A program made the translations under genes and the position numbers. DNA of 64,000 bases, from the NCBI RefSeq assembly GCF_001904745.1, contig NZ_MRCD01000025.1, positions 1 to 64,000 on the forward strand, written 5' to 3'. Shown here in pieces: positions 1-64,000 of the stretch (its first letter is position 1; each line of letters opens with the position of its first letter). Below the pieces are notes generated by a model that saw only the letters and a list, made by a program, of their open reading frames with translations, made no database searches and had not been told where the DNA came from. This stretch comes from Calothrix sp. HK-06 (lineage in GTDB: Bacteria; Cyanobacteriota; Cyanobacteriia; Cyanobacteriales; Nostocaceae).

Positions 1-99
1 GCGAAATGTAGCTTCTAAATCAATAGGGGTATCGATTGTATCTGATATATCGTGTCCGACAGCGCTAACTAAATCTTTTTCCAGAACTTGCTCGCTCAT
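1..99 (-). CDS. N-terminal fragment of an unrecognised protein (gene runs off the window start)
   Basis: Reading the minus strand from the ATG at 99 gives 33 uninterrupted codons to the window edge, beginning MSEQVLEKDLVSAVGH. A GAAGG sequence lies a good distance upstream of the ATG (plus-strand 105-112), which supports this as a true start. The visible part is acidic and soluble, with no signal peptide. It is too short to assign a family. It is divergently arranged with the small exported protein at 297. Confidence 0.55.
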   Translation of the reverse strand, partial: MSEQVLEKDLVSAVGHDISDTIDTPIDLEATFR

Positions 100-296
100 A
101 GTTGTTACCTTCGTTGGTTTTTTCGATGATAACCTGAGTCCGGAAATATAAAAGATTGTAATTCTAATGGGACTGATATATTTTTTTTAATTATCAATAT
201 CCTTGGTAAGTCATTGAGAGAACATATTAAACCAACCGAACTGACTATTCTTAGTGGGGAATTCCCTATTCCACACCTAATATCAACGAAACCAAT

Positions 297-674
297 ATGG
301 CTATAGCTGTTAACCTGAAACAATTGCTGTCTATTTTGGCACTAATTATCATTTTTGTTTTGATGGTGCCGGATATTGCTTCAGGATTGCCAAGTCAATT
401 CGATGTAGCAACAGACACAAACCTTACCCCACAGGAAAACCAAGAGTTACAAGCAGTACGTCAGCGTCGTAACCGTGAAATTGCTTCTGTACTAAACGAG
501 TCACAACGGCGCCAACTTGAACATTTCCTTCGTTCTGGTCATGACCTCGAATACGCTATCAACACATTAGACATCGACCACGACCAATGGGACACAATTC
601 AGGCAATTATGCAATTGAGCGCATTAAAGACAAAAGCTATCATACATCGTCACTCGTTAACCCTATCAAGTTAA
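297..674 (+). CDS. Small exported helical protein, Spy/CpxP (LTxxQ)-like, copy 1
   Basis: This 125-residue protein starts with a hydrophobic signal peptide (residues about 8-30, ending near ASG) and is then largely helical and charged. After the signal there is LTPQENQELQAVRQRRNREI, followed by VLNESQRRQ. This resembles the LTxxQ motif of Spy/CpxP periplasmic chaperone or stress proteins. The same motif recurs in the next gene (LTPRQRQ, GRNREIAKILNQSEQ), so the two are tandem paralogs. No strong Shine-Dalgarno precedes this ATG; it was chosen because it gives a complete signal peptide. The predicted location is periplasmic or lumenal. The family link rests on motif and architecture only. Confidence 0.7.
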   Translation: MAIAVNLKQLLSILALIIIFVLMVPDIASGLPSQFDVATDTNLTPQENQELQAVRQRRNREIASVLNESQRRQLEHFLRSGHDLEYAINTLDIDHDQWDTIQAIMQLSALKTKAIIHRHSLTLSS

Positions 675-828
675 CCAACCAGTTACATACTTAGAAATAA
701 GTCACAAATATGTAGCAAAAGTATCCAACTATTTCGTTCCATTACTAATGCTTTATTCTCTGTTCCTGGTTCCCATTAGCTGGTAAATTATACAACAGTG
801 GATACTTTTTGGAAGGAACGGGAGTCTA

Positions 829-1212
829 ATGAGTTACTTAGCCCGACAACTTTTACTGATAGTGCTGATACTCGCCACCGTCGGAGTGGCGCCAGGGATA
901 GCTAATGCACTACCACCACAACTCAACAAAAATGTAGTTGTCACTAATGTCACAAAATCGAATTTAATCGAACTTGACCTTACTCCCCGTCAGCGTCAAA
1001 TGATTCAAGCAATAAATCAAGGACGTAACCGCGAAATTGCGAAAATATTGAATCAATCAGAGCAAAAAAGCTTAGTAAAGTTGATACGTAGTGGAAGTAC
1101 TTTAAATCAAGCTGTAGATAAGCTCAACCTAGAGAGCGATAAACGCGACATAATCAAGGCACTTAGCCAAGTATACGATTTGAAAATGAAAACTCTAATA
1201 TCAGGCTTTTAA
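829..1212 (+). CDS. Small exported helical protein, Spy/CpxP (LTxxQ)-like, copy 2
   Basis: This 127-residue paralog of the upstream gene has a signal peptide at residues 1-28 (hydrophobic LLLIVLILATVG, then a small-residue cleavage region near ANA). A helical domain follows with LTPRQRQMIQAINQGRNREI and ILNQSEQKSL. The start is well supported by a purine-rich AAGGAACGGGAG 5-7 bases upstream. The 154-base gap to copy 1 suggests separate transcription units or a loose pair. Alignment by eye shows shared order of LTP-x-Q, RNREI, (V/I)LN-x-S-(E/Q)-x-(R/K), an IRSG/LRSG turn and a final alkali-rich helix. Function is inferred as envelope stress or metal-related chaperoning, unproven. Confidence 0.72.
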   Translation: MSYLARQLLLIVLILATVGVAPGIANALPPQLNKNVVVTNVTKSNLIELDLTPRQRQMIQAINQGRNREIAKILNQSEQKSLVKLIRSGSTLNQAVDKLNLESDKRDIIKALSQVYDLKMKTLISGF

Positions 1213-1271
1213 AAATTACAGCAAATTATTCAATCAAAGCAGGCGCCTGAAGTAAAACTCAGGCTAAACCA

Positions 1272-1664
1272 CTAGGCAGATTTTTTCTGACTTGCTAAAA
1301 ATTGTCTCAAGCTTAATAACGAGAGTGTTTGTCCCAATGATAAAGGTAAAACAGTCACTCCTTCTATACGCGACTGTACCCAACCGTCACCCCAGTACCA
1401 TTCGTGAAAACCATCAATTCCTTGACTTAGTAATAAACGTAAGCTGTCGGAATTCACGACATCGACTTGGTGGTGAATCGAAATTGGCCCAAGAACGCGC
1501 GTAAACTCTAATCCTGGACGCAACTCTTCTGGCATTGAGTTGGTAAAATTACCGGATGGAAGCCATTTCCCAAGGTTTCCGGGACGCAGTAAACTGTCGC
1601 GTATGGCTGAAAAAGGCGCCTCGACTTCGATACGTAGTTGACTTTGTTGAAATTTGCCGAACAT
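1272..1664 (-). CDS. SRPBCC (START-like) family protein
   Basis: This 130-residue protein opens with an RIEVEAPFSAIRDSLLRPGNLGKWL pattern. That is the typical beta strand, 'AP-x-x-x-V(I)' helix and 'P-x-x-L-x-x-W' segment of SRPBCC/polyketide-cyclase-like ligand-binding proteins. A Trp-rich strand (HEWYWGDGW) and a C-terminal long helix (LSLLSLRQFLASQ) complete the short helix-grip fold. No catalytic residue can be assigned. It is co-directional with the SGNH hydrolase gene that ends 36 bases upstream of its start, so they may share a transcript. A GGCGCC site falls inside the gene. Confidence 0.7.
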   Translation of the reverse strand: MFGKFQQSQLRIEVEAPFSAIRDSLLRPGNLGKWLPSGNFTNSMPEELRPGLEFTRVLGPISIHHQVDVVNSDSLRLLLSQGIDGFHEWYWGDGWVQSRIEGVTVLPLSLGQTLSLLSLRQFLASQKKSA

Positions 1665-1700
1665 TAGTTTTTGTGTATTGCTTGGTTCCTACTCTTTATT

Positions 1701-3311
1701 TTAGTAATTTCTTCTTAGCATTCCGCTAAACAAATTTAAATACTTGTCTATACCACCAACGAAATCTAAAATACTATCTATATTTGGTGGGGTTTGAGAA
1801 ATTAAACTATCTTGCGCAACCAAACGCTTCCAATCTACTTTTACTTCTCCCTCTCTGGCACTACCGTCTTCTTTATAAAACTTTACCCCTGAAGACTGCA
1901 TAATTTTAATGATTTCTTGTGCCATAATTCCGTATCCTACTGTTGTTGGGTGAATACCATCGAGTGAAAACAAACCCCCATCAGTACGACCTTTACCTGA
2001 TTCGGTACGAAACAAACATGAATTTAAAGGTGGTGAAATTTCTTTGAGTTCAGGTGGTAATTGATACTCTCCTCCTACTTGACTCCACCAATCAGGACGC
2101 GCTAGTGGGTCTTCTATATAACGACGTGATGCTAAACGGTCGAGTAATCCGCAAAGTTCCATTAAATACCAATCTCTACCTTCTAATCGCGCTTGTCGTA
2201 CAACTTCTGTAATGGCATTATTATATTGGTCGATAGCACAATCAATAGCACGTGCTTCGTTTTCTGTGAGATGTGGATGTTTATCGGGGTTAAAATCTTT
2301 ATCCTGAATCCAGGGTAATGTGTAGTAAGGAAAATACCGCGACTTGTTACGAGCTTTTCCGCCGACTCCGCGCGCAAATGGCACTATTGTAATGTGAGGT
2401 ACTGTCGCGACAATAACGTGCCTAGCTTTGATTTTTTTAATTTCTGTCACTAATAAATCTAGTTCAGCTTTGAAGTGAGTTGGGCGCCAGACTGTATATT
2501 TATCGTTGACACTCATATCATCATAACCTTCATCGCTCCACGAAACATTAAACGTTAAAATTGAACCAAGCGCATTATTAGAGCCAATCATCACGATTAA
2601 AGTTTCAATTCCTTCCTCGGTATTACCTTCTTGTCCAAGTACCGTTGCTGCTTGTATGGGTGTTAGCGCTTTACCATTACTATCACGCGCACTATTCAAT
2701 ACAACTATTGCAGAACGTTCGTTATGATATTCAACAACTTGACGCATAAAGTCATTTTTAGGTTTATTTTTAGCCAAAATATCTAAACAAATATCTGCAT
2801 TTCGGGATAATGTATTTCGTAAATCCCATCCATATACAGCTAAGTTATGATTTATTTTGCCCTTACTGTTATATACGCTACCTTTGCCACGTTCCCAATA
2901 CTCTTCAATTGCATCAAGATATTGACGAATGGATAATATTGCTGGTAAACCATTCAACCAGTTAATCTTATCACCAAATCTTCCTCTTAAATCACGAGAT
3001 AAATATTCCAAGTTCAATGGTAATCCACCTTCCGGCCCAGAATAAACAGGGTATCTCATATCTGACCACCCCATTTCTTTTGCGATGATTACTGGATATG
3101 ACTGATTTGTATTAAAAATTGCCCCACTTTGAAACCCATGTGTTAATGAATCTCCAATTGTCACTAATCGATGCTGTGGATCCCCTACTCTAGTTACATT
3201 TACAGGTATTCCAAGGGTTGAATCTGTAATTGGTTTACGCGCTTCAAACCGTATCTCAACATCTGGAGGCGTTTTCGGGTCTTTAAATTTGGAATTAGAT
3301 GCTTCTACCAT
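1701..3311 (-). CDS. SGNH/GDSL-type hydrolase
   Basis: This 536-residue protein contains the SGNH blocks in order. Block I is TIGDSLTHG with the nucleophilic Ser (near residue 54). The block III region is IVMIGSNNALG with Asn (near 243). Block V is LDGIHPTTVGYG with the catalytic Asp/His pair (near 450). SGNH enzymes are serine esterases, lipases or acetyl-hydrolases. The protein is much longer than a minimal 200-residue domain, with long insertions between blocks, and has no evident signal peptide, so it may be cytoplasmic. The substrate cannot be deduced. It lies upstream of the SRPBCC gene on the same strand, and the divergent amidase gene starts 346 bases away. Confidence 0.82.
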   Translation of the reverse strand: MVEASNSKFKDPKTPPDVEIRFEARKPITDSTLGIPVNVTRVGDPQHRLVTIGDSLTHGFQSGAIFNTNQSYPVIIAKEMGWSDMRYPVYSGPEGGLPLNLEYLSRDLRGRFGDKINWLNGLPAILSIRQYLDAIEEYWERGKGSVYNSKGKINHNLAVYGWDLRNTLSRNADICLDILAKNKPKNDFMRQVVEYHNERSAIVVLNSARDSNGKALTPIQAATVLGQEGNTEEGIETLIVMIGSNNALGSILTFNVSWSDEGYDDMSVNDKYTVWRPTHFKAELDLLVTEIKKIKARHVIVATVPHITIVPFARGVGGKARNKSRYFPYYTLPWIQDKDFNPDKHPHLTENEARAIDCAIDQYNNAITEVVRQARLEGRDWYLMELCGLLDRLASRRYIEDPLARPDWWSQVGGEYQLPPELKEISPPLNSCLFRTESGKGRTDGGLFSLDGIHPTTVGYGIMAQEIIKIMQSSGVKFYKEDGSAREGEVKVDWKRLVAQDSLISQTPPNIDSILDFVGGIDKYLNLFSGMLRRNY

Positions 3312-3657
3312 ATTTTTTACTGCTGCAAATCAATTAATTTTTATTGATTACAAAACTTAAATTTTTCTCAGTATTATGTCTGATTAATTTTTAAAATAAT
3401 ACATCGTAATTACAGTTATCATCTGTGATAACTGTTCAATCTTTATTTCTCATAATCAATGTTTATCATAGTATATTTTATCATATGTACATAGAATGCA
3501 ATGTGACATAAAGCACTTATACATAAGATAATTGTTGATCTATATTGGGGTTTGGAAACTAAAAAGTATACATTATTTTTTAGCGAAAGTGTAATTAACT
3601 ACCTATATTCAATTTCAACTGACAAAAACAACATTATCGCTGATTGAGGTATTTACC
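3312..3657. other. AT-rich divergent intergenic region
   Basis: This stretch separates two divergent genes (SGNH hydrolase and amidase) and presumably holds both promoters. It is very AT-rich with several short A and T tracts. I see no open reading frame, RNA gene or strong inverted repeat in it. Confidence 0.6.
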
Positions 3658-4599
3658 ATGAAATTCGGAATTGATATTGGTCATAATTGTCCCCCTGACA
3701 CAGGCGCCCGTGGTATCAAATTTGAGGATAATTTAACTGTAGATGTAGGGAATCGGGTAATATCCAAGTTAAAAGCATTGGGACATGAAGTAATCGAATG
3801 CAGACCGCAAAGAGCCGACACAGTCAGAGAATCTCTGTCACAAAGATGTGATAGAGCCAATTCCGCAAGAGTTGAAACATTTGTATCGATTCATTTTAAT
3901 GCCTTTAACCAACAGGCAAATGGTACAGAGGTGTTTGCTATTGGAGAACAAAGTCGAAAAGTAGCGAAAGCAGTATTAGACGAAGTAGTAAAAATAGGTT
4001 TTTTCAATCGTGGTGTTAAAAATGGCTCCCATTTATTTGTGTTAAGAAATACAAATATGACTCGAATACTGGTAGAAGGCTGTTTTATAGATTCAAAAAA
4101 AGATATGGCTTTGTATAATCCGGAAGCGTTAGCCAATGCTATCGTTAAGGGTTTAACTGGGCGACTGCCTTCTGAAAACGTCAATACCTTACCCGACGAA
4201 GAAGACAATATTGATCTATCGGTGTTACGGTTACAGCGCGCTTTGAACCGACTCAAAATTACCGACCAAAACGGAAAAGTATTAATCGAAGACGGTACCA
4301 TCGATGTTCAAACGAAATTTGCACTAGAAAAATTTCAACGCATCGTGGGACTTCAAGTTAATGGAGTTGCAGGTGAAACAACCTGGAAAGCTATCAATCA
4401 GATTTTAGCAAAGCGAATTATTCGACTCAACCATGCTGGAGGACCCGTAATTCGCTACTTGCAGCATCGCATGAATGTTGAGATAGATGGAGTATACGGG
4501 TCTGGAAGCGAAGAAGCAGTAAAAAGGTTCCAAAGGCAAAATGGTTTATTTGCTGATGGAATAATTGGACCTGCTAGTTGGCAAAAGCTTATTGGTTAA
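3658..4599 (+). CDS. N-acetylmuramoyl-L-alanine amidase (Amidase_3) with two peptidoglycan-binding domains
   Basis: Residues 1-175 form a zinc-dependent Amidase_3 domain. The likely ligands are H9 (in DIGHNC), E23 (in KFEDN) and H79 (in SIHFNAF), with catalytic E140 (in LVEGCFIDS). Two PG_binding_1 domains follow at about 190-248 (LQRALNRL...DVQTKFALEKFQ...GETTWKAI) and 258-312 (IRYLQHRM...GSEEAVKRFQRQ...GPASWQKL). The family cleaves the amide bond between MurNAc and L-Ala in peptidoglycan. There is no signal peptide, so export would need another route or lysis. It could also be a domesticated endolysin-type enzyme, though no phage genes are nearby. It faces the HDAC-like gene, with a long nested hairpin between the two. 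Confidence 0.9.
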   Translation: MKFGIDIGHNCPPDTGARGIKFEDNLTVDVGNRVISKLKALGHEVIECRPQRADTVRESLSQRCDRANSARVETFVSIHFNAFNQQANGTEVFAIGEQSRKVAKAVLDEVVKIGFFNRGVKNGSHLFVLRNTNMTRILVEGCFIDSKKDMALYNPEALANAIVKGLTGRLPSENVNTLPDEEDNIDLSVLRLQRALNRLKITDQNGKVLIEDGTIDVQTKFALEKFQRIVGLQVNGVAGETTWKAINQILAKRIIRLNHAGGPVIRYLQHRMNVEIDGVYGSGSEEAVKRFQRQNGLFADGIIGPASWQKLIG

Positions 4600-4603
4600 A
4601 GTG

Positions 4604-4682
4604 GCAACGGATTATGAGCAAATGTAACGGATGGTTTGTTCTACTAAAATAAACCATCCGTTACATCCGTTGTATCCGTTGC
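4604..4682. terminator. Nested inverted repeat, likely bidirectional terminator
   Basis: An inner perfect 15-bp stem (4623-4637 TGTAACGGATGGTTT with 4651-4665) has a 13-base loop. An outer 9-bp arm pair GCAACGGAT (4604-4612) with ATCCGTTGC (4674-4682) flanks it. It sits between the convergent amidase and HDAC-like genes and ends 6 bases before the latter's stop codon. The ACGGAT unit recurs in both stems, so it may have grown from repeats. Confidence 0.7.
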
Positions 4683-4688
4683 AAATTA

Positions 4689-5603
4689 TTACAAGCACTT
4701 CTCAATTGTTGCGACTACAGATTGGGAAAGCGTATGTAAATCATAACCCCCTTCTAAACCAAACAAAATTTTACGGGTTATTTGTAAGCAATAGTCGGTG
4801 AACAATCCATAGTCTTGTGGTTGAAGGTTTATATTTGCGAGTGGGTCATCACCGTTGGCATCATACCCGGCGCTGACAATAAGTAAATCTGGTTCAAAAC
4901 CAGATAAAAACGGTATGACCATTTTTTCAAAAACTGGCTGATAAAGGCTAATATCGCTACCTGGTGGGAAGGGTAAATTTAAAACATTGCCATGAAATCC
5001 ACGTTCTGTATGTCTGCCAGTACCGGGATAACACGGGTATTGATGTAGTGAACAATAAGCTATTTGTGGATTAGTTTCAACTATTGCTTGAGTACCATTG
5101 CCGTGATGAACATCCCAATCAAGAATTGCGACACGGTTAACACCAGGTTTTTCGAGAGCATAAGCTGCTGCGATTGCAGCGTTAGAAAATACACAAAACC
5201 CCATCCCAGTCTTGCGTTCAGCGTGGTGTCCAGGTGGACGTGCTAGAACAAAAGCGGGTTTACCTGTTTCTAAAACAATATCAACTCCATCTAACCATGC
5301 ACTTACAGCTAATAACGCTACATCATAGGTTTGAGGTGAAATTATTGTTTCAAAATCTAGACAATCACCACCAGCCAAGCAAATTTCTTTAACTTTTTGA
5401 ATATAACTAGGGTCGTGCGTTTGTTCGATTAATCGTACTAAAGAACGTCCAGTTGTAGGTGTTGGCAGGCGCCATTCGATTTTGGAAGCGATATTACCTT
5501 CGCGCAGTGCAGCAGTGATAGCACTTAAACGTTCGGGTCTTTCTGGATGTCCCCTTCCTGTCTTGTGTTCGAGAAACTCGTTAGAGTAGATAACTGGCAG
5601 CAT
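4689..5603 (-). CDS. Histone-deacetylase-fold protein (class II HDAC / AcuC-like deacetylase)
   Basis: This 304-residue protein carries the arginase/deacetylase fold signatures. These are GHPERPERL near residue 19, the active-site histidines in RPPGHHAE (H126, H127), GFCVFSNAAIAA, and zinc ligands D164 and H166 in LDWDVHHGNGT with a further Asp in SAGYDANGDDP, then LEGGYD near the C-terminus. All catalytic residues of the family appear present. Bacterial members deacetylate small molecules (acetylpolyamines, acetoin-related compounds) or proteins; which applies here cannot be told. The start ATG at 5603 precedes the conserved LPVIYS strand. It is probably expressed with the small gene upstream at 5939, although tandem repeats lie between them. 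Confidence 0.9.
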   Translation of the reverse strand: MLPVIYSNEFLEHKTGRGHPERPERLSAITAALREGNIASKIEWRLPTPTTGRSLVRLIEQTHDPSYIQKVKEICLAGGDCLDFETIISPQTYDVALLAVSAWLDGVDIVLETGKPAFVLARPPGHHAERKTGMGFCVFSNAAIAAAYALEKPGVNRVAILDWDVHHGNGTQAIVETNPQIAYCSLHQYPCYPGTGRHTERGFHGNVLNLPFPPGSDISLYQPVFEKMVIPFLSGFEPDLLIVSAGYDANGDDPLANINLQPQDYGLFTDYCLQITRKILFGLEGGYDLHTLSQSVVATIEKCL

Positions 5604-5652
5604 AGCACGAGCAGCAATAGTAGCGATTTTGAAATTTTAAAGGAAAAGGGGA

Positions 5653-5735
5653 AGTTAGTGCTGAGTACTGAGTGCTGAGTGAATTTCCAACTCTTAACTA
5701 TTAACTCAGCACTGACCACTCATAACTTTTAACTC
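5653..5735. repeat. Short tandem repeat (STRR-type) region
   Basis: Degenerate heptamer-like units such as GTGCTGA, GTACTGA, ACTCAGC and AACTATT repeat in direct and inverted orientation between the HDAC-like gene and the small gene. This is typical of the heptameric repeats of heterocystous cyanobacteria. Confidence 0.7.
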
Positions 5736-5939
5736 TTATCCCAAGTCTTGGGGTCGGTCGTCAAGCATTTCAGGCGCCATCGCTGGGTTGTTTATGCGCT
5801 CTTCGACGGGTAAATCGCGCATTGCATCATCAATTCTTGGAGGATGTTTAATCATATCTAATAATTCTGGACGTAGCTGTTCTGAACTACTTTGCGCAGA
5901 TGAATTTTCTTCTTTTTTAGACGCTTTGTCTTCACTCAT
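5736..5939 (-). CDS. Small acidic hypothetical protein (67 aa)
   Basis: The protein starts MSEDKASKKEENSSAQ and is hydrophilic, with a disordered Ser/Glu/Lys-rich N-terminus. A Pro-rich middle (MIKHPPRIDDAMRDLPVEER) and a DDRPQDLG tail follow. There is no membrane segment or cysteine. Codon usage and the clean ATG look gene-like and the reading frame is not the shadow of another gene, but no functional family is recognised. A GGCGCC site lies inside it, as in most genuine genes here. Confidence 0.55.
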   Translation of the reverse strand: MSEDKASKKEENSSAQSSSEQLRPELLDMIKHPPRIDDAMRDLPVEERINNPAMAPEMLDDRPQDLG

Positions 5940-6453
5940 GATTTTTACCCAAAACTAGTTTGCTCACATCTTATTCTCTGTAATCCTTATACGTACACTA
6001 TCTTAGGGCTTATTTTGTTTGTTATTATTTGAAAATTTTATTATAATTTTTTTATTATTATTCACATTTAAATTGTTTTGAGGCTTATATTTACTAAGTT
6101 AGTAGCAGTTCATTGATATACATTATATTCGCGTCGATTCCAATTAAAACTATTAGGAAATTTTGTAATTATTATTAGTGAAAATTGTGTATTAAGTAAG
6201 ATTAACAAAAGATATGCATAATCGAAAAAAATTTGCTATATTGTAGTTTGGCTTAATTGCAAAAAAAAATTAAATTTTTAATTTTCTATTCAGTATTTTT
6301 TATCTTTGAATGAGGTACTTTAGCGGCAGAAAAATGCCATTCTATGATAGAATTGTATACAAATATAGCTATTATTCAAGCAAATTTTGGAATAATTTGG
6401 CTTTTTTCCGGCTATCAAGGCTAAAAACAGCGATTTTTGGAGTTATTTAGGCT
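5940..6453. other. Long AT-rich region upstream of gyrA
   Basis: This 514-base gap separates the divergent small gene and gyrA. It consists mostly of A/T runs and has no open reading frame of note and no GGCGCC site. It must hold the gyrA promoter and a long leader, but I cannot assign a specific -10/-35 pair with confidence. Confidence 0.5.
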
Positions 6454-9093
6454 ATGACATTCTCTCAGGAGAGGATTATCCCAACAGACCTACGGAATGA
6501 AATGTCCAGGTCTTACCTGGAGTATGCAATGAGTGTCATCGTGGGTAGGGCGCTGCCAGATGCCAGGGATGGTCTGAAACCTGTGCATCGTCGTATCCTC
6601 TACGCTATGCATGAGTTGGGTTTAACGCACGACCGACCTTTTCGTAAATGCGCGCGTGTAGTTGGGGAAGTATTGGGTAAGTATCACCCACACGGCGATA
6701 CGGCAGTATATGATGCCTTGGTGCGGATGGCGCAGGATTTTTCGATGCGCTCCCCTTTAATCGAAGGACATGGTAACTTCGGTTCGGTGGATAATGACCC
6801 ACCAGCGGCGATGCGATACACCGAATCTCGTTTGCAAGCGCTGACCACTAATGCACTATTGCAAGATATCGAGTCTGAAACTGTAGATTTTGCAAGTAAT
6901 TTCGATGGTTCGCAGCAAGAACCAACAGTTTTACCAGCGCGTATACCACAGTTGTTACTAAATGGCTCGTCGGGTATTGCCGTTGGGATGGCAACGAATA
7001 TTCCCCCGCACAATTTAGGAGAATTGATTGATGGGTTAGTGGCAATGATACATAACCCAGAAATTACTAATGCCCAGTTGATGCAGTATATTCACGGTCC
7101 CGATTTCCCAACAGGCGCCACTATTCTCGGCACCTCTGGAATTCGAGATGCCTACATGACTGGACGCGGGTCAATAACGATGCGCGGTGTTGCGAATATT
7201 GAAACAATCGAACATCGTGGGCGCCCAGATAGGGAAGCAATAATTATCACCGAATTACCATATCAAACCAACAAAGCAGCTTTAATTGAAAAGATTGCCG
7301 AGTTGGTGAACGATAAACGGATTGAGGGAATCGCCGATATTCGCGATGAAAGTGACCGTGACGGGATGCGGATTGTTATTGAACTCAAACGCGATGCTTA
7401 TCCCCGCGTAGTTCTCAACAACTTGTATAAGCAAACCCCTATACAAGCGAACTTCGGCGCCAATATGTTGGCGTTAGTAAATGGCGAACCGCAAATACTG
7501 ACTATTCGACAGTTTTTACAAGTATTCCTCGATTTCCGCATCGAAGCAATTACTCGTCGAACCCGGTACGAGCTGCGAAAAGCTGAAGAACGCGACCATA
7601 TTTTACAAGGTTTGCTAATTGCGCTGTCACATTTAGACCAAATTATTGCTACGATTCGTCACGCTGCCGACGCACCAACAGCCAAAGGTGAACTCATCAC
7701 AACTTATGGACTTTCGGAAGGACAAGCAGACGCAATCTTGCAAATGCAATTGCGACGGTTAACAGCACTTGAAGCAGATAAAATTCGTAACGAACACGAA
7801 GATTTGCAAGTTCAAATTGCTGATTTACAGGATATTCTGGCAAAACGTGAGCGCATACTCGAAATTATTGAGAGTGAAGTTACTTCTTTAAGAGAAAGAT
7901 TTGCAACACCACGTCGCACATTAATTACTCACGCTGAAGGCGATTTAGGAGATACAGACTTAATCGCTAACGAGAAAGCTATCATCTTGCTAACCAAACA
8001 AGGTTATATCAAGCGGATGCCAGTCAACACTTTTGAAGCGCAACATCGAGCAACGCGCGGTAAAGCAGCTGCAAAAGTCAAAGATGACGATACCGTTGAG
8101 CATTTTCTCACCTGTTGCGACCATGACAGCGTATTGTTCTTTAGCGATAGAGGTGTTGTGTATTGTTTGAGAGCGTACCAAATACCTGTTGGTTCACGTA
8201 CCAGTCGGGGGACTCCCATCGTACAAATGCTGCCAATTCCTAGAGAAGAAAAAATTACTTCTATCGTACCAGTCGATGAATTTAGCAGCGAAGAATATCT
8301 TGTTATGCTTACCAAAGGCGGAAATATCAAGAAAACTGCACTGGAAGCATTTAGTAATATTCGTTCCAACGGTTTGATTGCTATCTCCTTAGAAGAAGGT
8401 GACCAATTACGTTGGGTACGTCGTGCAAAAGTAGAAGACAGCGTGCTTGTGGGTTCGCGTCATGGAATGGCAATTCATTTCCGATGTACCCACGACCAAC
8501 TTCGTCCCTTGGGTAGAGCAACTCGCGGTGTCAAGTCGATGAAACTCAAAAAAGGTGATGAGCTTGTTGGCATGGATATTTTACCAGCAGCCATTCTCGA
8601 AACTTTTGCCGCAGCTAGCGAAGTTGAGACAGAAGAAATTGAGGCACCAGATAATGCAGATAATATCGAAGTTGATACCGAAACTGAGGAAACAACTGAA
8701 GTTAGCGAAACCGCTTCGGTTGGACCTTGGGTACTGGTGATTACAATGGGAGGATATGGTAAGCGTGTTCCTGTTGCTCAATTCCGTCTGCAAAACCGTG
8801 CAGGTCAAGGATTAATGGCGACTAAATTTAAGAACCGCAAAACCAAAGACCAACTAGCAACGTTGCACATCGTCAACAATGACGACGAAATCATGATGGT
8901 AACAAATCGCGGTATCATCATTCGACAGGCAACAAACGCAATTTCGATTCAATCGCGTTCAGCTACAGGTGTGCGTGTTCAACGTCTCGATGAAGACGAT
9001 GCTATCACTGGGGTAGCAATTGTCCCACCCGACGCTGAAGGTACTGAAGTTGCTGAAGTTGCTGAAGTTGCTGAAGGTGCTGAAGCTGAGTAG
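6454..9093 (+). CDS. gyrA: DNA gyrase/topoisomerase subunit A
   Basis: This 879-residue type IIA topoisomerase A subunit has the catalytic tyrosine at Y122 (AAMRYTE), exactly the E. coli position. The quinolone-region sequence is [15 protein letters not shown], with Thr at the position equivalent to Ser83 and D87 retained. The N-terminal winged helix, tower and coiled-coil (to about 500) are followed by the six-bladed C-terminal propeller. The usual GyrA box QRRGGKG is replaced by QHRATRGKA. An acidic insertion (about 712-745, rich in E/T/D) lies in the propeller, and the tail is a Val-Ala-Glu repeat coded by nine-base units (about 9043-9080). The subunit breaks and rejoins DNA with GyrB to introduce supercoils. 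lnt follows after 37 bases. Confidence 0.95.
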
Positions 9094-9130
9094 CCAAGGA
9101 ATTAAACACTAAAAAGGTGAGTAAAAATTT

Positions 9131-10720
9131 ATGAGTAAATCAAATAATTTTTACTCACCACTGATTATTGCCCTATTGAGTGGAGTACTAATGGGGTTAA
9201 CTGTTGCACCATTTGGTGCTTGGTTTTTAGCTTGGTTTGCCCTAGCTCCACTATGGGTTTTAATATTTAACCCAGCGTACAAAGCAAAATTATCTAGATT
9301 ACAACTAGCAGGCGCCTGGGGTTTAGGTTACTATGGCACCACACTTTCATGGATAACAGGGCTTCATCCTTTAACTTGGATGGGAGTCTCTTGGTTATCA
9401 AGTATAGCTATTGCGCTTTTTGCCTGGACTTTTGTGACGCTTTGGGGAACACTGCTTGCAATGAGTTGGGCAACTTCTTTTTTTTGGATTAGTCAGAAAC
9501 TAGAAACACCTTTTCTAACCCCAATATTGCGTGTTCTTATCGGTACTACTCTTTGGTGTATTCTCGAACATATTTGGGCTAATGGTCCATTATGGTGGAG
9601 TTCACTTTCATACACCCAAAGTCCTCATAATTTAGTAATTTTACATTTGGGTCAATATAGTGGCGCCAGTGCAGTTACAGCTTCAATTGTTGCTATTAAT
9701 GGGTCAATCGCTGAAATTTGGATACAAACAATAAAAAATACTAAATATAATAAATATTATTTTATACCTTTAAGTTTATTTATCATTATACATGTAATCG
9801 GCTTTAATTTATATAACCAGCCATTAGTTAAACCACAAGAAGCAGCAATAAAAATAGGAATTATCCAAGGGAATATCCCCAACCGAATTAAATTTGATTA
9901 TTATGGATTACGTCGCGCCATCGAAGGTTACACTACTGGATACTTAAAACTAGTAGACCAAGGTGTAGATGCAGTCTTAACTCCAGAAGGAGCATTACCA
10001 TTTTTTTCGCGCGATATACTTGATAGCTCTTTAGTTGCAGCAGTGAAACAAAAAGGAATTGTTGCGTGGATTGGCGGTTTTGCAGAACGTCCAAATAGTA
10101 ACACTTATGCAAATAGTTTATTTACCTTTACAAAAGACGGTAAAATTTATAGTCACTTTGAAAAGTCTAAGTTAGTACCTTTGGGCGAATATGTACCTTT
10201 TGAAGAAATACTTGGTAAATTAATTAGGCGCCTATCACCAGTAACAGCACGACAAGTACCAGGTTCAAAAAATCAAATATTTGATACACCATTTGGACGT
10301 GTAATTGCTGGCATTTGTTACGAATCTGCCTTTCCAGAGCAATTTCGGCGCCAAGCATTTTCAGGTGGAGAATTTATCATTACCGCATCCAACAACGACC
10401 CATACAGCAAAGCAATGCAAATGCAGCATCACGCATTAGATACAATGCGGGCAATAGAAACCGACAGATGGGCAGCGCGCGCAACCAATACAGGTTTATC
10501 AGCATTCGTCGATCCCCACGGAAAAACCCTATGGATATCTGGACACAATACCTACGAAATACACGCAGAAACAATTTATAGGCGCCAAACCCAAACAATG
10601 TACGTGCGTTGGGGTGACTGGCTAATCCCCTTACTAATACTTCTCAGCACACTAGGATTTATTGTAAATATAAAACCCCGTAGGCTGGGTGGAGCGCCAG
10701 CGCAACCCAACAAAAACTAG
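9131..10720 (+). CDS. lnt: Apolipoprotein N-acyltransferase
   Basis: This 529-residue membrane enzyme has about seven hydrophobic helices in residues 8-225 and a nitrilase-like domain from about 238 to 500, with a final helix near 505-522. The catalytic triad is visible as E286 (LTPEGALPFF), a Lys in KSKLVPLGEYVP (345/347) and C396 (AGICYESAFP). Lnt transfers a third acyl chain to the N-terminal cysteine of lipoproteins at the cytoplasmic membrane. AAAAGGTGAG upstream of the ATG serves as ribosome site. The last dozen residues (RRLGGAPAQPNKN) are encoded by a dispersed repeat of the 'GGCTGGGT...AACCCAAC' type, so the C-terminal tail is probably not functional. Confidence 0.93.
   Translation: MSKSNNFYSPLIIALLSGVLMGLTVAPFGAWFLAWFALAPLWVLIFNPAYKAKLSRLQLAGAWGLGYYGTTLSWITGLHPLTWMGVSWLSSIAIALFAWTFVTLWGTLLAMSWATSFFWISQKLETPFLTPILRVLIGTTLWCILEHIWANGPLWWSSLSYTQSPHNLVILHLGQYSGASAVTASIVAINGSIAEIWIQTIKNTKYNKYYFIPLSLFIIIHVIGFNLYNQPLVKPQEAAIKIGIIQGNIPNRIKFDYYGLRRAIEGYTTGYLKLVDQGVDAVLTPEGALPFFSRDILDSSLVAAVKQKGIVAWIGGFAERPNSNTYANSLFTFTKDGKIYSHFEKSKLVPLGEYVPFEEILGKLIRRLSPVTARQVPGSKNQIFDTPFGRVIAGICYESAFPEQFRRQAFSGGEFIITASNNDPYSKAMQMQHHALDTMRAIETDRWAARATNTGLSAFVDPHGKTLWISGHNTYEIHAETIYRRQTQTMYVRWGDWLIPLLILLSTLGFIVNIKPRRLGGAPAQPNKN
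10680..10711 (+). repeat. Dispersed intergenic-type repeat overlapping the lnt 3' end
   Basis: The element GTAGGCTGGGTGGAGCGCCA followed by GCGCAACCCAAC has complementary GGGT/ACCC arms. It resembles a repeat family common between genes of Nostoc-like cyanobacteria. It supplies the last codons and the stop codon of lnt. Confidence 0.5.
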
Positions 10721-10819
10721 ATTTAAATATAAAAATCTTCTATAAGAACGATAATAAACCCAACGCACAAAAGCTAAGATAGAGAAGTAAAAACCATTAC
10801 AGCTTCATAGGATTGTTGT

Positions 10820-11158
10820 ATGGAAACACTTCCTCAACGTAAACTTTTATCCGCCTTATGCCACGGAGCTATATTTTTTAGTTCTACTATTGTATCCATA
10901 GGTATACCAATCGCGATACTCTTTATTAGTGATGACCCAGTAGTTAAAGACAACGCTAAGGAATCTTTAAATTTTCACATTAATCTTTATATTGCGGCAT
11001 TTGTTTTTGGGTTATTAGCTTTTGTACTAATTGGTATTCCGCTTTTAATTTTACTCGGTATTTTTAGTTTGATAGTGCCAATTATTGCAATTGTCAGAGT
11101 ACTTGAGAACGAAAATAGGCCTTACCGTTACCCATTCATTTTCCATTTTTTTAGTTAA
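10820..11158 (+). CDS. DUF4870 (Tic20-like) small membrane protein
   Basis: This 112-residue protein has three hydrophobic segments (about 10-35, 55-75 and 78-95) and the family hallmark of a hydrophilic loop ending in NAKESLNFHIN, between helices 1 and 2. It ends in a short basic/aromatic tail. DUF4870 members are four-helix-like inner membrane proteins of unknown role. It follows lnt by 99 bases on the same strand. A poorly conserved AGGATTG lies upstream of the ATG. Function is not assigned. Confidence 0.8.
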   Translation: METLPQRKLLSALCHGAIFFSSTIVSIGIPIAILFISDDPVVKDNAKESLNFHINLYIAAFVFGLLAFVLIGIPLLILLGIFSLIVPIIAIVRVLENENRPYRYPFIFHFFS

Positions 11159-11215
11159 TCAAAAACAACAAATATTTTTTTAACAATACCCTTGAGGGTA
11201 TAGCTATACAAGCAA

Positions 11216-11233
11216 AGCCTGCCTACGCAGGCT
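11216..11233. terminator. Hairpin between convergent genes
   Basis: AGCCTGC-CTAC-GCAGGCT forms a perfect 7-bp stem with a 4-base loop. It overlaps the stop codon of the minus-strand methyltransferase-like gene. The same 'GTAGCCTGCGTAGGCAGGCT' type of palindrome is a dispersed repeat in related genomes. It may end both transcripts. Confidence 0.5.
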
Positions 11234-11933
11234 ACAATAATATATTATCAATTATTCTTGATCGACTAATTTTTAACATTTGATTACCACCTTTTTGAAA
11301 CTCGTAAGCTACAGTTTCAAGCTTTACATTAATACCTTTGCTCGATAACTCCTGAATAACTAATTCAACATAAGGTGATATTTGACAATCAAGATTAAGT
11401 AAAGGAAAAATCCGAATTTCAGGAGAGATTCTTAAAAGTTCAAAAATTGAAGTTACGTGAAAATCAAGCGATAGCTGTTGTGAGTACAAAAAAAGTAAAT
11501 GAGAGCATAAGCATAATTCAAATTGATTATCTGCCAGTTCTAAATTAGGTAAAGATTCATACAAGTAACGCCCTGCTGCTTTGCCAACTTCATAATCTAA
11601 CAAAAACTTTTCCATTGTGGCAAGACGAACTTGACCGAGTTCATCAGCATCGGAGAAGTTTTTCCAAACGTAACGGTTAGGATTCTGTTTCACTTGAGAA
11701 ATAATTGGTTCGTAAGTTTCTTCTACTCGCTGTTTAATTTGTTCAGCAGAGAATTGGTATACTGGGTCAATAGATACAACAGAATATCCTAGCTGCGTCA
11801 TTTCGGCATTGAAACTAGCAGGCCCATCACCGCATCCGAGAATTTTTGTTTTCAAATCAGATAAAGATAGATTGAACATTAGCTTGTATTCTTCTAACGT
11901 TCTACCCCAAGGTACTACTTCGTTTAATTTCAT
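11232..11933 (-). CDS. SAM-dependent methyltransferase-like protein
   Basis: This 233-residue protein has a Rossmann-type motif I variant (KILGCGDGPASFNAEM near residue 30) followed by an acidic strand end (VVSIDPVY). That is the standard SAM-binding pattern with GCGDG in place of the usual GxGxG. A central helical insertion (about 80-135) precedes a strand FELCLCSHLLFLYSQ, which corresponds to motif IV. The substrate is unknown. It lies downstream of the beta-glucosidase on the same strand with a 26-base gap, so the two may be co-transcribed. It might be an inactive methyltransferase-fold protein, because post-motif residues are divergent. Confidence 0.72.
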   Translation of the reverse strand: MKLNEVVPWGRTLEEYKLMFNLSLSDLKTKILGCGDGPASFNAEMTQLGYSVVSIDPVYQFSAEQIKQRVEETYEPIISQVKQNPNRYVWKNFSDADELGQVRLATMEKFLLDYEVGKAAGRYLYESLPNLELADNQFELCLCSHLLFLYSQQLSLDFHVTSIFELLRISPEIRIFPLLNLDCQISPYVELVIQELSSKGINVKLETVAYEFQKGGNQMLKISRSRIIDNILL

Positions 11934-11959
11934 AAGTTAATTTATTAAATTATTGGTGC

Positions 11960-13333
11960 CTACGCTACGCTGTTTTGACGAATACACTCTTTGTACCAAT
12001 CAAAACTGGCTTTGGGAATGCGCTGTTGAGTTGCATAATCTATATATGTAATACCGAAACGGCGCCCATAACCCCAAGCCCATTCAAAGTTATCCATAAA
12101 ACTCCATAAAAAATACCCTTTTAATGGATAACCTTCACTCACTGCACGATGTGCTGCTTTCAAATATTGTCGTAAGTACATAATGCGGTCAACGTCAATA
12201 ATTTCACCTGCTGCGTTAACTTCATCTTGTGCAGCGCAACCGTTTTCGGTAATAAACACAGGTAAATTGGGATGTCCTAACGTTTCGCCAATATGCCGAA
12301 CACCCCAATAAATGCTTTCAGGTATAATATTCAACCAAGGCATATACATTCTTGGATAACCTTGAGGCAATGGTAAAAAATCATAACCGCGATTATTATC
12401 TGTTGCGCGTACATACCCACCCGTGTAGATATTTAACCCAACAGCATCAAGCGGTTGATGAATAATTTCTAAATCACCTGGTCGAATATCAGGCGCCATC
12501 TCACCCAGTTCTTCCAACATTGTGGAACTGTAGGCGCCTGTTAGTACAGGAAAAATAATTCCGCCATTTTGCATTGAGGTATATAAAGCTTTTTTTGCAG
12601 CTTCGATATTTGCTGGTGACTCGCTAATAGGTACAGTCACACTCATATTATCAACCAGCGCAACTTTACAAGGTACCGGGGTTGCCGCGCGGATAGCTTG
12701 ACATGCCAACCCATGTGCAAGAATTGCGTGATGCGAAGTTTGCCATACTTCTTTCTTACTGCTTACACGAGTACCAGGTGCATGGGGTGGTTCTTGCTCC
12801 ACATCGTAACTCATATGAGTAAAGCAGGAAATTTCATTTATAGTCATCCAATTAGTAACTTTATCACCTAACCTAGTTACCACTGCCGTCACATAATCAG
12901 CAAAATCATAAGCCATTTGACGATGGTGCCACGAACCATATTTATCTTCCAAAGCTTGGGGACTATCCCAATGAAACAAAGTAGCATGTGGCGTAATGCC
13001 ATATTTAAGCAAACAATCAACTAAACGCTTATAAAAATCAACACCAGCTTCATTAACCTGTCCACATCCATCAGGAACAACTCGCGGCCACGCAATACTA
13101 AACCTGTAATGTTTAACACCCAAAGAAGCCATCAATCTAACATCATCTTCATATCGATGATAATGGTCGCAAGCAACCTTACCAGTATCACCATTCAGCA
13201 CCTTACCAGGATTAGCACTAAAAGTATCCCAAACACTAGCTTGGCGCCCATCCTTCTCAGTAGCACCTTCAATTTGATAAGAAGCAGTAGCCACACCCCA
13301 ACAAAAATCATCTGGAAACTTATAAATACTCAT
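11960..13333 (-). CDS. GH1 beta-glucosidase
   Basis: This 457-residue, full-length glycoside hydrolase family 1 enzyme opens with the family signature (FPDDFCWGVATASYQIEGA). The acid/base E167 lies in MTINEISCF and the nucleophile E363 in VFITENGCA. Substrate-binding Gln19, His121 and Trp122 positions are also recognisable. GH1 enzymes cleave beta-glucosides or related beta-glycosides in the cytoplasm. The usual TFNEP is TINEI here, so the Pro after the acid/base is lost, which is tolerated in some members. There is no signal peptide. It is divergent from the GFA gene. Confidence 0.92.
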   Translation of the reverse strand: MSIYKFPDDFCWGVATASYQIEGATEKDGRQASVWDTFSANPGKVLNGDTGKVACDHYHRYEDDVRLMASLGVKHYRFSIAWPRVVPDGCGQVNEAGVDFYKRLVDCLLKYGITPHATLFHWDSPQALEDKYGSWHHRQMAYDFADYVTAVVTRLGDKVTNWMTINEISCFTHMSYDVEQEPPHAPGTRVSSKKEVWQTSHHAILAHGLACQAIRAATPVPCKVALVDNMSVTVPISESPANIEAAKKALYTSMQNGGIIFPVLTGAYSSTMLEELGEMAPDIRPGDLEIIHQPLDAVGLNIYTGGYVRATDNNRGYDFLPLPQGYPRMYMPWLNIIPESIYWGVRHIGETLGHPNLPVFITENGCAAQDEVNAAGEIIDVDRIMYLRQYLKAAHRAVSEGYPLKGYFLWSFMDNFEWAWGYGRRFGITYIDYATQQRIPKASFDWYKECIRQNSVA

Positions 13334-13407
13334 AAATAGTAAAATAACTTGTAACTAAACTCTCTGTGCCCCTAGAAGTCTCTGTGGTAAACACCTATAA
13401 AATTATC

Positions 13408-13800
13408 ATGACAACAACCAAGCAAACAATAACATACCAAGGTGGATGTCATTGCGGCGCCGTCCGCTTCCAAGTCACAGTAGACAACCACAAACTAGAT
13501 GATTGTAACTGTTCAATTTGCAGTAAAAAAGGCTTTCTACATCTAATTGTTACAAAAGATAAATTTACATTACTCCAAGGAGTAGAAAAATTACAAACAT
13601 ATACATTTAACACACGAACAGCAAAGCATAAATTTTGCAGCGACTGCGGTATCCACTCATTTTACATACCCCGAAGCCACCCAGATTGTATAGATGTAAA
13701 CGCGCGCTGTTTAGACGGAGACGTGATAAACAACTTTGAAATAGTACCCTTTGATGGAAAAAACTGGGAAGCAAATATTGACAAGCTGAAAGAATCGTAA
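13408..13800 (+). CDS. GFA / CENP-V family zinc protein
   Basis: The frame is open from a GTG at 13366, but the ATG at 13408 begins just before the domain (TITYQGGCHCGAVRFQV) and is the more likely start, giving 130 residues. The zinc-binding cysteines are present in GGCHCGAV, CNCSICSKKG and FCSDCGIHSF. This is the standard seven-cysteine pattern of glutathione-dependent formaldehyde-activating (GFA) proteins. Despite the name, many family members have no shown formaldehyde activity. The stretch between 13366 and 13408 resembles a dispersed CTCTGTGCC/CTCTGTGG repeat, another reason to reject the longer start. Confidence 0.85.
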   Translation: MTTTKQTITYQGGCHCGAVRFQVTVDNHKLDDCNCSICSKKGFLHLIVTKDKFTLLQGVEKLQTYTFNTRTAKHKFCSDCGIHSFYIPRSHPDCIDVNARCLDGDVINNFEIVPFDGKNWEANIDKLKES

Positions 13801-13804
13801 AAAT

Positions 13805-14827
13805 CTAAGAACGCAATATCAAATCTACTACAATTGGTGCATGGTCTGAATTTCCATTTTCACTAATGCGGGTATTCACCACCCCAAAGTCTTTACTTAC
13901 AAAACAATGGTCAATAGGAATGTTTAGTAATGGTATTAACCAGCTAGGTATTTTGACATGTGTTGCTGGACGAGGCCAGCTTGGTAAAATTCCAAAACCC
14001 AAACGTGTATTGTGTAAGTTTGTTTTTCTAATAAATTTTCTATAATATGGTGACCAAGGACTTAAATTAAAGTCACCTGCAATAATTATAGGTTTCTGCT
14101 GTTGGTTAATATATTTTTCTAAAGCAGCTAGTTGACGGTTACGACGATGAAAAGTCGAGGGTTTTACTGGCACCATTGGATGTGTCCCGATAAAGTGTAC
14201 AGTTTTTCCGTTTACTTTTAAGTTTGTTACTAAATGATGACCTGCTTCATCTAAATTAATACCCCGCGCGCCTTCAAGCGGTATACGGCTAAAAATAGCT
14301 AGTCCACCACCAGGACTACGAAACGAATAAGGAAAAATATCCTTTAAACCTGTTTTTAAATTACTGAACCAGGCATCATGAATTTCGATAAATAAAGCAA
14401 TATCAGGTTTATCTTTGCGAACTACATCGATAGCAGCAGTATATTCTTTATTTTCAACATTTACATTAAAACTTTCTATTTTAATTTGAAGGGTTGCGTT
14501 GTTACTCACTTTTTGTGAGTTAGGTAGATACCAAGGTAGTATTTCAGCTAAATTTAAACTAACTATTGCTACGGCAATAAAAATAATAGCTTTGTTTTTT
14601 ATAATACGTTTTTGCTGTAAAATTAATAATATTCCAGTAATCATTAACGCTGCAACAAAATATTGAACCCTAAAGTGTGTTAATAGTTCTAGAGGATAAG
14701 ACCAAGTAAAATAGTTTAAAAGCGATAATAATCCCAAAATACATAGTGTAACTAATATTATAATTTTAAGCATCTGAATCATAAATTTTGTGGAACATTC
14801 TTGTGGAAAATTTTGTGTAACAGCCAT
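13805..14827 (-). CDS. Membrane-anchored endonuclease/exonuclease/phosphatase (EEP) family protein
   Basis: Residues 1-110 carry three hydrophobic segments (about 18-42, 52-70 and 80-98). The EEP domain follows: an SFNVNVENK strand, Asp/Glu metal-site residues in DIALFIEIHDAW, HFIGTHPMVP, AGDFNLSPWS with the catalytic D-x-N, and NSDHAPIVVDL with the terminal D-H. These fit a DNase I-like phosphoesterase. Polytopic members of this type are common in bacteria and their substrates are unclear (lipid, nucleic acid or phosphate ester). It is convergent with the GFA gene (4-base gap). Confidence 0.85.
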   Translation of the reverse strand: MAVTQNFPQECSTKFMIQMLKIIILVTLCILGLLSLLNYFTWSYPLELLTHFRVQYFVAALMITGILLILQQKRIIKNKAIIFIAVAIVSLNLAEILPWYLPNSQKVSNNATLQIKIESFNVNVENKEYTAAIDVVRKDKPDIALFIEIHDAWFSNLKTGLKDIFPYSFRSPGGGLAIFSRIPLEGARGINLDEAGHHLVTNLKVNGKTVHFIGTHPMVPVKPSTFHRRNRQLAALEKYINQQQKPIIIAGDFNLSPWSPYYRKFIRKTNLHNTRLGFGILPSWPRPATHVKIPSWLIPLLNIPIDHCFVSKDFGVVNTRISENGNSDHAPIVVDLILRS

Positions 14828-14914
14828 CCCTGCCTGTTAAATATATACACAAATTTAAACTACTTTACTTTAATAAACTTCAAGTATCAGTAATTGAATT
14901 ACGGAAAAAAATTA

Positions 14915-14947
14915 AAAATCCTGGCTTCTTTAAGAAGCCAGGATTTT
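14915..14947. terminator. Rho-independent-type hairpin
   Basis: A long stem AAAATCCTGGCTTCT pairs with AGAAGCCAGGATTTT around a 3-base loop, with A tracts on one side and T tracts on the other. It lies between the EEP gene and DUF3386. Because it precedes EEP on the minus strand and follows DUF3386, it most likely ends the DUF3386 transcript. Confidence 0.7.
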
Positions 14948-14961
14948 AAGTATATTGCAGA

Positions 14962-14987
14962 TGGAACGGGCAGAGATGCCCGTTCCA
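14962..14987. repeat. Dispersed hairpin, GAACGGGCA-type
   Basis: TGGAACGGGCA-GAGA-TGCCCGTTCCA has an 11-bp stem and a 4-base loop. Related hairpins with a GGGCA/TGCCC core occur at 19271, 41919 and 56877, so this is one member of a dispersed family. Confidence 0.65.
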
Positions 14988-15017
14988 CAAGAGTTATATT
15001 AAAACCTAAACAGTTGG

Positions 15018-15659
15018 TTATAGTAATTTGATGTTGGAAAAGATGAATTCTTGAACTGAGGGTTTACCATCAACATCGGTAGTAATTTCGCGACGGTTGA
15101 GAATAAAGTATTTACCTACTTTCTCATACTCATCCACGAAATAGCTCTTACCACCTTTTTGTTCACCTGTTTGAGGGTCGTGGTATATAGAGTCGTAGGT
15201 GTGGGAAAGGTATCCTTCACCTGTATCATGGCTGCTGAAGGTGTTGATGGTGACAACTACATTGTGAATGTGACGGTGAACTAAGCTAACTTCGTTGTTA
15301 CGAACTTTGTATTTGTCACCTGTTGCTTTACCACCCATTAAAAGTTCTACTGCACCATCCGAATCTGTGGCGCCATATGTAAAGGTGTTTTCGCCGTGGG
15401 TTTGTTCAAAGGTACGACGGACGCGGTGAACAGCAATTTCCCATGCTTGACCGTGAATTGCTTTTTGTGCCTCTTCGTCTTCGACACCCAACACTTCCGC
15501 CTTCATATTGGCGCCGATAGTAACTTTACCTGTATACTCTTTACCGTCGTACTTATAAGTAATATCAGCTGTGTAACCAGGAAAATCTTTGTCCCAGGTG
15601 TAGCGGTTTTCGTAGGCAGCGCGGAAAAGCTCTCTGGCTGATACTTGTGTGGCTGTCAT
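15018..15659 (-). CDS. DUF3386 family protein
   Basis: This 213-residue soluble protein begins with ARELFRAAYENRYTWDKDFPGY, the opening of the DUF3386 family known mostly from cyanobacteria. It continues as an almost all-beta protein (ITYKYDGKEYTGKVTI, VVVTINTFSSHDTGEGYLSHTYDSIY) that resembles a lipocalin or outer-membrane-lipoprotein-like barrel. There is no signal peptide. Function is unknown. A AGGAG site lies upstream of the ATG on the minus strand (TATAGGAGAAGTATATG). It is divergent from the LuxR regulator 108 bases away, which may regulate it, though that is only positional inference. Confidence 0.88.
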   Translation of the reverse strand: MTATQVSARELFRAAYENRYTWDKDFPGYTADITYKYDGKEYTGKVTIGANMKAEVLGVEDEEAQKAIHGQAWEIAVHRVRRTFEQTHGENTFTYGATDSDGAVELLMGGKATGDKYKVRNNEVSLVHRHIHNVVVTINTFSSHDTGEGYLSHTYDSIYHDPQTGEQKGGKSYFVDEYEKVGKYFILNRREITTDVDGKPSVQEFIFSNIKLL

Positions 15660-15767
15660 ATACTTCTCCTATAGACTGTTATATATGCTAGTTTTCGACT
15701 TGCTTCTGTTATTTATTAGGATAGAAGTAATCGAGTCAGTCCGCCTAGACCCCAACTGGGTACACTT

Positions 15768-16457
15768 ATGCCAAATTCCCTCCACACCGTATTTGATGCA
15801 ATAGCTGGCGCCCAAACCGAACAACAACTCCAACTTGCTGTCATGGAAACGGTCGGCGAACATTTTGATGTACAACGCTGGGGTATTTATCTTTTAGATG
15901 AGCAACCCGAAGTAAAAGTAAATTCTCAAGGTTTTCCCGACATCCCTGAAGTTTGCTTGCGGGGAAATCCTGTTGGTAAATATGTTGTTGAACGTCACGC
16001 ACCTGCACATGAACAATTAATACTACCACACGGTGACTGGAAACAATTTTGTTCGCGCGATGACCACGCCCATGTTATGAGTGGTCCAATTGTCGCTGAC
16101 GGGCGCCTAGTGGGTACATTAAATTTAGCGCGCGCCACAGGAAACCCCGCTTTTACAGCAAATGATTTAGCTGATTTAAGCGCATTATGCCTGCATTTAT
16201 CAGCAAAACTCGCATCGCTACGAGCAACTAAACCATCTTCTAATATTACTGCTTCGAGTCTCTTAACTCCGCGTGAATTAGAAATTGCTGAATTAGTAGC
16301 GCGGGGTTTAACTAATGCCGAAATAGGAGAAAAACTTTGGATTACACAAAACTCTGTGAAACAAGCATTAAAGCGAATGTTTCGTAAGCTTGAAGTGAGC
16401 GCGCGTGCGGAAATGGTCGCAAGGTTACAAGAGATTTTACCGTCAAAAGCTAGCTAA
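15768..16457 (+). CDS. LuxR-type transcriptional regulator with N-terminal GAF-like domain
   Basis: Residues 10-150 look like a GAF domain (VFDAIAGAQTEQQLQLAVM, DVQRWGIYLLDE, VMSGPIVADGRLVGTLNLAR). Residues 165-225 are a LuxR helix-turn-helix: LTPRELEIAELVARGLTNAE, then IGEKLWITQNSVKQALKRMF. The single-component layout (sensor GAF plus DNA binding, no receiver) indicates a ligand- or redox-responsive regulator. Its divergent neighbour DUF3386 is a plausible target. The start ATG lies just before the first GAF helix. No cysteine typical of a chromophore site is obvious. Confidence 0.85.
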   Translation: MPNSLHTVFDAIAGAQTEQQLQLAVMETVGEHFDVQRWGIYLLDEQPEVKVNSQGFPDIPEVCLRGNPVGKYVVERHAPAHEQLILPHGDWKQFCSRDDHAHVMSGPIVADGRLVGTLNLARATGNPAFTANDLADLSALCLHLSAKLASLRATKPSSNITASSLLTPRELEIAELVARGLTNAEIGEKLWITQNSVKQALKRMFRKLEVSARAEMVARLQEILPSKAS

Positions 16458-16740
16458 TAACTAGTTTATTTTTTTATAACACAAGGTGATTACGATATAA
16501 CTTATACAATTTTTATGTTAATAATATAACTTAATGATTTAGGTATAAGCAAGGCACCATTATATTTTTAGATATAAGTTGTATTATTTTTTGAATATTT
16601 AAGTATTAATAGCTACTTACCCTATTGCTTTAAATTAAGGTTTTTGCTAAATGTCGAGTAGCAGTATATAGCTGAAATCATGCAGTTAATAGCTGGATGA
16701 TTTACTTTGCCTGGGTGAAGTTCCACTTATATTTATACTT

Positions 16741-18060
16741 ATGTTTTTACTGCCAGAGTCGGCTAAACCTGTCAAGATTTTTTTCGCTTATTCGCCTTCT
16801 GATCAGGATGAGCAATTAAAAATTGTGTTAGAAAAACACTTGATGATGTTGGAAGAATTGGATGTTGTGATGGTTTGGTATCAGCACCGCAGTGAAAACA
16901 CATATGAAGATTATGAGAATTCTTACCATTTGCAAACTGCTGATGTAATCGTATTACTGATTAGTTCTGATTTTTTGAGTTTGATTCAAAATCGAATTGA
17001 CTGGAATAATGAAATCGCCAAGTTACAAGAAAAGCATTTTCTTGGTGAGGTTGTTGCTATACCTATACTTTTATATCAAGTTCAGGGATGGCAGAAGCTA
17101 TTGGGTAATATTGCTCATTTACCAAAAAATGGTATGCCTGTCAAGAGTTGGCAAAATCCTGATGCAGCTTTAGCTGATATATCTCAAGGTATTGAAGCAA
17201 CTGTAGTAGAAATAAAAAAATATCAGCAGCGTTTACAAGAATATAGATATAGTTACGGCGCCGCAATCGTCCAAGAATATCCACTGCGAGCGAAAGCTTT
17301 AAATAATTTAAACGATATAAAGAATTACTTGGGTATAAAAAATCAAGATGCCGACTTAGTACAGCAAGAAGTAACTGCCCAAGCTCAACGCGAATACAAG
17401 CAAAAATTAATACAGTATAAACAAGAATTAGATTATTTTAAACGTAGTAAAAAAGGTATTACAGAACAAGACCGTCAAAAGCTACAATCTCTTCAGGAAT
17501 TTTTATGTTTACAACCAGATGATATTGCTTTGTTTGACCAACAAACTCTCACAGCTAAAGCTTCAAAAATTTTAGCTGCATTGACAAGAAACTATAAGTA
17601 TATAGGTCAAACTACTTTAATCTGGCTTTTAGTTTTTACCGCTGCAACAATGGTGATTTTTATTAGAGCATCTAACGCCAAGTCATCTGAAAAATTATTA
17701 ACACAGGCACAAACTAAGTTTGAGCAAGGTGCCTATCAAGACTCAGTTAATATTTATACTAGTGCTATCAAGTTAGACACGCAAAATATTGATGCGTATA
17801 TCGAACGTGGCAACGCTCACTCTTACCTTAAAAATTACCAAGCAGCTATTGCTGATTATACGAAAGCAATTGGTATTTCTTCCAAGTCGGCTGTTGCCCA
17901 TATAAACCGCGCAGTCGTAAATTGTACTTTAGGCAATAAGCAAAATGCTATCCAAGATTATCAACGTGCGGTAGACATATATACACAGCTTGGTAAAAAA
18001 AATGAAACCAAACAAACTATTCAAAGGCTAAATAATCTTCAGACATGTTTACCAAAGTAA
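16741..18060 (+). CDS. Membrane-anchored TIR domain / TPR protein
   Basis: Residues 9-135 form a TIR-like domain: VKIFFAYSPSDQDEQ, ADVIVLLISSDFLS, then DWNNEIAKL. In NAD-cleaving TIR proteins the catalytic Glu sits in a W-x-x-E context, which would make E91 the candidate. A charged coiled-coil middle (about 165-285, with REYKQKLIQYKQELDYF and LQEFLCLQPDDIALFDQQ) resembles a linker found in other cyanobacterial signalling proteins. A single membrane helix (about 291-313) and at least three TPR repeats (about 325-430: AYQDSVNIYTSAI, NYQAAIADYTKAI, KQNAIQDYQRAV) follow. It stands alone in a 283-base upstream and 250-base downstream gap. Roles could be NAD-based defence or signalling. Confidence 0.8.
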   Translation: MFLLPESAKPVKIFFAYSPSDQDEQLKIVLEKHLMMLEELDVVMVWYQHRSENTYEDYENSYHLQTADVIVLLISSDFLSLIQNRIDWNNEIAKLQEKHFLGEVVAIPILLYQVQGWQKLLGNIAHLPKNGMPVKSWQNPDAALADISQGIEATVVEIKKYQQRLQEYRYSYGAAIVQEYPLRAKALNNLNDIKNYLGIKNQDADLVQQEVTAQAQREYKQKLIQYKQELDYFKRSKKGITEQDRQKLQSLQEFLCLQPDDIALFDQQTLTAKASKILAALTRNYKYIGQTTLIWLLVFTAATMVIFIRASNAKSSEKLLTQAQTKFEQGAYQDSVNIYTSAIKLDTQNIDAYIERGNAHSYLKNYQAAIADYTKAIGISSKSAVAHINRAVVNCTLGNKQNAIQDYQRAVDIYTQLGKKNETKQTIQRLNNLQTCLPK

Positions 18061-18310
18061 AGACTGGTAATGCATGTACATATAGTTATATAAATCACAT
18101 TAAGTATATCTTAAGGTAGATAGAAATCTGGCTTTTTTGTATACATGGCTACAAAAAAAGATTATTTAGTCAAAAAATAAAAATAATATTACCAAAAAAA
18201 GAAAATATTGTGATGTACATCACTTGGAAACAGTGATTTGATTTTGATAAATTGACCACGTTGGAGTTTTAAATCTTGCCTTAGTTCCCTATTATCAAAA
18301 AACCGAACAG

Positions 18311-19234
18311 ATGAATAATACTAAGCTGTGGTCAGTTGTTGCTTTATCAACTACTGTTGTAGGAATACCCTCCGTTGCTAGTGCTGCAACGACTAAAAAA
18401 ACCTCTCCCCAATTGCCACCGTCGGGTGATACAACAACAGGAGAATCATCTCCAACCGAAAAACCAGGTACACCTACTATAGTCACTCAAGTCCACGCAC
18501 ACCAAATCGCTGGTCGTCAAGCAGCAACATTGTATGTTCGCAGTATTCCTGTATTAACTTTTGTTGGTCAAGAAACAAATCCCATTGAAAGAGCAAATAC
18601 AATTGCAGCCAAAATTAATCAATTAGTCGCTTCTAATGTTGACGCAAATCAAATTACAGCTAGCTGGACAAAAGAGGGCCAAAGTATCAAAGTCAACGGT
18701 GAAGAACTGGTAAAAATTGATGTCAGTACAATATTACCAGACACGACCAATAACCTAGCCCACGATACATTACAAGCTACTAATCGTTTACGAAGACTTC
18801 TCGGTGGCGCCCAACCTATAAATCAACCAACTATTGCGCGACAAGAAAAGACCCAACCACAGCAAACAGGAAAACAACCACAAGTAACTAACCAACAGCC
18901 TACAGTTAAAAAGCCACAGCAAAATACAAATGTTAAAGTCAAAGCAACTAATAGCGGTACAGCTTCTTATTACAGCTATGGAGATTCAACTCGTACCGCA
19001 AATGGCGAAAGATTTAATCCTCAAGACTTAACAGCAGCACATCGCACTCTACCTTTTGGTACCCGCGTTCGTGTCACTAATAATTGGAATGGTCGCTCTG
19101 TAATAGTGCGAATTAATGACCGTGGCCCATTCATCCGTGGTCGCATTATTGACGTTTCACTCGGCGCCGCAAAAGAATTAGGAATGATCAGCAGTGGTAT
19201 TGCGTCAGTAAAAGTAGAAGTTCTAGACAACTAA
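18311..19234 (+). CDS. rlpA: RlpA-family septal ring lytic transglycosylase-like lipoprotein/exported protein
   Basis: This 307-residue protein has a signal peptide (residues 1-26, cut near VASAA). A Thr/Pro/Gln-rich region follows, and the C-terminal RlpA double-psi beta-barrel spans about 215-305: [55 protein letters not shown]. The conserved Asp of NDRGPF is present. No lipobox Cys is seen, so it is likely soluble in the periplasm. RlpA proteins cleave denuded peptidoglycan at division sites in some bacteria. The SPOR domain seen in E. coli RlpA is absent. A good terminator follows the gene. Confidence 0.88.
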
Positions 19235-19270
19235 TTAAACATTTTAAAAATTAAATCATCAATCTTGTGG

Positions 19271-19300
19271 AACAGGCAAGAATGCCTGTTTATTTTTTTA
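19271..19300 (+). terminator. Rho-independent terminator after rlpA
   Basis: AACAGGCA-AGAA-TGCCTGTT is an 8-bp stem with a 4-base loop, followed directly by TATTTTTTTA. It is also a member of the dispersed GGCA-N4-TGCC hairpin family. Confidence 0.8.
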
Positions 19301-19550
19301 TTAACTAAAATCTCAGCCTTTTTATATAGCTACAGTCAAAACAACTACTCCTCGTGGCTGATGGCGCCCGAATTTTAAAGTTTGAATATATAAATAGCAA
19401 CACAAACAATTTACAAACTCTACAAAAACGCTTTTATTATCCTGTGCGTGGAATAGACGCTTACTGGGGTGATAAAAGCTGTTTGTTTGCTGGTTGCACA
19501 ACACTGTATTTATACCTTGATTCGTAAACGCATTAGTAAACAAAGATTCT
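19301..19550. other. katE upstream region
   Basis: This is the rest of the 316-base gap between rlpA and the catalase gene. It contains the catalase promoter by position, one GGCGCC site (19361) and an imperfect AAAACGCTTTTAT / ATAAAAGCTGTTT inverted repeat. No gene or clear -10/-35 pair was found. Confidence 0.4.
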
Positions 19551-21671
19551 ATGAGCGAACATACCAACGAGCAAAGCAAAAATCAGGACTTAGAACAGTT
19601 CCGCAAAGAGCCGGGAGAGTTATTAACAACTAACGAAGGCGTAAAAGTAAATAATACGAATGACTCACTCAAAGCAGGTACACGCGGTCCAACCCTGCTC
19701 GAAGATTTTCATTTGCTAGAGAAAAACGCTCACTTTAACCGCGAACGGATTCCAGAACGTGTAGTTCATGCTCGTGGTGTTGGCGCCCACGGTTATTTTG
19801 AGCCATACGAATCACTTTCTGAACTGACAAAGGCAAAGTTCCTTCAAGACCCTTCAGTAAAAACTCCAGTTTTCGTGCGGTTTTCAACTGTGGCAGGTTT
19901 TCGTGGTTCAGCAGACGCAGTGCGTGATGTACGTGGATTTGCTGTTAAATTTTACACTGAAGACGGAAATTACGACTTGGTAGGAAATAATATTCCTGTC
20001 TTCTTTATTCAAGACGCGATGAAGTTTCCAGACTTAATTCACGCAGTTAAGCCTGAACCTCATAACGAAATGCCCCAAGCTTCTTCTGCACACGACAACT
20101 TTTGGGATTTTGTGTCATTGATGCCAGAGTCAATGCACATGATAATGTGGTTGTTATCCGACCGTACCATCCCTCGTAGCTATCGAATGATGCAGGGTTT
20201 TGGCGTTCATACTTTCCGTTTTGTCAACGAACAAGGTAAAGCACGGTTCGTGAAATTCCATTGGAAACCATTGCTTGGTATACATTCAATGGTGTTCGAT
20301 GAAATTCAAACGTTGGGCGGTAAAGACCCTGACTTCCACCGTCGCGATTTGTTGGAATCTATTGAAATGGGTGATTTCCCAGAGTACGAGCTTGGCGTAC
20401 AAATTATCGAAGAAGAAGACGAATTTAATTTTGATTTTGATATTCTCGACTCAACAAAGATAATTCCTGAAGAGTTAGTACCCATTAAACCAATAGGCAA
20501 AATGGTACTTAACCGCGTCCCCGATAACTTCTTTGCCGAAACTGAACAAGTAGCATTCCAACCTACAAATGTAGTACCAGGAATTGATTTTTCTGATGAC
20601 CCATTATTACAAGGTCGGATATTTGCCTACCCAGATACACAAAGACATCGTTTGGGAACGGGCAACTTTGAAAACATACCCATCAATAGGCCTGTATGTC
20701 CGGTTCATAACGACCAGCGTGATGGGTTCTCGCAATACAATATTTACACTTCCAAGGTAAACTACTTCCCGAACTCACTTGGTGGTGGTTGTCCAATGGC
20801 ATCACCAGAAAATTTAGGTGCCTTTGTACATTATGCTGAAAAATTAGGTGGTAGAAAAGTTCGCGAACGTAGCGAAAGCTTCAGCGACCATTTCTCACAC
20901 GCAACCCTATTTTTAAATAGTATGTCAAAAGCTGAGAAGGAGCATGTAATTAAAGCTGCTCACTTCGAGTTAGGCAAAGTGATGAATAAAGAGGTCAAAG
21001 AACGTGTAGTTGGTTTATTTAACCACGTTGACCATGAGTTTGCCACTTTAGTTGCCGCAGGATTAGGTTTAGAGACGCCACCTAAAGAAGTAATTCCTAA
21101 TCATGGTAAGAGTTCAGCTGCTTTGAGCATGGAAAATCAGCCCAAGGACTCAATAAAGACTCGTAAAATTGCTGTTTTAGCTGCTGATGGTGTTGATGCA
21201 GAACAATTAAAAGTTGTTAAACAAGCTCTTGAAGCAGAAGGCGCTAATTCTATGATTGTTTCCAAATTTGGCGGTAAAATTAAGAGTACAGACGGTAAAG
21301 AAATTGACGTAGAAAGAACTTTTCTTACTAGTGCTTCTGTAATGTTTGATGCTATTTACATTCCTGGTGGAGCGCAAAGTATAGCAGCTCTTAAATCAGA
21401 CAATGATGTAAGTGAATTCATTTACTCAGCCTTTAAACATTGTAAAGCTATAGCGGCAACTGGCGAAGGTGTAGATTTGATTGCAGCAGCTAATATCAAG
21501 GATATAAAACTAGCTGACGCAGAAAAATCAGTATCAGACAAAGGTGTTATTACTAGTCTTAATGCATCTAATGTCAAACAAGTTGCCCAAGACTTTGTAA
21601 AAGCTATTGCACAGCACCGTCACTGGGTAAGAGAAGAGAAAAAAGAAACTAAGCAAATGATACCTGCTTAG
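19551..21671 (+). CDS. katE: Large-subunit monofunctional heme catalase (HPII/KatE type)
   Basis: This 706-residue protein belongs to the large-subunit clade. The distal His is H73 (VVHARGVGAHG), the catalytic Asn is in DLVGNNIPVFF (about 146), and the heme-ligating Tyr is Y360 (RIFAYPDTQRHRLG). The extra C-terminal domain (about 530-690: KIAVLAADGVDAEQLKVVK, IYIPGGAQSIAAL, CKAIAATGEG) has the class I glutamine-amidotransferase-like fold of HPII. It converts H2O2 to water and oxygen in the cytoplasm. Such catalases are uncommon in cyanobacteria, where KatG or Mn-catalases prevail, so past transfer is possible. It nonetheless contains a GGCGCC site (19781). No strong Shine-Dalgarno precedes the ATG. 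Confidence 0.95.
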   Translation: MSEHTNEQSKNQDLEQFRKEPGELLTTNEGVKVNNTNDSLKAGTRGPTLLEDFHLLEKNAHFNRERIPERVVHARGVGAHGYFEPYESLSELTKAKFLQDPSVKTPVFVRFSTVAGFRGSADAVRDVRGFAVKFYTEDGNYDLVGNNIPVFFIQDAMKFPDLIHAVKPEPHNEMPQASSAHDNFWDFVSLMPESMHMIMWLLSDRTIPRSYRMMQGFGVHTFRFVNEQGKARFVKFHWKPLLGIHSMVFDEIQTLGGKDPDFHRRDLLESIEMGDFPEYELGVQIIEEEDEFNFDFDILDSTKIIPEELVPIKPIGKMVLNRVPDNFFAETEQVAFQPTNVVPGIDFSDDPLLQGRIFAYPDTQRHRLGTGNFENIPINRPVCPVHNDQRDGFSQYNIYTSKVNYFPNSLGGGCPMASPENLGAFVHYAEKLGGRKVRERSESFSDHFSHATLFLNSMSKAEKEHVIKAAHFELGKVMNKEVKERVVGLFNHVDHEFATLVAAGLGLETPPKEVIPNHGKSSAALSMENQPKDSIKTRKIAVLAADGVDAEQLKVVKQALEAEGANSMIVSKFGGKIKSTDGKEIDVERTFLTSASVMFDAIYIPGGAQSIAALKSDNDVSEFIYSAFKHCKAIAATGEGVDLIAAANIKDIKLADAEKSVSDKGVITSLNASNVKQVAQDFVKAIAQHRHWVREEKKETKQMIPA

Positions 21672-21693
21672 GAAGCATACTTAGATAATTGAG

Positions 21694-21730
21694 ATTCCCG
21701 ATTTATTGAAAGTCGGGAATTTTCTTTTTT
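21694..21730 (+). terminator. Rho-independent terminator after katE
   Basis: ATTCCCGA pairs with TCGGGAAT around an 11-base loop, followed by TTTCTTTTTT. It begins 22 bases after the catalase stop codon. Confidence 0.8.
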
Positions 21731-21802
21731 ATTGCAATTATCTCGCGAGGCATTAATAGCTAGATTCGTTACACAAAACTAAAAAAGCTTATTGTTTAGT
21801 AT

Positions 21803-21819
21803 GGTGGGCAGTGCCCACC
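21803..21819. repeat. Small dispersed hairpin
   Basis: GGTGGGC-AGT-GCCCACC is a perfect 7-bp stem with a 3-base loop, next to a CCTAC extension, just before the stop of the minus-strand membrane protein. It looks like a dispersed intergenic palindrome. Confidence 0.55.
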
Positions 21820-21830
21820 CTACTTTTATT

Positions 21831-23381
21831 TTATTCTTCAGTTCTTACTGTTGAAGCTGGCTGTCTACCAGTATTTCTGACGTTAACTACTTTACCTAAT
21901 AAATCAAACCAGAACGGCGCCCCCATTGCAATTGCAATTCCACTAATTATCCAACCAGGTATTAAAGTTATAATTCTCCATATTGGAAATGGTCTGCGCT
22001 GTTTGCTTGTCCACGAAAGTTGTCTTTCTAAGTTTGCGTCACCCCAACCGATAGGTAAAGCAATTTGATTTAATGCTTCATCGGTTTGACTTCGTAATGT
22101 ATTAATATCAACATATCCTAACTGATTACGATTTTGTAACACAATTTGTCCGGCATTTTGTGTAATAGTGTCGCGCAGCGCCGAATCTTTTGACAATCGA
22201 CTTATCATATAAAAAGCATCCGCGTTAGTTGCCGCTGCAATAATTAGCCCAAGTAATAAAGCTACACCTTTTGCGTTACGCTTGTATACACCTGACGCAC
22301 GTTCCATCGAGTTATCAAAATTGTGTTCTATCTCTTGGCGTAATGCATTAACACCTTGTTGAGTATTATTAATATTAAGCTCTGCGCGTTCTGCTAAATC
22401 CTTAATATTATCAGCTATTGATGGAGGTAATCTATCAATTATCTTCTCCATTCTTTGCAATACCTGATTATCTTTATCCTGAAGCGCTGAAGTCAATTCC
22501 TGATATACATCAGTTCCACGTTTAATTGCTTGAGCTATTTCTCGAACATTTGGTTTTAAACCTGTTCGTGAAATTGTATTTTCAACCGATGGCATTGAAT
22601 TATTTTTTAAAAATTGCAATTGCTGCAATGAATTTGATAATCTTTCTTGTGGGAGGGGTGAATTTACTTTTAATGACTCAATAAATCTATCAAAACTAGC
22701 AATCATACTACCAATACTATTATTCAAGTCAAATTTATTTTGTTGAAAATTCCAAACAACCTGCTCAAAATCAGCTTGTATTTCTGAATAACTTTGATAC
22801 AAAAAATTAAAAAAATCTTCGTTTTCCTCGTTTTCTCCTACTTGCTCTTGTAATTTGAAAATTACATTTTCAATTTCTGCTAAACGCTGATTTTTAAAAT
22901 TGTCTAACCGCGTGCTTGAAAGTGACTGTTCGATAGTTGGAATTTCTAATGTTTCAATTAAAGTCGTTGCAAATACGTCTGAAGGAATATATGATGGCCC
23001 ACTATGCCTATTATCTCCAACTTGTTCATTATTAAATACAGTTTGTTTCTTGTCAGATTGGGTATTTGTCAATGAACGGAAAGCACTCGCTACTGTCCAA
23101 GTAAAACGACGTGGTATATTAACAAGGGCGCCTTTTGCTTGTTGATTAATACTTTTTATTAACGGATTCGCATAAATTTGATTGGCAAGCTCTAAAATTC
23201 TTGCTTGCTCTGCATCTTGGGCATTACCCGTCAATAATACCTCGATTGATTTTCTTAAATGTTCAGCACGCCATTGAAAAACTGTTGCAAGTAACTCTTG
23301 AATTTCTGATGCCAATAAACTTAATATCAAATATATAAATATTAGCCCTATTGAGACATCTAAGATAAATGGTAAATTCAT
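21831..23381 (-). CDS. Membrane and coiled-coil protein of unknown function with C-terminal APFWFDLL motif
   Basis: The frame opens at 23420, but an AGGAG (plus-strand 23392-23396) sits 10 bases before the ATG at 23381, so the start MNLPFILDVSIG is preferred (516 residues). Residues 4-25 form one helix. A long hydrophilic, helical region (about 100-390) has heptad-like runs such as NIKDLAERAELNINNTQQGV. Two further helices near 400-420 and 475-495 bracket a segment ending MGAPFWFDLLGKVVNV. The APFWFDLL-x-K-x-x-N motif recurs in a widespread group of uncharacterised bacterial membrane proteins, as far as I recall. No enzymatic residues are identifiable. Confidence 0.75.
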   Translation of the reverse strand: MNLPFILDVSIGLIFIYLILSLLASEIQELLATVFQWRAEHLRKSIEVLLTGNAQDAEQARILELANQIYANPLIKSINQQAKGALVNIPRRFTWTVASAFRSLTNTQSDKKQTVFNNEQVGDNRHSGPSYIPSDVFATTLIETLEIPTIEQSLSSTRLDNFKNQRLAEIENVIFKLQEQVGENEENEDFFNFLYQSYSEIQADFEQVVWNFQQNKFDLNNSIGSMIASFDRFIESLKVNSPLPQERLSNSLQQLQFLKNNSMPSVENTISRTGLKPNVREIAQAIKRGTDVYQELTSALQDKDNQVLQRMEKIIDRLPPSIADNIKDLAERAELNINNTQQGVNALRQEIEHNFDNSMERASGVYKRNAKGVALLLGLIIAAATNADAFYMISRLSKDSALRDTITQNAGQIVLQNRNQLGYVDINTLRSQTDEALNQIALPIGWGDANLERQLSWTSKQRRPFPIWRIITLIPGWIISGIAIAMGAPFWFDLLGKVVNVRNTGRQPASTVRTEE

Positions 23382-23713
23382 ATATTTTTCACTCCTGATT
23401 GGTAAGCAGGGCAAAGCCATACCTAGATTTTACGAAACTTTACGTTAAAATTAGTCTAATTATCACCAGATAACGATTAAAGAATATAAAATTGTTTTAC
23501 TCCTTTTCATGATTATTTTAAGTTCCTAGAACGTGACACGAATTTAAAAGAAAATTCACAGATTGTCAAAGCGCGTTTTCCCAATCAATCAAAGTTGAGA
23601 TAAATTAAAGTTTGGCAATCCACAACGCTGGTTGCGAGAGTGGCAACCAACTCTTGTATTAAACCGTCTGTTGTAAATCACTAAATTCTCATGCAAAATA
23701 AATATCCTACACT

Positions 23714-25348
23714 ATGCAAGAAGGTAACTTCATTTGGGGTCGTCTAGAGAAAAAGTACCGCACGGTTTCAAAACGAGCAGACTCGATATGGCTAATTTTA
23801 TTGCTATTAGCAGCAGTAATCATTTTTACTATTGATTTGGGTGACTTGCCGTTACGGGACTGGGACGAGGGTACGGTAGCACAAGTTGCGCGCGAAATAT
23901 CTGAGGCGCCATTTAATTCATTACGTTGGCTTTATCCAACTTTAGGGGGTGTACCGTATCATAATAAACCGCCTTTAATGCATATACTTATTGCTAGTTG
24001 CTACTCGTTGTGGGGAGTGCATGAGTGGACGGCACGTTTGCCTGGTGCAGTTTTAACCGCTGTTTCAGTGCCATTACTGTATTTTATTGGGCGCGAAATA
24101 TTTCATCAACGTACAGCCGCTATTTACAGCGCTTTATTTTACGTTACGATGCTACCTGTATTGCGACATGGACGTTTAGCGATGTTAGACGGCGCCTCGG
24201 TATGTTTCTTTATGGTGATGATGTTGTGCTTGCTGCGGTCGCGTCGTAATCTTCGCTATTGTCTTGGAGTTGGCATTGGGTTGGGACTAATTTGTCTAAC
24301 TAAGGGAATACTAGGAGTTTTATTTGCAGCAATTGCGTTTGCCTTTCTATTTTGGGATACTCCCCGACTAATAACCAGCGTTTATATGTGGGTGGCGATT
24401 ATAATTGGCTGTTTGCCTGTAGGGTTATGGTATGCTGCTCAATGGCTTCACTATGGCAACACTTTTACTAACGTTGGTATGGTTGACCAGTCGCTAAGTC
24501 GTATTTGGGAACCTGTAGAAGGACACTCACAACCAATTTGGTATTATCCATTAGAAATTGTTAAATATACTCATCCTTGGTTATTATTCTTAGTCGCAAG
24601 TTTTCGTTTGACTTGGCAAAATCGTAACCTCAGTTGGGCAAAACTAGTACTTGTATGGAGCTGCTTATATTTAGTTGCTATTTCTATAATGACTACAAAG
24701 CTTCCTTGGTACGTTTTTCCTATTTATCCTAGTTTAGCGCTTGCTCTCGGCGCCAAGGCTGCTGAAATTGAAAGTACACCTTTATTCTCATCCTATCCAC
24801 GTCTGTGGGTAACAGGTTTAGGTATTCTTGCTGTTGCTGCAACTGGAGGCAGTATTTATTACAGTTTTGCAAAACCAGTACACCCCGACTTACAATTAAT
24901 ATTTGCCGCAGTCGCAGCTACTATGGCATTAGGCACCATTTTAACTGAGAGAGGTGACGCACAATTTTTAAAAGTATTACTTTGGGGAACTTATATTTCG
25001 CTGCTGCTATTTGTAAAATCAAATTACTGGGTGTGGGAACTCAACGAAAACTATCCAGTTAAACCGGTTGCCCAAATGATTCAACGCACGGTAAATCCCA
25101 CAGGCAAAATTTACAGTTTTTCACCTCACCATCGTCCATCACTCGATTTTTACAGTAATAGGGTTATACCTGCCACTAGTCAGCCAAACCTGATTGAGAA
25201 ATATTGGCGCCAAAATGGACAACGATATGTTTTACTCTCTGAATCTGACAGCGCAAAACTCAATCTAGATGCAGCAGAAATTGTTGCGCGCACTGAAGCA
25301 GGCAATCAAGTATTTCTACTAATTACAAAAAGTACTAGTAGAATTTAA
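23714..25348 (+). CDS. ArnT-like (PMT/GT83-type) membrane glycosyltransferase
   Basis: This 544-residue protein has about 10-12 membrane helices. The first extracytoplasmic loop carries LRDWDEGTVAQVAREI, with the D-E pair typical of lipid-phosphate-sugar-dependent GT-C enzymes (PMT_2/ArnT). HNKPPLMHILIA with the conserved K-P-P-L follows near residue 80. These enzymes move a sugar from a polyprenyl-phosphate donor to lipid or protein on the outer face of the membrane. The acceptor is unknown. The ATG is preceded by no strong Shine-Dalgarno but is followed by typical basic residues before helix 1. The gene is isolated, with 293 bases upstream and a convergent small gene downstream. Confidence 0.85.
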   Translation: MQEGNFIWGRLEKKYRTVSKRADSIWLILLLLAAVIIFTIDLGDLPLRDWDEGTVAQVAREISEAPFNSLRWLYPTLGGVPYHNKPPLMHILIASCYSLWGVHEWTARLPGAVLTAVSVPLLYFIGREIFHQRTAAIYSALFYVTMLPVLRHGRLAMLDGASVCFFMVMMLCLLRSRRNLRYCLGVGIGLGLICLTKGILGVLFAAIAFAFLFWDTPRLITSVYMWVAIIIGCLPVGLWYAAQWLHYGNTFTNVGMVDQSLSRIWEPVEGHSQPIWYYPLEIVKYTHPWLLFLVASFRLTWQNRNLSWAKLVLVWSCLYLVAISIMTTKLPWYVFPIYPSLALALGAKAAEIESTPLFSSYPRLWVTGLGILAVAATGGSIYYSFAKPVHPDLQLIFAAVAATMALGTILTERGDAQFLKVLLWGTYISLLLFVKSNYWVWELNENYPVKPVAQMIQRTVNPTGKIYSFSPHHRPSLDFYSNRVIPATSQPNLIEKYWRQNGQRYVLLSESDSAKLNLDAAEIVARTEAGNQVFLLITKSTSRI

Positions 25349-25442
25349 TATTGCGTCATTGCTAGATAAAATCAATTATCAATTCAAAAATAATAAGTGC
25401 GGATAGTTTATTAGATAAATGACTATCCGTAAAGTTTATAAT

Positions 25443-25820
25443 TTACTGTTTATCAATAAATTTATCAGTTTTTTCAACTTTGTATAAGTTTTGCTCATAA
25501 CTAGTATTTTGCTGCGTTGCGGCAATCATGCCAAACATAATTGCTCCCCCAACAGCCAAAGCTAACATTGGGCGCAGTAGCATAAAATCACGAAGAATCC
25601 GAGCCAGTGGACGGCTTTGACGGCGTAAAGCGCTACTTACAATGATTTGCCTCAGTATAAAAGGATCACGGACATAGTGTCCGCTTTGCGAGACAACTAA
25701 CCGTTCTTGGCAATACGGACAGCTAAATAATCCGACGCAAGATTTAACAGGTTTTGGTGTAGCATTCTTTTGGCAAATTGGGCAGGTCAGGTAATGATTG
25801 TCAAAAGTGTGTGTATTCAT
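25443..25820 (-). CDS. Small zinc-ribbon membrane protein
   Basis: This 125-residue protein has an N-terminal zinc ribbon with CPIC (13-16) and CPYC (34-37) cysteine pairs. A basic region (RRQSRPLARILRDF) and one membrane helix (about 82-102) follow, then a short charged tail. It looks like a membrane-tethered zinc-binding protein, of a type frequent in cyanobacteria, with unknown role. It is convergent with the glycosyltransferase gene and divergent from the CLC transporter. Confidence 0.72.
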   Translation of the reverse strand: MNTHTFDNHYLTCPICQKNATPKPVKSCVGLFSCPYCQERLVVSQSGHYVRDPFILRQIIVSSALRRQSRPLARILRDFMLLRPMLALAVGGAIMFGMIAATQQNTSYEQNLYKVEKTDKFIDKQ

Positions 25821-25958
25821 CTACTTAATCCGTCAAGTCCACTTATTCGCTAATTACAACTTATTGATCTTGATTTCCGAGTTAATCCCAATTTTAGATC
25901 GTCCCTATGGTCTAACTCCACTAATTACGCCCATGCATCAATTCTGATTCATTGTTTC

Positions 25959-26123
25959 ATGCAAGAAGCGGAGATGACATCCATAATGCTAGCTCACTTT
26001 CACCCAAATCAAAGGGCAAATAGGCACGTGCATGACCATTTAATTAAAAAATCGGCAGAACATTATGCTTTGAGTAAATACAGCTTGTCTGGTTGGTGTG
26101 GAATGCACGACAATATTGAGTAA
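25959..26123 (+). CDS. Possible small ORF (54 aa) upstream of the CLC gene
   Basis: An uninterrupted frame of 54 codons runs from ATG 25959 (MQEAEMTSIMLAHFHPNQRA) to TAA 26121-26123. An internal ATG at 25974 is preceded by AGAAGCGGAG. The product would be His-rich in the middle (NRHVHDHLIKK) and have no membrane segment. It ends 44 bases before the CLC start. I recognise no homolog. It could be a genuine small protein, a leader peptide of the transporter or chance. Confidence 0.25.
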   Translation: MQEAEMTSIMLAHFHPNQRANRHVHDHLIKKSAEHYALSKYSLSGWCGMHDNIE

Positions 26124-26167
26124 GAGATATATTTTAATTTTTTTATTAGATTTAAGTTCATTTATCC

Positions 26168-28081
26168 ATGACTCTCCTGCCTCCCACGTTTGAAAAGAAG
26201 GTGGCAGACCAACCTGTGTCTACTCCTTCTACACAACATCTAACACATTTGCTCAATCGGTTTCAATTATCACCCGAAACACTGATATTGCTTTTAGGTC
26301 TGCTAATCGGTGGTGGTACTGGTATGGGTATTGTTACTTTCCATTACTCTATCCAGATTATTCATCACCTGCTACTAGAAGATTTTATGGGGCTAGTAGG
26401 TACTTGGGGTGCATGGACTCTTTGGAGTGTTCCAATTATAGGTGGTTTAATTGTCAGTTTAATGCGCTGGCGCACTCAAGATTTTGGTCCGAGTTTATCT
26501 TCGCTAATTGCTGCTTCTAGAGCTGGGGGTTTAAAGCAAAAACTCCGACCTGTTACAAAAATGCTCGCTGCCGCTGTTTCCTTAGGTAGCGGCGCCTCGC
26601 TTGGTCCTGAAGGACCGAGTGTGGAAATTGGCGCCAATTTTGGTGTTTTACTGTCGCAGGTGCTACAAGTCTCACAAGAACGCTTGCGCTTGCTATTAGC
26701 TGCGGGAGCTGCTGCTGGTTTAGCAGCAGGATTTAATGCCCCTATTGCTGGAGTCTTTTTTGCGTTAGAAGTTGTATTGGGTGCAACATCGTTCGCGACT
26801 TCAGCTGTGAGTGTTGTACTATTGGCTGCGGTACTAGCGGCACTTATAGCTCAAATTGGTTTAGGTTCACAGCCTGCTTTTGAATTACCAGCTTATCAAG
26901 TTCGTAGCCCTTTAGAATTGCCCTTATATATAGGTTTAGGCTTGGGAGCAAGTTTAGTCTCGCTATCGTATACCCAAGCAATTCGATTTGCAAAAGCCTG
27001 TTTTGACGGAAAAGCACCTTATTTAAATTGGCTAGGTCGTATTCCAAAGCCAATTCATCCTATTATTGGTGGCGCCATCGTTGGTGCAGTAGCGCTAGAA
27101 TTTCCTCAAATATTGGGAATTGGTTATGGAACAGTACAAGCAATGCTTCAAGATGTCCATTTATCGATTCAGCTTTTGCTTGCCTTGCTAGTATTAAAAA
27201 CGCTAATGACGGCTGTGTCTGCTGGCAGTGGTTTTGTGGGTGGTTTATTTGCCCCAGCAATGTTTTTAGGAGCATCATTCGGCGCTGCATACGCAAAAAT
27301 TATCGCTTTGCTTGCACCCGATATTGCTATTTATATGGCGGCACCCCCTGCATATGCAATGGTTGGTATGGCTGCTGTACTCGCTGCCAGTGTTCGGGCG
27401 CCTTTAACATCAATTTTACTGCTATTTGAATTAACTCGTGACTACCGAATTGTTTTGCCATTAATGGCAGCAGTTGGGTTGAGCTTTTGGTTAGTAGAAC
27501 AAATGTTGCCTAACGAAAACTCTAACTCCAATTTGCAGCGGATTGGGTTATCAGAGCTAAAAGATGAGCAAGCAGAAATGTTGCAAGAAATCCTAGTCAT
27601 TGATGCAATGTATGCCAATCCAAAAAAGCTGCCTTCTACAATGAAAGTTTTAGAAGCAGCTTTGTCGATGTGGCACGCTCGTACTCATAGCGCACTAGTG
27701 ATTGATGAACTTGAACAACTAGTGGGTATAGTTACTCTCGAAGATATCAACCGCACGCTCGCGAATTATCAAAAAAATTCCGATTTAGCTACTCAAATAC
27801 AAAATAATTTGTCGAATCTGAGCTTGAAAGAAATATCTACTACTGATATTCTGTATGCTTACAGCGATGAACCTTTAACCGAGGCATTAGACCGAATGGC
27901 ATTAAGAGGTTTACATCAATTACCAGTAGTAGCGCGAAACAATCACGAACAGATTTTAGGTTTACTCGAACGCGAACAAGTTGCATTGACCTGCAATTTA
28001 GCAGCAACGCGCAAAGCTTTAAGTCATTACTTACCGTCACCCTCCAAAACTGATGTTGAAGAGTGCCTTGTTAGCCAATAG
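26168..28081 (+). CDS. CLC-type chloride channel/antiporter with C-terminal CBS pair
   Basis: This 637-residue protein has a CLC membrane domain at about 38-450. The anion-binding motif is GSGASLGPEGPSVEIG, and E148 in the GxEGP position is the gating glutamate needed for Cl-/H+ exchange or gating. A second motif GSGFVGGLFAPAMFLG follows near 353. Two CBS domains (about 475-540 and 555-620) form the cytoplasmic regulatory part, usually nucleotide-sensing. The usual GSGIP is GSGAS here, as in several prokaryotic members. The protein probably resides in the plasma or thylakoid membrane. The start ATG is preceded by T-rich sequence with no clear Shine-Dalgarno. Confidence 0.93.
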   Translation: MTLLPPTFEKKVADQPVSTPSTQHLTHLLNRFQLSPETLILLLGLLIGGGTGMGIVTFHYSIQIIHHLLLEDFMGLVGTWGAWTLWSVPIIGGLIVSLMRWRTQDFGPSLSSLIAASRAGGLKQKLRPVTKMLAAAVSLGSGASLGPEGPSVEIGANFGVLLSQVLQVSQERLRLLLAAGAAAGLAAGFNAPIAGVFFALEVVLGATSFATSAVSVVLLAAVLAALIAQIGLGSQPAFELPAYQVRSPLELPLYIGLGLGASLVSLSYTQAIRFAKACFDGKAPYLNWLGRIPKPIHPIIGGAIVGAVALEFPQILGIGYGTVQAMLQDVHLSIQLLLALLVLKTLMTAVSAGSGFVGGLFAPAMFLGASFGAAYAKIIALLAPDIAIYMAAPPAYAMVGMAAVLAASVRAPLTSILLLFELTRDYRIVLPLMAAVGLSFWLVEQMLPNENSNSNLQRIGLSELKDEQAEMLQEILVIDAMYANPKKLPSTMKVLEAALSMWHARTHSALVIDELEQLVGIVTLEDINRTLANYQKNSDLATQIQNNLSNLSLKEISTTDILYAYSDEPLTEALDRMALRGLHQLPVVARNNHEQILGLLEREQVALTCNLAATRKALSHYLPSPSKTDVEECLVSQ

Positions 28082-28126
28082 CCATTAGTCAATGGCTTAT
28101 GTACGCATATTGGTTGTGCTAGTTTA

Positions 28127-28154
28127 AGCGCGCGAATTCACGTAAAAGCGCGCT
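28127..28154. terminator. Hairpin between convergent CLC and cyAbrB genes
   Basis: AGCGCGC pairs with GCGCGCT over a 14-base loop. It lies 46 bases after the CLC stop codon. Terminator function is inferred from position; no T tract follows. Confidence 0.4.
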
Positions 28155-28340
28155 ATTAAACGTTCGCAACATAAAGTAGCCCCCTCCCAAGCATTTGGCA
28201 CCCTATATCACGTATATAGTTTGCGCGCACACAAAGCGCTTTCTTATTTCATAACGGCCATAAAAACAGCCATTGGTAATAAGCGCTCGAATGTGCTGAC
28301 TAATAACTAATGACTAATAAACAACTTGAGTTGAAGCTAT

Positions 28341-28754
28341 TTAAGCTGTAGCTTCCATTGCTTCACTTTCTTCACGTTCTTCTGAGTCTACCTGCTTGAG
28401 TCTGATGTGCTTTTTACCTAACGTGATGATGAACTCATCTCCTGCTTGGAGACCCATTTGTTTGGTATAAGCCGAACCGATAAGCAAGTTACCGTTTGAC
28501 TGCACGCTAATCCGATAGCTAGCGCTGCGTCCACCACGTCCATTTGCACTAGGTGAACTATCTAATTGAATGCCTTCTGCATCAATTAAAGCATTCAAGA
28601 ACTTCATCATATTAACGCGCTCGATGCCGTTTTTGGTAACTGTGTAGTATCCACAACGTTTAGCTTTTTCGTCTTTGCTCAGATTTTCGAGTTCTTTGAC
28701 TTTGGTGAGCAAATCTTCGCCGACGAGGGGTTCAATTTTTTTCTGTTTAGCCAT
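28341..28754 (-). CDS. cyAbrB-type transcriptional regulator (CalA/cyAbrB1-like)
   Basis: This protein of about 137 residues starts at the ATG MAKQKKIEPLVGEDLL, preceded in frame by a TTG that I reject. The N-terminal half (KDEKAKRCGYYTVTKNGIERVNM, written here in part) and the C-terminal AbrB-like swapped-hairpin domain (GRSASYRISVQSNGNLLIG, GLQAGDEFIITLGKKHIRL) match cyanobacterial AbrB proteins. In those the DNA-binding domain is at the C-terminus, opposite to Bacillus AbrB. The sequence is closer to the CalA/cyAbrB1 group than to cyAbrB2, in my judgement. These global regulators affect hydrogenase, nitrogen and carbon genes and are essential in some strains. A 710-base region separates it from the Rrf2 gene. 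Confidence 0.92.
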   Translation of the reverse strand: MAKQKKIEPLVGEDLLTKVKELENLSKDEKAKRCGYYTVTKNGIERVNMMKFLNALIDAEGIQLDSSPSANGRGGRSASYRISVQSNGNLLIGSAYTKQMGLQAGDEFIITLGKKHIRLKQVDSEEREESEAMEATA

Positions 28755-29464
28755 CAACGTAAAACAAAAATGAATGGTTCAAAAGGTCGAATCGTTTTTA
28801 TTTTAGCTGACAATTTGCTCTAAGCGAGTAGAACTTTTTATTTTTATATCAGCCTAGCTAAGTATATTACATAATTAGGTGGTTGAGAAGAGCAATATTA
28901 GCCTTATCGTCAAACTTTCTCTGGGGAACCGAAACTAAAGTCTAACAAACGTCATATCAAAACAAATTTATTTATAGTATCCACCCACAAGCTGTTTTTG
29001 TGTCTTTCTGCTTATTCGTACAACAGTGTCAAGTTTTGTAATGAATTTTGAATCGTGAAGTTAAATATCGCAGACAAAAGTCCGTAACGCGACAAGCGTA
29101 AATTTTGCACATAAGTGGCGCCGTTGTCTACAGCAGTTGCGCGTCTTCTATTTTCCAAAATCCCTACATATATAGATGTAGTTTGTAGATTTATGGTTTA
29201 TTTGCTACACTATCATCTTTCATTGACGTATAAAAAGGTATCCCTCAACCACTGTTGAGTTGCATCTATTATTGGTATATGGGTTAAGTATGTAAGTAAT
29301 CTCGTAAACTTTTGCGCGTTTCGGTACGAGCTTGTTTAAGATTCCCGAAGTAAAGCTAAAAAATTTGTCTTCTAACTCTTGGCATAAAAATTACCTTACC
29401 GCAAATGTAACACGCTATAACAAAACATAAATACGATTAAAACAAATAGCACAAATGTTTTCCT
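28755..29464. other. 710-base divergent region between cyAbrB and Rrf2 genes
   Basis: This long gap holds the promoters of two regulators. I see a short CTCAAC-CACT-GTTGAG hairpin (near 29245-29260), one GGCGCC site (29117) and T-rich tracts, but no open reading frame of note. Length and position would fit long leaders or a small RNA; the sequence alone gives no specific family. Confidence 0.45.
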
Positions 29465-29908
29465 ATGAAACTGACCACTCGCGGACATTACAGCGTTAAA
29501 GCATTACTCGACTTGAGTATGCTTCGACCTACGAAAAGCGCATCTGTTAAAGCAATTGCATCTCGTCAAGATATTCCTGCCCCTTATTTAGAAAAATTGC
29601 TAATCGAAATGCGGCGTGCAGGACTGGTAAAATCAATTCGTGGTGCCGTAGGTGGATACCAGCTAGCCAAACCACCCGCACAAATCTCAATAGGAGAAAT
29701 TTTAGAGGCAGTAGGTGAAAAAATTACTCATCTACCGCAACAAAAATCCGAACCCGACCAAGCTCTTGACTGGGTAACGTTAACTCTCTGGCAACGGCTA
29801 AATCAAAAACTTAAAGAAGCTTTATATAGTCTCACTTTAGCTGACCTTTATTACGATGCCCGCAGTTGGCAAGCATCCCTTGGTGAAGAAGCTAATTTTA
29901 TTGTTTAG
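29465..29908 (+). CDS. Rrf2-family transcriptional regulator lacking Fe-S cysteines
   Basis: This 147-residue protein begins with the Rrf2 winged helix: MKLTTRGHYSVKALLDLSML, then SVKAIASRQDIPAPYLEKLL, RRAGLVKSIRGAVGGYQLAK and ISIGEILEAVG. Rrf2 proteins such as IscR, NsrR and RirA bind a [2Fe-2S] or [4Fe-4S] cluster through three cysteines in the region after the wing. No cysteine occurs in the whole protein, so it must sense something else or act as an apo-repressor. It precedes cbiB by 10 bases, suggesting co-transcription with cobalamin synthesis, and pyrR follows. Confidence 0.9.
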   Translation: MKLTTRGHYSVKALLDLSMLRPTKSASVKAIASRQDIPAPYLEKLLIEMRRAGLVKSIRGAVGGYQLAKPPAQISIGEILEAVGEKITHLPQQKSEPDQALDWVTLTLWQRLNQKLKEALYSLTLADLYYDARSWQASLGEEANFIV

Positions 29909-29918
29909 TCAATAGTCA

Positions 29919-30926
29919 ATGGTAACAATTACAGATAAATTACTAATAACTAACGTTTTTGTGTTGCTGATTGCAGCACTCTTAGACTATTTAATTGGCG
30001 ACCCTATTAATTGGCTTCATCCAGTCCAAGTAATGGGGTGGGTAATTTCTCGTTTCACTAATATCGCTTTATTCTTATGTAAGAATGCTTTGACACAAAG
30101 AATCGCTGGTATTCTCCTTACTATTCTTTTAATATTAGGCACTGGTGCCATCAGCACTATATTGATAAAAGCGACTTTATGGATACATCCTAACTTCGGA
30201 ATTATTACCAAATGCATTTTACTTGCAAGTTGTTTTGCCGCAAAAAGTTTAAGAAACGCTGCTGAAACTGTCTTGGAGCCATTAATTTTAGAAGATATTG
30301 CGACTGCACGTCTGAATCTTAGCCAATTTGTAGGACGCGACACTGAAAATCTCTCTAAATCAGAAATATTACGTGCTGTTTTAGAAACTGTTACCGAAAA
30401 CGCCACCGACGCTGTTATGGCACCTTTATTTTATGCAATTATTGGTATATTTATTAGTGCATATATACCAATAATTGAACCTGTATCTTTAGCATTGGCA
30501 TATAAAGCTAGTAGTACTTTAGATTCAATGGTAGGTTATAAACAGCACCCCTACACATATTTAGGTTGCTTTAGCGCACGAACTGAAGATTTTTTAACTT
30601 GGGTACCTTGTCGTTTGACTGTAATAACTTTAGCTTTAATCTCTTTTAAACCTTTATATATATGGAATATTTGTTGTCGTGATGCGGTATTAGACCCTAG
30701 TCCAAACTCTGGGTGGAGTGAGTGCGCTTATGCTGCCATACTAGGAGTGCAAGTCGGTGGCACCAATTCTTACCGAGGAGTAATTAAACATAAACCCTTA
30801 TTGGGAGATAACATTCACCCAATTCAACCATCTTCAATCCGAGATTCGCTACAACTAACGAGATATTCGTTTTTAATATGGTTGGGGGTAGCTACCTCTA
30901 TAGGCTTTTTGGTGACAAACAGGTAA
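29919..30926 (+). CDS. cbiB: Adenosylcobinamide-phosphate synthase
   Basis: This 335-residue polytopic membrane protein opens with ALLDYLIGDPINWLHPVQVMG, the N-terminal signature of CbiB/CobD. It contains RDTENLSKSEILRAVLETVT, DAVMAPLFYAIIG, and ASSTLDSMVGYK, all core family segments. The enzyme attaches aminopropanol phosphate to adenosylcobyric acid in cobalamin (or pseudocobalamin) synthesis. No other cob gene lies in the window. The ATG sits only 10 bases after the Rrf2 stop, in a TAGTCAATAGTCAATGG sequence that looks like heptamer repeat remains. Confidence 0.93.
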   Translation: MVTITDKLLITNVFVLLIAALLDYLIGDPINWLHPVQVMGWVISRFTNIALFLCKNALTQRIAGILLTILLILGTGAISTILIKATLWIHPNFGIITKCILLASCFAAKSLRNAAETVLEPLILEDIATARLNLSQFVGRDTENLSKSEILRAVLETVTENATDAVMAPLFYAIIGIFISAYIPIIEPVSLALAYKASSTLDSMVGYKQHPYTYLGCFSARTEDFLTWVPCRLTVITLALISFKPLYIWNICCRDAVLDPSPNSGWSECAYAAILGVQVGGTNSYRGVIKHKPLLGDNIHPIQPSSIRDSLQLTRYSFLIWLGVATSIGFLVTNR

Positions 30927-30965
30927 TCATAAATATAAAGCTTAAGAATTAGGGAAACTAATTAT

Positions 30966-31508
30966 ATGAATCTGTCTGCGAAAGTAGTCTCCATACTTTC
31001 ACCTGAAGAAATTCGTCGCACTGTAAACCGTCTAGCTTCGCAAATTATCGAAAGAACTCGTGATTTATCGCAGTTAGTGCTTTTAGGTATTTTTACAAGA
31101 GGGGTACCACTTGCTGAATTACTCGCGCGTCAAATCGAAGCAATGGAAGGCATTTCAGTTCCAGTTGGAGCGTTAGATATCACGTTTTACCGCGATGACC
31201 TTGACCAAATTGGTCTACGAACTCCAGCAAAAACTGATATCCCTTATGACTTAACAGATAAAACAGTTGTTCTTGTTGATGACGTTATTTTTAAAGGCAG
31301 AACTATTCGAGCAGCTTTAAATGCTGTTAACGAATATGGTAGACCAGAAGTAATTCGTTTGGCTGTGCTAGTTGACCGAGGTCATAGAGAAGTCCCGATT
31401 CATCCTGACTTTATTGGCAAGCAGCTACCTACTGCGAAAGAAGAAATCGTTAAAGTTTACTTGAATGACTTTGATGGCCGCGATGCAGTAGAACTTATAA
31501 GTTGCTGA
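30966..31508 (+). CDS. pyrR: Bifunctional PyrR: pyrimidine regulator / uracil phosphoribosyltransferase
   Basis: This 180-residue protein shows the PRPP-binding motif [20 protein letters not shown] (about 98-117) and the family segments [18 protein letters not shown] and [27 protein letters not shown] follows near 138. In Bacillus PyrR binds pyr mRNA and controls attenuation and also makes UMP weakly. No pyr genes are adjacent, so in this genome it may act mainly as an enzyme or on distant targets. AGGGAAACTA upstream serves as a weak ribosome site. Confidence 0.93.
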
Positions 31509-31591
31509 TATGTCGCTAATATATTGATGAGTTTGGCAATAGGTATTAATATTTATTAATATACTGTTAACAAACTTTACGCTCTTTCAAT

Positions 31592-31801
31592 ATGAATTTT
31601 TTTCTGGTGGCTATAGACAAGGCATCTTACAACTCGCATCTCCAGGCGATTTTGACTTTTGTGGGTATAGGAGGATTTTTAGCAGCTACGATTCTTGGCT
31701 CAATTGGTTGGTATAACTCGAAGCGTCCCGCAGGTTGGGAAGCAAGTGAGGCGCCTGGTTGGGTACCAAAAGTTCCTGAAAGACAAAAAAACCAAGATTA
31801 G
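31592..31801 (+). CDS. Small single-helix membrane protein, possibly Psb35-like
   Basis: This 69-residue protein has one membrane helix (about 22-42, LTFVGIGGFLAATILGSIGW). The basic-aromatic border YNSKRPAGWE and a Pro-rich hydrophilic tail (APGWVPKVPERQK) follow. This layout recalls the photosystem II assembly factor Psb35, which stabilises the CP47 module with Hlips in Synechocystis. The match is from memory of the layout and is uncertain. The gene carries a GGCGCC site and is followed by a hairpin. Confidence 0.65.
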   Translation: MNFFLVAIDKASYNSHLQAILTFVGIGGFLAATILGSIGWYNSKRPAGWEASEAPGWVPKVPERQKNQD

Positions 31802-31880
31802 GTTCTCACCTCATAATTGGACTTGCATGGTGGTGTACCAAATACCACTTGCCACCAAGCAGTTCAAATATATTAGTAAG

Positions 31881-31903
31881 CCTAACTTTTAGTTAGGGTT
31901 TTA
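31881..31903. terminator. Short hairpin between convergent genes
   Basis: CCTAAC-TTTTA-GTTAGG forms a 6-bp stem followed by GTTTTA. It lies between the Psb35-like gene and the minus-strand hybrid kinase. Confidence 0.55.
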
Positions 31904-31929
31904 AACCCAAATTTTCGATAATTTGTTAG

Positions 31930-33819
31930 TCAGGTGCTTTTAACGGCGCCTATTGTTTGTAAGAGTTGTTTGGCAGTATAGGGTTTGGATAGGAAGGCTT
32001 TGACACCTATTTCTGTTGCACTGTTTATTTTATCGCTGGAGATAAGTCCGCTGACTGCAATAATTTTGACAGCGGGGTTAATTTTTTGTAGTGTCCTAAT
32101 AGTTGTTAATCCATCCATTGCGGGCATAATCATATCTGTCAGCACAATTTCGATTTTATCACGGTGTTCAGCGTATAAAGCTATTGCCTCAATACCGTCG
32201 CAAGCTGTTATGATTTTATAATTGTAAGTTTCTAACGATGTTTTAGTGACATTGCGGATTGAATCTTCATCATCGACGACTAATATTAACTCACCGTTAC
32301 CTTGTGGTAATTGTGTTTCACTCTCTTCTATGGTTTCGGAAATTTGCTGTGCAGGTAAATAAATTTGAAATTTACTACCTTTGTTGATGTCACTAATAAC
32401 GTTTATAAATCCCCCGTGACTTTTGACTATTCCTAAAACAGTAGAAAGTCCTAGTCCTGTACCTTTACCAAGCTCTTTGGTGGTAAAGAATGGTTCAAAT
32501 ATACGGTCTACTATATCTGAAGGTATGCCAACACCTGTATCTGTAATTGATACTAATATATAATTGCCAACTTTTGCTTCAATATTCATATTGGCAAAAT
32601 TTTCATCAATAAAAATATTTTCAGCGGATATTTCTAGTTTTCCTCCCTGTGGCATTGCATCACGCGCATTGACGCAAAGGTTCATCAAAACTTGGTGGAG
32701 TTGAGTCGCATTACCTATAACAGTCCATAATTCCGGATGGATATTTATAGATACTTGAATCGATTTTGGAAATGTTTCTTTAATAATTTGTTGAATTTCA
32801 GTAAGCAGGTGCTTGATTTGTGTCAATGCACGCTCACCCTCAATGCCACGTGTAAATGATAGTACTTGCTTCACCAAATTGGCGCCGCGTTTGGCGTTAG
32901 ATATTAGTATTGGTAAAAGTCGCTGACTGCGTTCGTCGCGCAACTGCGACTCTAAAAGTTGTGCTGTCATTAAAATCGGCGCCAACACGTTGTTAAGGTC
33001 ATGTGCAATACCGCTTGCTAAAGTTCCAATACTTTCTAAACGTTGTGCGCGAAAAAACTGGGCTTCTAACTGTTTTTTTTGCGTTATATCTGTATTTACT
33101 ACAAGAACAGCTTGTGCTTTATTATCAAATTCTGGTACTAATGTCCAACGACTTTCAACAATAATCATATTACCTGATTTTGTAGTTTGTTTTAACTCGC
33201 CTTCCCAGGCGCCATTTCTGAGCAGGATATTAAAAGCTGATTGTAATTGTGACAAGTTCTTTTCTTGCCAAAGCTGTATTGTCTGTTTACCTATTGCGTC
33301 TTCCTCTTTCCAGCCGTACAAACTTTCTGCGGCTTTATTCCAAAAAAGTATTTGATTTTTTAAATTACAAACAAAAATGGCATCGGTGGCAACATTAAGT
33401 AAAGCTGCTTGTTCACGAATTTTACGTTCCGCACGCTTACGTTCTAATGCGTAGCGAATCGAACGCTCGAGTAATGCTGCATTAAGTTGACTTTTTTCTA
33501 AATAATCAGCGGCGCCAGCTTGCATCGCTTCAATATCAATATCACGTTCGCCTTGACCTGTCAGTAAAATCATAGGCGCCGTTGTACCCGAAGCTACAGC
33601 AACACGTAATAACTCCAAGCCATTACCTTCACCCAAACGATAATCAACAAGATAAACATCGTGCTGATGTTTGGCAATTTCCACGAGTCCAGCTTCATAA
33701 CTGCTGACCCATTCTAATTTGCACCCAGCTACCTGAAATTCAGAAAACCAATCACGAGTTAAGACGTAATCATCTTCATCGTCATCGATAAGAAGCACCT
33801 GGATGGGGCTATTTTTCAT
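31930..33819 (-). CDS. Hybrid histidine kinase: REC-PAS-HisKA-HATPase-REC
   Basis: This 629-residue protein has an N-terminal receiver with D59 (YLVDYRLGEGNG). A PAS domain follows (about 140-250, TDAIFVCNLKNQILFWNKAA), then a kinase core with the phospho-accepting H273 in the H-box GTLASGIAHDLNNVLAP. The N-box (LCVNARDAMPQGG), G boxes (DTGVGIP, GKGTGLGLSTVLG) and a C-terminal receiver with D in LTDMIMPAMDG come after. It is the last gene of a minus-strand block (985-aa kinase, response regulator 33834, this gene), 14 bases after the response regulator, so the pair is likely co-transcribed. Its PAS-HisKA-HATPase-REC part is closely similar to the C-terminal part of the 1068-aa kinase nearby. 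Confidence 0.92.
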   Translation of the reverse strand: MKNSPIQVLLIDDDEDDYVLTRDWFSEFQVAGCKLEWVSSYEAGLVEIAKHQHDVYLVDYRLGEGNGLELLRVAVASGTTAPMILLTGQGERDIDIEAMQAGAADYLEKSQLNAALLERSIRYALERKRAERKIREQAALLNVATDAIFVCNLKNQILFWNKAAESLYGWKEEDAIGKQTIQLWQEKNLSQLQSAFNILLRNGAWEGELKQTTKSGNMIIVESRWTLVPEFDNKAQAVLVVNTDITQKKQLEAQFFRAQRLESIGTLASGIAHDLNNVLAPILMTAQLLESQLRDERSQRLLPILISNAKRGANLVKQVLSFTRGIEGERALTQIKHLLTEIQQIIKETFPKSIQVSINIHPELWTVIGNATQLHQVLMNLCVNARDAMPQGGKLEISAENIFIDENFANMNIEAKVGNYILVSITDTGVGIPSDIVDRIFEPFFTTKELGKGTGLGLSTVLGIVKSHGGFINVISDINKGSKFQIYLPAQQISETIEESETQLPQGNGELILVVDDEDSIRNVTKTSLETYNYKIITACDGIEAIALYAEHRDKIEIVLTDMIMPAMDGLTTIRTLQKINPAVKIIAVSGLISSDKINSATEIGVKAFLSKPYTAKQLLQTIGAVKST

Positions 33820-33833
33820 GATTTCCTCCCCGT

Positions 33834-34280
33834 TTAGAACGGTAGTTCTACAATTTCAAACCAGTACTTTCCAATAGTTCGCATCACTTCAACTAAAGCT
33901 GCAAAATTCATTGGTTTAATTATGAACGAATTTGCACCTAATTCATATGTACGATATATATCTTCTGGTGCTTTGGAAGTCGTCAGTACAATTACAGGGA
34001 TTTTTCGTAACTCCGGGTCATTCTTTATTTCCTTAAGCGCTTCACGACCGTCCTTTTTGGGCATATTTAAATCCAGTAAAATCAACCCAGGACGAGGTGA
34101 ACTGCTCAAAGATACATACCGACCGCGATGATACAAATAATCCATCAACTCCTCACCGTCTCTTACTACATACAATTCGCTTGACAATCGACTTTCTGCC
34201 AATGCCTCGCGTGCTAACATGCAATCGTCTTCATCGTCATCTGCTAATAGAATTTTTACAGTTGTCTGCCGACCTATCAC
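33834..34280 (-). CDS. Single-domain response regulator, Rcp1-like
   Basis: This 148-residue receiver has the acidic pair DDDEDD at 14-19, phosphorylation site D70 (LILLDLNMPKKDGRE), the T/S switch (IVLTTSKAPED) and the conserved Lys (IIKPMNF). The longer beta4-alpha4 region (EDIYRTYELGANSFIIKP) and the YHRGRY insertion are typical of phytochrome-partner regulators such as Rcp1. There is no output domain, so it probably relays phosphate between neighbouring kinases. It sits between two hybrid kinases, 14 bases before one of them. Confidence 0.9.
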   Translation of the reverse strand: MIGRQTTVKILLADDDEDDCMLAREALAESRLSSELYVVRDGEELMDYLYHRGRYVSLSSSPRPGLILLDLNMPKKDGREALKEIKNDPELRKIPVIVLTTSKAPEDIYRTYELGANSFIIKPMNFAALVEVMRTIGKYWFEIVELPF

Positions 34281-34434
34281 TATGCATTTTCTCCTTTTTT
34301 GCTAACAATAGTATTGGTTTAGTATTAAATCTCAATATAAAATGTGACAATAATACGTATTTTCTCAGACACTATGAAGGTATCATAATCTTTCTCAAAC
34401 ATGAAAATTGGTAATTGAAGACTAAAAACCCTTT

Positions 34435-37350
34435 TTACTTACTTATCGGTAATATCACGATAAATTTTGCACCTTGTCCAGGTTGACTTTTGGCGGTAAT
34501 GCTTCCGTGGTGTCGCTCAACAATTTTGCGGCATATAGCTAACCCAATACCTGTCCCGTCATATTCACTACGTCCATGTAATCGTTGAAAAACTTGAAAA
34601 ATACGGTCGCAATATTTTTCATCAAACCCAATACCGTTATCTTGAACTGTAATTTGGTACATTTGTACAGTTTCTTTGGCGATTATTTCGCTATAAATAC
34701 TTACAATTGGAGCAACTTTCGGACGATGAAATTTCAGAGCATTCCCAATTAAGTTTTGTAATAGTTGTCGCATTTGAAGTGGGTCGGCGTTAATTGTTGG
34801 TAAATCGCCTAACTCAATGCGTCCAGAAGCTTGTGCAATAGTTTCCTCCAAGTCAGATAATACTTCATAAGCAATTTGCGACAAGTCAACAGGTACAAAC
34901 GGTTGAGCGCGCGTTGTTAGACGCGACAATGTTAATAAATCTTCGATTAGTGCCTGCATACGCCCAGTGGCATTTTGCATTCGTTCAAGATAATCACGTC
35001 CTTGAACAGAAAGATTCTCATTACACGTACTTTTGAGTCGGTCTCCAAATGCTTTAATTTTTCGTAGTGGTTCTTGTAAATCGTGAGAAGCAATAAAGGC
35101 AAATTGTTGAAGTTCCTCGTTGGAACGCGTAAGTTCTTGACGCTGTAATGTTTCTTTCTCTAAAAGTTTTGCTTGAGCCAGAGCAATACCAATTTGGTCG
35201 GCAAGTTGACGCAATAGCTCAATTTCCCATGTCGTCCAATGACGGGTATGCCCACATTGGTGGGCTATTAACAATCCCCACAGTTGATTGTGAAGTAAAA
35301 TCGGCACAACAAGGTTTGCTTTGACGGCAAATTGCCGCAAAAATTCGACGTGGCAAGCTTGAATACTACCATTATTAATATCCGCTAGCGAGGCAATGTG
35401 TCCTTGGCGATATTTCTGAATATAATTTTCATTAAAACAAGGATCAAAAATCTCTCGCCCTAACATTACAGGAAAACCAGGAACAACAGCTTCTTGAACT
35501 GCCGTCACCACACCATTTGACCGCAACCGCAAAATTAATACACGGTCAGCGTTAAGTACTTTTTGGACTTCAATAACGCTAGTCGATAAGATTTCGTCGA
35601 TTTGCAGCGATTGACGAACTTTTAGAGTAAAATCAGCAAATAATTGAGTACGTAAATTCTGACGCTGTAATTCTTCTTGAACCCTTTTACGCTCGGAAAT
35701 ATCCATCATGGCGCCAATCATCCTAACTGCGGCGCCTCCAATTCTTACAACATAACCTCGGTCTAAAATATACGCATACGAATTATCAGCGCGTCGAAAG
35801 CGATACTCGTTCGACCAAACTTGTTTTCCCCTATCAATAACAGCTTGCATATCGACGACAATCCGCCATCTATCATCTGGGTGAATGCGTTCGCGCCACC
35901 AAGTTAAGGTCGAGCTAGCATCCGACGTTGAATATCCAAAAAGCGTAGTAACACTTTCATTCCACCATACGCGGTTAGTTATTAAATCCCAGTCCCATAC
36001 AGCGTCGTTTGTTGCTCGCGCGAGTATTTGAAATCTTTCTTCACTTTGCTGTAACCGTGTTTCGGCTAACTTACGTTCAATTGCTGTTGCTAAAACGTTG
36101 GCTACTGCTTGTAAAAAGTAAACTTCATCGCGGTTATAATTTCTCGGTGACTTTGAGTGGGCGCCTAAAATACCAAAAGGGCGTTCTTGACAATGAATAA
36201 CAACACTGACACCGCTAACAACATCATGTTCTGCTAGCAATTGTGATTTATTAAATCGTGTTTCACTTGCAAAATTATTTACAATAACTGGTTCAGTGGA
36301 AATTAAAGTAAATCCAGCTTGCGATAAGTGTCCAGTATTGACTTTTGCTTTCCCTATTAAACCTTCGCGCCATCCAACTCCAGAACGTAATAAAAAATTA
36401 TTTTCATCAACACACAATTCAAGTATTTTAGAATACTCAACTCCTAAACTTTGAGCAATGACGACTACTGCTCGTTGCATTAACGTATTTAAACTAGAAC
36501 CTGCCAGCGCTAATTGGCTCAACTCAGCTACGATTGCTTGACGGTTAGCATATATTTCTAGTGCTTCTTCTGAGTGTTTACGCTTGGTAATGTCCATATC
36601 AACTCCAGACATTCTCACTGCGGTGCCTTTTTCGTCGCAAAATACTACACCTTTACTTGCCATCCAACGAATTGTATTATCGGGTAGCAAAGCTCGAAAT
36701 TCTAGGTCATATTCTGTTCCTTCTTCAACCGCGCGTTTGACTGCATTTGTAACTAAATTTCTGTCGTTCGGATGAACGCAACGTATAAAAGCTTCATAAT
36801 TACCTGTAAATGCACCTTTTTCTAACCCAAATAAAGATTCTTTATCATCCGACCAAGTAACTGTGTCAGTAACTATATTCCAATCCCAGGCGCCCATTTG
36901 GGCAGATTTTAAAGCTATTACTAACTGTGCTTCACGTCGTAATGCGTACTCTGTTTGCTCTTTCAATTTTTCCATTGTGTGCTTGGCTTCAAGCAAACGA
37001 CGAACCCGTTGACGCAACACTTGCCAGTGAATTGGTTTTGTAACGTAATCTGTGGCGCCTGCTGAGAAAGCATTTTCAACTGAAATTTGATCGGCAAGTC
37101 CTGTAACCATTAAAATTGGAAGATTTTCGGCTTGGGGAAATGACCGTAACTGAGCGCAGCAAGTAAAACCATCCATTTCCCCCATTAAAGCATCAAGCAA
37201 TATCATGTCTGGCTGTCGCTCTTGATATAGCACTAGCGCTTCAGAGCCACTACAGGCTTCGATAATTTGATATCCAGAGTATTCAAGTAACTCGCGCAAT
37301 TGCATCCGAGTCAATACGTCATCGTCTACAACTAAAATTAAATTATTCAT
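34435..37350 (-). CDS. Multi-sensor histidine kinase: REC-PAS-GAF-PAS-GAF-HisKA-HATPase
   Basis: An upstream in-frame TTG (37392) exists, but the ATG at 37350 (MNNLILVVDDDVLTRMQLRE) starts right at the receiver domain and is preferred, giving about 971 residues. The receiver D lies in MILLDALMGEMDG. PAS domains with PAC segments (VRMSGVDMDITKRK, VRMIGAMMDISERK) alternate with two GAF domains. The second GAF contains PCFNENYIQKYRQGHI and HVEFLRQFAVKANLVVPIL, like phytochrome-type GAFs. The kinase core has the H-box FIASHDLQEPLRKI and N/G boxes (LIGNALKFHRP, DGTGIGLAI). The SHDLQEPLRKI H-box is typical of phytochrome-like kinases. The C residue context for bilin attachment is not clear. Confidence 0.9.
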   Translation of the reverse strand: MNNLILVVDDDVLTRMQLRELLEYSGYQIIEACSGSEALVLYQERQPDMILLDALMGEMDGFTCCAQLRSFPQAENLPILMVTGLADQISVENAFSAGATDYVTKPIHWQVLRQRVRRLLEAKHTMEKLKEQTEYALRREAQLVIALKSAQMGAWDWNIVTDTVTWSDDKESLFGLEKGAFTGNYEAFIRCVHPNDRNLVTNAVKRAVEEGTEYDLEFRALLPDNTIRWMASKGVVFCDEKGTAVRMSGVDMDITKRKHSEEALEIYANRQAIVAELSQLALAGSSLNTLMQRAVVVIAQSLGVEYSKILELCVDENNFLLRSGVGWREGLIGKAKVNTGHLSQAGFTLISTEPVIVNNFASETRFNKSQLLAEHDVVSGVSVVIHCQERPFGILGAHSKSPRNYNRDEVYFLQAVANVLATAIERKLAETRLQQSEERFQILARATNDAVWDWDLITNRVWWNESVTTLFGYSTSDASSTLTWWRERIHPDDRWRIVVDMQAVIDRGKQVWSNEYRFRRADNSYAYILDRGYVVRIGGAAVRMIGAMMDISERKRVQEELQRQNLRTQLFADFTLKVRQSLQIDEILSTSVIEVQKVLNADRVLILRLRSNGVVTAVQEAVVPGFPVMLGREIFDPCFNENYIQKYRQGHIASLADINNGSIQACHVEFLRQFAVKANLVVPILLHNQLWGLLIAHQCGHTRHWTTWEIELLRQLADQIGIALAQAKLLEKETLQRQELTRSNEELQQFAFIASHDLQEPLRKIKAFGDRLKSTCNENLSVQGRDYLERMQNATGRMQALIEDLLTLSRLTTRAQPFVPVDLSQIAYEVLSDLEETIAQASGRIELGDLPTINADPLQMRQLLQNLIGNALKFHRPKVAPIVSIYSEIIAKETVQMYQITVQDNGIGFDEKYCDRIFQVFQRLHGRSEYDGTGIGLAICRKIVERHHGSITAKSQPGQGAKFIVILPISK

Positions 37351-37596
37351 TTTAAAGCAAGATTTATTTGTTCGTAATTCATAATTACTCAAATTTTAAT
37401 AGTATTTTTTTGTTAAATATTTTCAATTGTAAATAATCGTAACATAATATTTAATTACACTTTGGTGGTTTTTAATTCTTGGACTATATTTTTCGCATTT
37501 TTATATAAGTTTCTATCTAAAAATAATTAGTTTTTTTATCATTAGCTTCGCAATAGTTCGATGTATTTATAATACTTCAGAAATTTTTATACAATT

Positions 37597-37626
37597 GGTT
37601 GAGTTACGCGAAGCCTACACCCAACC
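37597..37626. repeat. Dispersed intergenic palindromic repeat
   Basis: GGTTGAGTTACGCGAAGCCT continues into ACACCCAACC. It has outer GGTT/AACC arms and resembles the GGTTGGGT...AACCCAACC repeats between genes of filamentous cyanobacteria. It lies just after the stop of the 1068-aa kinase. Confidence 0.45.
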
Positions 37627-37632
37627 TACATA

Positions 37633-40600
37633 TTAACATGAATACAAAACTTTATATACACTACTAAGTAATTCTTGGGCGGTATAGGGTTTAGCAAGAA
37701 AAGCAAATATTTTTGAATTTTTATCGATATTAACTTGCTCACTAGTTGCTAACCCACTAACGGCAATAATGGGAAGTAAAGGATTCATACGAAGTAAAGT
37801 ACTTATAGTAGTTGAACCATCCATATTGGGCATCATCATATCAATGATTGCAGCTTTGATTTTATTTTTGTATTGAGCGAAAATCGCTACAGCTTCAATA
37901 CCATCACTTGCGGTCATAACTTCATATTTATAACTTTCTAGTGAGGTTTTAGTAATTTCTCTAATCGATGGTTCATCATCAACAACTAAAATAAGTTCAC
38001 CATTCCCACGAGGAATTTCTGTATATGAGTTCTTGGGAATGATTTGGCTATTAACAGCAGGTAAATAAACTTTAAATTGTGTGCCTTTACCTACAGTACT
38101 AGAAACATTAACAAAACCTCCGTGACCTTTAATGATACCCATAACAGTTGATAAACCTAGTCCGGTACCTTTGCCAAACTCTTTGGTTGTAAAAAATGGC
38201 TCGAATATTCGGTCTAAATTTTGTCTATCAATTCCAATACCTGTATCTGTTAGTGTGATTAAAACATATTGCCCAACTTTTGCATCAATGTGCATACTTT
38301 GAAAATTTTCATCGATTAAAATATTTTCAGCACTTAGTGTCAATCTTCCACCTTGTGGCATTGCATCACGAGCATTTAAGCATAAATTAATTAAAACTTG
38401 ATGCAATTGAGTATTATCACCGCTAATAACTTGCAAATTTGGTTTAATATCGGTGTAAAAATCTATAGACTTTGGAAACGTTTGTTTGACAATTGGCTTG
38501 ATTTCTTGAATTAAATCATGAAGCTGAATTTTTGTATGTTCACCTTCCATTCCGCGTGCAAACGATAGTACTTGTTTTACTAAGTCGGCACCGCGTTTTG
38601 CATTATTTTCAATAATTGACAAAATTTGTGAATCTCGCGGATTGTTAGATTTATTATTCAATAATTGAGCAGACATAAGAATTGGCGAAAGCACGTTATT
38701 TAAATCATGTGCAATTCCACTTGCGAGAGTTCCAATACTTTCTACTCTTTGTGCGCGTAAAAATTGCGCTTCAAGTTGTTTTTTCTGTGTTATATCAGTA
38801 TCAACAGTTAAAATAGATTTAGGCTCTCGATGTTCATTAAGTACAAGTGTCCAGCAACTATCAACAATAATTTCTTGACCTGATTTTGTCAGCTTTACTA
38901 ATTCTCCTTGCCAGCAGCCCTTCTCTAAAACTGTATGATATATATCTTTATATTGCGGTGATTTTGCACAAGATAATACATCGTTAGCATTCTTATTAAT
39001 AACTTCTTCTGCTTGCCAGCCGTAGAGCTTCTCAGCACTTTTATTCCATAATAATATTTTATTCGATAAATCGCGTAAAATAATTGCATCAGAAGTAACG
39101 TCAAGTAATGCGGCGCTAGAACGCATTTGTTGTTCAGTACGTTTGCGCTCGGTAATATCCTCAAATATATACAATCTACCAGAGCAACAGTCGCCCTCTT
39201 GACGAAATTGCGTTGAAACCCTGCGAATAACTCGTCCGTCTTTTAATAAAATTTCATCTTCGCCAACAGTCGAGTTATTTTGATTATGTATTAATTTATC
39301 AACTTCTACAAAAGCCGGAACATCTACAACAAGCTTTAAACACTCAGCTATAATATCTTTGTTTTTTAATTGGTAATGCTCAATTTTTTGTTCTAGGTGT
39401 TCAATGCCCCAAATTTCGCAAAAACGATTGTTAAGGAAGAAAACTTGACCCGAACATTTATTTACAACATAGTAACCTAAAGGAGAAAGGCTATTTATTG
39501 AGCGCATAATAGCTTGTTGGCAATTTAGTTCTTGCTCTGCTTGTTTGCGTTTTGTAATGTCTTGAAAATATACTGATAAGCCATCAGTCGAAGGATAAGC
39601 ATGAACTGCAAACCAAGTATTTAACGGTGGATAAAATTCTTCAAATTCAACGCTAGCTCGTTCTACAACAGCACTGTGATATTGATGATAAAATTTTGAG
39701 TTGACAGCATCAGGGAAAGCTTCCCAAATATAATGACCTAGTAAATCTTCGCGCTGACGCTGTAGTAATAGTTCGGCTTGTTTGTTCAGATAAGAAAAAC
39801 ACCAGTTGTTATCTAAAGCAAAAAAACCATTTGTGATACTTTCAAATATATTTTTAATACGGTTAGTGGCTGTACGGTCAAGCTCAAGTAATTTTAACCG
39901 TTCTTCTTCGGCTTGTTTACGTTCGGTAACATCTTCTATTATATAAGAAAACTTTTTATTTTTATTTATACTTTTATCATCACTGTAAGCATCTATTGTC
40001 GTTACTGTAACATTGAAAATTTTGACATTACCTGAACTTTCGTGGATATATTCAAATCTAACAGGCACCTTAATTCTTTCTGCTTCGCGATAATATCCAA
40101 TCCATTTATTAATGCATTCTTGCGAGATACCAATTTGACTAGCGCGACAATTGTGTAGTTCTTGAGGAAGTACTTTCAAAAAGTTGGCACTTGCAACATT
40201 TCCATAAATTAATTTAATATCATTATCGTATATCTCGACAACACCCATCATCATCGCAGCGCTATTGAAAAAACTACTGAGAATATGCTCGCTTTGAAGA
40301 AGCGCTTCTCTAGCTTGTTTATAATCGTTTTGAATAGCAACTAACTGATTAACATTTCTGCGAACCTCTAATTGCCGCATTACTAAACGAGCTAGAGACT
40401 TTAAACTATCGACCTGCTTTTGTGTTATTTGTTTGGGCTTTGTATCAACAACACAAAGTGTTCCTAACGTCAAACCCTGCGGTGTTGTTAGCGGTACACC
40501 CGCATAAAATCGCACATACGGTTCAGCAATTACAACAGAATAAGTAGCAAATTTTTCTGAAGCTAATGTATCAGGAATAATTAAAACATCGTCAGCTTCC

Positions 40601-40839
40601 ATGCAAATAGGGCAAAACCCAAATTCACGAGGTGCCTCGGTCAAGTCAATACCAACTTTTGCTTTAAACCATTGGCGGTTCGCATCAATTAAATTAATTA
40701 ACGCAATCGGAGCGTCACAAATTTGTGCGGCTAACATTGCTAAATCGTCAAACGCTTCTTCTGGTGACGTATCAAGAATTTGGTATTGTCTCAGGGTCAA
40801 AAGCCGAGCGCTCTCTTTATTCAATATTGCAGAATTCAT
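37633..40839 (-). CDS. Large hybrid histidine kinase: GAF-PAS(x4)-HisKA-HATPase-REC
   Basis: This 1068-residue protein starts with a GAF domain (about 15-160, DDLAMLAAQICDAPIALINL, FYAGVPLTTPQGLTLGTLCV). At least four PAS/PAC units follow (PAC ends at IEDVTERKQAEEE, FQDITKRKQAEQE, FEDITERKRTEQQ, DTDITQKKQLEAQ). The core carries the H-box GTLASGIAHDLNNVLSP and the G box KGTGLGLSTVMG, and the C-terminal receiver has IDMMMPNMDG. Its last 480 residues parallel the 629-aa kinase, so the module was duplicated. Unlike nearby kinases it contains no GGCGCC site; at the spot where its paralog has GGCGCCGCG it has GGCACCGCG. The ligand is unknown. Confidence 0.9.
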   Translation of the reverse strand: MNSAILNKESARLLTLRQYQILDTSPEEAFDDLAMLAAQICDAPIALINLIDANRQWFKAKVGIDLTEAPREFGFCPICMEADDVLIIPDTLASEKFATYSVVIAEPYVRFYAGVPLTTPQGLTLGTLCVVDTKPKQITQKQVDSLKSLARLVMRQLEVRRNVNQLVAIQNDYKQAREALLQSEHILSSFFNSAAMMMGVVEIYDNDIKLIYGNVASANFLKVLPQELHNCRASQIGISQECINKWIGYYREAERIKVPVRFEYIHESSGNVKIFNVTVTTIDAYSDDKSINKNKKFSYIIEDVTERKQAEEERLKLLELDRTATNRIKNIFESITNGFFALDNNWCFSYLNKQAELLLQRQREDLLGHYIWEAFPDAVNSKFYHQYHSAVVERASVEFEEFYPPLNTWFAVHAYPSTDGLSVYFQDITKRKQAEQELNCQQAIMRSINSLSPLGYYVVNKCSGQVFFLNNRFCEIWGIEHLEQKIEHYQLKNKDIIAECLKLVVDVPAFVEVDKLIHNQNNSTVGEDEILLKDGRVIRRVSTQFRQEGDCCSGRLYIFEDITERKRTEQQMRSSAALLDVTSDAIILRDLSNKILLWNKSAEKLYGWQAEEVINKNANDVLSCAKSPQYKDIYHTVLEKGCWQGELVKLTKSGQEIIVDSCWTLVLNEHREPKSILTVDTDITQKKQLEAQFLRAQRVESIGTLASGIAHDLNNVLSPILMSAQLLNNKSNNPRDSQILSIIENNAKRGADLVKQVLSFARGMEGEHTKIQLHDLIQEIKPIVKQTFPKSIDFYTDIKPNLQVISGDNTQLHQVLINLCLNARDAMPQGGRLTLSAENILIDENFQSMHIDAKVGQYVLITLTDTGIGIDRQNLDRIFEPFFTTKEFGKGTGLGLSTVMGIIKGHGGFVNVSSTVGKGTQFKVYLPAVNSQIIPKNSYTEIPRGNGELILVVDDEPSIREITKTSLESYKYEVMTASDGIEAVAIFAQYKNKIKAAIIDMMMPNMDGSTTISTLLRMNPLLPIIAVSGLATSEQVNIDKNSKIFAFLAKPYTAQELLSSVYKVLYSC

Positions 40840-41403
40840 CTAAATAACCCTAGCTATAAAACCAATTACAGTGTTTCGGTCAAGCCTAAACGTGAGTACT
40901 CACACTAGTCTTGCTCGATAAATACGTGCGTCAAATTCACGGAACAGGAGTTTACGGGTTGTGCAATATGTCAAGCCACTTTATGTCCAGCCACTTTAAG
41001 GCGCCGCGTCGTCAAAAATGGTGCTTACGTAAAAAAGCTTATCCGACTGTTTGGTATTTGCCTCTTAGCCACCTTATACGTTTCGCACCACACAGCAACC
41101 GAGTTAATTAGCAATCCATGCTAAATGCCATGAATTACTCAATAGGGTTATAAAGCTATTTTGTTACCCTACTATAGTAATATGCCTTAAGGAGGATGAC
41201 TATTTTGTTTTCTAATATACGTATAATCACTTAAGTTATACAAAAATTATGTATTTTTATGTATATATTTAAGTTTTTCTATATACTCTATCTTATAAAA
41301 ATCCTATGTTTACAGCTTGATTTACGTGTATCAACAACTTGGGAGCGCTTAATAATTAAGTAAAATGGATAAGTAATCCTCTTTACAATCTATATAAATT
41401 CAA
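40840..41403. other. 564-base gap upstream of moaE
   Basis: The region contains a repeated 15-base unit (ATGTCAAGCCACTTT, ATGTCCAGCCACTTT near 40966-40998), one GGCGCC site and a 66-codon frame at 40911-41111 that I do not accept as a gene. A very strong Shine-Dalgarno with a 12-codon frame lies at 41190. The rest is AT-rich. Confidence 0.45.
41196..41234 (+). CDS. Mini-ORF (12 codons) with perfect Shine-Dalgarno
   Basis: AAGGAGG at 41189-41195 is the full anti-16S complement and stands directly before ATG ACT ATT TTG, which opens a 12-codon frame ending in TAA (41232-41234), MTILFSNIRIIT. The spacing to this ATG is tight (0-1 base). It might be a leader peptide, or a remnant of a lost gene. 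I rate it low as a gene. Confidence 0.15.
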   Translation: MTILFSNIRIIT

Positions 41404-41898
41404 ATGAACTCAGGCGTGACATTCTCTCCTGCTTTGTCAAAAAAACCGCATCAAGAAGATAGTTTTGCAATTAGCTTTGCTCCGCTATCTGTTACAGAAA
41501 TTTACGAACTCGCTTCAAACTCGAAAAACGGCGCCGTTGTGACAATGAGCGGTACAGTTCGCTGCTCTACAAACGGTAAACCCGTGATATGTCTAGAATA
41601 TCAAGCGTATGAACCGATGGCTATGCAAGTTTTTTACCAAATTGCCAATCAAATTCGCGCTCACTGGCCAGACGTTAACCGCGTAGTTATCCACCATCGA
41701 ATCGGGCGCCTTTCAATTGGAGAAATTAGCGTTTTAGTTGCAGTCGGTTGTCCTCATCGAAGCGAAGCGTTTGAAGCGTGTCGCTATGCTATCGATACTC
41801 TTAAACACAATGCTCCTATATGGAAAAAGGAATTTTGGGAAGATGGTACGAGTAACTGGGTTAGTATTGGCGCCTGTGAACAATCTGAAAATTGTTAG
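41404..41898 (+). CDS. moaE: Molybdopterin synthase catalytic subunit MoaE
   Basis: This 164-residue protein matches MoaE with GAVVTMSGTVR (near residue 43), LEYQAYEPMA, VVIHHRIGRLSIGEISVLVA (the conserved H-R-x-G-x-L), PHRSEAFEACRYAIDTLKHN and PIWKKEFWEDG. The catalytic Lys lies in the KHNAPIWKKE segment. With MoaD it inserts sulfur into precursor Z to form molybdopterin. The N-terminus has about 25 extra residues relative to E. coli. No other moa gene is in the window. A dispersed hairpin follows the gene. Confidence 0.93.
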   Translation: MNSGVTFSPALSKKPHQEDSFAISFAPLSVTEIYELASNSKNGAVVTMSGTVRCSTNGKPVICLEYQAYEPMAMQVFYQIANQIRAHWPDVNRVVIHHRIGRLSIGEISVLVAVGCPHRSEAFEACRYAIDTLKHNAPIWKKEFWEDGTSNWVSIGACEQSENC

Positions 41899-41918
41899 AG
41901 ATTGGTTTGTGTAAGTAA

Positions 41919-41934
41919 CGGGCAAGAATGCCCG
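41919..41934. repeat. Dispersed hairpin of GGGCA-N4-TGCCC type
   Basis: CGGGCA-AGAA-TGCCCG is a 6-bp stem with a 4-base loop, 21 bases after the moaE stop codon. The AGAA loop is the same as at 19279, supporting one family. Confidence 0.55.
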
Positions 41935-42038
41935 TCCCACAAGAAGATTTTACAAAACAGCTTAATTATTGGCAGCAGTATTAAAATCTTTCTAATTTAT
42001 TTGCATGTTCGCAGATTATATGTATAATTGCTTATATA

Positions 42039-42169
42039 TGAAGGGGAGTAGCTGCTGACAGCTTTAAAACAAAAATTAAAAGTTAGTCAGTACATTTGAA
42101 TCAACATACTGGTGATAAACCTGGTTCAGATGGCATACACCAAATAAGATTTTGCGAGCGAGACCTTCA
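42039..42169 (+). promoter_or_regulatory. Mn2+-sensing yybP-ykoY riboswitch aptamer
   Basis: The conserved 5' consensus AAGGGGAGTAGC (42041-42052) and the 3' consensus GCGAGCGAGACCTTC (42154-42168) of the yybP-ykoY family are both present. P1 forms from TGAAGG (42039-42044) with CCTTCA (42164-42169). GCTG-CTGA-CAGC (42051-42062) gives the adjacent P2-type hairpin. The element lies directly upstream of a UPF0016 metal transporter gene. This family is known to bind Mn2+ and usually switches genes on. Confidence 0.88.
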
Positions 42170-42218
42170 CTAAGTTCACACAGCCTAAATGTGTGTGGAG
42201 CTTGGTGAGGTCTTTGTT
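42161..42218 (+). terminator. Riboswitch-controlled transcription terminator
   Basis: A long imperfect stem forms from about AGACCTTCACTAAGTTCACA (42161 on) with GTGTGGAGCTTGGTGAGGTCT (about 42194-42213), closed by a loop around CCTAAAT and followed by TTTGTT. The left arm begins inside the 3' strand of aptamer P1 (CCTTCA), so formation of P1 and of this terminator are mutually exclusive. Confidence 0.75.
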
Positions 42219-42224
42219 ACATTC

Positions 42225-42264
42225 ATCAAGCTCCATACCGCAACATAACTAAAAGGAGCTTGAT
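42225..42264 (+). promoter_or_regulatory. Shine-Dalgarno-sequestering hairpin of the riboswitch leader
   Basis: ATCAAGCTCC (42225-42234) is a perfect 10-base complement of GGAGCTTGAT (42255-42264), which contains the Shine-Dalgarno core AAGGAG (42253-42258) of the GTG-start gene at 42268. The same GGAGCTTG octamer occurs in the terminator right arm (42197-42204) and could compete for ATCAAGCTCC. Confidence 0.7.
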
Positions 42265-42267
42265 TAA

Positions 42268-42885
42268 GTGCTAACAGCTTTTACTGCGGGATTATCTATA
42301 ATTACAGTTTCGGAACTAGGTGATAAAACTTTCTTTATTGCAATGTACTTAGCGATGCAACACTCGCGACGACTAGTATTTAGCGCAGTTACGGTAGCGT
42401 TAGCAGCAATGACAATACTTTCTGTAGCATTAGGACAGGTTGCTTCGCTTTTACCAGCTAGTTTTGTCTATCATGCGAAAATAGGATTATTTTTGGGCTT
42501 TGGGTTGAAGCTAATATACGATGCCTCTAAAATGCCAATGGTAGCAAACTGCGACCAGGTACTCTCCGAAGCAAAAGAAGCAGTCGTCAAAGCAGAAGAA
42601 CAACTGGGTAAGAAAAATGCTTTGGGGATTTGGTTTGAAGGATTTTTGTTAACTTTTATTGCTGAGTGGGGAGATAGAACCCAACTTGCGACTATCTCAC
42701 TCGCAATTGATAATAACCCCTTTGGTTTAACATCGGGCGCCGTTTTAGGGCACGCTATTTGTGCAGCAATAGCTGTTACCTGCGGCAAAATGCTATGTGG
42801 ACGCATCAGTGAGCGGCAGCTTACTTTTATTGGTGGGTTCTTATTTATAGTGTTTGGAATCATTGCAGTATTCGAGAAGAGTTAG
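42268..42885 (+). CDS. UPF0016/TMEM165/GDT1-family cation transporter (Mn exporter-like)
   Basis: This 205-residue membrane protein has six helices in two halves, each with the family E-x-G-D-(K/R)-T motif: ELGDKT at 16-21 and EWGDRT at 133-138. A charged loop (about 88-118) joins the halves. Cyanobacterial relatives (Mnx, Hmx) move Mn2+ across thylakoid or plasma membranes. The start is GTG at 42268, fixed by AAGGAG 9 bases upstream. The Mn2+ riboswitch in its leader agrees with a role in Mn homeostasis and suggests the gene is induced when Mn2+ is high, fitting efflux or compartment loading. Confidence 0.93.
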   Translation: MLTAFTAGLSIITVSELGDKTFFIAMYLAMQHSRRLVFSAVTVALAAMTILSVALGQVASLLPASFVYHAKIGLFLGFGLKLIYDASKMPMVANCDQVLSEAKEAVVKAEEQLGKKNALGIWFEGFLLTFIAEWGDRTQLATISLAIDNNPFGLTSGAVLGHAICAAIAVTCGKMLCGRISERQLTFIGGFLFIVFGIIAVFEKS

Positions 42886-42888
42886 CGA

Positions 42889-42920
42889 AGAAACCTGGTT
42901 TCAAAAGAAACCAGGTTTCT
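42889..42920. terminator. Perfect 14-bp hairpin after the UPF0016 gene
   Basis: AGAAACCTGGTTTC-AAAA-GAAACCAGGTTTCT begins 4 bases after the stop codon. Related GAAACC(C/G)GGTTTC palindromes occur at 54251 and 54304, so it may be a dispersed repeat used as a terminator. Confidence 0.65.
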
Positions 42921-43000
42921 AATTCTTAGTAGATTTTCGGATGCATTTTTCTTTACCTTGAGGTTATCTTGGGTAAATAAAAATTATCACTATTCAATTT

Positions 43001-43804
43001 ATGTCTGGAGCTTCTAATTCTAAAAGCTACTGTTTTTGCACCCTAGCTTTTAGAAAATAATACCGTAATTTTGCGAAGCAATTAGCAAAAGATTTAGAAA
43101 CTTTTTCACCAGGTACACAATTATTTGTTGCCACTGATAATCCTAAAGATTTTAAAGATAGCCCGAATGTTACTTCCTTAAAATGCGTTTAAGAAAATCC
43201 TTTATTTCCATATAATGACAAGCTACAAGCCATTAAAATGGCAATAGCAAATTTTCAAACAGTCATATTTGTAGATGCCGATTCTAGAATGACTGATTAT
43301 TTGAACGAAAATATAAATTGGACTCCGGGCATGGTTGTTTACTGTGACCAAGACCGTAATCTTGCCAAGAGCTTAAAAGATTATTATCCTGCACGTGATT
43401 ATGAATTTTTTCAAAAATTATCAGAAAAAATGGGGGTAAAACGTAATCTTGATACAGTTCGCTTTCCTATGCAATCCCTCTACGTTATTTCTAGGGAAAA
43501 TGGGAAAGAGCAGCAGTTTATTGAAAACTGGAATTTAATTTCCAAGTATCTTGCGGTTCATCGCTGTGCAACAACAAGTGATGGATATACTATGGCGTTA
43601 GCATTGGCTAGTGTAGGCTGGGAACCAAAAATGATGGACGAATTCCATAGCTTAAACCGAGTAATTAAGCATATTGGAAATCGAGAAGGGCAAGTAGGGC
43701 GCTTTAATATCTTAGAAAAAATTGAATTCCGACTTTCATACTATTACCGTTTATTAATAATCTATTTAAAAGCTTTAAAAAGCTTTGGCTTCTTTTTTGG
43801 ATAG
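43001..43804 (+). pseudogene. Disrupted glycosyltransferase-like gene with two in-frame TAA stops
   Basis: One continuous reading frame of 267 codons runs from ATG 43001 to 43804 and is interrupted only by TAA at 43058-43060 (after CFCTLAFRK) and TAA at 43190-43192 (after NVTSLKCV). Both sides make protein sense: RNFAKQLAKDLETFSPGTQL, then FPYNDKLQAIKMAIANFQTV and IFVDADSRMT. The pattern of LFVATDNP, Y-N-D-K and an aspartate-rich VDADSR after a hydrophobic strand suggests a GT-A nucleotide-sugar transferase fold. The 188-codon remainder from 43238 has no ribosome site. CAA-to-TAA changes would explain both stops. Sequencing error cannot be excluded. Confidence 0.75.
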
Positions 43805-43867
43805 AATTATTTATTGGGTATGGCGGGAAAAACATCTTCCCGCCAACTTTTTATGCTCCGCTGCTCT

Positions 43868-44734
43868 TTAAGGTGTTGGTGAAGTTGTTGCTGTTGGTTC
43901 CGCAGTGGGTTTAGGCGCCTCGGTAGCAGTTTTATTAATTTCGTCTTTGTACTGAGCAGGTGCCAAAGCAGCAGCGTTGGCAAACAAAGGTTTGGCTTCG
44001 TCAATTTTGCCTTGCTCTTTGAGAACGAGAGCTTTCGCCCAAACCGGACGAAAATCTTTGGGGTCGCTCTTAATTGCTTGCTCGTAAATTTCAAAAGCTT
44101 TTCCATATCGCTTTTCAGAAGCGTGGATATTGCCTATTAAGACTTGGATGGCCATTGTATCAACGCTACCAGGTTGAATTTTGTTTGCTTGGGGTGCTTT
44201 AGCCAAAGCTTCTTGTAACAAACCAATAGCAGCTTCAGGGCGTTTTTGACTCATTTGCAACGCTACCATTGACTGCAAAGCATCCATATCGCCAGGTTTT
44301 GTCTCTAAAACTGCGCGCAGAGTTTGTGCGGCGCCTTCCGGATCACCCATTTGCTGTTTGGCTTGAGCAAGCAAAACAGCATATCTGGTTTGATCGGGGT
44401 TTAACTTAGCGAGCTTTTCAAGGGGTGGAATTACATCTTTTATTTCTCCCTGCTTCAAAGCTAGGAGTTGTAAACGTGCTTGTAGCAAAGCTTTTAACGC
44501 AGTTTGATTTTCTGGTTCTCTTTGTAAAACTAGCTCATAACCCCGTACCTCATCTTGGAGCTTGGTTTTTTGGTCAACAGGTGCCGTTCCTTTGTTATTA
44601 CTAGAATTATTAGCCTGAGAACTACGCGATGCATTGAATCCGTCAATAATGGGAAGTACGGAAACACCTATAAAAGCCAAGACGGCTAATCCGAGTATAA
44701 CCCTAACAACTAAGCGATTTTCCGATTTAGCCAC
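43868..44734 (-). CDS. Membrane-anchored TPR protein
   Basis: This 288-residue protein has an N-terminal membrane helix (about 8-28, VVRVILGLAVLAFIGVSVLP) and a Ser/Asn-rich linker. Four to five TPR-like helical pairs follow (about 62-265), including GDPEGAAQTLRAVLETKPGD, RPEAAIGLLQEALAKAP, KRYGKAFEIYEQAIKSDPKD and GKIDEAKPLFANAAALAP. A Thr/Pro-rich tail ends it. It probably scaffolds a complex on a membrane surface; homologs of this architecture are conserved in cyanobacteria but uncharacterised as far as I know. The start ATG opens with a basic residue cluster before the helix. Confidence 0.85.
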   Translation of the reverse strand: MAKSENRLVVRVILGLAVLAFIGVSVLPIIDGFNASRSSQANNSSNNKGTAPVDQKTKLQDEVRGYELVLQREPENQTALKALLQARLQLLALKQGEIKDVIPPLEKLAKLNPDQTRYAVLLAQAKQQMGDPEGAAQTLRAVLETKPGDMDALQSMVALQMSQKRPEAAIGLLQEALAKAPQANKIQPGSVDTMAIQVLIGNIHASEKRYGKAFEIYEQAIKSDPKDFRPVWAKALVLKEQGKIDEAKPLFANAAALAPAQYKDEINKTATEAPKPTAEPTATTSPTP

Positions 44735-45148
44735 AAAACCTCCGTTAAATTAAACGTGATAGGAAAATTTAAAAATTTGCAAAACTTTGCGGAATACCGC
44801 GTTTATGTTGTGAACTTTATAACAAATAGCAAAAAACAAAGCAGTCTAGGAGTGCTAACTTTAGGAGGAATCGTCAGAATTGTAACTGTGATATGCTTCC
44901 GAAACTAGTATAAAGACGCGCTTTTTACACCTAACTTGTGAGATGAATCTCGTGCGCGAGTCAGTATCTTTCATGTGGGTGTTCCTTGTTGAAATAACTG
45001 GCATCGCGTCTTCAGTATCACATAAGGTATGCTCTTCACGGTGCTTATGGAAGAAATATACTTTCCAAAAGCCACACAAACGCTCTTCCTGTGTTTACGA
45101 TTAATCTAATCCCATAGCGGGAATATATCTCCGTCGCAAGGAGTTTCT
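44735..45148. other. 414-base divergent intergenic region
   Basis: This gap separates the TPR gene and the basic-tail gene and includes both promoters. A 72-codon minus frame (44861-45079) has no ribosome site, composition unlike neighbours, and is not accepted. No RNA gene or long repeat was seen. Confidence 0.5.
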
Positions 45149-46141
45149 ATGAATTCCGACCTGATGCCGTCATCCGAACCGATCTTACCAGTTACGTCAA
45201 ATCTTGATTCAGCCAAGCTAGAAGTATCTGCTACTCCGACTCAAAATCATGCTTATGCAAAAGAAACTTTGTTGGACAATAGCGAAGCTACTTTAGATCA
45301 AAACACGAATCGTCTTTCTCCAATTCCACCACCTAGCGAACCGATGCAGTACCGAGCAATCGGTCTAATTCGGGGTCGCTACGTGAGCAGTGCCGAACAA
45401 TTTACTCAAGGTTCGCTTGTTACCGCAGATGGCGCCTCTATCAACACCGTTCTCCTTGGACGAATGATGAGTTTGGTTAAAAATCATCTCGACCTGCAAC
45501 AAGAACATTTATGGGTTGTTTACCCACGCACTCGCCAAGAAAATGACCAACTACACCTTCAAATAGTTGGTGTTTGGGAGCCAGAAAAACTTGCTAAATC
45601 AAATAATATTGAAGAAACAGAAAGATTACCATCCTTACACAGTAATGAATCATCCGAAGTTACTACATCTTCATCAACTGTTTTAGATGGTAAGTTCTCT
45701 GTGCGTGGTGAGGTTGTTTACCAAGCGCAAGATGGTAGCAATTTGGTCCTCAAAATCAAGCAAGCTCCCCGCAAGCAGGATGATAAGCCCAAATATTTCA
45801 AACTAAAGCTTAAAGGAACTCTTGACGCTAGAGCGGTAGGTAAGTTTTGGGATATAGAAGTGATACGTCAAGGTGATTTGCTTGCCATCGAAAGTGGAAA
45901 AGCAATTGCCGACCTACCCAAAAAACGGCGTCCACCATTTAAAGGAGGCCCAGTAGGAGCAAAAAGACCCTTTAATAGCTTTAATAAAGGTGGTTCTAAA
46001 AAGCCATTCAAGAGACCAAGCAACGGCGAAACTCCACTGCCAATTAAAAAAGGTAGTGATGTTAACGTAGCACCTAGACCAACAACGTCGGGGCGCCCAA
46101 CCCCCAAACCTGTTAAACGTCCAAAACCAGAAGAAGCATAA
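45149..46141 (+). CDS. Conserved-type hypothetical protein with basic, Gly/Pro-rich C-terminal tail
   Basis: This 330-residue soluble protein starts after a clear AAGGAG ribosome site. The first 65 residues are polar and probably disordered. A compact domain follows (about 67-260: YRAIGLIRGRYVSSAEQFTQ, LWVVYPRTRQENDQLHLQIV, KFSVRGEVVYQAQDGSNLVL). Repeated short beta strands there suggest a single-strand nucleic-acid or beta-barrel fold. The last 65 residues are rich in Lys, Arg, Gly and Pro (KKRRPPFKGGPVGAKRPF). The tail would suit RNA or DNA binding. No family is recognised. A GGCGCC site falls in the domain. Confidence 0.72.
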   Translation: MNSDLMPSSEPILPVTSNLDSAKLEVSATPTQNHAYAKETLLDNSEATLDQNTNRLSPIPPPSEPMQYRAIGLIRGRYVSSAEQFTQGSLVTADGASINTVLLGRMMSLVKNHLDLQQEHLWVVYPRTRQENDQLHLQIVGVWEPEKLAKSNNIEETERLPSLHSNESSEVTTSSSTVLDGKFSVRGEVVYQAQDGSNLVLKIKQAPRKQDDKPKYFKLKLKGTLDARAVGKFWDIEVIRQGDLLAIESGKAIADLPKKRRPPFKGGPVGAKRPFNSFNKGGSKKPFKRPSNGETPLPIKKGSDVNVAPRPTTSGRPTPKPVKRPKPEEA

Positions 46142-46144
46142 AAT

Positions 46145-46179
46145 AGTTAGGAGTTAGGAGTTAGGAGTTAGGAGTTATA
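46145..46179. repeat. Heptamer tandem repeat AGTTAGG
   Basis: Four perfect AGTTAGG heptamers (46145-46172) and a degenerate fifth (AGTTATA) form a short tandem repeated repetitive element after the basic-tail gene. Confidence 0.85.
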
Positions 46180-46291
46180 AGTTGTCATTAGTAGCGTAGC
46201 GTAAACGGAGTTTTCCCGCACGGTAGAATCTTTAAAGTATTGATAAATTATAGAGATGCTTTACTACGGTGACTCATGACACAACAAAGAC

Positions 46292-46333
46292 ACTCATAAC
46301 TCATAACTCATAACTCATAACTCATAACTCATA
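46292..46333. repeat. Heptamer tandem repeat ACTCATA
   Basis: Six perfect ACTCATA heptamers follow each other. Their reverse complement TATGAGT appears in other repeat tracts of this window (52474-52481). They end 2 bases before the stop codon of the DUF39 gene. Confidence 0.85.
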
Positions 46334-46335
46334 AA

Positions 46336-47532
46336 TCAAAATTCTGTCCATCGGTCTTGTGGTAAAAACGAACGCTCCATTGAAATTGAAGCCACAGCTT
46401 CGGTTAGCGTAAATTTACCCTCTTCAATCCATTGTTTTAATTCAATTGCAACTTGTAATGAAAGATACATACTTGCAAGGGGAGCGGTTCTAACGTTTTT
46501 ACCTTCGATGGTAATGCGTCCTGATTTTAGTTGGGCATAACTTACTAGCCCAAATGTCGGACGAACACGTCGAGGAATTGAAAAATCTACTATTGGCGCC
46601 ACTAGTTCTTTGTCTTGAACTGCACAGCGAGCTACTACTTCTTCATTAAGTACAGGGTAAGGAACTCCTACACCCAGCATTAAAGATGGTCCATAATTTT
46701 TAAAGTAACAGCCTCGCACCCAACGAGCGTCCATTGATTTAGCATCGCCAATCAATGCTAAAGTCGCAGCCGGACCTATAGGAGTGTCGTTAGGTAATCG
46801 CTTTTGTAAAGGAAAATGTTGAGTACCTTCCCATGTTACGTAACCAACTCCTCCACCTAGAAAAATCCTTGTACCAATACCAACGAGTTGTAATTTTGGG
46901 TCGTTGAGAAGCGGTGATATTGCACCCGGATTTGAAAATACAGCATTTCCCAACCGGGGTTGTAACGGCCCTAAATATGTAAATAGTGGTCTGTCTCCTC
47001 CATTTACACCCACTATAAAATTTTGATAAAGGTTTCTGGGATTAAATAAATAAAACTGATTTATGGTTTCGCGCGAAATTGTCGTTTCAAATGAAGCACG
47101 GGGGTAACAGTCGGTTACTTGCCCTTCTGCCCGCAATTGTATTGGTTTCCCGGCAATCAAATCTTCTATGACGTGCCCACCACCACGTTTAAACTTAGGT
47201 GTCGTTTTCCGAACACGCGCTTCTTCACCGTCTTTTGTTTCTACTGTACAACTGGCGCCTATATATAAATCAACAGCACCAAAACCAGAATATGCTGGCA
47301 CTCCATCAAGCCAACAACGCCGAATTTTTATTGGTGGGTCAGTATGTCCTAAGTTTATAATGGCGCCGCTCGATTCCATTGGTTCAAAAGTACCAGTTGT
47401 GATTACATCAACTTCTTTAGCCACTTGAGTAATACCAACTTCTGCAACTCTTGCTTTAATTTCAGAAGCGGTTAAAACTACAGCTTTTTGTTGACTGATT
47501 TTTTCATTGATTTCCGCAAGTGTTCGCATCAT
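46336..47532 (-). CDS. Homocysteine biosynthesis protein (DUF39/HcyBio family)
   Basis: This 398-residue protein has DUF39 features: TGTFEPMESSGAIINLGH, RCWLDGVPAYSGFGAVDLYI, GGGHVIEDLIAGKPIQLRA, LGGGVGYVTWEGTQHFP and KNYGPSLMLGVGVPYPVL. In methanogens a DUF39 protein with a partner ferredoxin makes homocysteine from aspartate semialdehyde with sulfide. Cysteines at about 94 (IGASCTVET), 142 and 282 are candidates for the thiol chemistry. The CBS pair seen in some archaeal members and a ferredoxin partner gene are not adjacent. Cyanobacteria carry this gene without an established role. It is divergent from the pentapeptide-repeat gene. Confidence 0.85.
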   Translation of the reverse strand: MMRTLAEINEKISQQKAVVLTASEIKARVAEVGITQVAKEVDVITTGTFEPMESSGAIINLGHTDPPIKIRRCWLDGVPAYSGFGAVDLYIGASCTVETKDGEEARVRKTTPKFKRGGGHVIEDLIAGKPIQLRAEGQVTDCYPRASFETTISRETINQFYLFNPRNLYQNFIVGVNGGDRPLFTYLGPLQPRLGNAVFSNPGAISPLLNDPKLQLVGIGTRIFLGGGVGYVTWEGTQHFPLQKRLPNDTPIGPAATLALIGDAKSMDARWVRGCYFKNYGPSLMLGVGVPYPVLNEEVVARCAVQDKELVAPIVDFSIPRRVRPTFGLVSYAQLKSGRITIEGKNVRTAPLASMYLSLQVAIELKQWIEEGKFTLTEAVASISMERSFLPQDRWTEF

Positions 47533-47655
47533 CGTGTCCGTGTTATAGGCAGTCTCATCTTGGGAAACATAGATATAGGATTCGAGTATACGGATTCTTC
47601 TATGCTCATGGCATATAGGTTATCAGGTTAGCACTCTACTTTTATTTATAAATCG

Positions 47656-49284
47656 ATGAATATTTCTAACTCTGAACGAGAATTTTTATCTTTGGTTTCT
47701 AGGCTAGAACAAATGGAACGCCAGCAAGTACTACTCAGGCAGTATTTGCAAGGGATGAAACGTGAGTTAGATAATTTAATAGATAAATTTGAGAATCGAC
47801 CCGATGTTCAAATTGTGGAAAGTTTACAGTGGGAAGTAGCAGATTTACAAAATATTTTGTATCAACAAGCTAATATCAATCCAGATATAGAATTTTCTAA
47901 ATTTAATAAATCTGAATCTTCGCTACATGCTACTGCGATTTTTTTAGAAGCAATTGACACTGTTTCTGTTCCAAAAACTAATAAAACTGGCAATACGACA
48001 AGACCTTCTAAAAAACTCAGCGATGAAGAATTTAAGATAGAGCGTATGCTATTGCTACTTAATCAAATGTATGTAGCCCAAGACCGAACCGAAATCAATC
48101 TTGAGGAATTGCTAAATCGTTATCAAAACGGAGAACGTAATTTTTGTAAAGTTGAACTAGAAGGTGCCTTATTTACTGGATATTCGCTAAATAATATCAA
48201 ACTAAATCGAGCTAATTTAAACGGCGCCGATTTTAGCGGTATTGATTTACGCTATGCAGACCTTAGCCATGCTAATCTTCAGAATGCCAACCTGCATAAC
48301 ACTAACTTATATGGCGCCGATCTGACACATGCTAATCTCAACAACGCTAATTTGAGTGGAGCAAAGCTAACTCGTACAAAGTTAGATGGCGCAAACCTTA
48401 GTTGTGCTGATTTAAGCGGTGTTGATTTTAGCGAAATTAAGCTAAATCGAATTGATTTAAGTGGTGCAAATTTAAGTTGGTCTACGTTACGTAAAGCTGA
48501 GTTGAAAAATATAGACATGAGAGGTGCCCGTTTAAGTCGAGCTGATTTACTTGATGCCAATATATCGGGTGTAAATTTAGACGATGCAAATCTCCAACAT
48601 GCGGTTTATAACGAAGCTACTGTTTTCCCTAATAATTTTGACCCTGCCACAAAAGGCGCCTATTTAATAGCTCCTGGTGCCTGTTTAGAAAACGCGCTTT
48701 TAACTAATGTACAGCTTGGTAACACTAATTTAAGCGGCGCCAATCTCCGAGGTGCAAATTTAACTGGCGCTGATTTGAGTGGAACCGATTTACGCGAAGC
48801 TAATTTAAGCGGTGCTAATTTAACTAAAGCAAGATTAGAAGGTGCTAATTTATTATTTGCTAATTTGAGTGATGTTGATTTGAGTGAAGCACAACTCAGT
48901 GACCCTGAAGGCGAATTTCCAGCAAATATGATTGGTATTAATTTAAGTGGGGCTAATTTGAGTCGCGTCAAACTAACATATATTAATTTAACTACAGCTA
49001 ATCTTAGCAAAGCTAATCTTAAGTACGTGCAAGATTTTACACATAATTTGAGCGCAGCTAATTTAACAGGAGTTAATTTGATGGGTATGTATTTAAGTAA
49101 TGTAAATTTGAGTGGCGCCAATTTAACAGCAGTAAACTTATCTGGTTCGTGCTTACGTGGCGCCAATCTTAGTAATGCTAATTTGAACAATGCCGATTTG
49201 CGTGGCGCCGATTTGCGCGACACAAATTTGAAAGATACTAACTTTACAGACGCTAATCTAAGCGGAGCAATATTTGATAATTAA
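47656..49284 (+). CDS. Pentapeptide-repeat protein with N-terminal coiled coil
   Basis: This 542-residue protein has a coiled-coil start (about 5-75, LSLVSRLEQMERQQVLLRQY). A linker and a helix follow (EFKIERMLLLLNQMYVAQD, QNGERNFCKVELEGALFTGY). Two long pentapeptide-repeat blocks of A-(N/D)-L-x-x type then span about 165-315 and 345-540, forming right-handed beta-helices. The block junction (residues 316-345) includes VFPNNFDPATKGAYLIAPGA. Seven GGCGCC sites in the repeats encode Gly-Ala dipeptides (about 48222-49208). It is soluble with no signal peptide. Some family members mimic DNA and bind gyrase; which applies here is unknown. Its stop overlaps that of the convergent RND gene. Confidence 0.92.
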   Translation: MNISNSEREFLSLVSRLEQMERQQVLLRQYLQGMKRELDNLIDKFENRPDVQIVESLQWEVADLQNILYQQANINPDIEFSKFNKSESSLHATAIFLEAIDTVSVPKTNKTGNTTRPSKKLSDEEFKIERMLLLLNQMYVAQDRTEINLEELLNRYQNGERNFCKVELEGALFTGYSLNNIKLNRANLNGADFSGIDLRYADLSHANLQNANLHNTNLYGADLTHANLNNANLSGAKLTRTKLDGANLSCADLSGVDFSEIKLNRIDLSGANLSWSTLRKAELKNIDMRGARLSRADLLDANISGVNLDDANLQHAVYNEATVFPNNFDPATKGAYLIAPGACLENALLTNVQLGNTNLSGANLRGANLTGADLSGTDLREANLSGANLTKARLEGANLLFANLSDVDLSEAQLSDPEGEFPANMIGINLSGANLSRVKLTYINLTTANLSKANLKYVQDFTHNLSAANLTGVNLMGMYLSNVNLSGANLTAVNLSGSCLRGANLSNANLNNADLRGADLRDTNLKDTNFTDANLSGAIFDN

Positions 49285-52200
49285 TACTTTACTTTCTCAT
49301 CCTCAACATTTGCTGTAGAGACGTGATTAATCACGTCTTTATGATTCACATCTCCACGAGGGCGCCGTTTTTTCCCAAACCCATATTTGAATAAGTTTAT
49401 AATCCAGGTTTGGAAGTCGTCTATATAACTAAATAAGACTGGTACGACAAGCAACGTTAGCAACGTTGATGTTGTAAAACCTCCTAAAATTGCCACTCCC
49501 ATTGGTTGACGAACTTCGGCACCTGCCCCAATTCCTAATGCTAATGGAATTGTGCCTGCAATACTCGCTAATGATGTCATCATGATAGGACGCAACCGCG
49601 ATACCCCAGCTTCGATTAACGCTGCACGCTGCGGTTTTCCTTCTTCCATGTTGATAATGGTGTAGTCTACAAGCAAAATAGAGTTCTTAGTAACAATACC
49701 TAACAACAACACAATTCCAATGAGCGCGTATATACCCAATGCTTTTTGTGATACTAATAAGCCAACTAAGGCGCCTCCCAAACAAAATGGTAGTGCTGCC
49801 ATGATGGTAATAGGATGCAAAAAGTTGTTGTAAAGTAGCACTAATATCGCGTATATACAGGTAACTGCCAAAAGTACAGCTAAACCGAAGCGACTAAAAA
49901 TATCCTGCATGATTTTTGCGTCACCTGAGCTACGCTGAATAACTTCAGCAGGCAAAGAAAGCAGCGCTGGTAACTGAGAAACTTTGGTTAAAGCATCACC
50001 TAATGATAATCCGGTTAAGTTAGCTTCCACTGAGACTTGACGCAGACGGTCAAAACGGTTGATTGTTGAAGGTCCACTACCAAATTTAATATTTGCAACG
50101 GAAAGTAGCGGTACAGTGCTACCGTTTTGGGATGGTACACGAAGATTTTTGAATGTATTAATATCTGCCCTAGCTTTGGGGTCAATTTGTACACGTATAG
50201 GAATTTGACGGTCGGGTAAATTAAATTTCGCCAGGTTGGCTTCATTATCACCAATTGTTGCTAACGATGCTGTTCGTGCTATTGATTGTACGGTGACTCC
50301 TAAATCTGCCGCACGCTGTGGGTCTGGAATGACAAGTATTTCTGGTTTAACTAAACTGGCACTCGAAGATACTTCAACGGCACCAGGTATTGTCCGCATT
50401 TGTGATTCTAATGCTACAGCAGACCTATTTAACGCTTCAGGGTTTTCGCTTTGTAATAATATAGTTAAGTCTTTACGACCACCAACGGCACCTGCCGAGG
50501 CAAAACTAATACGGGCGCCAGGTACTTTTTCAAGTAATGGGCGTGTTTGATTTTCGTATTCGATTTGAGAAATATTACGTTGTTCTCTAGGTTTTAGTTT
50601 AACCGTTAGTGAAGCGGTATTTATTTGTTCTGTTGCGAGAACACTTTCTACTAAGGGATTTTGGCGAATAATATTAGTTGCTATTGTGCTTGCTCTGTCA
50701 ACATCTCTTAACGTTGAACCTGGTGGTAATTCAATATTTACCGTAGAAATACCGATATCTCCACCATCCACTAGCCCTTTAGGAATAAGCGGTACAAGCA
50801 TTAAAGAAGCTATAAAGAATCCAATCGCGATGCCAATTGTAATGATGCGATGGCGCAATGACCATTTTAATAGTGAGGCATAAGGTTTAAAACGGCGCCC
50901 TTTGCCACGATTTAAATTAGATACACGAACTGCATCTCTACCTTCAGCATTTTTACCTTCGTGCTTATCTTTGAGTAAATAGGCGCCCATCATAGGAGTA
51001 ACCATGCGCGCTACCAAGGTAGAAAAAATAGTAGAAACGGCAACAGTAACACCAAATGGTTGGAAAAATTGACCTGGAACCCCTCCCATAAAAGCAACAG
51101 GTAAAAATACGGCAATGATTGTAGCACTCGATGCAATTACAGCTAACCCGACTTCAGCAGAGGAGTCGAAGGCAGCTTTCATTGGCGTTTTGCCCATTGC
51201 CATGTGCCGTTCCATATTTTCAATTTCTACCACCGCGTCATCGACTAAGTTACCCACCGCCAAAGCTAACCCTAACAATGTCATATTGTTAAGCGTGTAA
51301 CCTAACGCTTGCTGTACAGCAAAGGTAGGTATCATCGATAAAGGCAACGCCACAGCAGTAATTAATGTCGCACGCCAATCACGTAAAAACAATAAAATTA
51401 CTATTACCGCGAGTGTTGACGCTTGAATTAATTCATCAATGGTGCTTTGGTAAGACTGCCTAACAAACGTAGCGCGCGTAAAAATTAGCTCAAGTTTGAC
51501 ATCTTTAGGCAAACTTTTTTGCAGCTGTGCGACTGCTTGCTTTACTCCTTCTTCAACAGTCACCATAACGCTGCCCGTACTTCGCAACACTTCAAAAGCG
51601 ACAACGGGTTTATTATTTAATTTTGCTGCTTGACGAACATCGCCAAAACTATCATCTATATTTCCCAAAGAAGCTAAAGGTACACTTCCTCCCCCAGGCA
51701 AAACAATTTCATAGTTCTTTAGAGCAGAGACACTTTCGGCACTACCAAGAGTACGAATACTTTGCTCACTGCCACCAACTTCAGCGCGTCCTCCAGGTAA
51801 ATTAATATTGAACGCTCGAATTTGGTCGTTTACTTGAGTGGCAGTAATACCTAGAGACTGTAATCTTTCTGGGTCTAAGTTTACACGTACTTCCCTATCT
51901 ACTCCTCCAACACGGTTAATTTGAGCAACTCCACGAACACCCAGAAGCGCACGGCTAATTGTTTGGTCAACTATATTACTTAAATCTTCGACCGAACGAG
52001 ATTCTGATGTTACCGCATAGGTCATAATTGGACCTCCAGAAAACTCCAACCGTTTAACAATTGGGTCATTAACGTCTTGGGGTAAATTTTGTCGTATTTG
52101 GGCAATTGCGTTACGAACATCATTTGTTGCACGGTCAGTGTTTGTACCCAAAACAAAATTAATGGTTGTAACGCTAGAGCCATCAGTGACTGTCGAGCGT

Positions 52201-52445
52201 AACTCGTCGATATTACCCAAAGAAGCAACGGCATCTTCTACTTTTTTAGTAACTTGTGATTCCAGTTCGGTCGGCCCAGCACCAGGTTGTGTTACTGTCA
52301 CCGAAACAGTCGGAACGTCAATATTAGGGTTAATATCTATTCCCAAAGTGGTGAATGAATACCAACCAATTAAGGTCAAAATTATAAATAAAATTATGGT
52401 CGGGACTGGTTTTTTAATCGACCAAGCTGAAATATTAAATGACAT
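49281..52445 (-). CDS. RND efflux transporter permease (HAE1/AcrB type)
   Basis: This 1054-residue protein has the full RND layout: TM1 at about 12-33, a porter/docking domain, TM2-6 (about 340-490), and the second half with TM7-12 (about 535-555 and 865-1030). Proton-relay residues are present: TM4 carries GLALAVGNLVDDAVVEIEN with the Asp pair, and TM10 has GIVTKNSILLVDY with the conserved Lys. It expels drugs or lipophiles with its adaptor (53981-52476) and an outer membrane factor elsewhere. The last 20 residues are encoded by a dispersed AGACGTGATT palindrome repeat. It shares 3-4 bases with the convergent pentapeptide gene. Confidence 0.95.
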   Translation of the reverse strand: MSFNISAWSIKKPVPTIILFIILTLIGWYSFTTLGIDINPNIDVPTVSVTVTQPGAGPTELESQVTKKVEDAVASLGNIDELRSTVTDGSSVTTINFVLGTNTDRATNDVRNAIAQIRQNLPQDVNDPIVKRLEFSGGPIMTYAVTSESRSVEDLSNIVDQTISRALLGVRGVAQINRVGGVDREVRVNLDPERLQSLGITATQVNDQIRAFNINLPGGRAEVGGSEQSIRTLGSAESVSALKNYEIVLPGGGSVPLASLGNIDDSFGDVRQAAKLNNKPVVAFEVLRSTGSVMVTVEEGVKQAVAQLQKSLPKDVKLELIFTRATFVRQSYQSTIDELIQASTLAVIVILLFLRDWRATLITAVALPLSMIPTFAVQQALGYTLNNMTLLGLALAVGNLVDDAVVEIENMERHMAMGKTPMKAAFDSSAEVGLAVIASSATIIAVFLPVAFMGGVPGQFFQPFGVTVAVSTIFSTLVARMVTPMMGAYLLKDKHEGKNAEGRDAVRVSNLNRGKGRRFKPYASLLKWSLRHRIITIGIAIGFFIASLMLVPLIPKGLVDGGDIGISTVNIELPPGSTLRDVDRASTIATNIIRQNPLVESVLATEQINTASLTVKLKPREQRNISQIEYENQTRPLLEKVPGARISFASAGAVGGRKDLTILLQSENPEALNRSAVALESQMRTIPGAVEVSSSASLVKPEILVIPDPQRAADLGVTVQSIARTASLATIGDNEANLAKFNLPDRQIPIRVQIDPKARADINTFKNLRVPSQNGSTVPLLSVANIKFGSGPSTINRFDRLRQVSVEANLTGLSLGDALTKVSQLPALLSLPAEVIQRSSGDAKIMQDIFSRFGLAVLLAVTCIYAILVLLYNNFLHPITIMAALPFCLGGALVGLLVSQKALGIYALIGIVLLLGIVTKNSILLVDYTIINMEEGKPQRAALIEAGVSRLRPIMMTSLASIAGTIPLALGIGAGAEVRQPMGVAILGGFTTSTLLTLLVVPVLFSYIDDFQTWIINLFKYGFGKKRRPRGDVNHKDVINHVSTANVEDEKVKY
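49319..49338. repeat. Perfect 20-bp palindrome in the RND gene tail
   Basis: AGACGTGATTAATCACGTCT is a perfect palindrome that belongs to the GTAGAGACG...CGTCT(CTAC) repeats also seen at 59786 and 60153. Here it is translated as part of the transporter's C-terminal tail. Confidence 0.7.
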
Positions 52446-52452
52446 TAAATTA

Positions 52453-52487
52453 AGTTAGGAGTTAGGAATTAGGAGTTATGAGTTAGT
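52453..52487. repeat. AGTTAGG-type heptamers between the pump and adaptor genes
   Basis: Five consecutive units read AGTTAGG, AGTTAGG, AATTAGG, AGTTATG, AGTTAGT. They lie in the 30-base gap of the RND operon and extend into the adaptor gene, providing its last three codons and stop codon (minus strand TNS-stop). Confidence 0.8.
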
Positions 52488-53981
52488 TGCGACTCTAACT
52501 GTGTCACCATCTTTGATATAACCGGCGCCATCGATGACCACTTTGTCACCTACTTTCAAACCGTCTTTAATTTCAATACGGTTATTATTGAGTATTTCTC
52601 CCACTTGTACTTTCTGAGCTTTTACTTTGTCTTCACCCATTAGCATGAATACAATCGCGCTGCCATCAGATTGTGGTTGAACGGCTTTTTGTGGGACTGC
52701 AACACCAACAGATGTTGATGTATTAATCGCACCAGTCGCGAACATTCCTGGTTTGAGCAAATTTGTGGGTGGCAATTCTATTCTTACGGTTGCTTCGCGT
52801 CGCTGTTGGTTTACCACTGGCTCAATTTCTCTAACTGTTCCAATTAAACGAACTCGGTTATCGCGGTCTGAAGTTACTTGTACCGAAGCGCCAATTCTAA
52901 CTTGAGGTAACTGAACCTCTGGGACTTGCGCTTGTAATTCTAATTTGCCGTCTTGAACAATAGAAAATAGCTTTTGTGAGCCACCAACTACAGTACCTAC
53001 TTGACTTTGTGGTGGAACTCCTGTGACATCACCCACACGGACTAGTTTCTCTGCTATGTATCCTGAAACTGGCGCCCGAACAACAGTCTGACTTAGCTGC
53101 GTTTTGATTTGCTCTAATCTAGCATTATTACTCCTGACACTAGCTTGGGCACTTGACGTTCCAGCTTCAGCGATGCGAACTGCTGCTTGTGCGCTACCGA
53201 CGTTTGCTTGTGCAGTGGCAACGTTGGCTTGAGCGTTACGAATATTTGCCTCAGCTTGACGCACTGCTTCACGCGCTGTAGTCAAATTAGTTTCTAAGGT
53301 TTCTAACGCTTGACGACTAATGGCACCTTGAGCGAAAAGTTGTTGATTACGGGTAACATTTCGCTGTGCATCGTTCAATCTTGCTCGTGCTTGTCCTAAA
53401 TCAGCTTGTCTTTGCTGTACAACTGCTTGTGCTGATGCTACTGCCGCTTGTGCAGCTTCAACTGCTGCTTGCCTTGATATTACATCAGCTTGTTTCGATG
53501 AAACATCAGCCTGTTTTGATTCAATATCTGCTCTTGCTTGACGAATTTGGTCTTGTATGACTGAGTTATCAAGTACTGCCATGACTTGACCTGCTTTTAC
53601 AAAGTCACCAATATCTACCAACACTTGCTTAACTTGTAAACCATTACTAATTGGCAATACTGGGGTCAAGTCTCGTGCGGCAATATTCCCTGTGACTGGG
53701 AGTGTACGAAATATTCGAGTTGTTTCAGCTCGGGCGAAAGTCACAGTCATACTTGGCGCCACACTAGTTGACGCTGCTACCTGTTTGGTTTGTGGCATAG
53801 CACCCGGACGCTGGCTAAATGCTCGTATCCCTCCTAGGGCAATAATTATTCCCATTCCCAAACCAAGCATCAATGGAGTCAACCATCCCCGCTTTGGTCT
53901 TGGCGGTTCCGAATGCCAATCTTCCTCATCAACCGATATCGGTTTCCGCACTTCCAACTCAGAAAAACTTTCTTCCCCCAC
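52476..53981 (-). CDS. RND periplasmic adaptor (membrane fusion protein)
   Basis: The frame opens at a TTG at 54047, but GGAGG (plus-strand 53990-53994) lies 8 bases before a GTG at 53981 (protein GEESFSELEVRKPIS), which is therefore the better start, giving about 501 residues. A membrane anchor (about 33-53) is followed by a barrel-sandwich lipoyl half (NGLQVKQVLVDIGDFVKAGQ). A long Ala/Gln-rich coiled-coil hairpin (about 135-295, repeats of QADVSSKQADV type) comes next, then the second lipoyl half (TVVRAPVSGYIAEKLV), beta-barrel and membrane-proximal domain. It links the RND pump to an outer membrane channel. The Ala-rich hairpin is longer than in AcrA. Confidence 0.93.
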   Translation of the reverse strand: MGEESFSELEVRKPISVDEEDWHSEPPRPKRGWLTPLMLGLGMGIIIALGGIRAFSQRPGAMPQTKQVAASTSVAPSMTVTFARAETTRIFRTLPVTGNIAARDLTPVLPISNGLQVKQVLVDIGDFVKAGQVMAVLDNSVIQDQIRQARADIESKQADVSSKQADVISRQAAVEAAQAAVASAQAVVQQRQADLGQARARLNDAQRNVTRNQQLFAQGAISRQALETLETNLTTAREAVRQAEANIRNAQANVATAQANVGSAQAAVRIAEAGTSSAQASVRSNNARLEQIKTQLSQTVVRAPVSGYIAEKLVRVGDVTGVPPQSQVGTVVGGSQKLFSIVQDGKLELQAQVPEVQLPQVRIGASVQVTSDRDNRVRLIGTVREIEPVVNQQRREATVRIELPPTNLLKPGMFATGAINTSTSVGVAVPQKAVQPQSDGSAIVFMLMGEDKVKAQKVQVGEILNNNRIEIKDGLKVGDKVVIDGAGYIKDGDTVRVATNS

Positions 53982-54642
53982 AATTAATGCCTCCAGTATT
54001 AACCAAGTTGAATTTACACAGTTTTGTTTAAGAAAGTTTTCAAACAATTACTATATTTTAACTATGCCGCACAAATTTGACTTCCGCCTGTACAATGCGT
54101 CACCCGATAGCATGATTTTTAGTTAATGCGAAGCACGTCACACTCTTGGCAATGCCTTAATCACCATCAAATCATCGTCAAATCACCGCACTATAACGAG
54201 TTGATGTGAAAAAATAATAATCATAATCGATTATTTAAATTTGTCCATTAAAGAAACCGGGTTTCTAGCCCAAATTTTCGTTTTCATTACAAGATTGGGG
54301 CAAAGAAACCCGGTTTCTCAGAGCTTCTGCTTTACCAACGAAGTCATAGTAGTCAATATGTATTATATATAAATAGTATAGTAAGCCTTACGGCTTTTAG
54401 TTGAACAGATATCGCCCATTAATCGTAAATCTTTGCACCTAACTAAAGGCATAGCATATCCTGTGGTAAGGGCAGAAAAAGTTTTCTCGTCTATGCAAGC
54501 GATTCAAGCAATTTAGTGAATAGTGATGGTAGCTACGAACAAAATCTGGGAAAAATCTGTATAACCCTTAATTAATCAAACTATGTCTCAATAGATTGAT
54601 TAAGAAAACCCATTAATACATAGTATCTAGATTCATACCAAT
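53982..54642. other. Divergent gap upstream of the RND operon and HD gene
   Basis: This gap of about 660 bases carries the promoter of the RND operon at one end and that of the HD gene at the other. It holds the GAAACC hairpin pair described separately and AT-rich sequence. No gene is seen in it. Confidence 0.5.
54251..54318. repeat. Pair of reverse-complementary GAAACCGGGTTTC palindromes
   Basis: AAGAAACCGGGTTTCT (54251-54266) and AGAAACCCGGTTTCT (54304-54318) are each near-palindromic and are reverse complements of one another. They can form either two small hairpins or one 15-bp stem. GCCC and GGGGC next to them extend the pairing. A related hairpin is at 42889. Confidence 0.7.
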
Positions 54643-55506
54643 ATGTTTAATACAACAGAAATTTTAATTGATGCGTTTGTAAAGCAGATTCGTGAAGGAT
54701 ATAGACGTACTTACGGCTGTCTAAAAACAGATTATCAAGATATTATCGCTTGGGCTGGCAATATGGCGTTAGAGAACATTGCCAACAGTGATGCTCTTTA
54801 TCACAACGTCGAACATTCTATTTTAGTAACCCTAGTTGGGCAAGAGATTCTTCGTGGTAAGCATATCCGTGAGGGAGGAGTATCGAGCGAAGACTGGTTA
54901 CACTGTATTATTTCGTTATTATGCCATGATATTGGCTACGTCAAGGGAGTATGCCGTCAAGACAAAGAAATTGATGGTTTATATTCTACAGGCAAAGAAG
55001 GAAAAATGATTCCTTTACCACCTGGCGCCTCTGACGCAAGTCTGACACCTTATCATGTAGACCGAGCCAAACTGTTTATTGATGAGCGATTCGGTGGTCA
55101 TAAACTTATTGACTCAGAAGTTATCAAAAGCAACATTGAATTAACTCGCTTTCCAGTACCAGCAAAAGAAGACAGTCAAGGAACCCAGTGTTTTGCGGGA
55201 TTGGTACGTGCTGCTGATTTAATTGGACAATTGAGTGACCCTCGTTACCTAAATAAAATCACTTCATTGTTCTACGAATTTGAAGAAACAGGAATGAATA
55301 AGGTATTGGGGTATAAAACACCTGCGGATTTGCGTAAAAACTACGCTAAGTTCTACTGGAACGGTGTGTTTCCTTATATCCAAGACGGTTTACGCTACTT
55401 GTCTTTAACCCAACAGGGTAAACAAATCATAGCTAATCTATACTCCAACGTCTTTGTCGTTGAACACGAGCGTCAAATTGAAGAAAAACTATACCTTGTT
55501 AGTTAA
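54643..55506 (+). CDS. HD-domain metal-dependent phosphohydrolase
   Basis: This 287-residue protein has the HD motif set: the first His in ALYHNVEHSILVTLVGQEIL (about 53-60), LLCHDIGYVKGV (about 93-102) with the H-D pair, and VRAADLIGQLSDPRYLNKI (about 196-214) with a downstream Asp. HD proteins hydrolyse phosphates such as nucleotides, cyclic di-nucleotides or (p)ppGpp. The HIREGGVSSEDWL segment and the GASDASLTPYHVDRA loop are specific to a cyanobacterial set, from memory. No partner is adjacent. The ATG has no strong Shine-Dalgarno. Confidence 0.85.
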   Translation: MFNTTEILIDAFVKQIREGYRRTYGCLKTDYQDIIAWAGNMALENIANSDALYHNVEHSILVTLVGQEILRGKHIREGGVSSEDWLHCIISLLCHDIGYVKGVCRQDKEIDGLYSTGKEGKMIPLPPGASDASLTPYHVDRAKLFIDERFGGHKLIDSEVIKSNIELTRFPVPAKEDSQGTQCFAGLVRAADLIGQLSDPRYLNKITSLFYEFEETGMNKVLGYKTPADLRKNYAKFYWNGVFPYIQDGLRYLSLTQQGKQIIANLYSNVFVVEHERQIEEKLYLVS

Positions 55507-55514
55507 AAGTGCTG

Positions 55515-55720
55515 TGTGCTGAGTAGAGTTAGGAGCTAGGGTGCGTAACGCCATAACAATCGTAAACTAAGACTAATGAACTAGTAGCGTTACGCACCTT
55601 ACGAGTTAGGAGTTAGGAGTAAAAAAACTTAGCACTCAGCACTTTCTACTCAGCACTTTGTAAAGATTGACATTTTGCCCCACAACGTTGACGATTAACT
55701 ATTAACTTATAACTATTAGG
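55515..55720. repeat. Composite repeat region: heptamers around a nested hairpin
   Basis: Heptamer-like units (GAGTTAGGAG, GCACTTTCTACTCA, AACTATTAACTTATA) flank a hairpin formed by GGTGCGTAACGC (55540-55551) and GCGTTACGCACC (55587-55598), a perfect 12-bp stem over a 35-base loop. The hairpin seems inserted into the heptamer tract, which continues after it with AGTTAGGAGTTAGGAGT. Confidence 0.7.
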
Positions 55721-55745
55721 TCTTGACAATTTACATAAACTGACT

Positions 55746-56861
55746 ATGAACTGGTGGCAACGTTTAAAGAAAAACCCTTTGGCAAGGTTTGGGGCAATAC
55801 TATTGATAATTTTCTATGTATCGGTAATTGGAGCAGACTTTTTTGCTCCCTATAAACCTAATGAACCACAAGCAAACGGTTCATTGCTTCCACCCACTAA
55901 GATTCATTACCAAACGCGCGATGGAAAATTTATTGGCCCTCACGTTTACCCAACGACGCAGGGAAAAACTGATTTGAATACGGGCAAGCGCGAAATCATT
56001 GTAGATTACACAAAACCCTCGCCGATTCGACTATTTACCACTGGGCCTGAATACAAGCTTTTTCAGGTAAGCTTACCATTACCACCTTCATGGCAAGAAG
56101 TTGATATTCTGCCAGGTATCACTCTCAACTTGCACTTATTTGGTGCTTCGGGTGACGGAAGGATAAATCTTTTGGGAACTGATGACCAAGGCCGCGACCA
56201 ATTTAGTCGTCTTTTGCACGGTGGTCGTATCAGCTTATTCATAGGAATTGTTGGGGTTGCGATTTCTTTTCCTATCGGTATGTTAGTTGGTGGTATTTCT
56301 GGCTACTTCGCTGGTTGGACAGACAGCACGATTATGCGATTTGTTGAAGTGCTAATGACAATTCCCACAACTTATTTATTAATTGCTCTTGCCGCAGTAT
56401 TACCCCCTGGACTAAGTAGCACTGAGCGCTTCTTACTTATCATCGTTATTACTTCGTTTGTTCGTTGGGCTGGTTTAGCGCGGGTAATTCGTGGACAAGT
56501 GTTATCAATTAAAGAGCGCGAATTTGTTCAAGCTGCACGGGCAATGGGAGGTAAACCGATATACATTATTTTGCGTCATATTTTGCCCCAAACAGCGACT
56601 TACATTATTATTGCAGCCACTCTTTCAATTCCTAGTTTTATTGAGGCAGAATCGGTATTAAGTTTAATTGGTTTAGGCATTCAACAACCAGATGCCTCTT
56701 GGGGTAACATGTTATCGTTAGCATCGAACGCTTCGATTATAGTGCTACAGCCTTGGCTGATAATACCACCCGCACTGTTAATTATTTTGACTGTACTCGC
56801 ATTTAACTTACTGGGAGATGGTTTACGCGACGCTCTAGACCCACGTAGTTTACAGCGATAA
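55746..56861 (+). CDS. ABC transporter permease, DppC/OppC type
   Basis: This 371-residue protein starts with a cytoplasmic segment and TM1 (about 13-33). A large periplasmic loop follows (to about 145), then five membrane helices (about 150-350). The EAA-type ATPase-contact motif is EFVQAARAMGGKPIYIILRH (about 261-280). DppC-type permeases import di/oligopeptides or nickel with a second permease, a binding protein and two ATPases. None of these partners is in the window, so it is an orphan here. The N-terminal MNWWQRLKKNPLARFG is the standard OppC start. Repeats precede it. Confidence 0.93.
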   Translation: MNWWQRLKKNPLARFGAILLIIFYVSVIGADFFAPYKPNEPQANGSLLPPTKIHYQTRDGKFIGPHVYPTTQGKTDLNTGKREIIVDYTKPSPIRLFTTGPEYKLFQVSLPLPPSWQEVDILPGITLNLHLFGASGDGRINLLGTDDQGRDQFSRLLHGGRISLFIGIVGVAISFPIGMLVGGISGYFAGWTDSTIMRFVEVLMTIPTTYLLIALAAVLPPGLSSTERFLLIIVITSFVRWAGLARVIRGQVLSIKEREFVQAARAMGGKPIYIILRHILPQTATYIIIAATLSIPSFIEAESVLSLIGLGIQQPDASWGNMLSLASNASIIVLQPWLIIPPALLIILTVLAFNLLGDGLRDALDPRSLQR

Positions 56862-56876
56862 TATCACCAATGAGTG

Positions 56877-56898
56877 GGATGGGCATCCTTGCCCGTCC
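56877..56898. repeat. Dispersed hairpin of GGGCA-N4-TGCCC type
   Basis: GGATGGGCA-TCCT-TGCCCGTCC pairs over 9 positions with one G-T pair, in the gap between the permease gene and the convergent LapA-domain gene. It may terminate both. Confidence 0.55.
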
Positions 56899-56915
56899 TA
56901 TTTATACGTGTCCAC

Positions 56916-57188
56916 TTAATATTCATCAGTAAAAAACTCCGGGTCATCATCAGAGACCGAATTCCCTCGAACAGAACTACTAAGACCCCATACTGGTATT
57001 AGAAATGCCATAGTAATAACACCAATACCAGCACTAAACGCTAACAGTAACCCAAAAGGTATTTGAATCGACTGGTAGGACAGAAATCTTAAAGATACAG
57101 GTTCAGCGTTTTGGACGGCAACAATAGCAATCGCAATTACCCAAAACGCTATTAGTAAAGATGTTAGTAGGTTGGCAATAGTTTTCAT
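56916..57188 (-). CDS. LapA (DUF1049)-domain small membrane protein
   Basis: This 90-residue protein has two membrane helices (about 8-30 and 44-68), and the family's VQNAEPVSLRFLSY motif right after helix 1. A short acidic tail (DDDPEFFTDEY) follows. In E. coli LapA/LapB control LpxC proteolysis for lipopolysaccharide balance. Cyanobacterial relatives are common and uncharacterised. The ATG overlaps no other gene and the gap of 363 bases upstream separates it from the divergent nuclease gene. Confidence 0.85.
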   Translation of the reverse strand: MKTIANLLTSLLIAFWVIAIAIVAVQNAEPVSLRFLSYQSIQIPFGLLLAFSAGIGVITMAFLIPVWGLSSSVRGNSVSDDDPEFFTDEY

Positions 57189-57551
57189 TATGTTTACTTT
57201 TTTAGCTTTTTATTAAGGTTAAAGCTAGGTTAGTCGAACGTATAACGCTATATATAACAGGATTATGGCTAATTGCGGTTAAAGTACATCTGATAAAAAA
57301 CTCAACAATTGGTATACAACATAGCTTTTATATTTGCCACAATAGTAAACAAACTACTGTTGTGGCTGTTGCTGTTACATTGTTTTCGCTCGCTACTGCT
57401 GGTTGATTAAGCTAAATTGCGCTTAAGTAGTATACCAAATAACCAAAATTAATTTTGCTTAAGTATAGGCTTTATCAATATAGCTGTTGAAAGCACTGTT
57501 TTTAATAAAGAAAAGCAATTTTTTGTCGCTGAGGCGCCAAAGTTCATTTTA
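57189..57551. other. 363-base divergent gap
   Basis: This region lies between the divergent LapA and nuclease genes. It is AT-rich with direct TGTTG and TATACC-like units and one GGCGCC site (57532). No gene, RNA or strong hairpin was identified. Confidence 0.45.
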
Positions 57552-58451
57552 ATGAATTTGGTGTCAAATTTTACATTAAGCTATTACTCGACTCGAACAA
57601 TGTTAACCCCTCGACCATTCATAAGCTATCATCTTTGGTCATTAGTTGTCCCAGCAGCAGGACAGCAACGTTTGCATTGCCAAATGCGAAGGGGGTTTAT
57701 TAAAGCACGTCAGCACGAACCACAAGTAAAAGCTTTATTAAAAAGCGCAACTCCATCACAGCGTATAGGTCTGTTAGCGCAAAAAGGAGTATATGAATTT
57801 CATCACAACCCACATCTTCTAAAGCGAGATGATGGCGTTGAAAAAGTCGCACAGCTACTGAAATTAAATTATACAACTACAGAAGTCCAACAAAGGGTGT
57901 TACAAATCTTAAAAAACTATCATAGTTCACCTTTACTACATAATAAGCAAATAATCCAGTTGACGCGCGGTGATGAAGGTTTTCCAAAACCAATTGCCGT
58001 AGAAAAACAAGATTACCGTTTTCGATTATACGCAGCAATGGACTGTGTTTTTATAGAAGGTGACATAAATATCCAACATCAACCCGCATCACTACGGACT
58101 CTACATATTTTAGACTTCAAAACAGGCAAATCTCCATTTGACCACCGACAAGCGTTAGTTTATTTAGTTGCAGCACGATATTTATACCCTGAATATCAAG
58201 CTATAGCTTCGTTTTATAATTTAGAAGTTGGCAAAAAATCTGAGCTAATTGTAATTTCTGACAGCGAATTAGATAAAATCGAGCAAGAACTAGCAAATAT
58301 AGCTATTAAACACCAGCAAGATATCGAAAGATACCAACAAAAATCACAGTTCTTTAACACAATATTCCCACCAAACCCAGGTTACCACTGTCGTTTTTGC
58401 CCGTTTAACTCCATTTGCCAATTCTCTAGCGTACCTAGAAAAATAGTATAA
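57552..58451 (+). CDS. PD-(D/E)XK nuclease with probable Fe-S cluster (RecB/AddB/Cas4-like)
   Basis: This 299-residue protein has the PD-(D/E)XK core: AMDCVFIEG (about 162) with an acidic residue, then LHILDFKTGKSP (about 186) with D-x-K, and a later helix QALVYLVAARYLYPEY. The C-terminus carries C-x2-C-x5-C (CRFCPFNSICQF, about 277-288), and an isolated N-terminal Cys lies in QRLHCQMRRG (about 43). One N-terminal Cys plus three C-terminal Cys is the 4Fe-4S arrangement of AddB and Cas4 nucleases. A second start ATG (57600, MLTPRPFISYHLW) is possible and would keep all motifs. No CRISPR array or helicase gene is nearby. Confidence 0.82.
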   Translation: MNLVSNFTLSYYSTRTMLTPRPFISYHLWSLVVPAAGQQRLHCQMRRGFIKARQHEPQVKALLKSATPSQRIGLLAQKGVYEFHHNPHLLKRDDGVEKVAQLLKLNYTTTEVQQRVLQILKNYHSSPLLHNKQIIQLTRGDEGFPKPIAVEKQDYRFRLYAAMDCVFIEGDINIQHQPASLRTLHILDFKTGKSPFDHRQALVYLVAARYLYPEYQAIASFYNLEVGKKSELIVISDSELDKIEQELANIAIKHQQDIERYQQKSQFFNTIFPPNPGYHCRFCPFNSICQFSSVPRKIV

Positions 58452-58464
58452 ATATATTGCCGTA

Positions 58465-59754
58465 TTAGTATTTAGTTTTAAGTTGATTAAAGTATGAAAT
58501 GTCTACATTTCCAAAATGAATGCTGTAGGCAATATTCAACTGTTCGAGTGTTTCCACAAGCCAAACTATACTGCTTGTCGTCGCTGACTCATAATGATTA
58601 AACAAAATTGCAAATCGTTTTGTTAAATAAGGTTTGACTTTACGACAAATCAACACAATTTTGAGTAACAATCCTGTTGTAATGAGGGTACCTTGGTTGG
58701 CAATTAAATCAATAAAAGTAAAATGCTGAGGTAATGTTGCACTTTCTACTACCAAAAAGTTTAGTAATTGACTACAGGTACGAACTAATAAGAATTCATT
58801 CATTTTTTGGTCATCGGCATCTATTAAAGTACTTTGCAATTGTTTATACAAACGCTGATTAAATTGTAGCTTGCCATATTCTCTATCAATCCCAGAAGTA
58901 AGATATTTATATAAGTCATCTTTAAAGGCGCCATAACAAGAAGCTTGAGTATAGTTTAAAAATCTTCGTGCTAATTCTTGATAAGTGTAATCACCCTCAA
59001 CTCTACCCATAAATTGTGTGAGAGCAGCGTTTAAATTTGCTTCACTTAATAAAGTCGGATTATTAACGGGCATAATTAGTTTACTTGTATTATTGTTTTT
59101 ATCGATTTGTGAAGCTTGATGGCAACGAACTTTCCAGGTAACATAACGCGATAAATCAAGCTCAAAGTCTTTTTGAACTTCAGCTTTGATTTTTTTAACA
59201 GTCCACTTATGCTCAGTTGTTGAGTCTTCTGTTAGTAAACAATGTTCGTATAAATATGGGTAGCGTCGCATTAACATTGCTAGAGGTTGATGAACATTAC
59301 GCTGTGCTTGATTGTGTGAAATTACTTGTGCTAATCGGCGTAAAGCAACATATTGCTCGCTTTGAATAAAATTTTTCACTAATATGTGTAGGCGCCGAAT
59401 TGCCTTTTCACGAATACTAATAATTTTATGACGAGAAGGTGAAGATTGACATAAGGTAATTAAATCGGGGATAAAAGTATGTATTTGTGGCTGCATGTGC
59501 CAGCGATTAATCAAAATATGGCAGCAACGATTCAGAAAAAAATTAAACTCATGTTCAGCGGTTTCAGACGTAGTAATTTTGTATAAAGCCAATAATATCT
59601 CTGATTCGGGATAATCAAAACCATTTATAAAGAGTGCTTGAAAACGTACAAGCATCTGACTTGGTGATTCAACTTGCACCAAATATAACAAATGTTGATA
59701 TATCTTTTGCTCTTCTGGAAGGCTTGTGTAGTAAAGATTTATTAAATTGCTCAC
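58465..59754 (-). CDS. Conserved hypothetical protein of unknown function (429 aa)
   Basis: This 429-residue soluble protein is helical throughout, with no signal peptide or membrane helix. Aromatic and basic patches are prominent (MRRYPYLYEHCLLTEDSTT, SRYVTWKVRCHQA, YGAFKDDLYKYLTSGID), and the final segment ends in SIVWLVETLEQLNIAYSIHF. No family is recognised. It is convergent with the nuclease gene, with a gap of 13 bases between the stop codons, so their transcripts may overlap. The ATG is supported by the position of the first helix. Confidence 0.75.
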   Translation of the reverse strand: MSNLINLYYTSLPEEQKIYQHLLYLVQVESPSQMLVRFQALFINGFDYPESEILLALYKITTSETAEHEFNFFLNRCCHILINRWHMQPQIHTFIPDLITLCQSSPSRHKIISIREKAIRRLHILVKNFIQSEQYVALRRLAQVISHNQAQRNVHQPLAMLMRRYPYLYEHCLLTEDSTTEHKWTVKKIKAEVQKDFELDLSRYVTWKVRCHQASQIDKNNNTSKLIMPVNNPTLLSEANLNAALTQFMGRVEGDYTYQELARRFLNYTQASCYGAFKDDLYKYLTSGIDREYGKLQFNQRLYKQLQSTLIDADDQKMNEFLLVRTCSQLLNFLVVESATLPQHFTFIDLIANQGTLITTGLLLKIVLICRKVKPYLTKRFAILFNHYESATTSSIVWLVETLEQLNIAYSIHFGNVDISYFNQLKTKY

Positions 59755-59785
59755 TTGCTTTCACCGCTAATATATAGTGCTGAAT

Positions 59786-59810
59786 GTAGAGACGTGACAT
59801 GTTACGTCTT
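59786..59810. repeat. GTAGAGACG-type dispersed palindrome
   Basis: GTAGAGACGTGACATGTTAC continues to GTCTT. The arms AGACGT (59790-59795) and ACGTCT (59804-59809) pair, and GACA/TGTT extends the stem. Confidence 0.6.
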
Positions 59811-60152
59811 GTGCCGAGTGTCATTTAATAGTAGATATAAAATAAGATTCAATATTTATATTTTTATCTTTATTATTAGCTATTATGCAATGTCAATTAC
59901 CGCTAGTTTAACAACTAATATTCATATATTTTCAATATATTTACTGATGTACTTTACTTAAGAGTATTTACTGTTCATCAATAATATTACCTGATTATAA
60001 TTAAAAAATTTTACTTAAGCATCTTACTGTTTTTATATGAGTCACTAAATTTAGTGCGTGATAATTTCCAAGGTAATCTATGAATATACTGAGATTAATC
60101 AAGCTTGAATAAAGCTTTGCTATAAAACCATGAATTATTTGTAAAAGTAATT

Positions 60153-60182
60153 GTAGAGACGCAATTCCCTTTGCATCTCTAC
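60153..60182. repeat. GTAGAGACG-type dispersed hairpin
   Basis: GTAGAGACGCA (60153-60163) and TGCATCTCTAC (60172-60182) form an 11-position stem with one G-T pair, over an 8-base loop. It is located 24 bases beyond the stop of the propeller-transglutaminase gene and may terminate it. Confidence 0.65.
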
Positions 60183-60206
60183 TCAGAAGTCAGCGCTTTT
60201 CACTGA

Positions 60207-61886
60207 TTACTTTTGAGGTGGTAACTCATCAAGAATCGTAAAGCGAATGTGATTAATCGCTAGCTCACCGATTGAGATATCTTCTTTTGTAAGGCGTACA
60301 CCTTTACTAAACAAGCTTTCAAATGAAATGCCCTTACCGATTTCGATATGGTACCAGCATAAACCCATGAAAAAGCGGGTTGGATGAGCGCTATAATATC
60401 CCAAATCATCAGGGTTAGACTCCATTGGCAACCAACCAAAACCAGGAACGTAAAATTCTAACCAGACGTGATTAAAATCAGGTTGCAAAGGAACGTTTTG
60501 ATGTTCGGCAAAGGCAGGACACTTGTAGCGTCCAACTGTACGGCAAGCTATACCATTCAAGCGACATAGTGCTAGTAAAACTCCTACGTACTCACCACAC
60601 GAACCAACACCACGTTCAAGTACAACATCAGGAGAGTCAATATAAGGTTTTATACCGTATGAAAGCTGGTCGTACACATAATTACGGATGTTATACATTT
60701 TCCGCAAAATATTAGTTTCTGTACCAACAGCGTCTTTTGCCGCACGAATAACTATACCCGTATCCATTGCCAAGTCATCGTTGTCTACGAGATAGCGGGT
60801 TTTGAATTCTTCGGGCAGTTCGGGGATATTTTCAACGTCGCGCGGAGTAATGCGGTATTTAATCCCACGGACTTCCACAATTGCCTTCCAACCGAGAACA
60901 TGACGTTCACCTGGGGTAAGAGCGTCAAATTTAAAAACCGCAACTCGCTGTCCTTCAATTGTTTGTTCGCTAAAAGGTAGCCCAATTGGTTCAACACTAA
61001 CAACTTTTTGACGGTCAGTATCGCTGGGTAAAGCAATATGCCATTCTAAATCAGGCAAATAAATTTCTTCGAGAGGCGCCACTTCCTCAACATAAGACAT
61101 TTCTATGCGATATCCGTTCGATAAAGCAACACGCTTTTGAGGGTCGTAGTGATATTGTAACTTATGAACAAACGTCCGGTCACGATATGCAACCTCATAG
61201 TTTGGGTCGGCGTTAGGATTATCGCGCACGTAAGGCTCATCTGATGCATAAGCAACATAGATGTTACTTAAGCCGTTTTCGTCTGTGTGAATAGCTATGC
61301 CTGTAGGAGAATCAAACGGTGTAAGAACATTAAACTGAATTTCTCCTGTTGCGCGGTCGAGAGCGTAAACGGTTTGTTCGGTACGGTCGCAAACCCAAAG
61401 CGTGTCTTCACATACTGCTAAATTTTCTACTCCTACTCCGGGCGCGTAAAAGTGTGTAATTTGCTTGCGTGTGTTACGGTCAAAAATGAGAATTCCACCG
61501 AGCTTTTGACAGCTTACGTAAATGGTTGACCCCCATACAGCTATGCCATCAGCAGGATAAGGTAACGTGATGAAATGCTCTAAACCCAACGAGTTGAGCT
61601 TGCATAAATAAACACTGTTATCTCGCACCACCCATAGCGTATCTTCGCAGAGGCTAATGCCTGTTACCCCGGTAAATTCACGACAGGAGTGTGGATTAAG
61701 TACCTTGGTGTTATCTGTATAAGGGTCAATTTCTAGTAAAAATCCCTTTCTTTGGTCAATCGCAATAAGTGTATCCTTGATAAAGGCGATGCCATAAATC
61801 GAGGCTGCACAAAGCGGTCTAATTGTCCGTTGCCCAAACATCTTACCCGTAGTTAGATTATTCAAATTATCAAGTGCGTAACTCAT
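60207..61886 (-). CDS. Transglutaminase-like protein with N-terminal beta-propeller
   Basis: This 559-residue protein joins a beta-propeller (about 20-245; repeated strands GIAFIKDTLIAIDQ, GISLCEDTLWVVRD, GIAVWGSTIYVSCQ, NLAVCEDTLWVCDR) to a transglutaminase core (about 400-520). The Cys nucleophile is in GVGSCGEYVGVLLA and the His in DFNHVWLEFYVPG. The usual third residue (Asp in WxxxD-P) reads LPMESNPDD, so a Glu/Asn or the following Asp must replace it. Possible roles are peptidase or cross-linking chemistry coupled to protein binding. No signal peptide is evident. It is divergent from the P-type ATPase. Confidence 0.85.
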   Translation of the reverse strand: MSYALDNLNNLTTGKMFGQRTIRPLCAASIYGIAFIKDTLIAIDQRKGFLLEIDPYTDNTKVLNPHSCREFTGVTGISLCEDTLWVVRDNSVYLCKLNSLGLEHFITLPYPADGIAVWGSTIYVSCQKLGGILIFDRNTRKQITHFYAPGVGVENLAVCEDTLWVCDRTEQTVYALDRATGEIQFNVLTPFDSPTGIAIHTDENGLSNIYVAYASDEPYVRDNPNADPNYEVAYRDRTFVHKLQYHYDPQKRVALSNGYRIEMSYVEEVAPLEEIYLPDLEWHIALPSDTDRQKVVSVEPIGLPFSEQTIEGQRVAVFKFDALTPGERHVLGWKAIVEVRGIKYRITPRDVENIPELPEEFKTRYLVDNDDLAMDTGIVIRAAKDAVGTETNILRKMYNIRNYVYDQLSYGIKPYIDSPDVVLERGVGSCGEYVGVLLALCRLNGIACRTVGRYKCPAFAEHQNVPLQPDFNHVWLEFYVPGFGWLPMESNPDDLGYYSAHPTRFFMGLCWYHIEIGKGISFESLFSKGVRLTKEDISIGELAINHIRFTILDELPPQK

Positions 61887-62201
61887 AGTAAACTTATTTA
61901 TCCAACGCTATGATTTGCCTAAAGCTTATTTGCCTTATTTCATTCATGCACAATTTCAGACAGTATTTACTTTTATGATGGTAAATTATGTGTTACAAAT
62001 TACTCTATCGAAAGTCAATATTACTTACGGATGAGGAAAACTTGCCAATGAAATGTTAACAACACCTATATAGTATTACTTGTGTAGTACTTATATAGAT
62101 GTATATCTATAACAACAAAGCGTGTAAGCTTAGTCAATGGTTTCCTAACCATATCTAAATTATGATTGAAATTTGTAACTAAATCCTTAGTACTTAATAC
62201 G
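61887..62201. other. 315-base divergent promoter region
   Basis: This is the gap between the propeller-transglutaminase gene and the P-type ATPase gene. It is AT-rich and holds TATAGTATTACTTGTGTAGT and repeated TATATA steps, but no clear gene, RNA or hairpin. Confidence 0.45.
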
Positions 62202-64000
62202 ATGTCTGCTCATTCTCTGCCTGATAATGCCGTGTGGCATAGTTTAGAACCGAAATTAGCAATACAACAACTGTCAACTAGTGCAGACAAGGGCTTAACG
62301 CCAGAAGAAGTTCAACAGCGTTTACAAAAATATGGACCTAACGAGTTAGAAGAGTCTGGTGGTCGCAGTTCCTGGGAAATTTTGATAGATCAGTTCAAAA
62401 ACATCATGCTGCTGATGTTGATTGGAGTGGCTTTTGTTTCTGGGGTCTTAGATTTTCTGTCTTGGCGTGCGGGAGAACTCAAACCGGGCGAATTACCCTT
62501 TAAAGATACAATTGCCATTTTAGCAATCGTTATTTTGAACGGGATTCTCGGTTATGTACAAGAAAGCCGCGCGGAACAAGCACTTGCAGCTTTGAAAAAA
62601 TTATCTTCCCCAAACGTTAGAGTTATCCGCAACGGCAAACAAGTAGAGATTGCAGGTAAGGATTTAGTGCCTGGTGATTTAATGTTAGTCGAAGCAGGGG
62701 TGCAGTTAGCAGCAGACGGGCGAATAATTGAACAGTCAAACCTGCAAATTCGAGAGTCAGCGCTGACGGGAGAAGCTGAGGCTGTTAACAAGCGGTCAGA
62801 TTTAACGTTGCCAGAAGAAACAGCTTTGGGGGATAGGATTAATTTAGTCTTCCAAGGAACCGAAGTAGTAAATGGACGGGGCAAAATTCTTGTTACCAAC
62901 ACGGGAATGAAAACCGAGTTGGGAAAAATTGCCCAAATGTTGCAGTCAGTCGAAAGCGAACCGACTCCACTACAACAGCGTATGACTCAATTGGGTAATG
63001 TACTCGTTACTGGTTCACTGATACTAGTAGCTTTAGTAATTGCCGCTGGGATGTTTCAAGCAATAAGTTCTGGCGTAACTGGAAACAAACTGCTAGACAC
63101 GTTTAGAGAACTTGTGGAAGTTTCGTTATCAATGGCTGTCGCTGTAGTACCAGAAGGTTTACCCGCCGTTATTACCGTTACCTTAGCATTGGGAACACAG
63201 CGCATGGTTCGGCAAAAAGCTTTAATTCGTAAGTTGCCAGCAGTAGAAACCCTTGGCTCAGTAACAACAATTTGTTCTGATAAAACTGGTACCCTCACCC
63301 AAAATAAAATGGTGGTGCAGCAAATCTTCACCAATAATCAGTTATTTGGGGTGACAGGAAATGGTTATGCTCCACAAGGTGAGTTTAGTTTGAATGGAAA
63401 AACCGTTTCGCCTGAACAAAATCCAGAAATTTCTGCTTTGTTAGTCGCTTGTGCTGTTTGTAATGACTCAGACTTACAAAACGATAAAGGTGACTGGAAA
63501 ATTTTAGGAGACCCTACAGAAGGTGCGTTAGTAACATTAGCGGGAAAAGGCGGCATAGAAAAAGACCAGTGGGAAAGCAAACTGCCTCGTGTCGGCGAAT
63601 TTCCGTTTTCATCCGAACGCAAGCGGATGAGTGTTATTACTAAAATCGAACCAGTTGATACAGGGTTGTTAGCGAACAGTATTGACCCAGTGTTAAAAGA
63701 CCGGGTACGTCAAGAACAATATTTGATGTTTACCAAAGGTTCACCCGAACTGATATTAGCTCGCTGTAATCAAATAGATAATGGTAAACACTCTATCCCT
63801 TTAACTGATGATATACGTAAAGTAATTCTCGCTCAAAACGACAACATGGCGAGTAATGGTTTGCGTGTACTAGGTTTTGCTTACAAGCCATTAACTGAAA
63901 TACCACCCGAAAATTCTGATGAAATTTCTGAACAGGAATTAGTATGGCTTGGTTTAGTAGGAATGCTCGATGCACCACGTCCAGAAGTTCGCGCTGCCGT
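62202..64000 (+). CDS. P2A-type cation ATPase (PacL/SERCA-like), truncated by the window end
   Basis: From ATG 62202 the frame is open to 64000, about 599 codons, so the C-terminal third is missing. P-type landmarks are the TGEA loop at 189-192 (ESALTGEAEAV), TM4 VVPEGLPAVITVTLALGTQR with E318, the phosphorylation site D360 in CSDKTGTLTQNK, LGDPTEGALV and KGSPELIL in the nucleotide domain. The PEGLP motif with E318 is the calcium-site residue of P2A pumps. The second hydrophobic span lies near residues 67-85. Such pumps export Ca2+ (or Mn2+). The actuator motif is TGEA rather than TGES. No GGCGCC site is seen in this part. Confidence 0.9.
   Translation, partial: MSAHSLPDNAVWHSLEPKLAIQQLSTSADKGLTPEEVQQRLQKYGPNELEESGGRSSWEILIDQFKNIMLLMLIGVAFVSGVLDFLSWRAGELKPGELPFKDTIAILAIVILNGILGYVQESRAEQALAALKKLSSPNVRVIRNGKQVEIAGKDLVPGDLMLVEAGVQLAADGRIIEQSNLQIRESALTGEAEAVNKRSDLTLPEETALGDRINLVFQGTEVVNGRGKILVTNTGMKTELGKIAQMLQSVESEPTPLQQRMTQLGNVLVTGSLILVALVIAAGMFQAISSGVTGNKLLDTFRELVEVSLSMAVAVVPEGLPAVITVTLALGTQRMVRQKALIRKLPAVETLGSVTTICSDKTGTLTQNKMVVQQIFTNNQLFGVTGNGYAPQGEFSLNGKTVSPEQNPEISALLVACAVCNDSDLQNDKGDWKILGDPTEGALVTLAGKGGIEKDQWESKLPRVGEFPFSSERKRMSVITKIEPVDTGLLANSIDPVLKDRVRQEQYLMFTKGSPELILARCNQIDNGKHSIPLTDDIRKVILAQNDNMASNGLRVLGFAYKPLTEIPPENSDEISEQELVWLGLVGMLDAPRPEVRAA

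Follow-up and report, generated by a model that had tools for sequence, protein, structure and literature searches.

The yybP-ykoY riboswitch class acts by transcription or by translation, and its well-studied member from Lactococcus lactis (RF00080) shares with the leader considered here the aptamer loops, a P1 3′ strand common to a competing hairpin and, as is predicted for the leader, an ON response to Mn2+ (PMC11087558). The association of the class with genes for UPF0016 proteins is likewise already known, in that yybP-ykoY control of the UPF0016 gene is reported for 328 of the 333 strains screened that have one, a figure for which two references are cited, one being Dambach 2015 (PMC7380456). 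The same report places an Anabaena UPF0016 member under ManS/ManR, which counts against an Mn2+ riboswitch reading.

Photosystem II makes oxygenic phototrophs heavy users of Mn, an excess of which nevertheless poisons them. A 2019 review describes ManS/ManR alone as reliably identified in cyanobacterial transcriptional Mn control, the word riboswitch being absent from its main text (PMC7020235), and a 2024 study names MntR and the yybP-ykoY riboswitch for heterotrophs while describing little as known for cyanobacteria (PMC11649195). A translational Mn2+ riboswitch before an exporter gene, if true, would fit both statements.

The window, i.e. the whole stretch of 64,000 nucleotides of Calothrix sp. 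HK-06 DNA that was analysed, is part of contig 162 of a 9.99-Mb genome and includes a GDT1/UPF0016 gene on its + strand. The best Rfam match of the leader of this gene is RF00080 (42042-42233, 26.2 bits), with an E value of 2.4e-5 for the 521 nt searched and of 1.1e-4 genome-wide; the score is below the 45-bit gathering cut-off of the family, i.e. short of the bar for curated annotation, and a scan of the whole window at the Rfam gathering threshold listed nothing. The best reading of the sequence is that the leader is a divergent member of the known yybP-ykoY family, for which Mn2+ binding is predicted, and that its expression platform combines a conserved translational relay with an optional weak terminator in some lineages. 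The features on which the comparison rests are as follows.

42000-42028, + strand: sigma-70-like promoter, TTTGCA-17-TATAAT (consensus scan, 10/12)
42039-42169, + strand: predicted yybP-ykoY aptamer (RF00080, sub-gathering), conserved loops GGGGAGUAGC at 42043-42052 and AUCAACAUACU at 42100-42110
42039-42044, + strand: P1 5′ strand TGAAGG, pairing with 42164-42169
42164-42169, + strand: P1 3′ strand CCTTCA, common to P1 and the H1 left arm (switch strand), read directly
42160-42182, + strand: H1 left arm (MFE structure; H1 co-evolution)
42194-42214, + strand: H1 right arm (MFE structures; co-evolves with both partners), 42196-42211 of which is also the H2 left arm (anti-anti-SD)
42211-42224, + strand: weak U-rich tail TCTTTGTTACATTC, a possible terminator or pause tract, overlapping the H1 end and the H2 loop; 6 T of 8
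42219-42235, + strand: H2 right arm, its core 42223-42234 being the anti-SD (H2 probability with P1 held; co-evolution)
42225-42234, + strand: anti-SD ATCAAGCTCC, H3 left arm (H3 probability 0.98 with the H1 left arm free)
42255-42264, + strand: Shine-Dalgarno (SD) region GGAGCTTGAT, H3 right arm, read directly; GGAG at 42255-42258 covered by H3
42268-42885, + strand: GDT1/UPF0016 cation antiporter gene, Mnx-like, GTG start at 42268 (Pfam PF01169, E 3.3e-41)

Direct reading of the sequence gives GGGGAGTAGC at 42043-42052 and ATCAACATACT at 42100-42110, and both conserved loops are aligned in the significant covariance-model match to RF00080. Two further features by which yybP-ykoY membership is judged are present, i.e. 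a P1 switch helix that shares a strand with the expression platform and a position before an Mn2+ homeostasis gene (GDT1/UPF0016). The 5′ motif and the P1 duplex were detected in 182 of 183 distinct leaders from relatives (defined below); P1 takes the compensatory form GAAAGG/GACTTTCA in five leaders from three groups, and a one-sided change leading to a G-U pair is present in five more. Thus the proposal of the initial annotation that the leader is a yybP-ykoY riboswitch is supported, the covariance-model check that it called for having given a match below the 45-bit cut-off and the module described here being present in relatives. The same genome has a second GDT1 gene, which is likewise preceded by a sub-threshold RF00080 match (contig 173, 20.1 bits); this paralogous leader (L035, contig 173, 15424-15566) precedes a protein 59% identical to that of the window and has the same relay segments.

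A transcript from the 42000-42028 promoter would begin just 5′ of P1. The consensus scan gave six promoter sites in the region versus 2.9 expected, and a TATAAT-like hexamer is found within 40 nt 5′ of P1 in 165/182 leaders versus 57/183 shuffled ones. The leader as a whole folds much more stably than its dinucleotide shuffles (z -6.4). At the other end of the gene, a 14-pair inverted repeat at 42889-42920 (AGAAACCTGGTTTC) is terminator-like, with no strong T run, and a similar repeat past the GDT1 3′ end occurs in two relatives (L006 and L008); in one other relative (L207, 27-108) a tRNA gene lies upstream of the GDT1 leader.

Between the aptamer and the gene, P1 and three further helices, H1 (42160-42182/42194-42214), H2 (42196-42211/42219-42235) and H3 (42225-42234/42255-42264), form a chain in which each neighbouring pair of helices has a strand in common and is mutually exclusive. 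H1 is a stable stem (-29.7 kcal/mol, z -5.7 versus dinucleotide shuffles), the right arm of which carries GGAGCTTG at 42197-42204. Direct reading of 42039-42268 confirmed the mutually complementary segments that the initial annotation had located. When the H1 left arm is left free in window RNA ending at 42290, the computed probability of H3 is 0.98 and that of the SD GGAG being unpaired 0.001; when 42160-42169 are held as by P1, H2 forms with a probability of 0.87-0.92 and H3 with one of 0.08-0.13. In RNA of this length, holding the strand that P1 shares with the left arm of H1 thus flips the downstream fold. With P1 held, the SD is nevertheless unpaired with a probability of only ~0.2, because it is bound by the start of the gene or, in shorter RNAs, by the left arm released from H1. 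Residues 42171-42177 of that arm can pair with 42256-42262 when P1 is held and the transcript ends at 42264-42270, and a possible consequence in the folding model is a leak in the ON state.

The module, defined as the P1 3′ strand plus its H1 partner, is widespread in cyanobacteria. The family sample consisted of DNA upstream of 130 same-family GDT1 genes (protein hits below E 1e-60, G027 and G136 being left out), a GDT1 protein match being present in 141/145 genomes of the family, including one congeneric genome in which the protein is 97% identical to that of the window. The class-level sample consisted of 80 leaders hand-picked across families from the matches of a search that was positive, at E up to 1e-40, for 156/242 genomes. 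The module was detected in 188/210 leaders (123/130 family, 65/80 class), giving, after five duplicates were merged, 183 distinct leaders; it was not detected in 22/210 (7 family, 15 class), some of them without a visible aptamer, and one of them (L049) having a module by eye that falls below the energy bar. In six family GDT1 genes (L099, L112, L113, L124, L133 and L135) neither aptamer nor module was detected, pointing either to loss or to other control.

The downstream helices accompany the module. No more than 5 of 100 shuffled linkers of the same base composition equalled the H2 pairing in 185/188 leaders, and the same was true of the H3 pairing in 167/188 (118/123 family, 49/65 class); at least five anti-SD positions are common to H2 and H3 in 123/123 family and 59/65 class module leaders. 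When named genomes were scanned for the H1 left arm, written as a 20-nt pattern, at least 116 stretches were found, of which 80 are listed as loci, and among these listed matches 78/80 lie before GDT1 on the same strand; in the other two the contig ends 111 and 135 nt past the motif start, too early for a protein match. The records listed include Synechocystis salina, Nostoc, Anabaena, Fischerella and Leptolyngbya; as the pattern itself selects for the module, the scan reveals where the module is located and not how frequent it is. In four leaders (L155, L169, L211 and L275, the last from S. salina) the SD helix seems by eye to cover the AUG in GCATGA, so that the start codon itself may be masked in these.

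The covariation of 42197-42204, 42225-42234 and 42255-42264 in relatives, for which the initial annotation had asked for a test, is borne out by two tests in which the control pairings give no such signal. In a swap test (183 distinct modules, 71 clusters at 80% identity, 5000 permutations), native arms pair more stably than permuted ones for H1 (-22.4 versus -19.8 kcal/mol, z -11.5), H2 (-23.7 versus -19.2 kcal/mol, z -13.1) and H3 (-17.3 versus -13.4 kcal/mol, z -12.0), with 0/5000 permutations reaching the native value in each case, while three control pairings that should not form gave z scores of -0.6, +2.4 (the native pairing being the weaker) and -0.3. Disjoint nearest-pair contrasts, used to limit the effect of shared ancestry, gave native better/worse/tie counts of 38/12/30 for H1 (p 1.5e-4), 36/10/34 for H2 (p 7.8e-5) and 31/15/36 for H3 (p 0.013, the weakest of the three); the corresponding controls (better/worse 28/30, 23/19 and 25/32) were not significant. 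Individual leaders illustrate the pattern, e.g. L167, in which all four segments have changed to match one another (TAAATCTGC, GCGGATTTGG, CGTCAAATTCG and GGAATTTGA), and L007, with GGAACTTGG accompanied by ATCAAGTTCC. A column-based analysis (RNAalifold on a MAFFT alignment) recovered eight H1 pairs only and no pair of H2 or H3, a result attributed to insertions that shift the register. The SD is thus part of a helix that is conserved, co-varies and cannot coexist with the ON helix, as is characteristic of SD-masking riboswitches.

Taken as a whole, the proposal is that the leader is an Mn2+-responsive riboswitch which turns ON a GDT1/Mnx-type Mn exporter by a three-step strand relay, to which a probability of roughly 0.7 is given. 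Without Mn2+, the P1 3′ strand would go into H1, which would occupy the right arm, leaving the anti-SD free to pair with the SD in H3 and translation OFF. With Mn2+, the 3′ strand would stay in P1 and H1 would lose its base, so that the freed toehold of the right arm could capture the anti-SD in H2 before the SD is made, leaving the SD open and translation ON. The parts of this model that concern Mn2+ binding, kinetic trapping and ribosome access are those that we infer.

The initial annotation had envisaged a two-tier switch with H1 as a long terminator. The translational tier is conserved and the stem of H1 is indeed stable; by contrast, the transcription tier is only possible, and at most in some lineages, the tail TCTTTGTTACATTC not being a strong U-tract. 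A true two-tier device, with H1 functioning as an intrinsic terminator in this species and read-through RNA gated by the SD relay, is rather unlikely, although several observations speak for it. A tail with at least 6 T of 8 is present in 7/7 orthologous leaders of the genus (TCTTTGTT tail), the terminator score of which is 6 to 17, and T is enriched behind H1 at +5/+6 across relatives (0.60 and 0.56 versus a background of 0.27). The first tail bases can pair with GAGA in 118/183 leaders, so that part of the T enrichment may be forced, but the +5/+6 enrichment lies beyond that part. Against a conserved terminator, no T run in the window tail exceeds three, at least 6 T of 8 are found in only 35/183 leaders overall (the majority state in 4/41 clusters, with 2.6% for random leader positions), the score exceeds zero in 86/183 distinct leaders, and the paralogous leader L035, with 4 T of 8, reaches a score of 0.5. 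H1 was also not listed by the consensus scan of the region, probably owing to the loop and bulge limits of the scan. The mnx transcript is reported to be unchanged under Mn excess in wild-type Synechocystis PCC 6803 (PMC11649195), which fits translational control, the Synechocystis leader read here being that of S. salina. On sequence grounds, H1 may thus support weak termination or pausing in the genus of the window without being a conserved part of the design.

Three other candidates concerning this region were rejected: that the tail is never U-rich, given the T enrichment behind H1; a Rho-dependent second tier, no rho exceeding the cut-off in the genome (a single match of 19.6 bits versus 509); and a conserved upstream ORF from a GTG in the H1 right arm, which stops before the gene in 130/183 leaders and is of scattered length.

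Improbable, to a greater degree, is a post-transcriptional switch in which the finished mRNA refolds at equilibrium and no decision is taken during transcription. The shift of window RNA to H2 when it ends at 42290 and P1 is held is as such a switch would have it. The outcome for the window depends on the 3′ end chosen, which weighs against the relay reading itself: at 42287 the result with P1 held is a mixture of ~5 H2 and ~10 H3 pairs, and at 42280 the MFE structure is the OFF fold. At full length, 40/183 leaders lose H3 and gain H2 when P1 is held, which exceeds the 4/355 of shuffled controls, yet 143/183 do not switch, and SD accessibility rises by at least 0.1 in only 18/183 (24/355 controls). 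When the RNA is ended before the SD, by contrast, H2 is near-universal, with at least eight pairs in 181/183 leaders when P1 is held versus 34/183 when it is not; for shuffled linkers the values are 13/183 and 0/183, and a gain of at least five H2 pairs is seen in 157/183 native leaders versus 54/183 shuffled-linker controls. The ON logic read into the alternative folds by the initial annotation is therefore sustained for RNA in which the SD has yet to be made, and not in general for the full-length leader. Within the folding model, the full-length behaviour speaks clearly against an equilibrium switch; as the P1-held state does not prevail in most relatives once the leader is complete, the decision would need to precede SD transcription. 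It can be inferred that the relay makes sense as a decision during transcription, after which H2 would be too stable for quick undoing.

Drift of the aptamer to a different ligand, or to none, which would leave the leader as a structured constitutive brake on translation, is quite improbable. The case for it is that 0/116 cyanobacterial genomes have an RF00080 match over the Rfam cut-off, 47/116 having a match at E up to 0.1 in a search with stricter filters that lose weak matches, and that 0/20 relatives scanned at the gathering threshold passed. However, the leader of E. coli mntP, reported to sense Mn, also falls below the 45-bit cut-off (41.6 bits), which argues that the RF00080 bar does not define the biology, and the low scores look more like a trait of the clade than like false hits. 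The core loops are also kept among the listed pattern loci (GGGGAGYAG in 78/80, TCAACAYRCT in 80/80), and the Synechocystis homologue Mnx transports Mn2+ (PMC7020235). A purely transcriptional switch of the H1 terminator against P1, with the anti-SD/SD pairing incidental to the repeated GGAGCTTG, has a precedent in L. lactis, where P1.1 competes with an intrinsic terminator (PMC11087558), but is least probable of all, as co-evolution is seen for H2 and H3 and not for control pairings, and as leaders that lack a U-rich tail, e.g. L016 and L115, have both helices.

The riboswitch family is thus known, and what is new is the form of the expression platform, on the present sequence analysis a conserved and co-evolving translational relay with a weak, lineage-dependent terminator-like feature; a search of the literature confined to open-licence papers, and hence weak, found neither an account of the relay nor a cyanobacterial Mn riboswitch that had been studied. 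Expression platforms are said to be hard to analyse by covariation in work that models whole riboswitches of other classes in this way, manganese being absent from its main text (PMC13273304). A more far-reaching proposal, to be regarded as tentative and with the odds slightly against it, is that the platform is old and common to cyanobacteria, carrying the ligand decision by three strand displacements over ~100 nt to the ribosome site, being fixed kinetically before SD transcription without transcription termination, and giving the Mn exporter a transcript-silent response to Mn2+, overlooked in annotation owing to aptamer scores below the Rfam cut-off. The sub-cut-off aptamers point to a gap in the Rfam-based annotation of cyanobacteria, and the relay offers a natural example of multi-step strand displacement with co-varying helices.

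Comparison with systems of known logic helps to place the relay. In the L. lactis yybP-ykoY riboswitch the competing hairpin is an intrinsic terminator, whereas here H1 would feed an anti-SD/SD relay, and the U-tract behind it is short and differs among relatives. The E. coli mntP riboswitch acts by translational control, and MntP and GDT1 are different protein families; its leader resembles the present one in its RF00080 match (41.6 bits) and in preceding an Mn exporter gene, but the chained order was not seen in it in a single duplex check, which is a weak test. The TPP riboswitches of the thiM type are translational, with an anti-SD that masks the SD and is itself captured in the ON state; the anti-anti-SD/anti-SD pairing is the same here, with an extra hairpin, H1, interposed between the aptamer strand and the anti-anti-SD. 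The attenuators of the trp and erm leaders have alternating segments (1:2, 2:3, 3:4) that form a chain of mutually exclusive hairpins, as is the case here. The difference is that in those leaders a translating ribosome controls the first pairing, whereas in the relay described here this role would fall to a metal aptamer.
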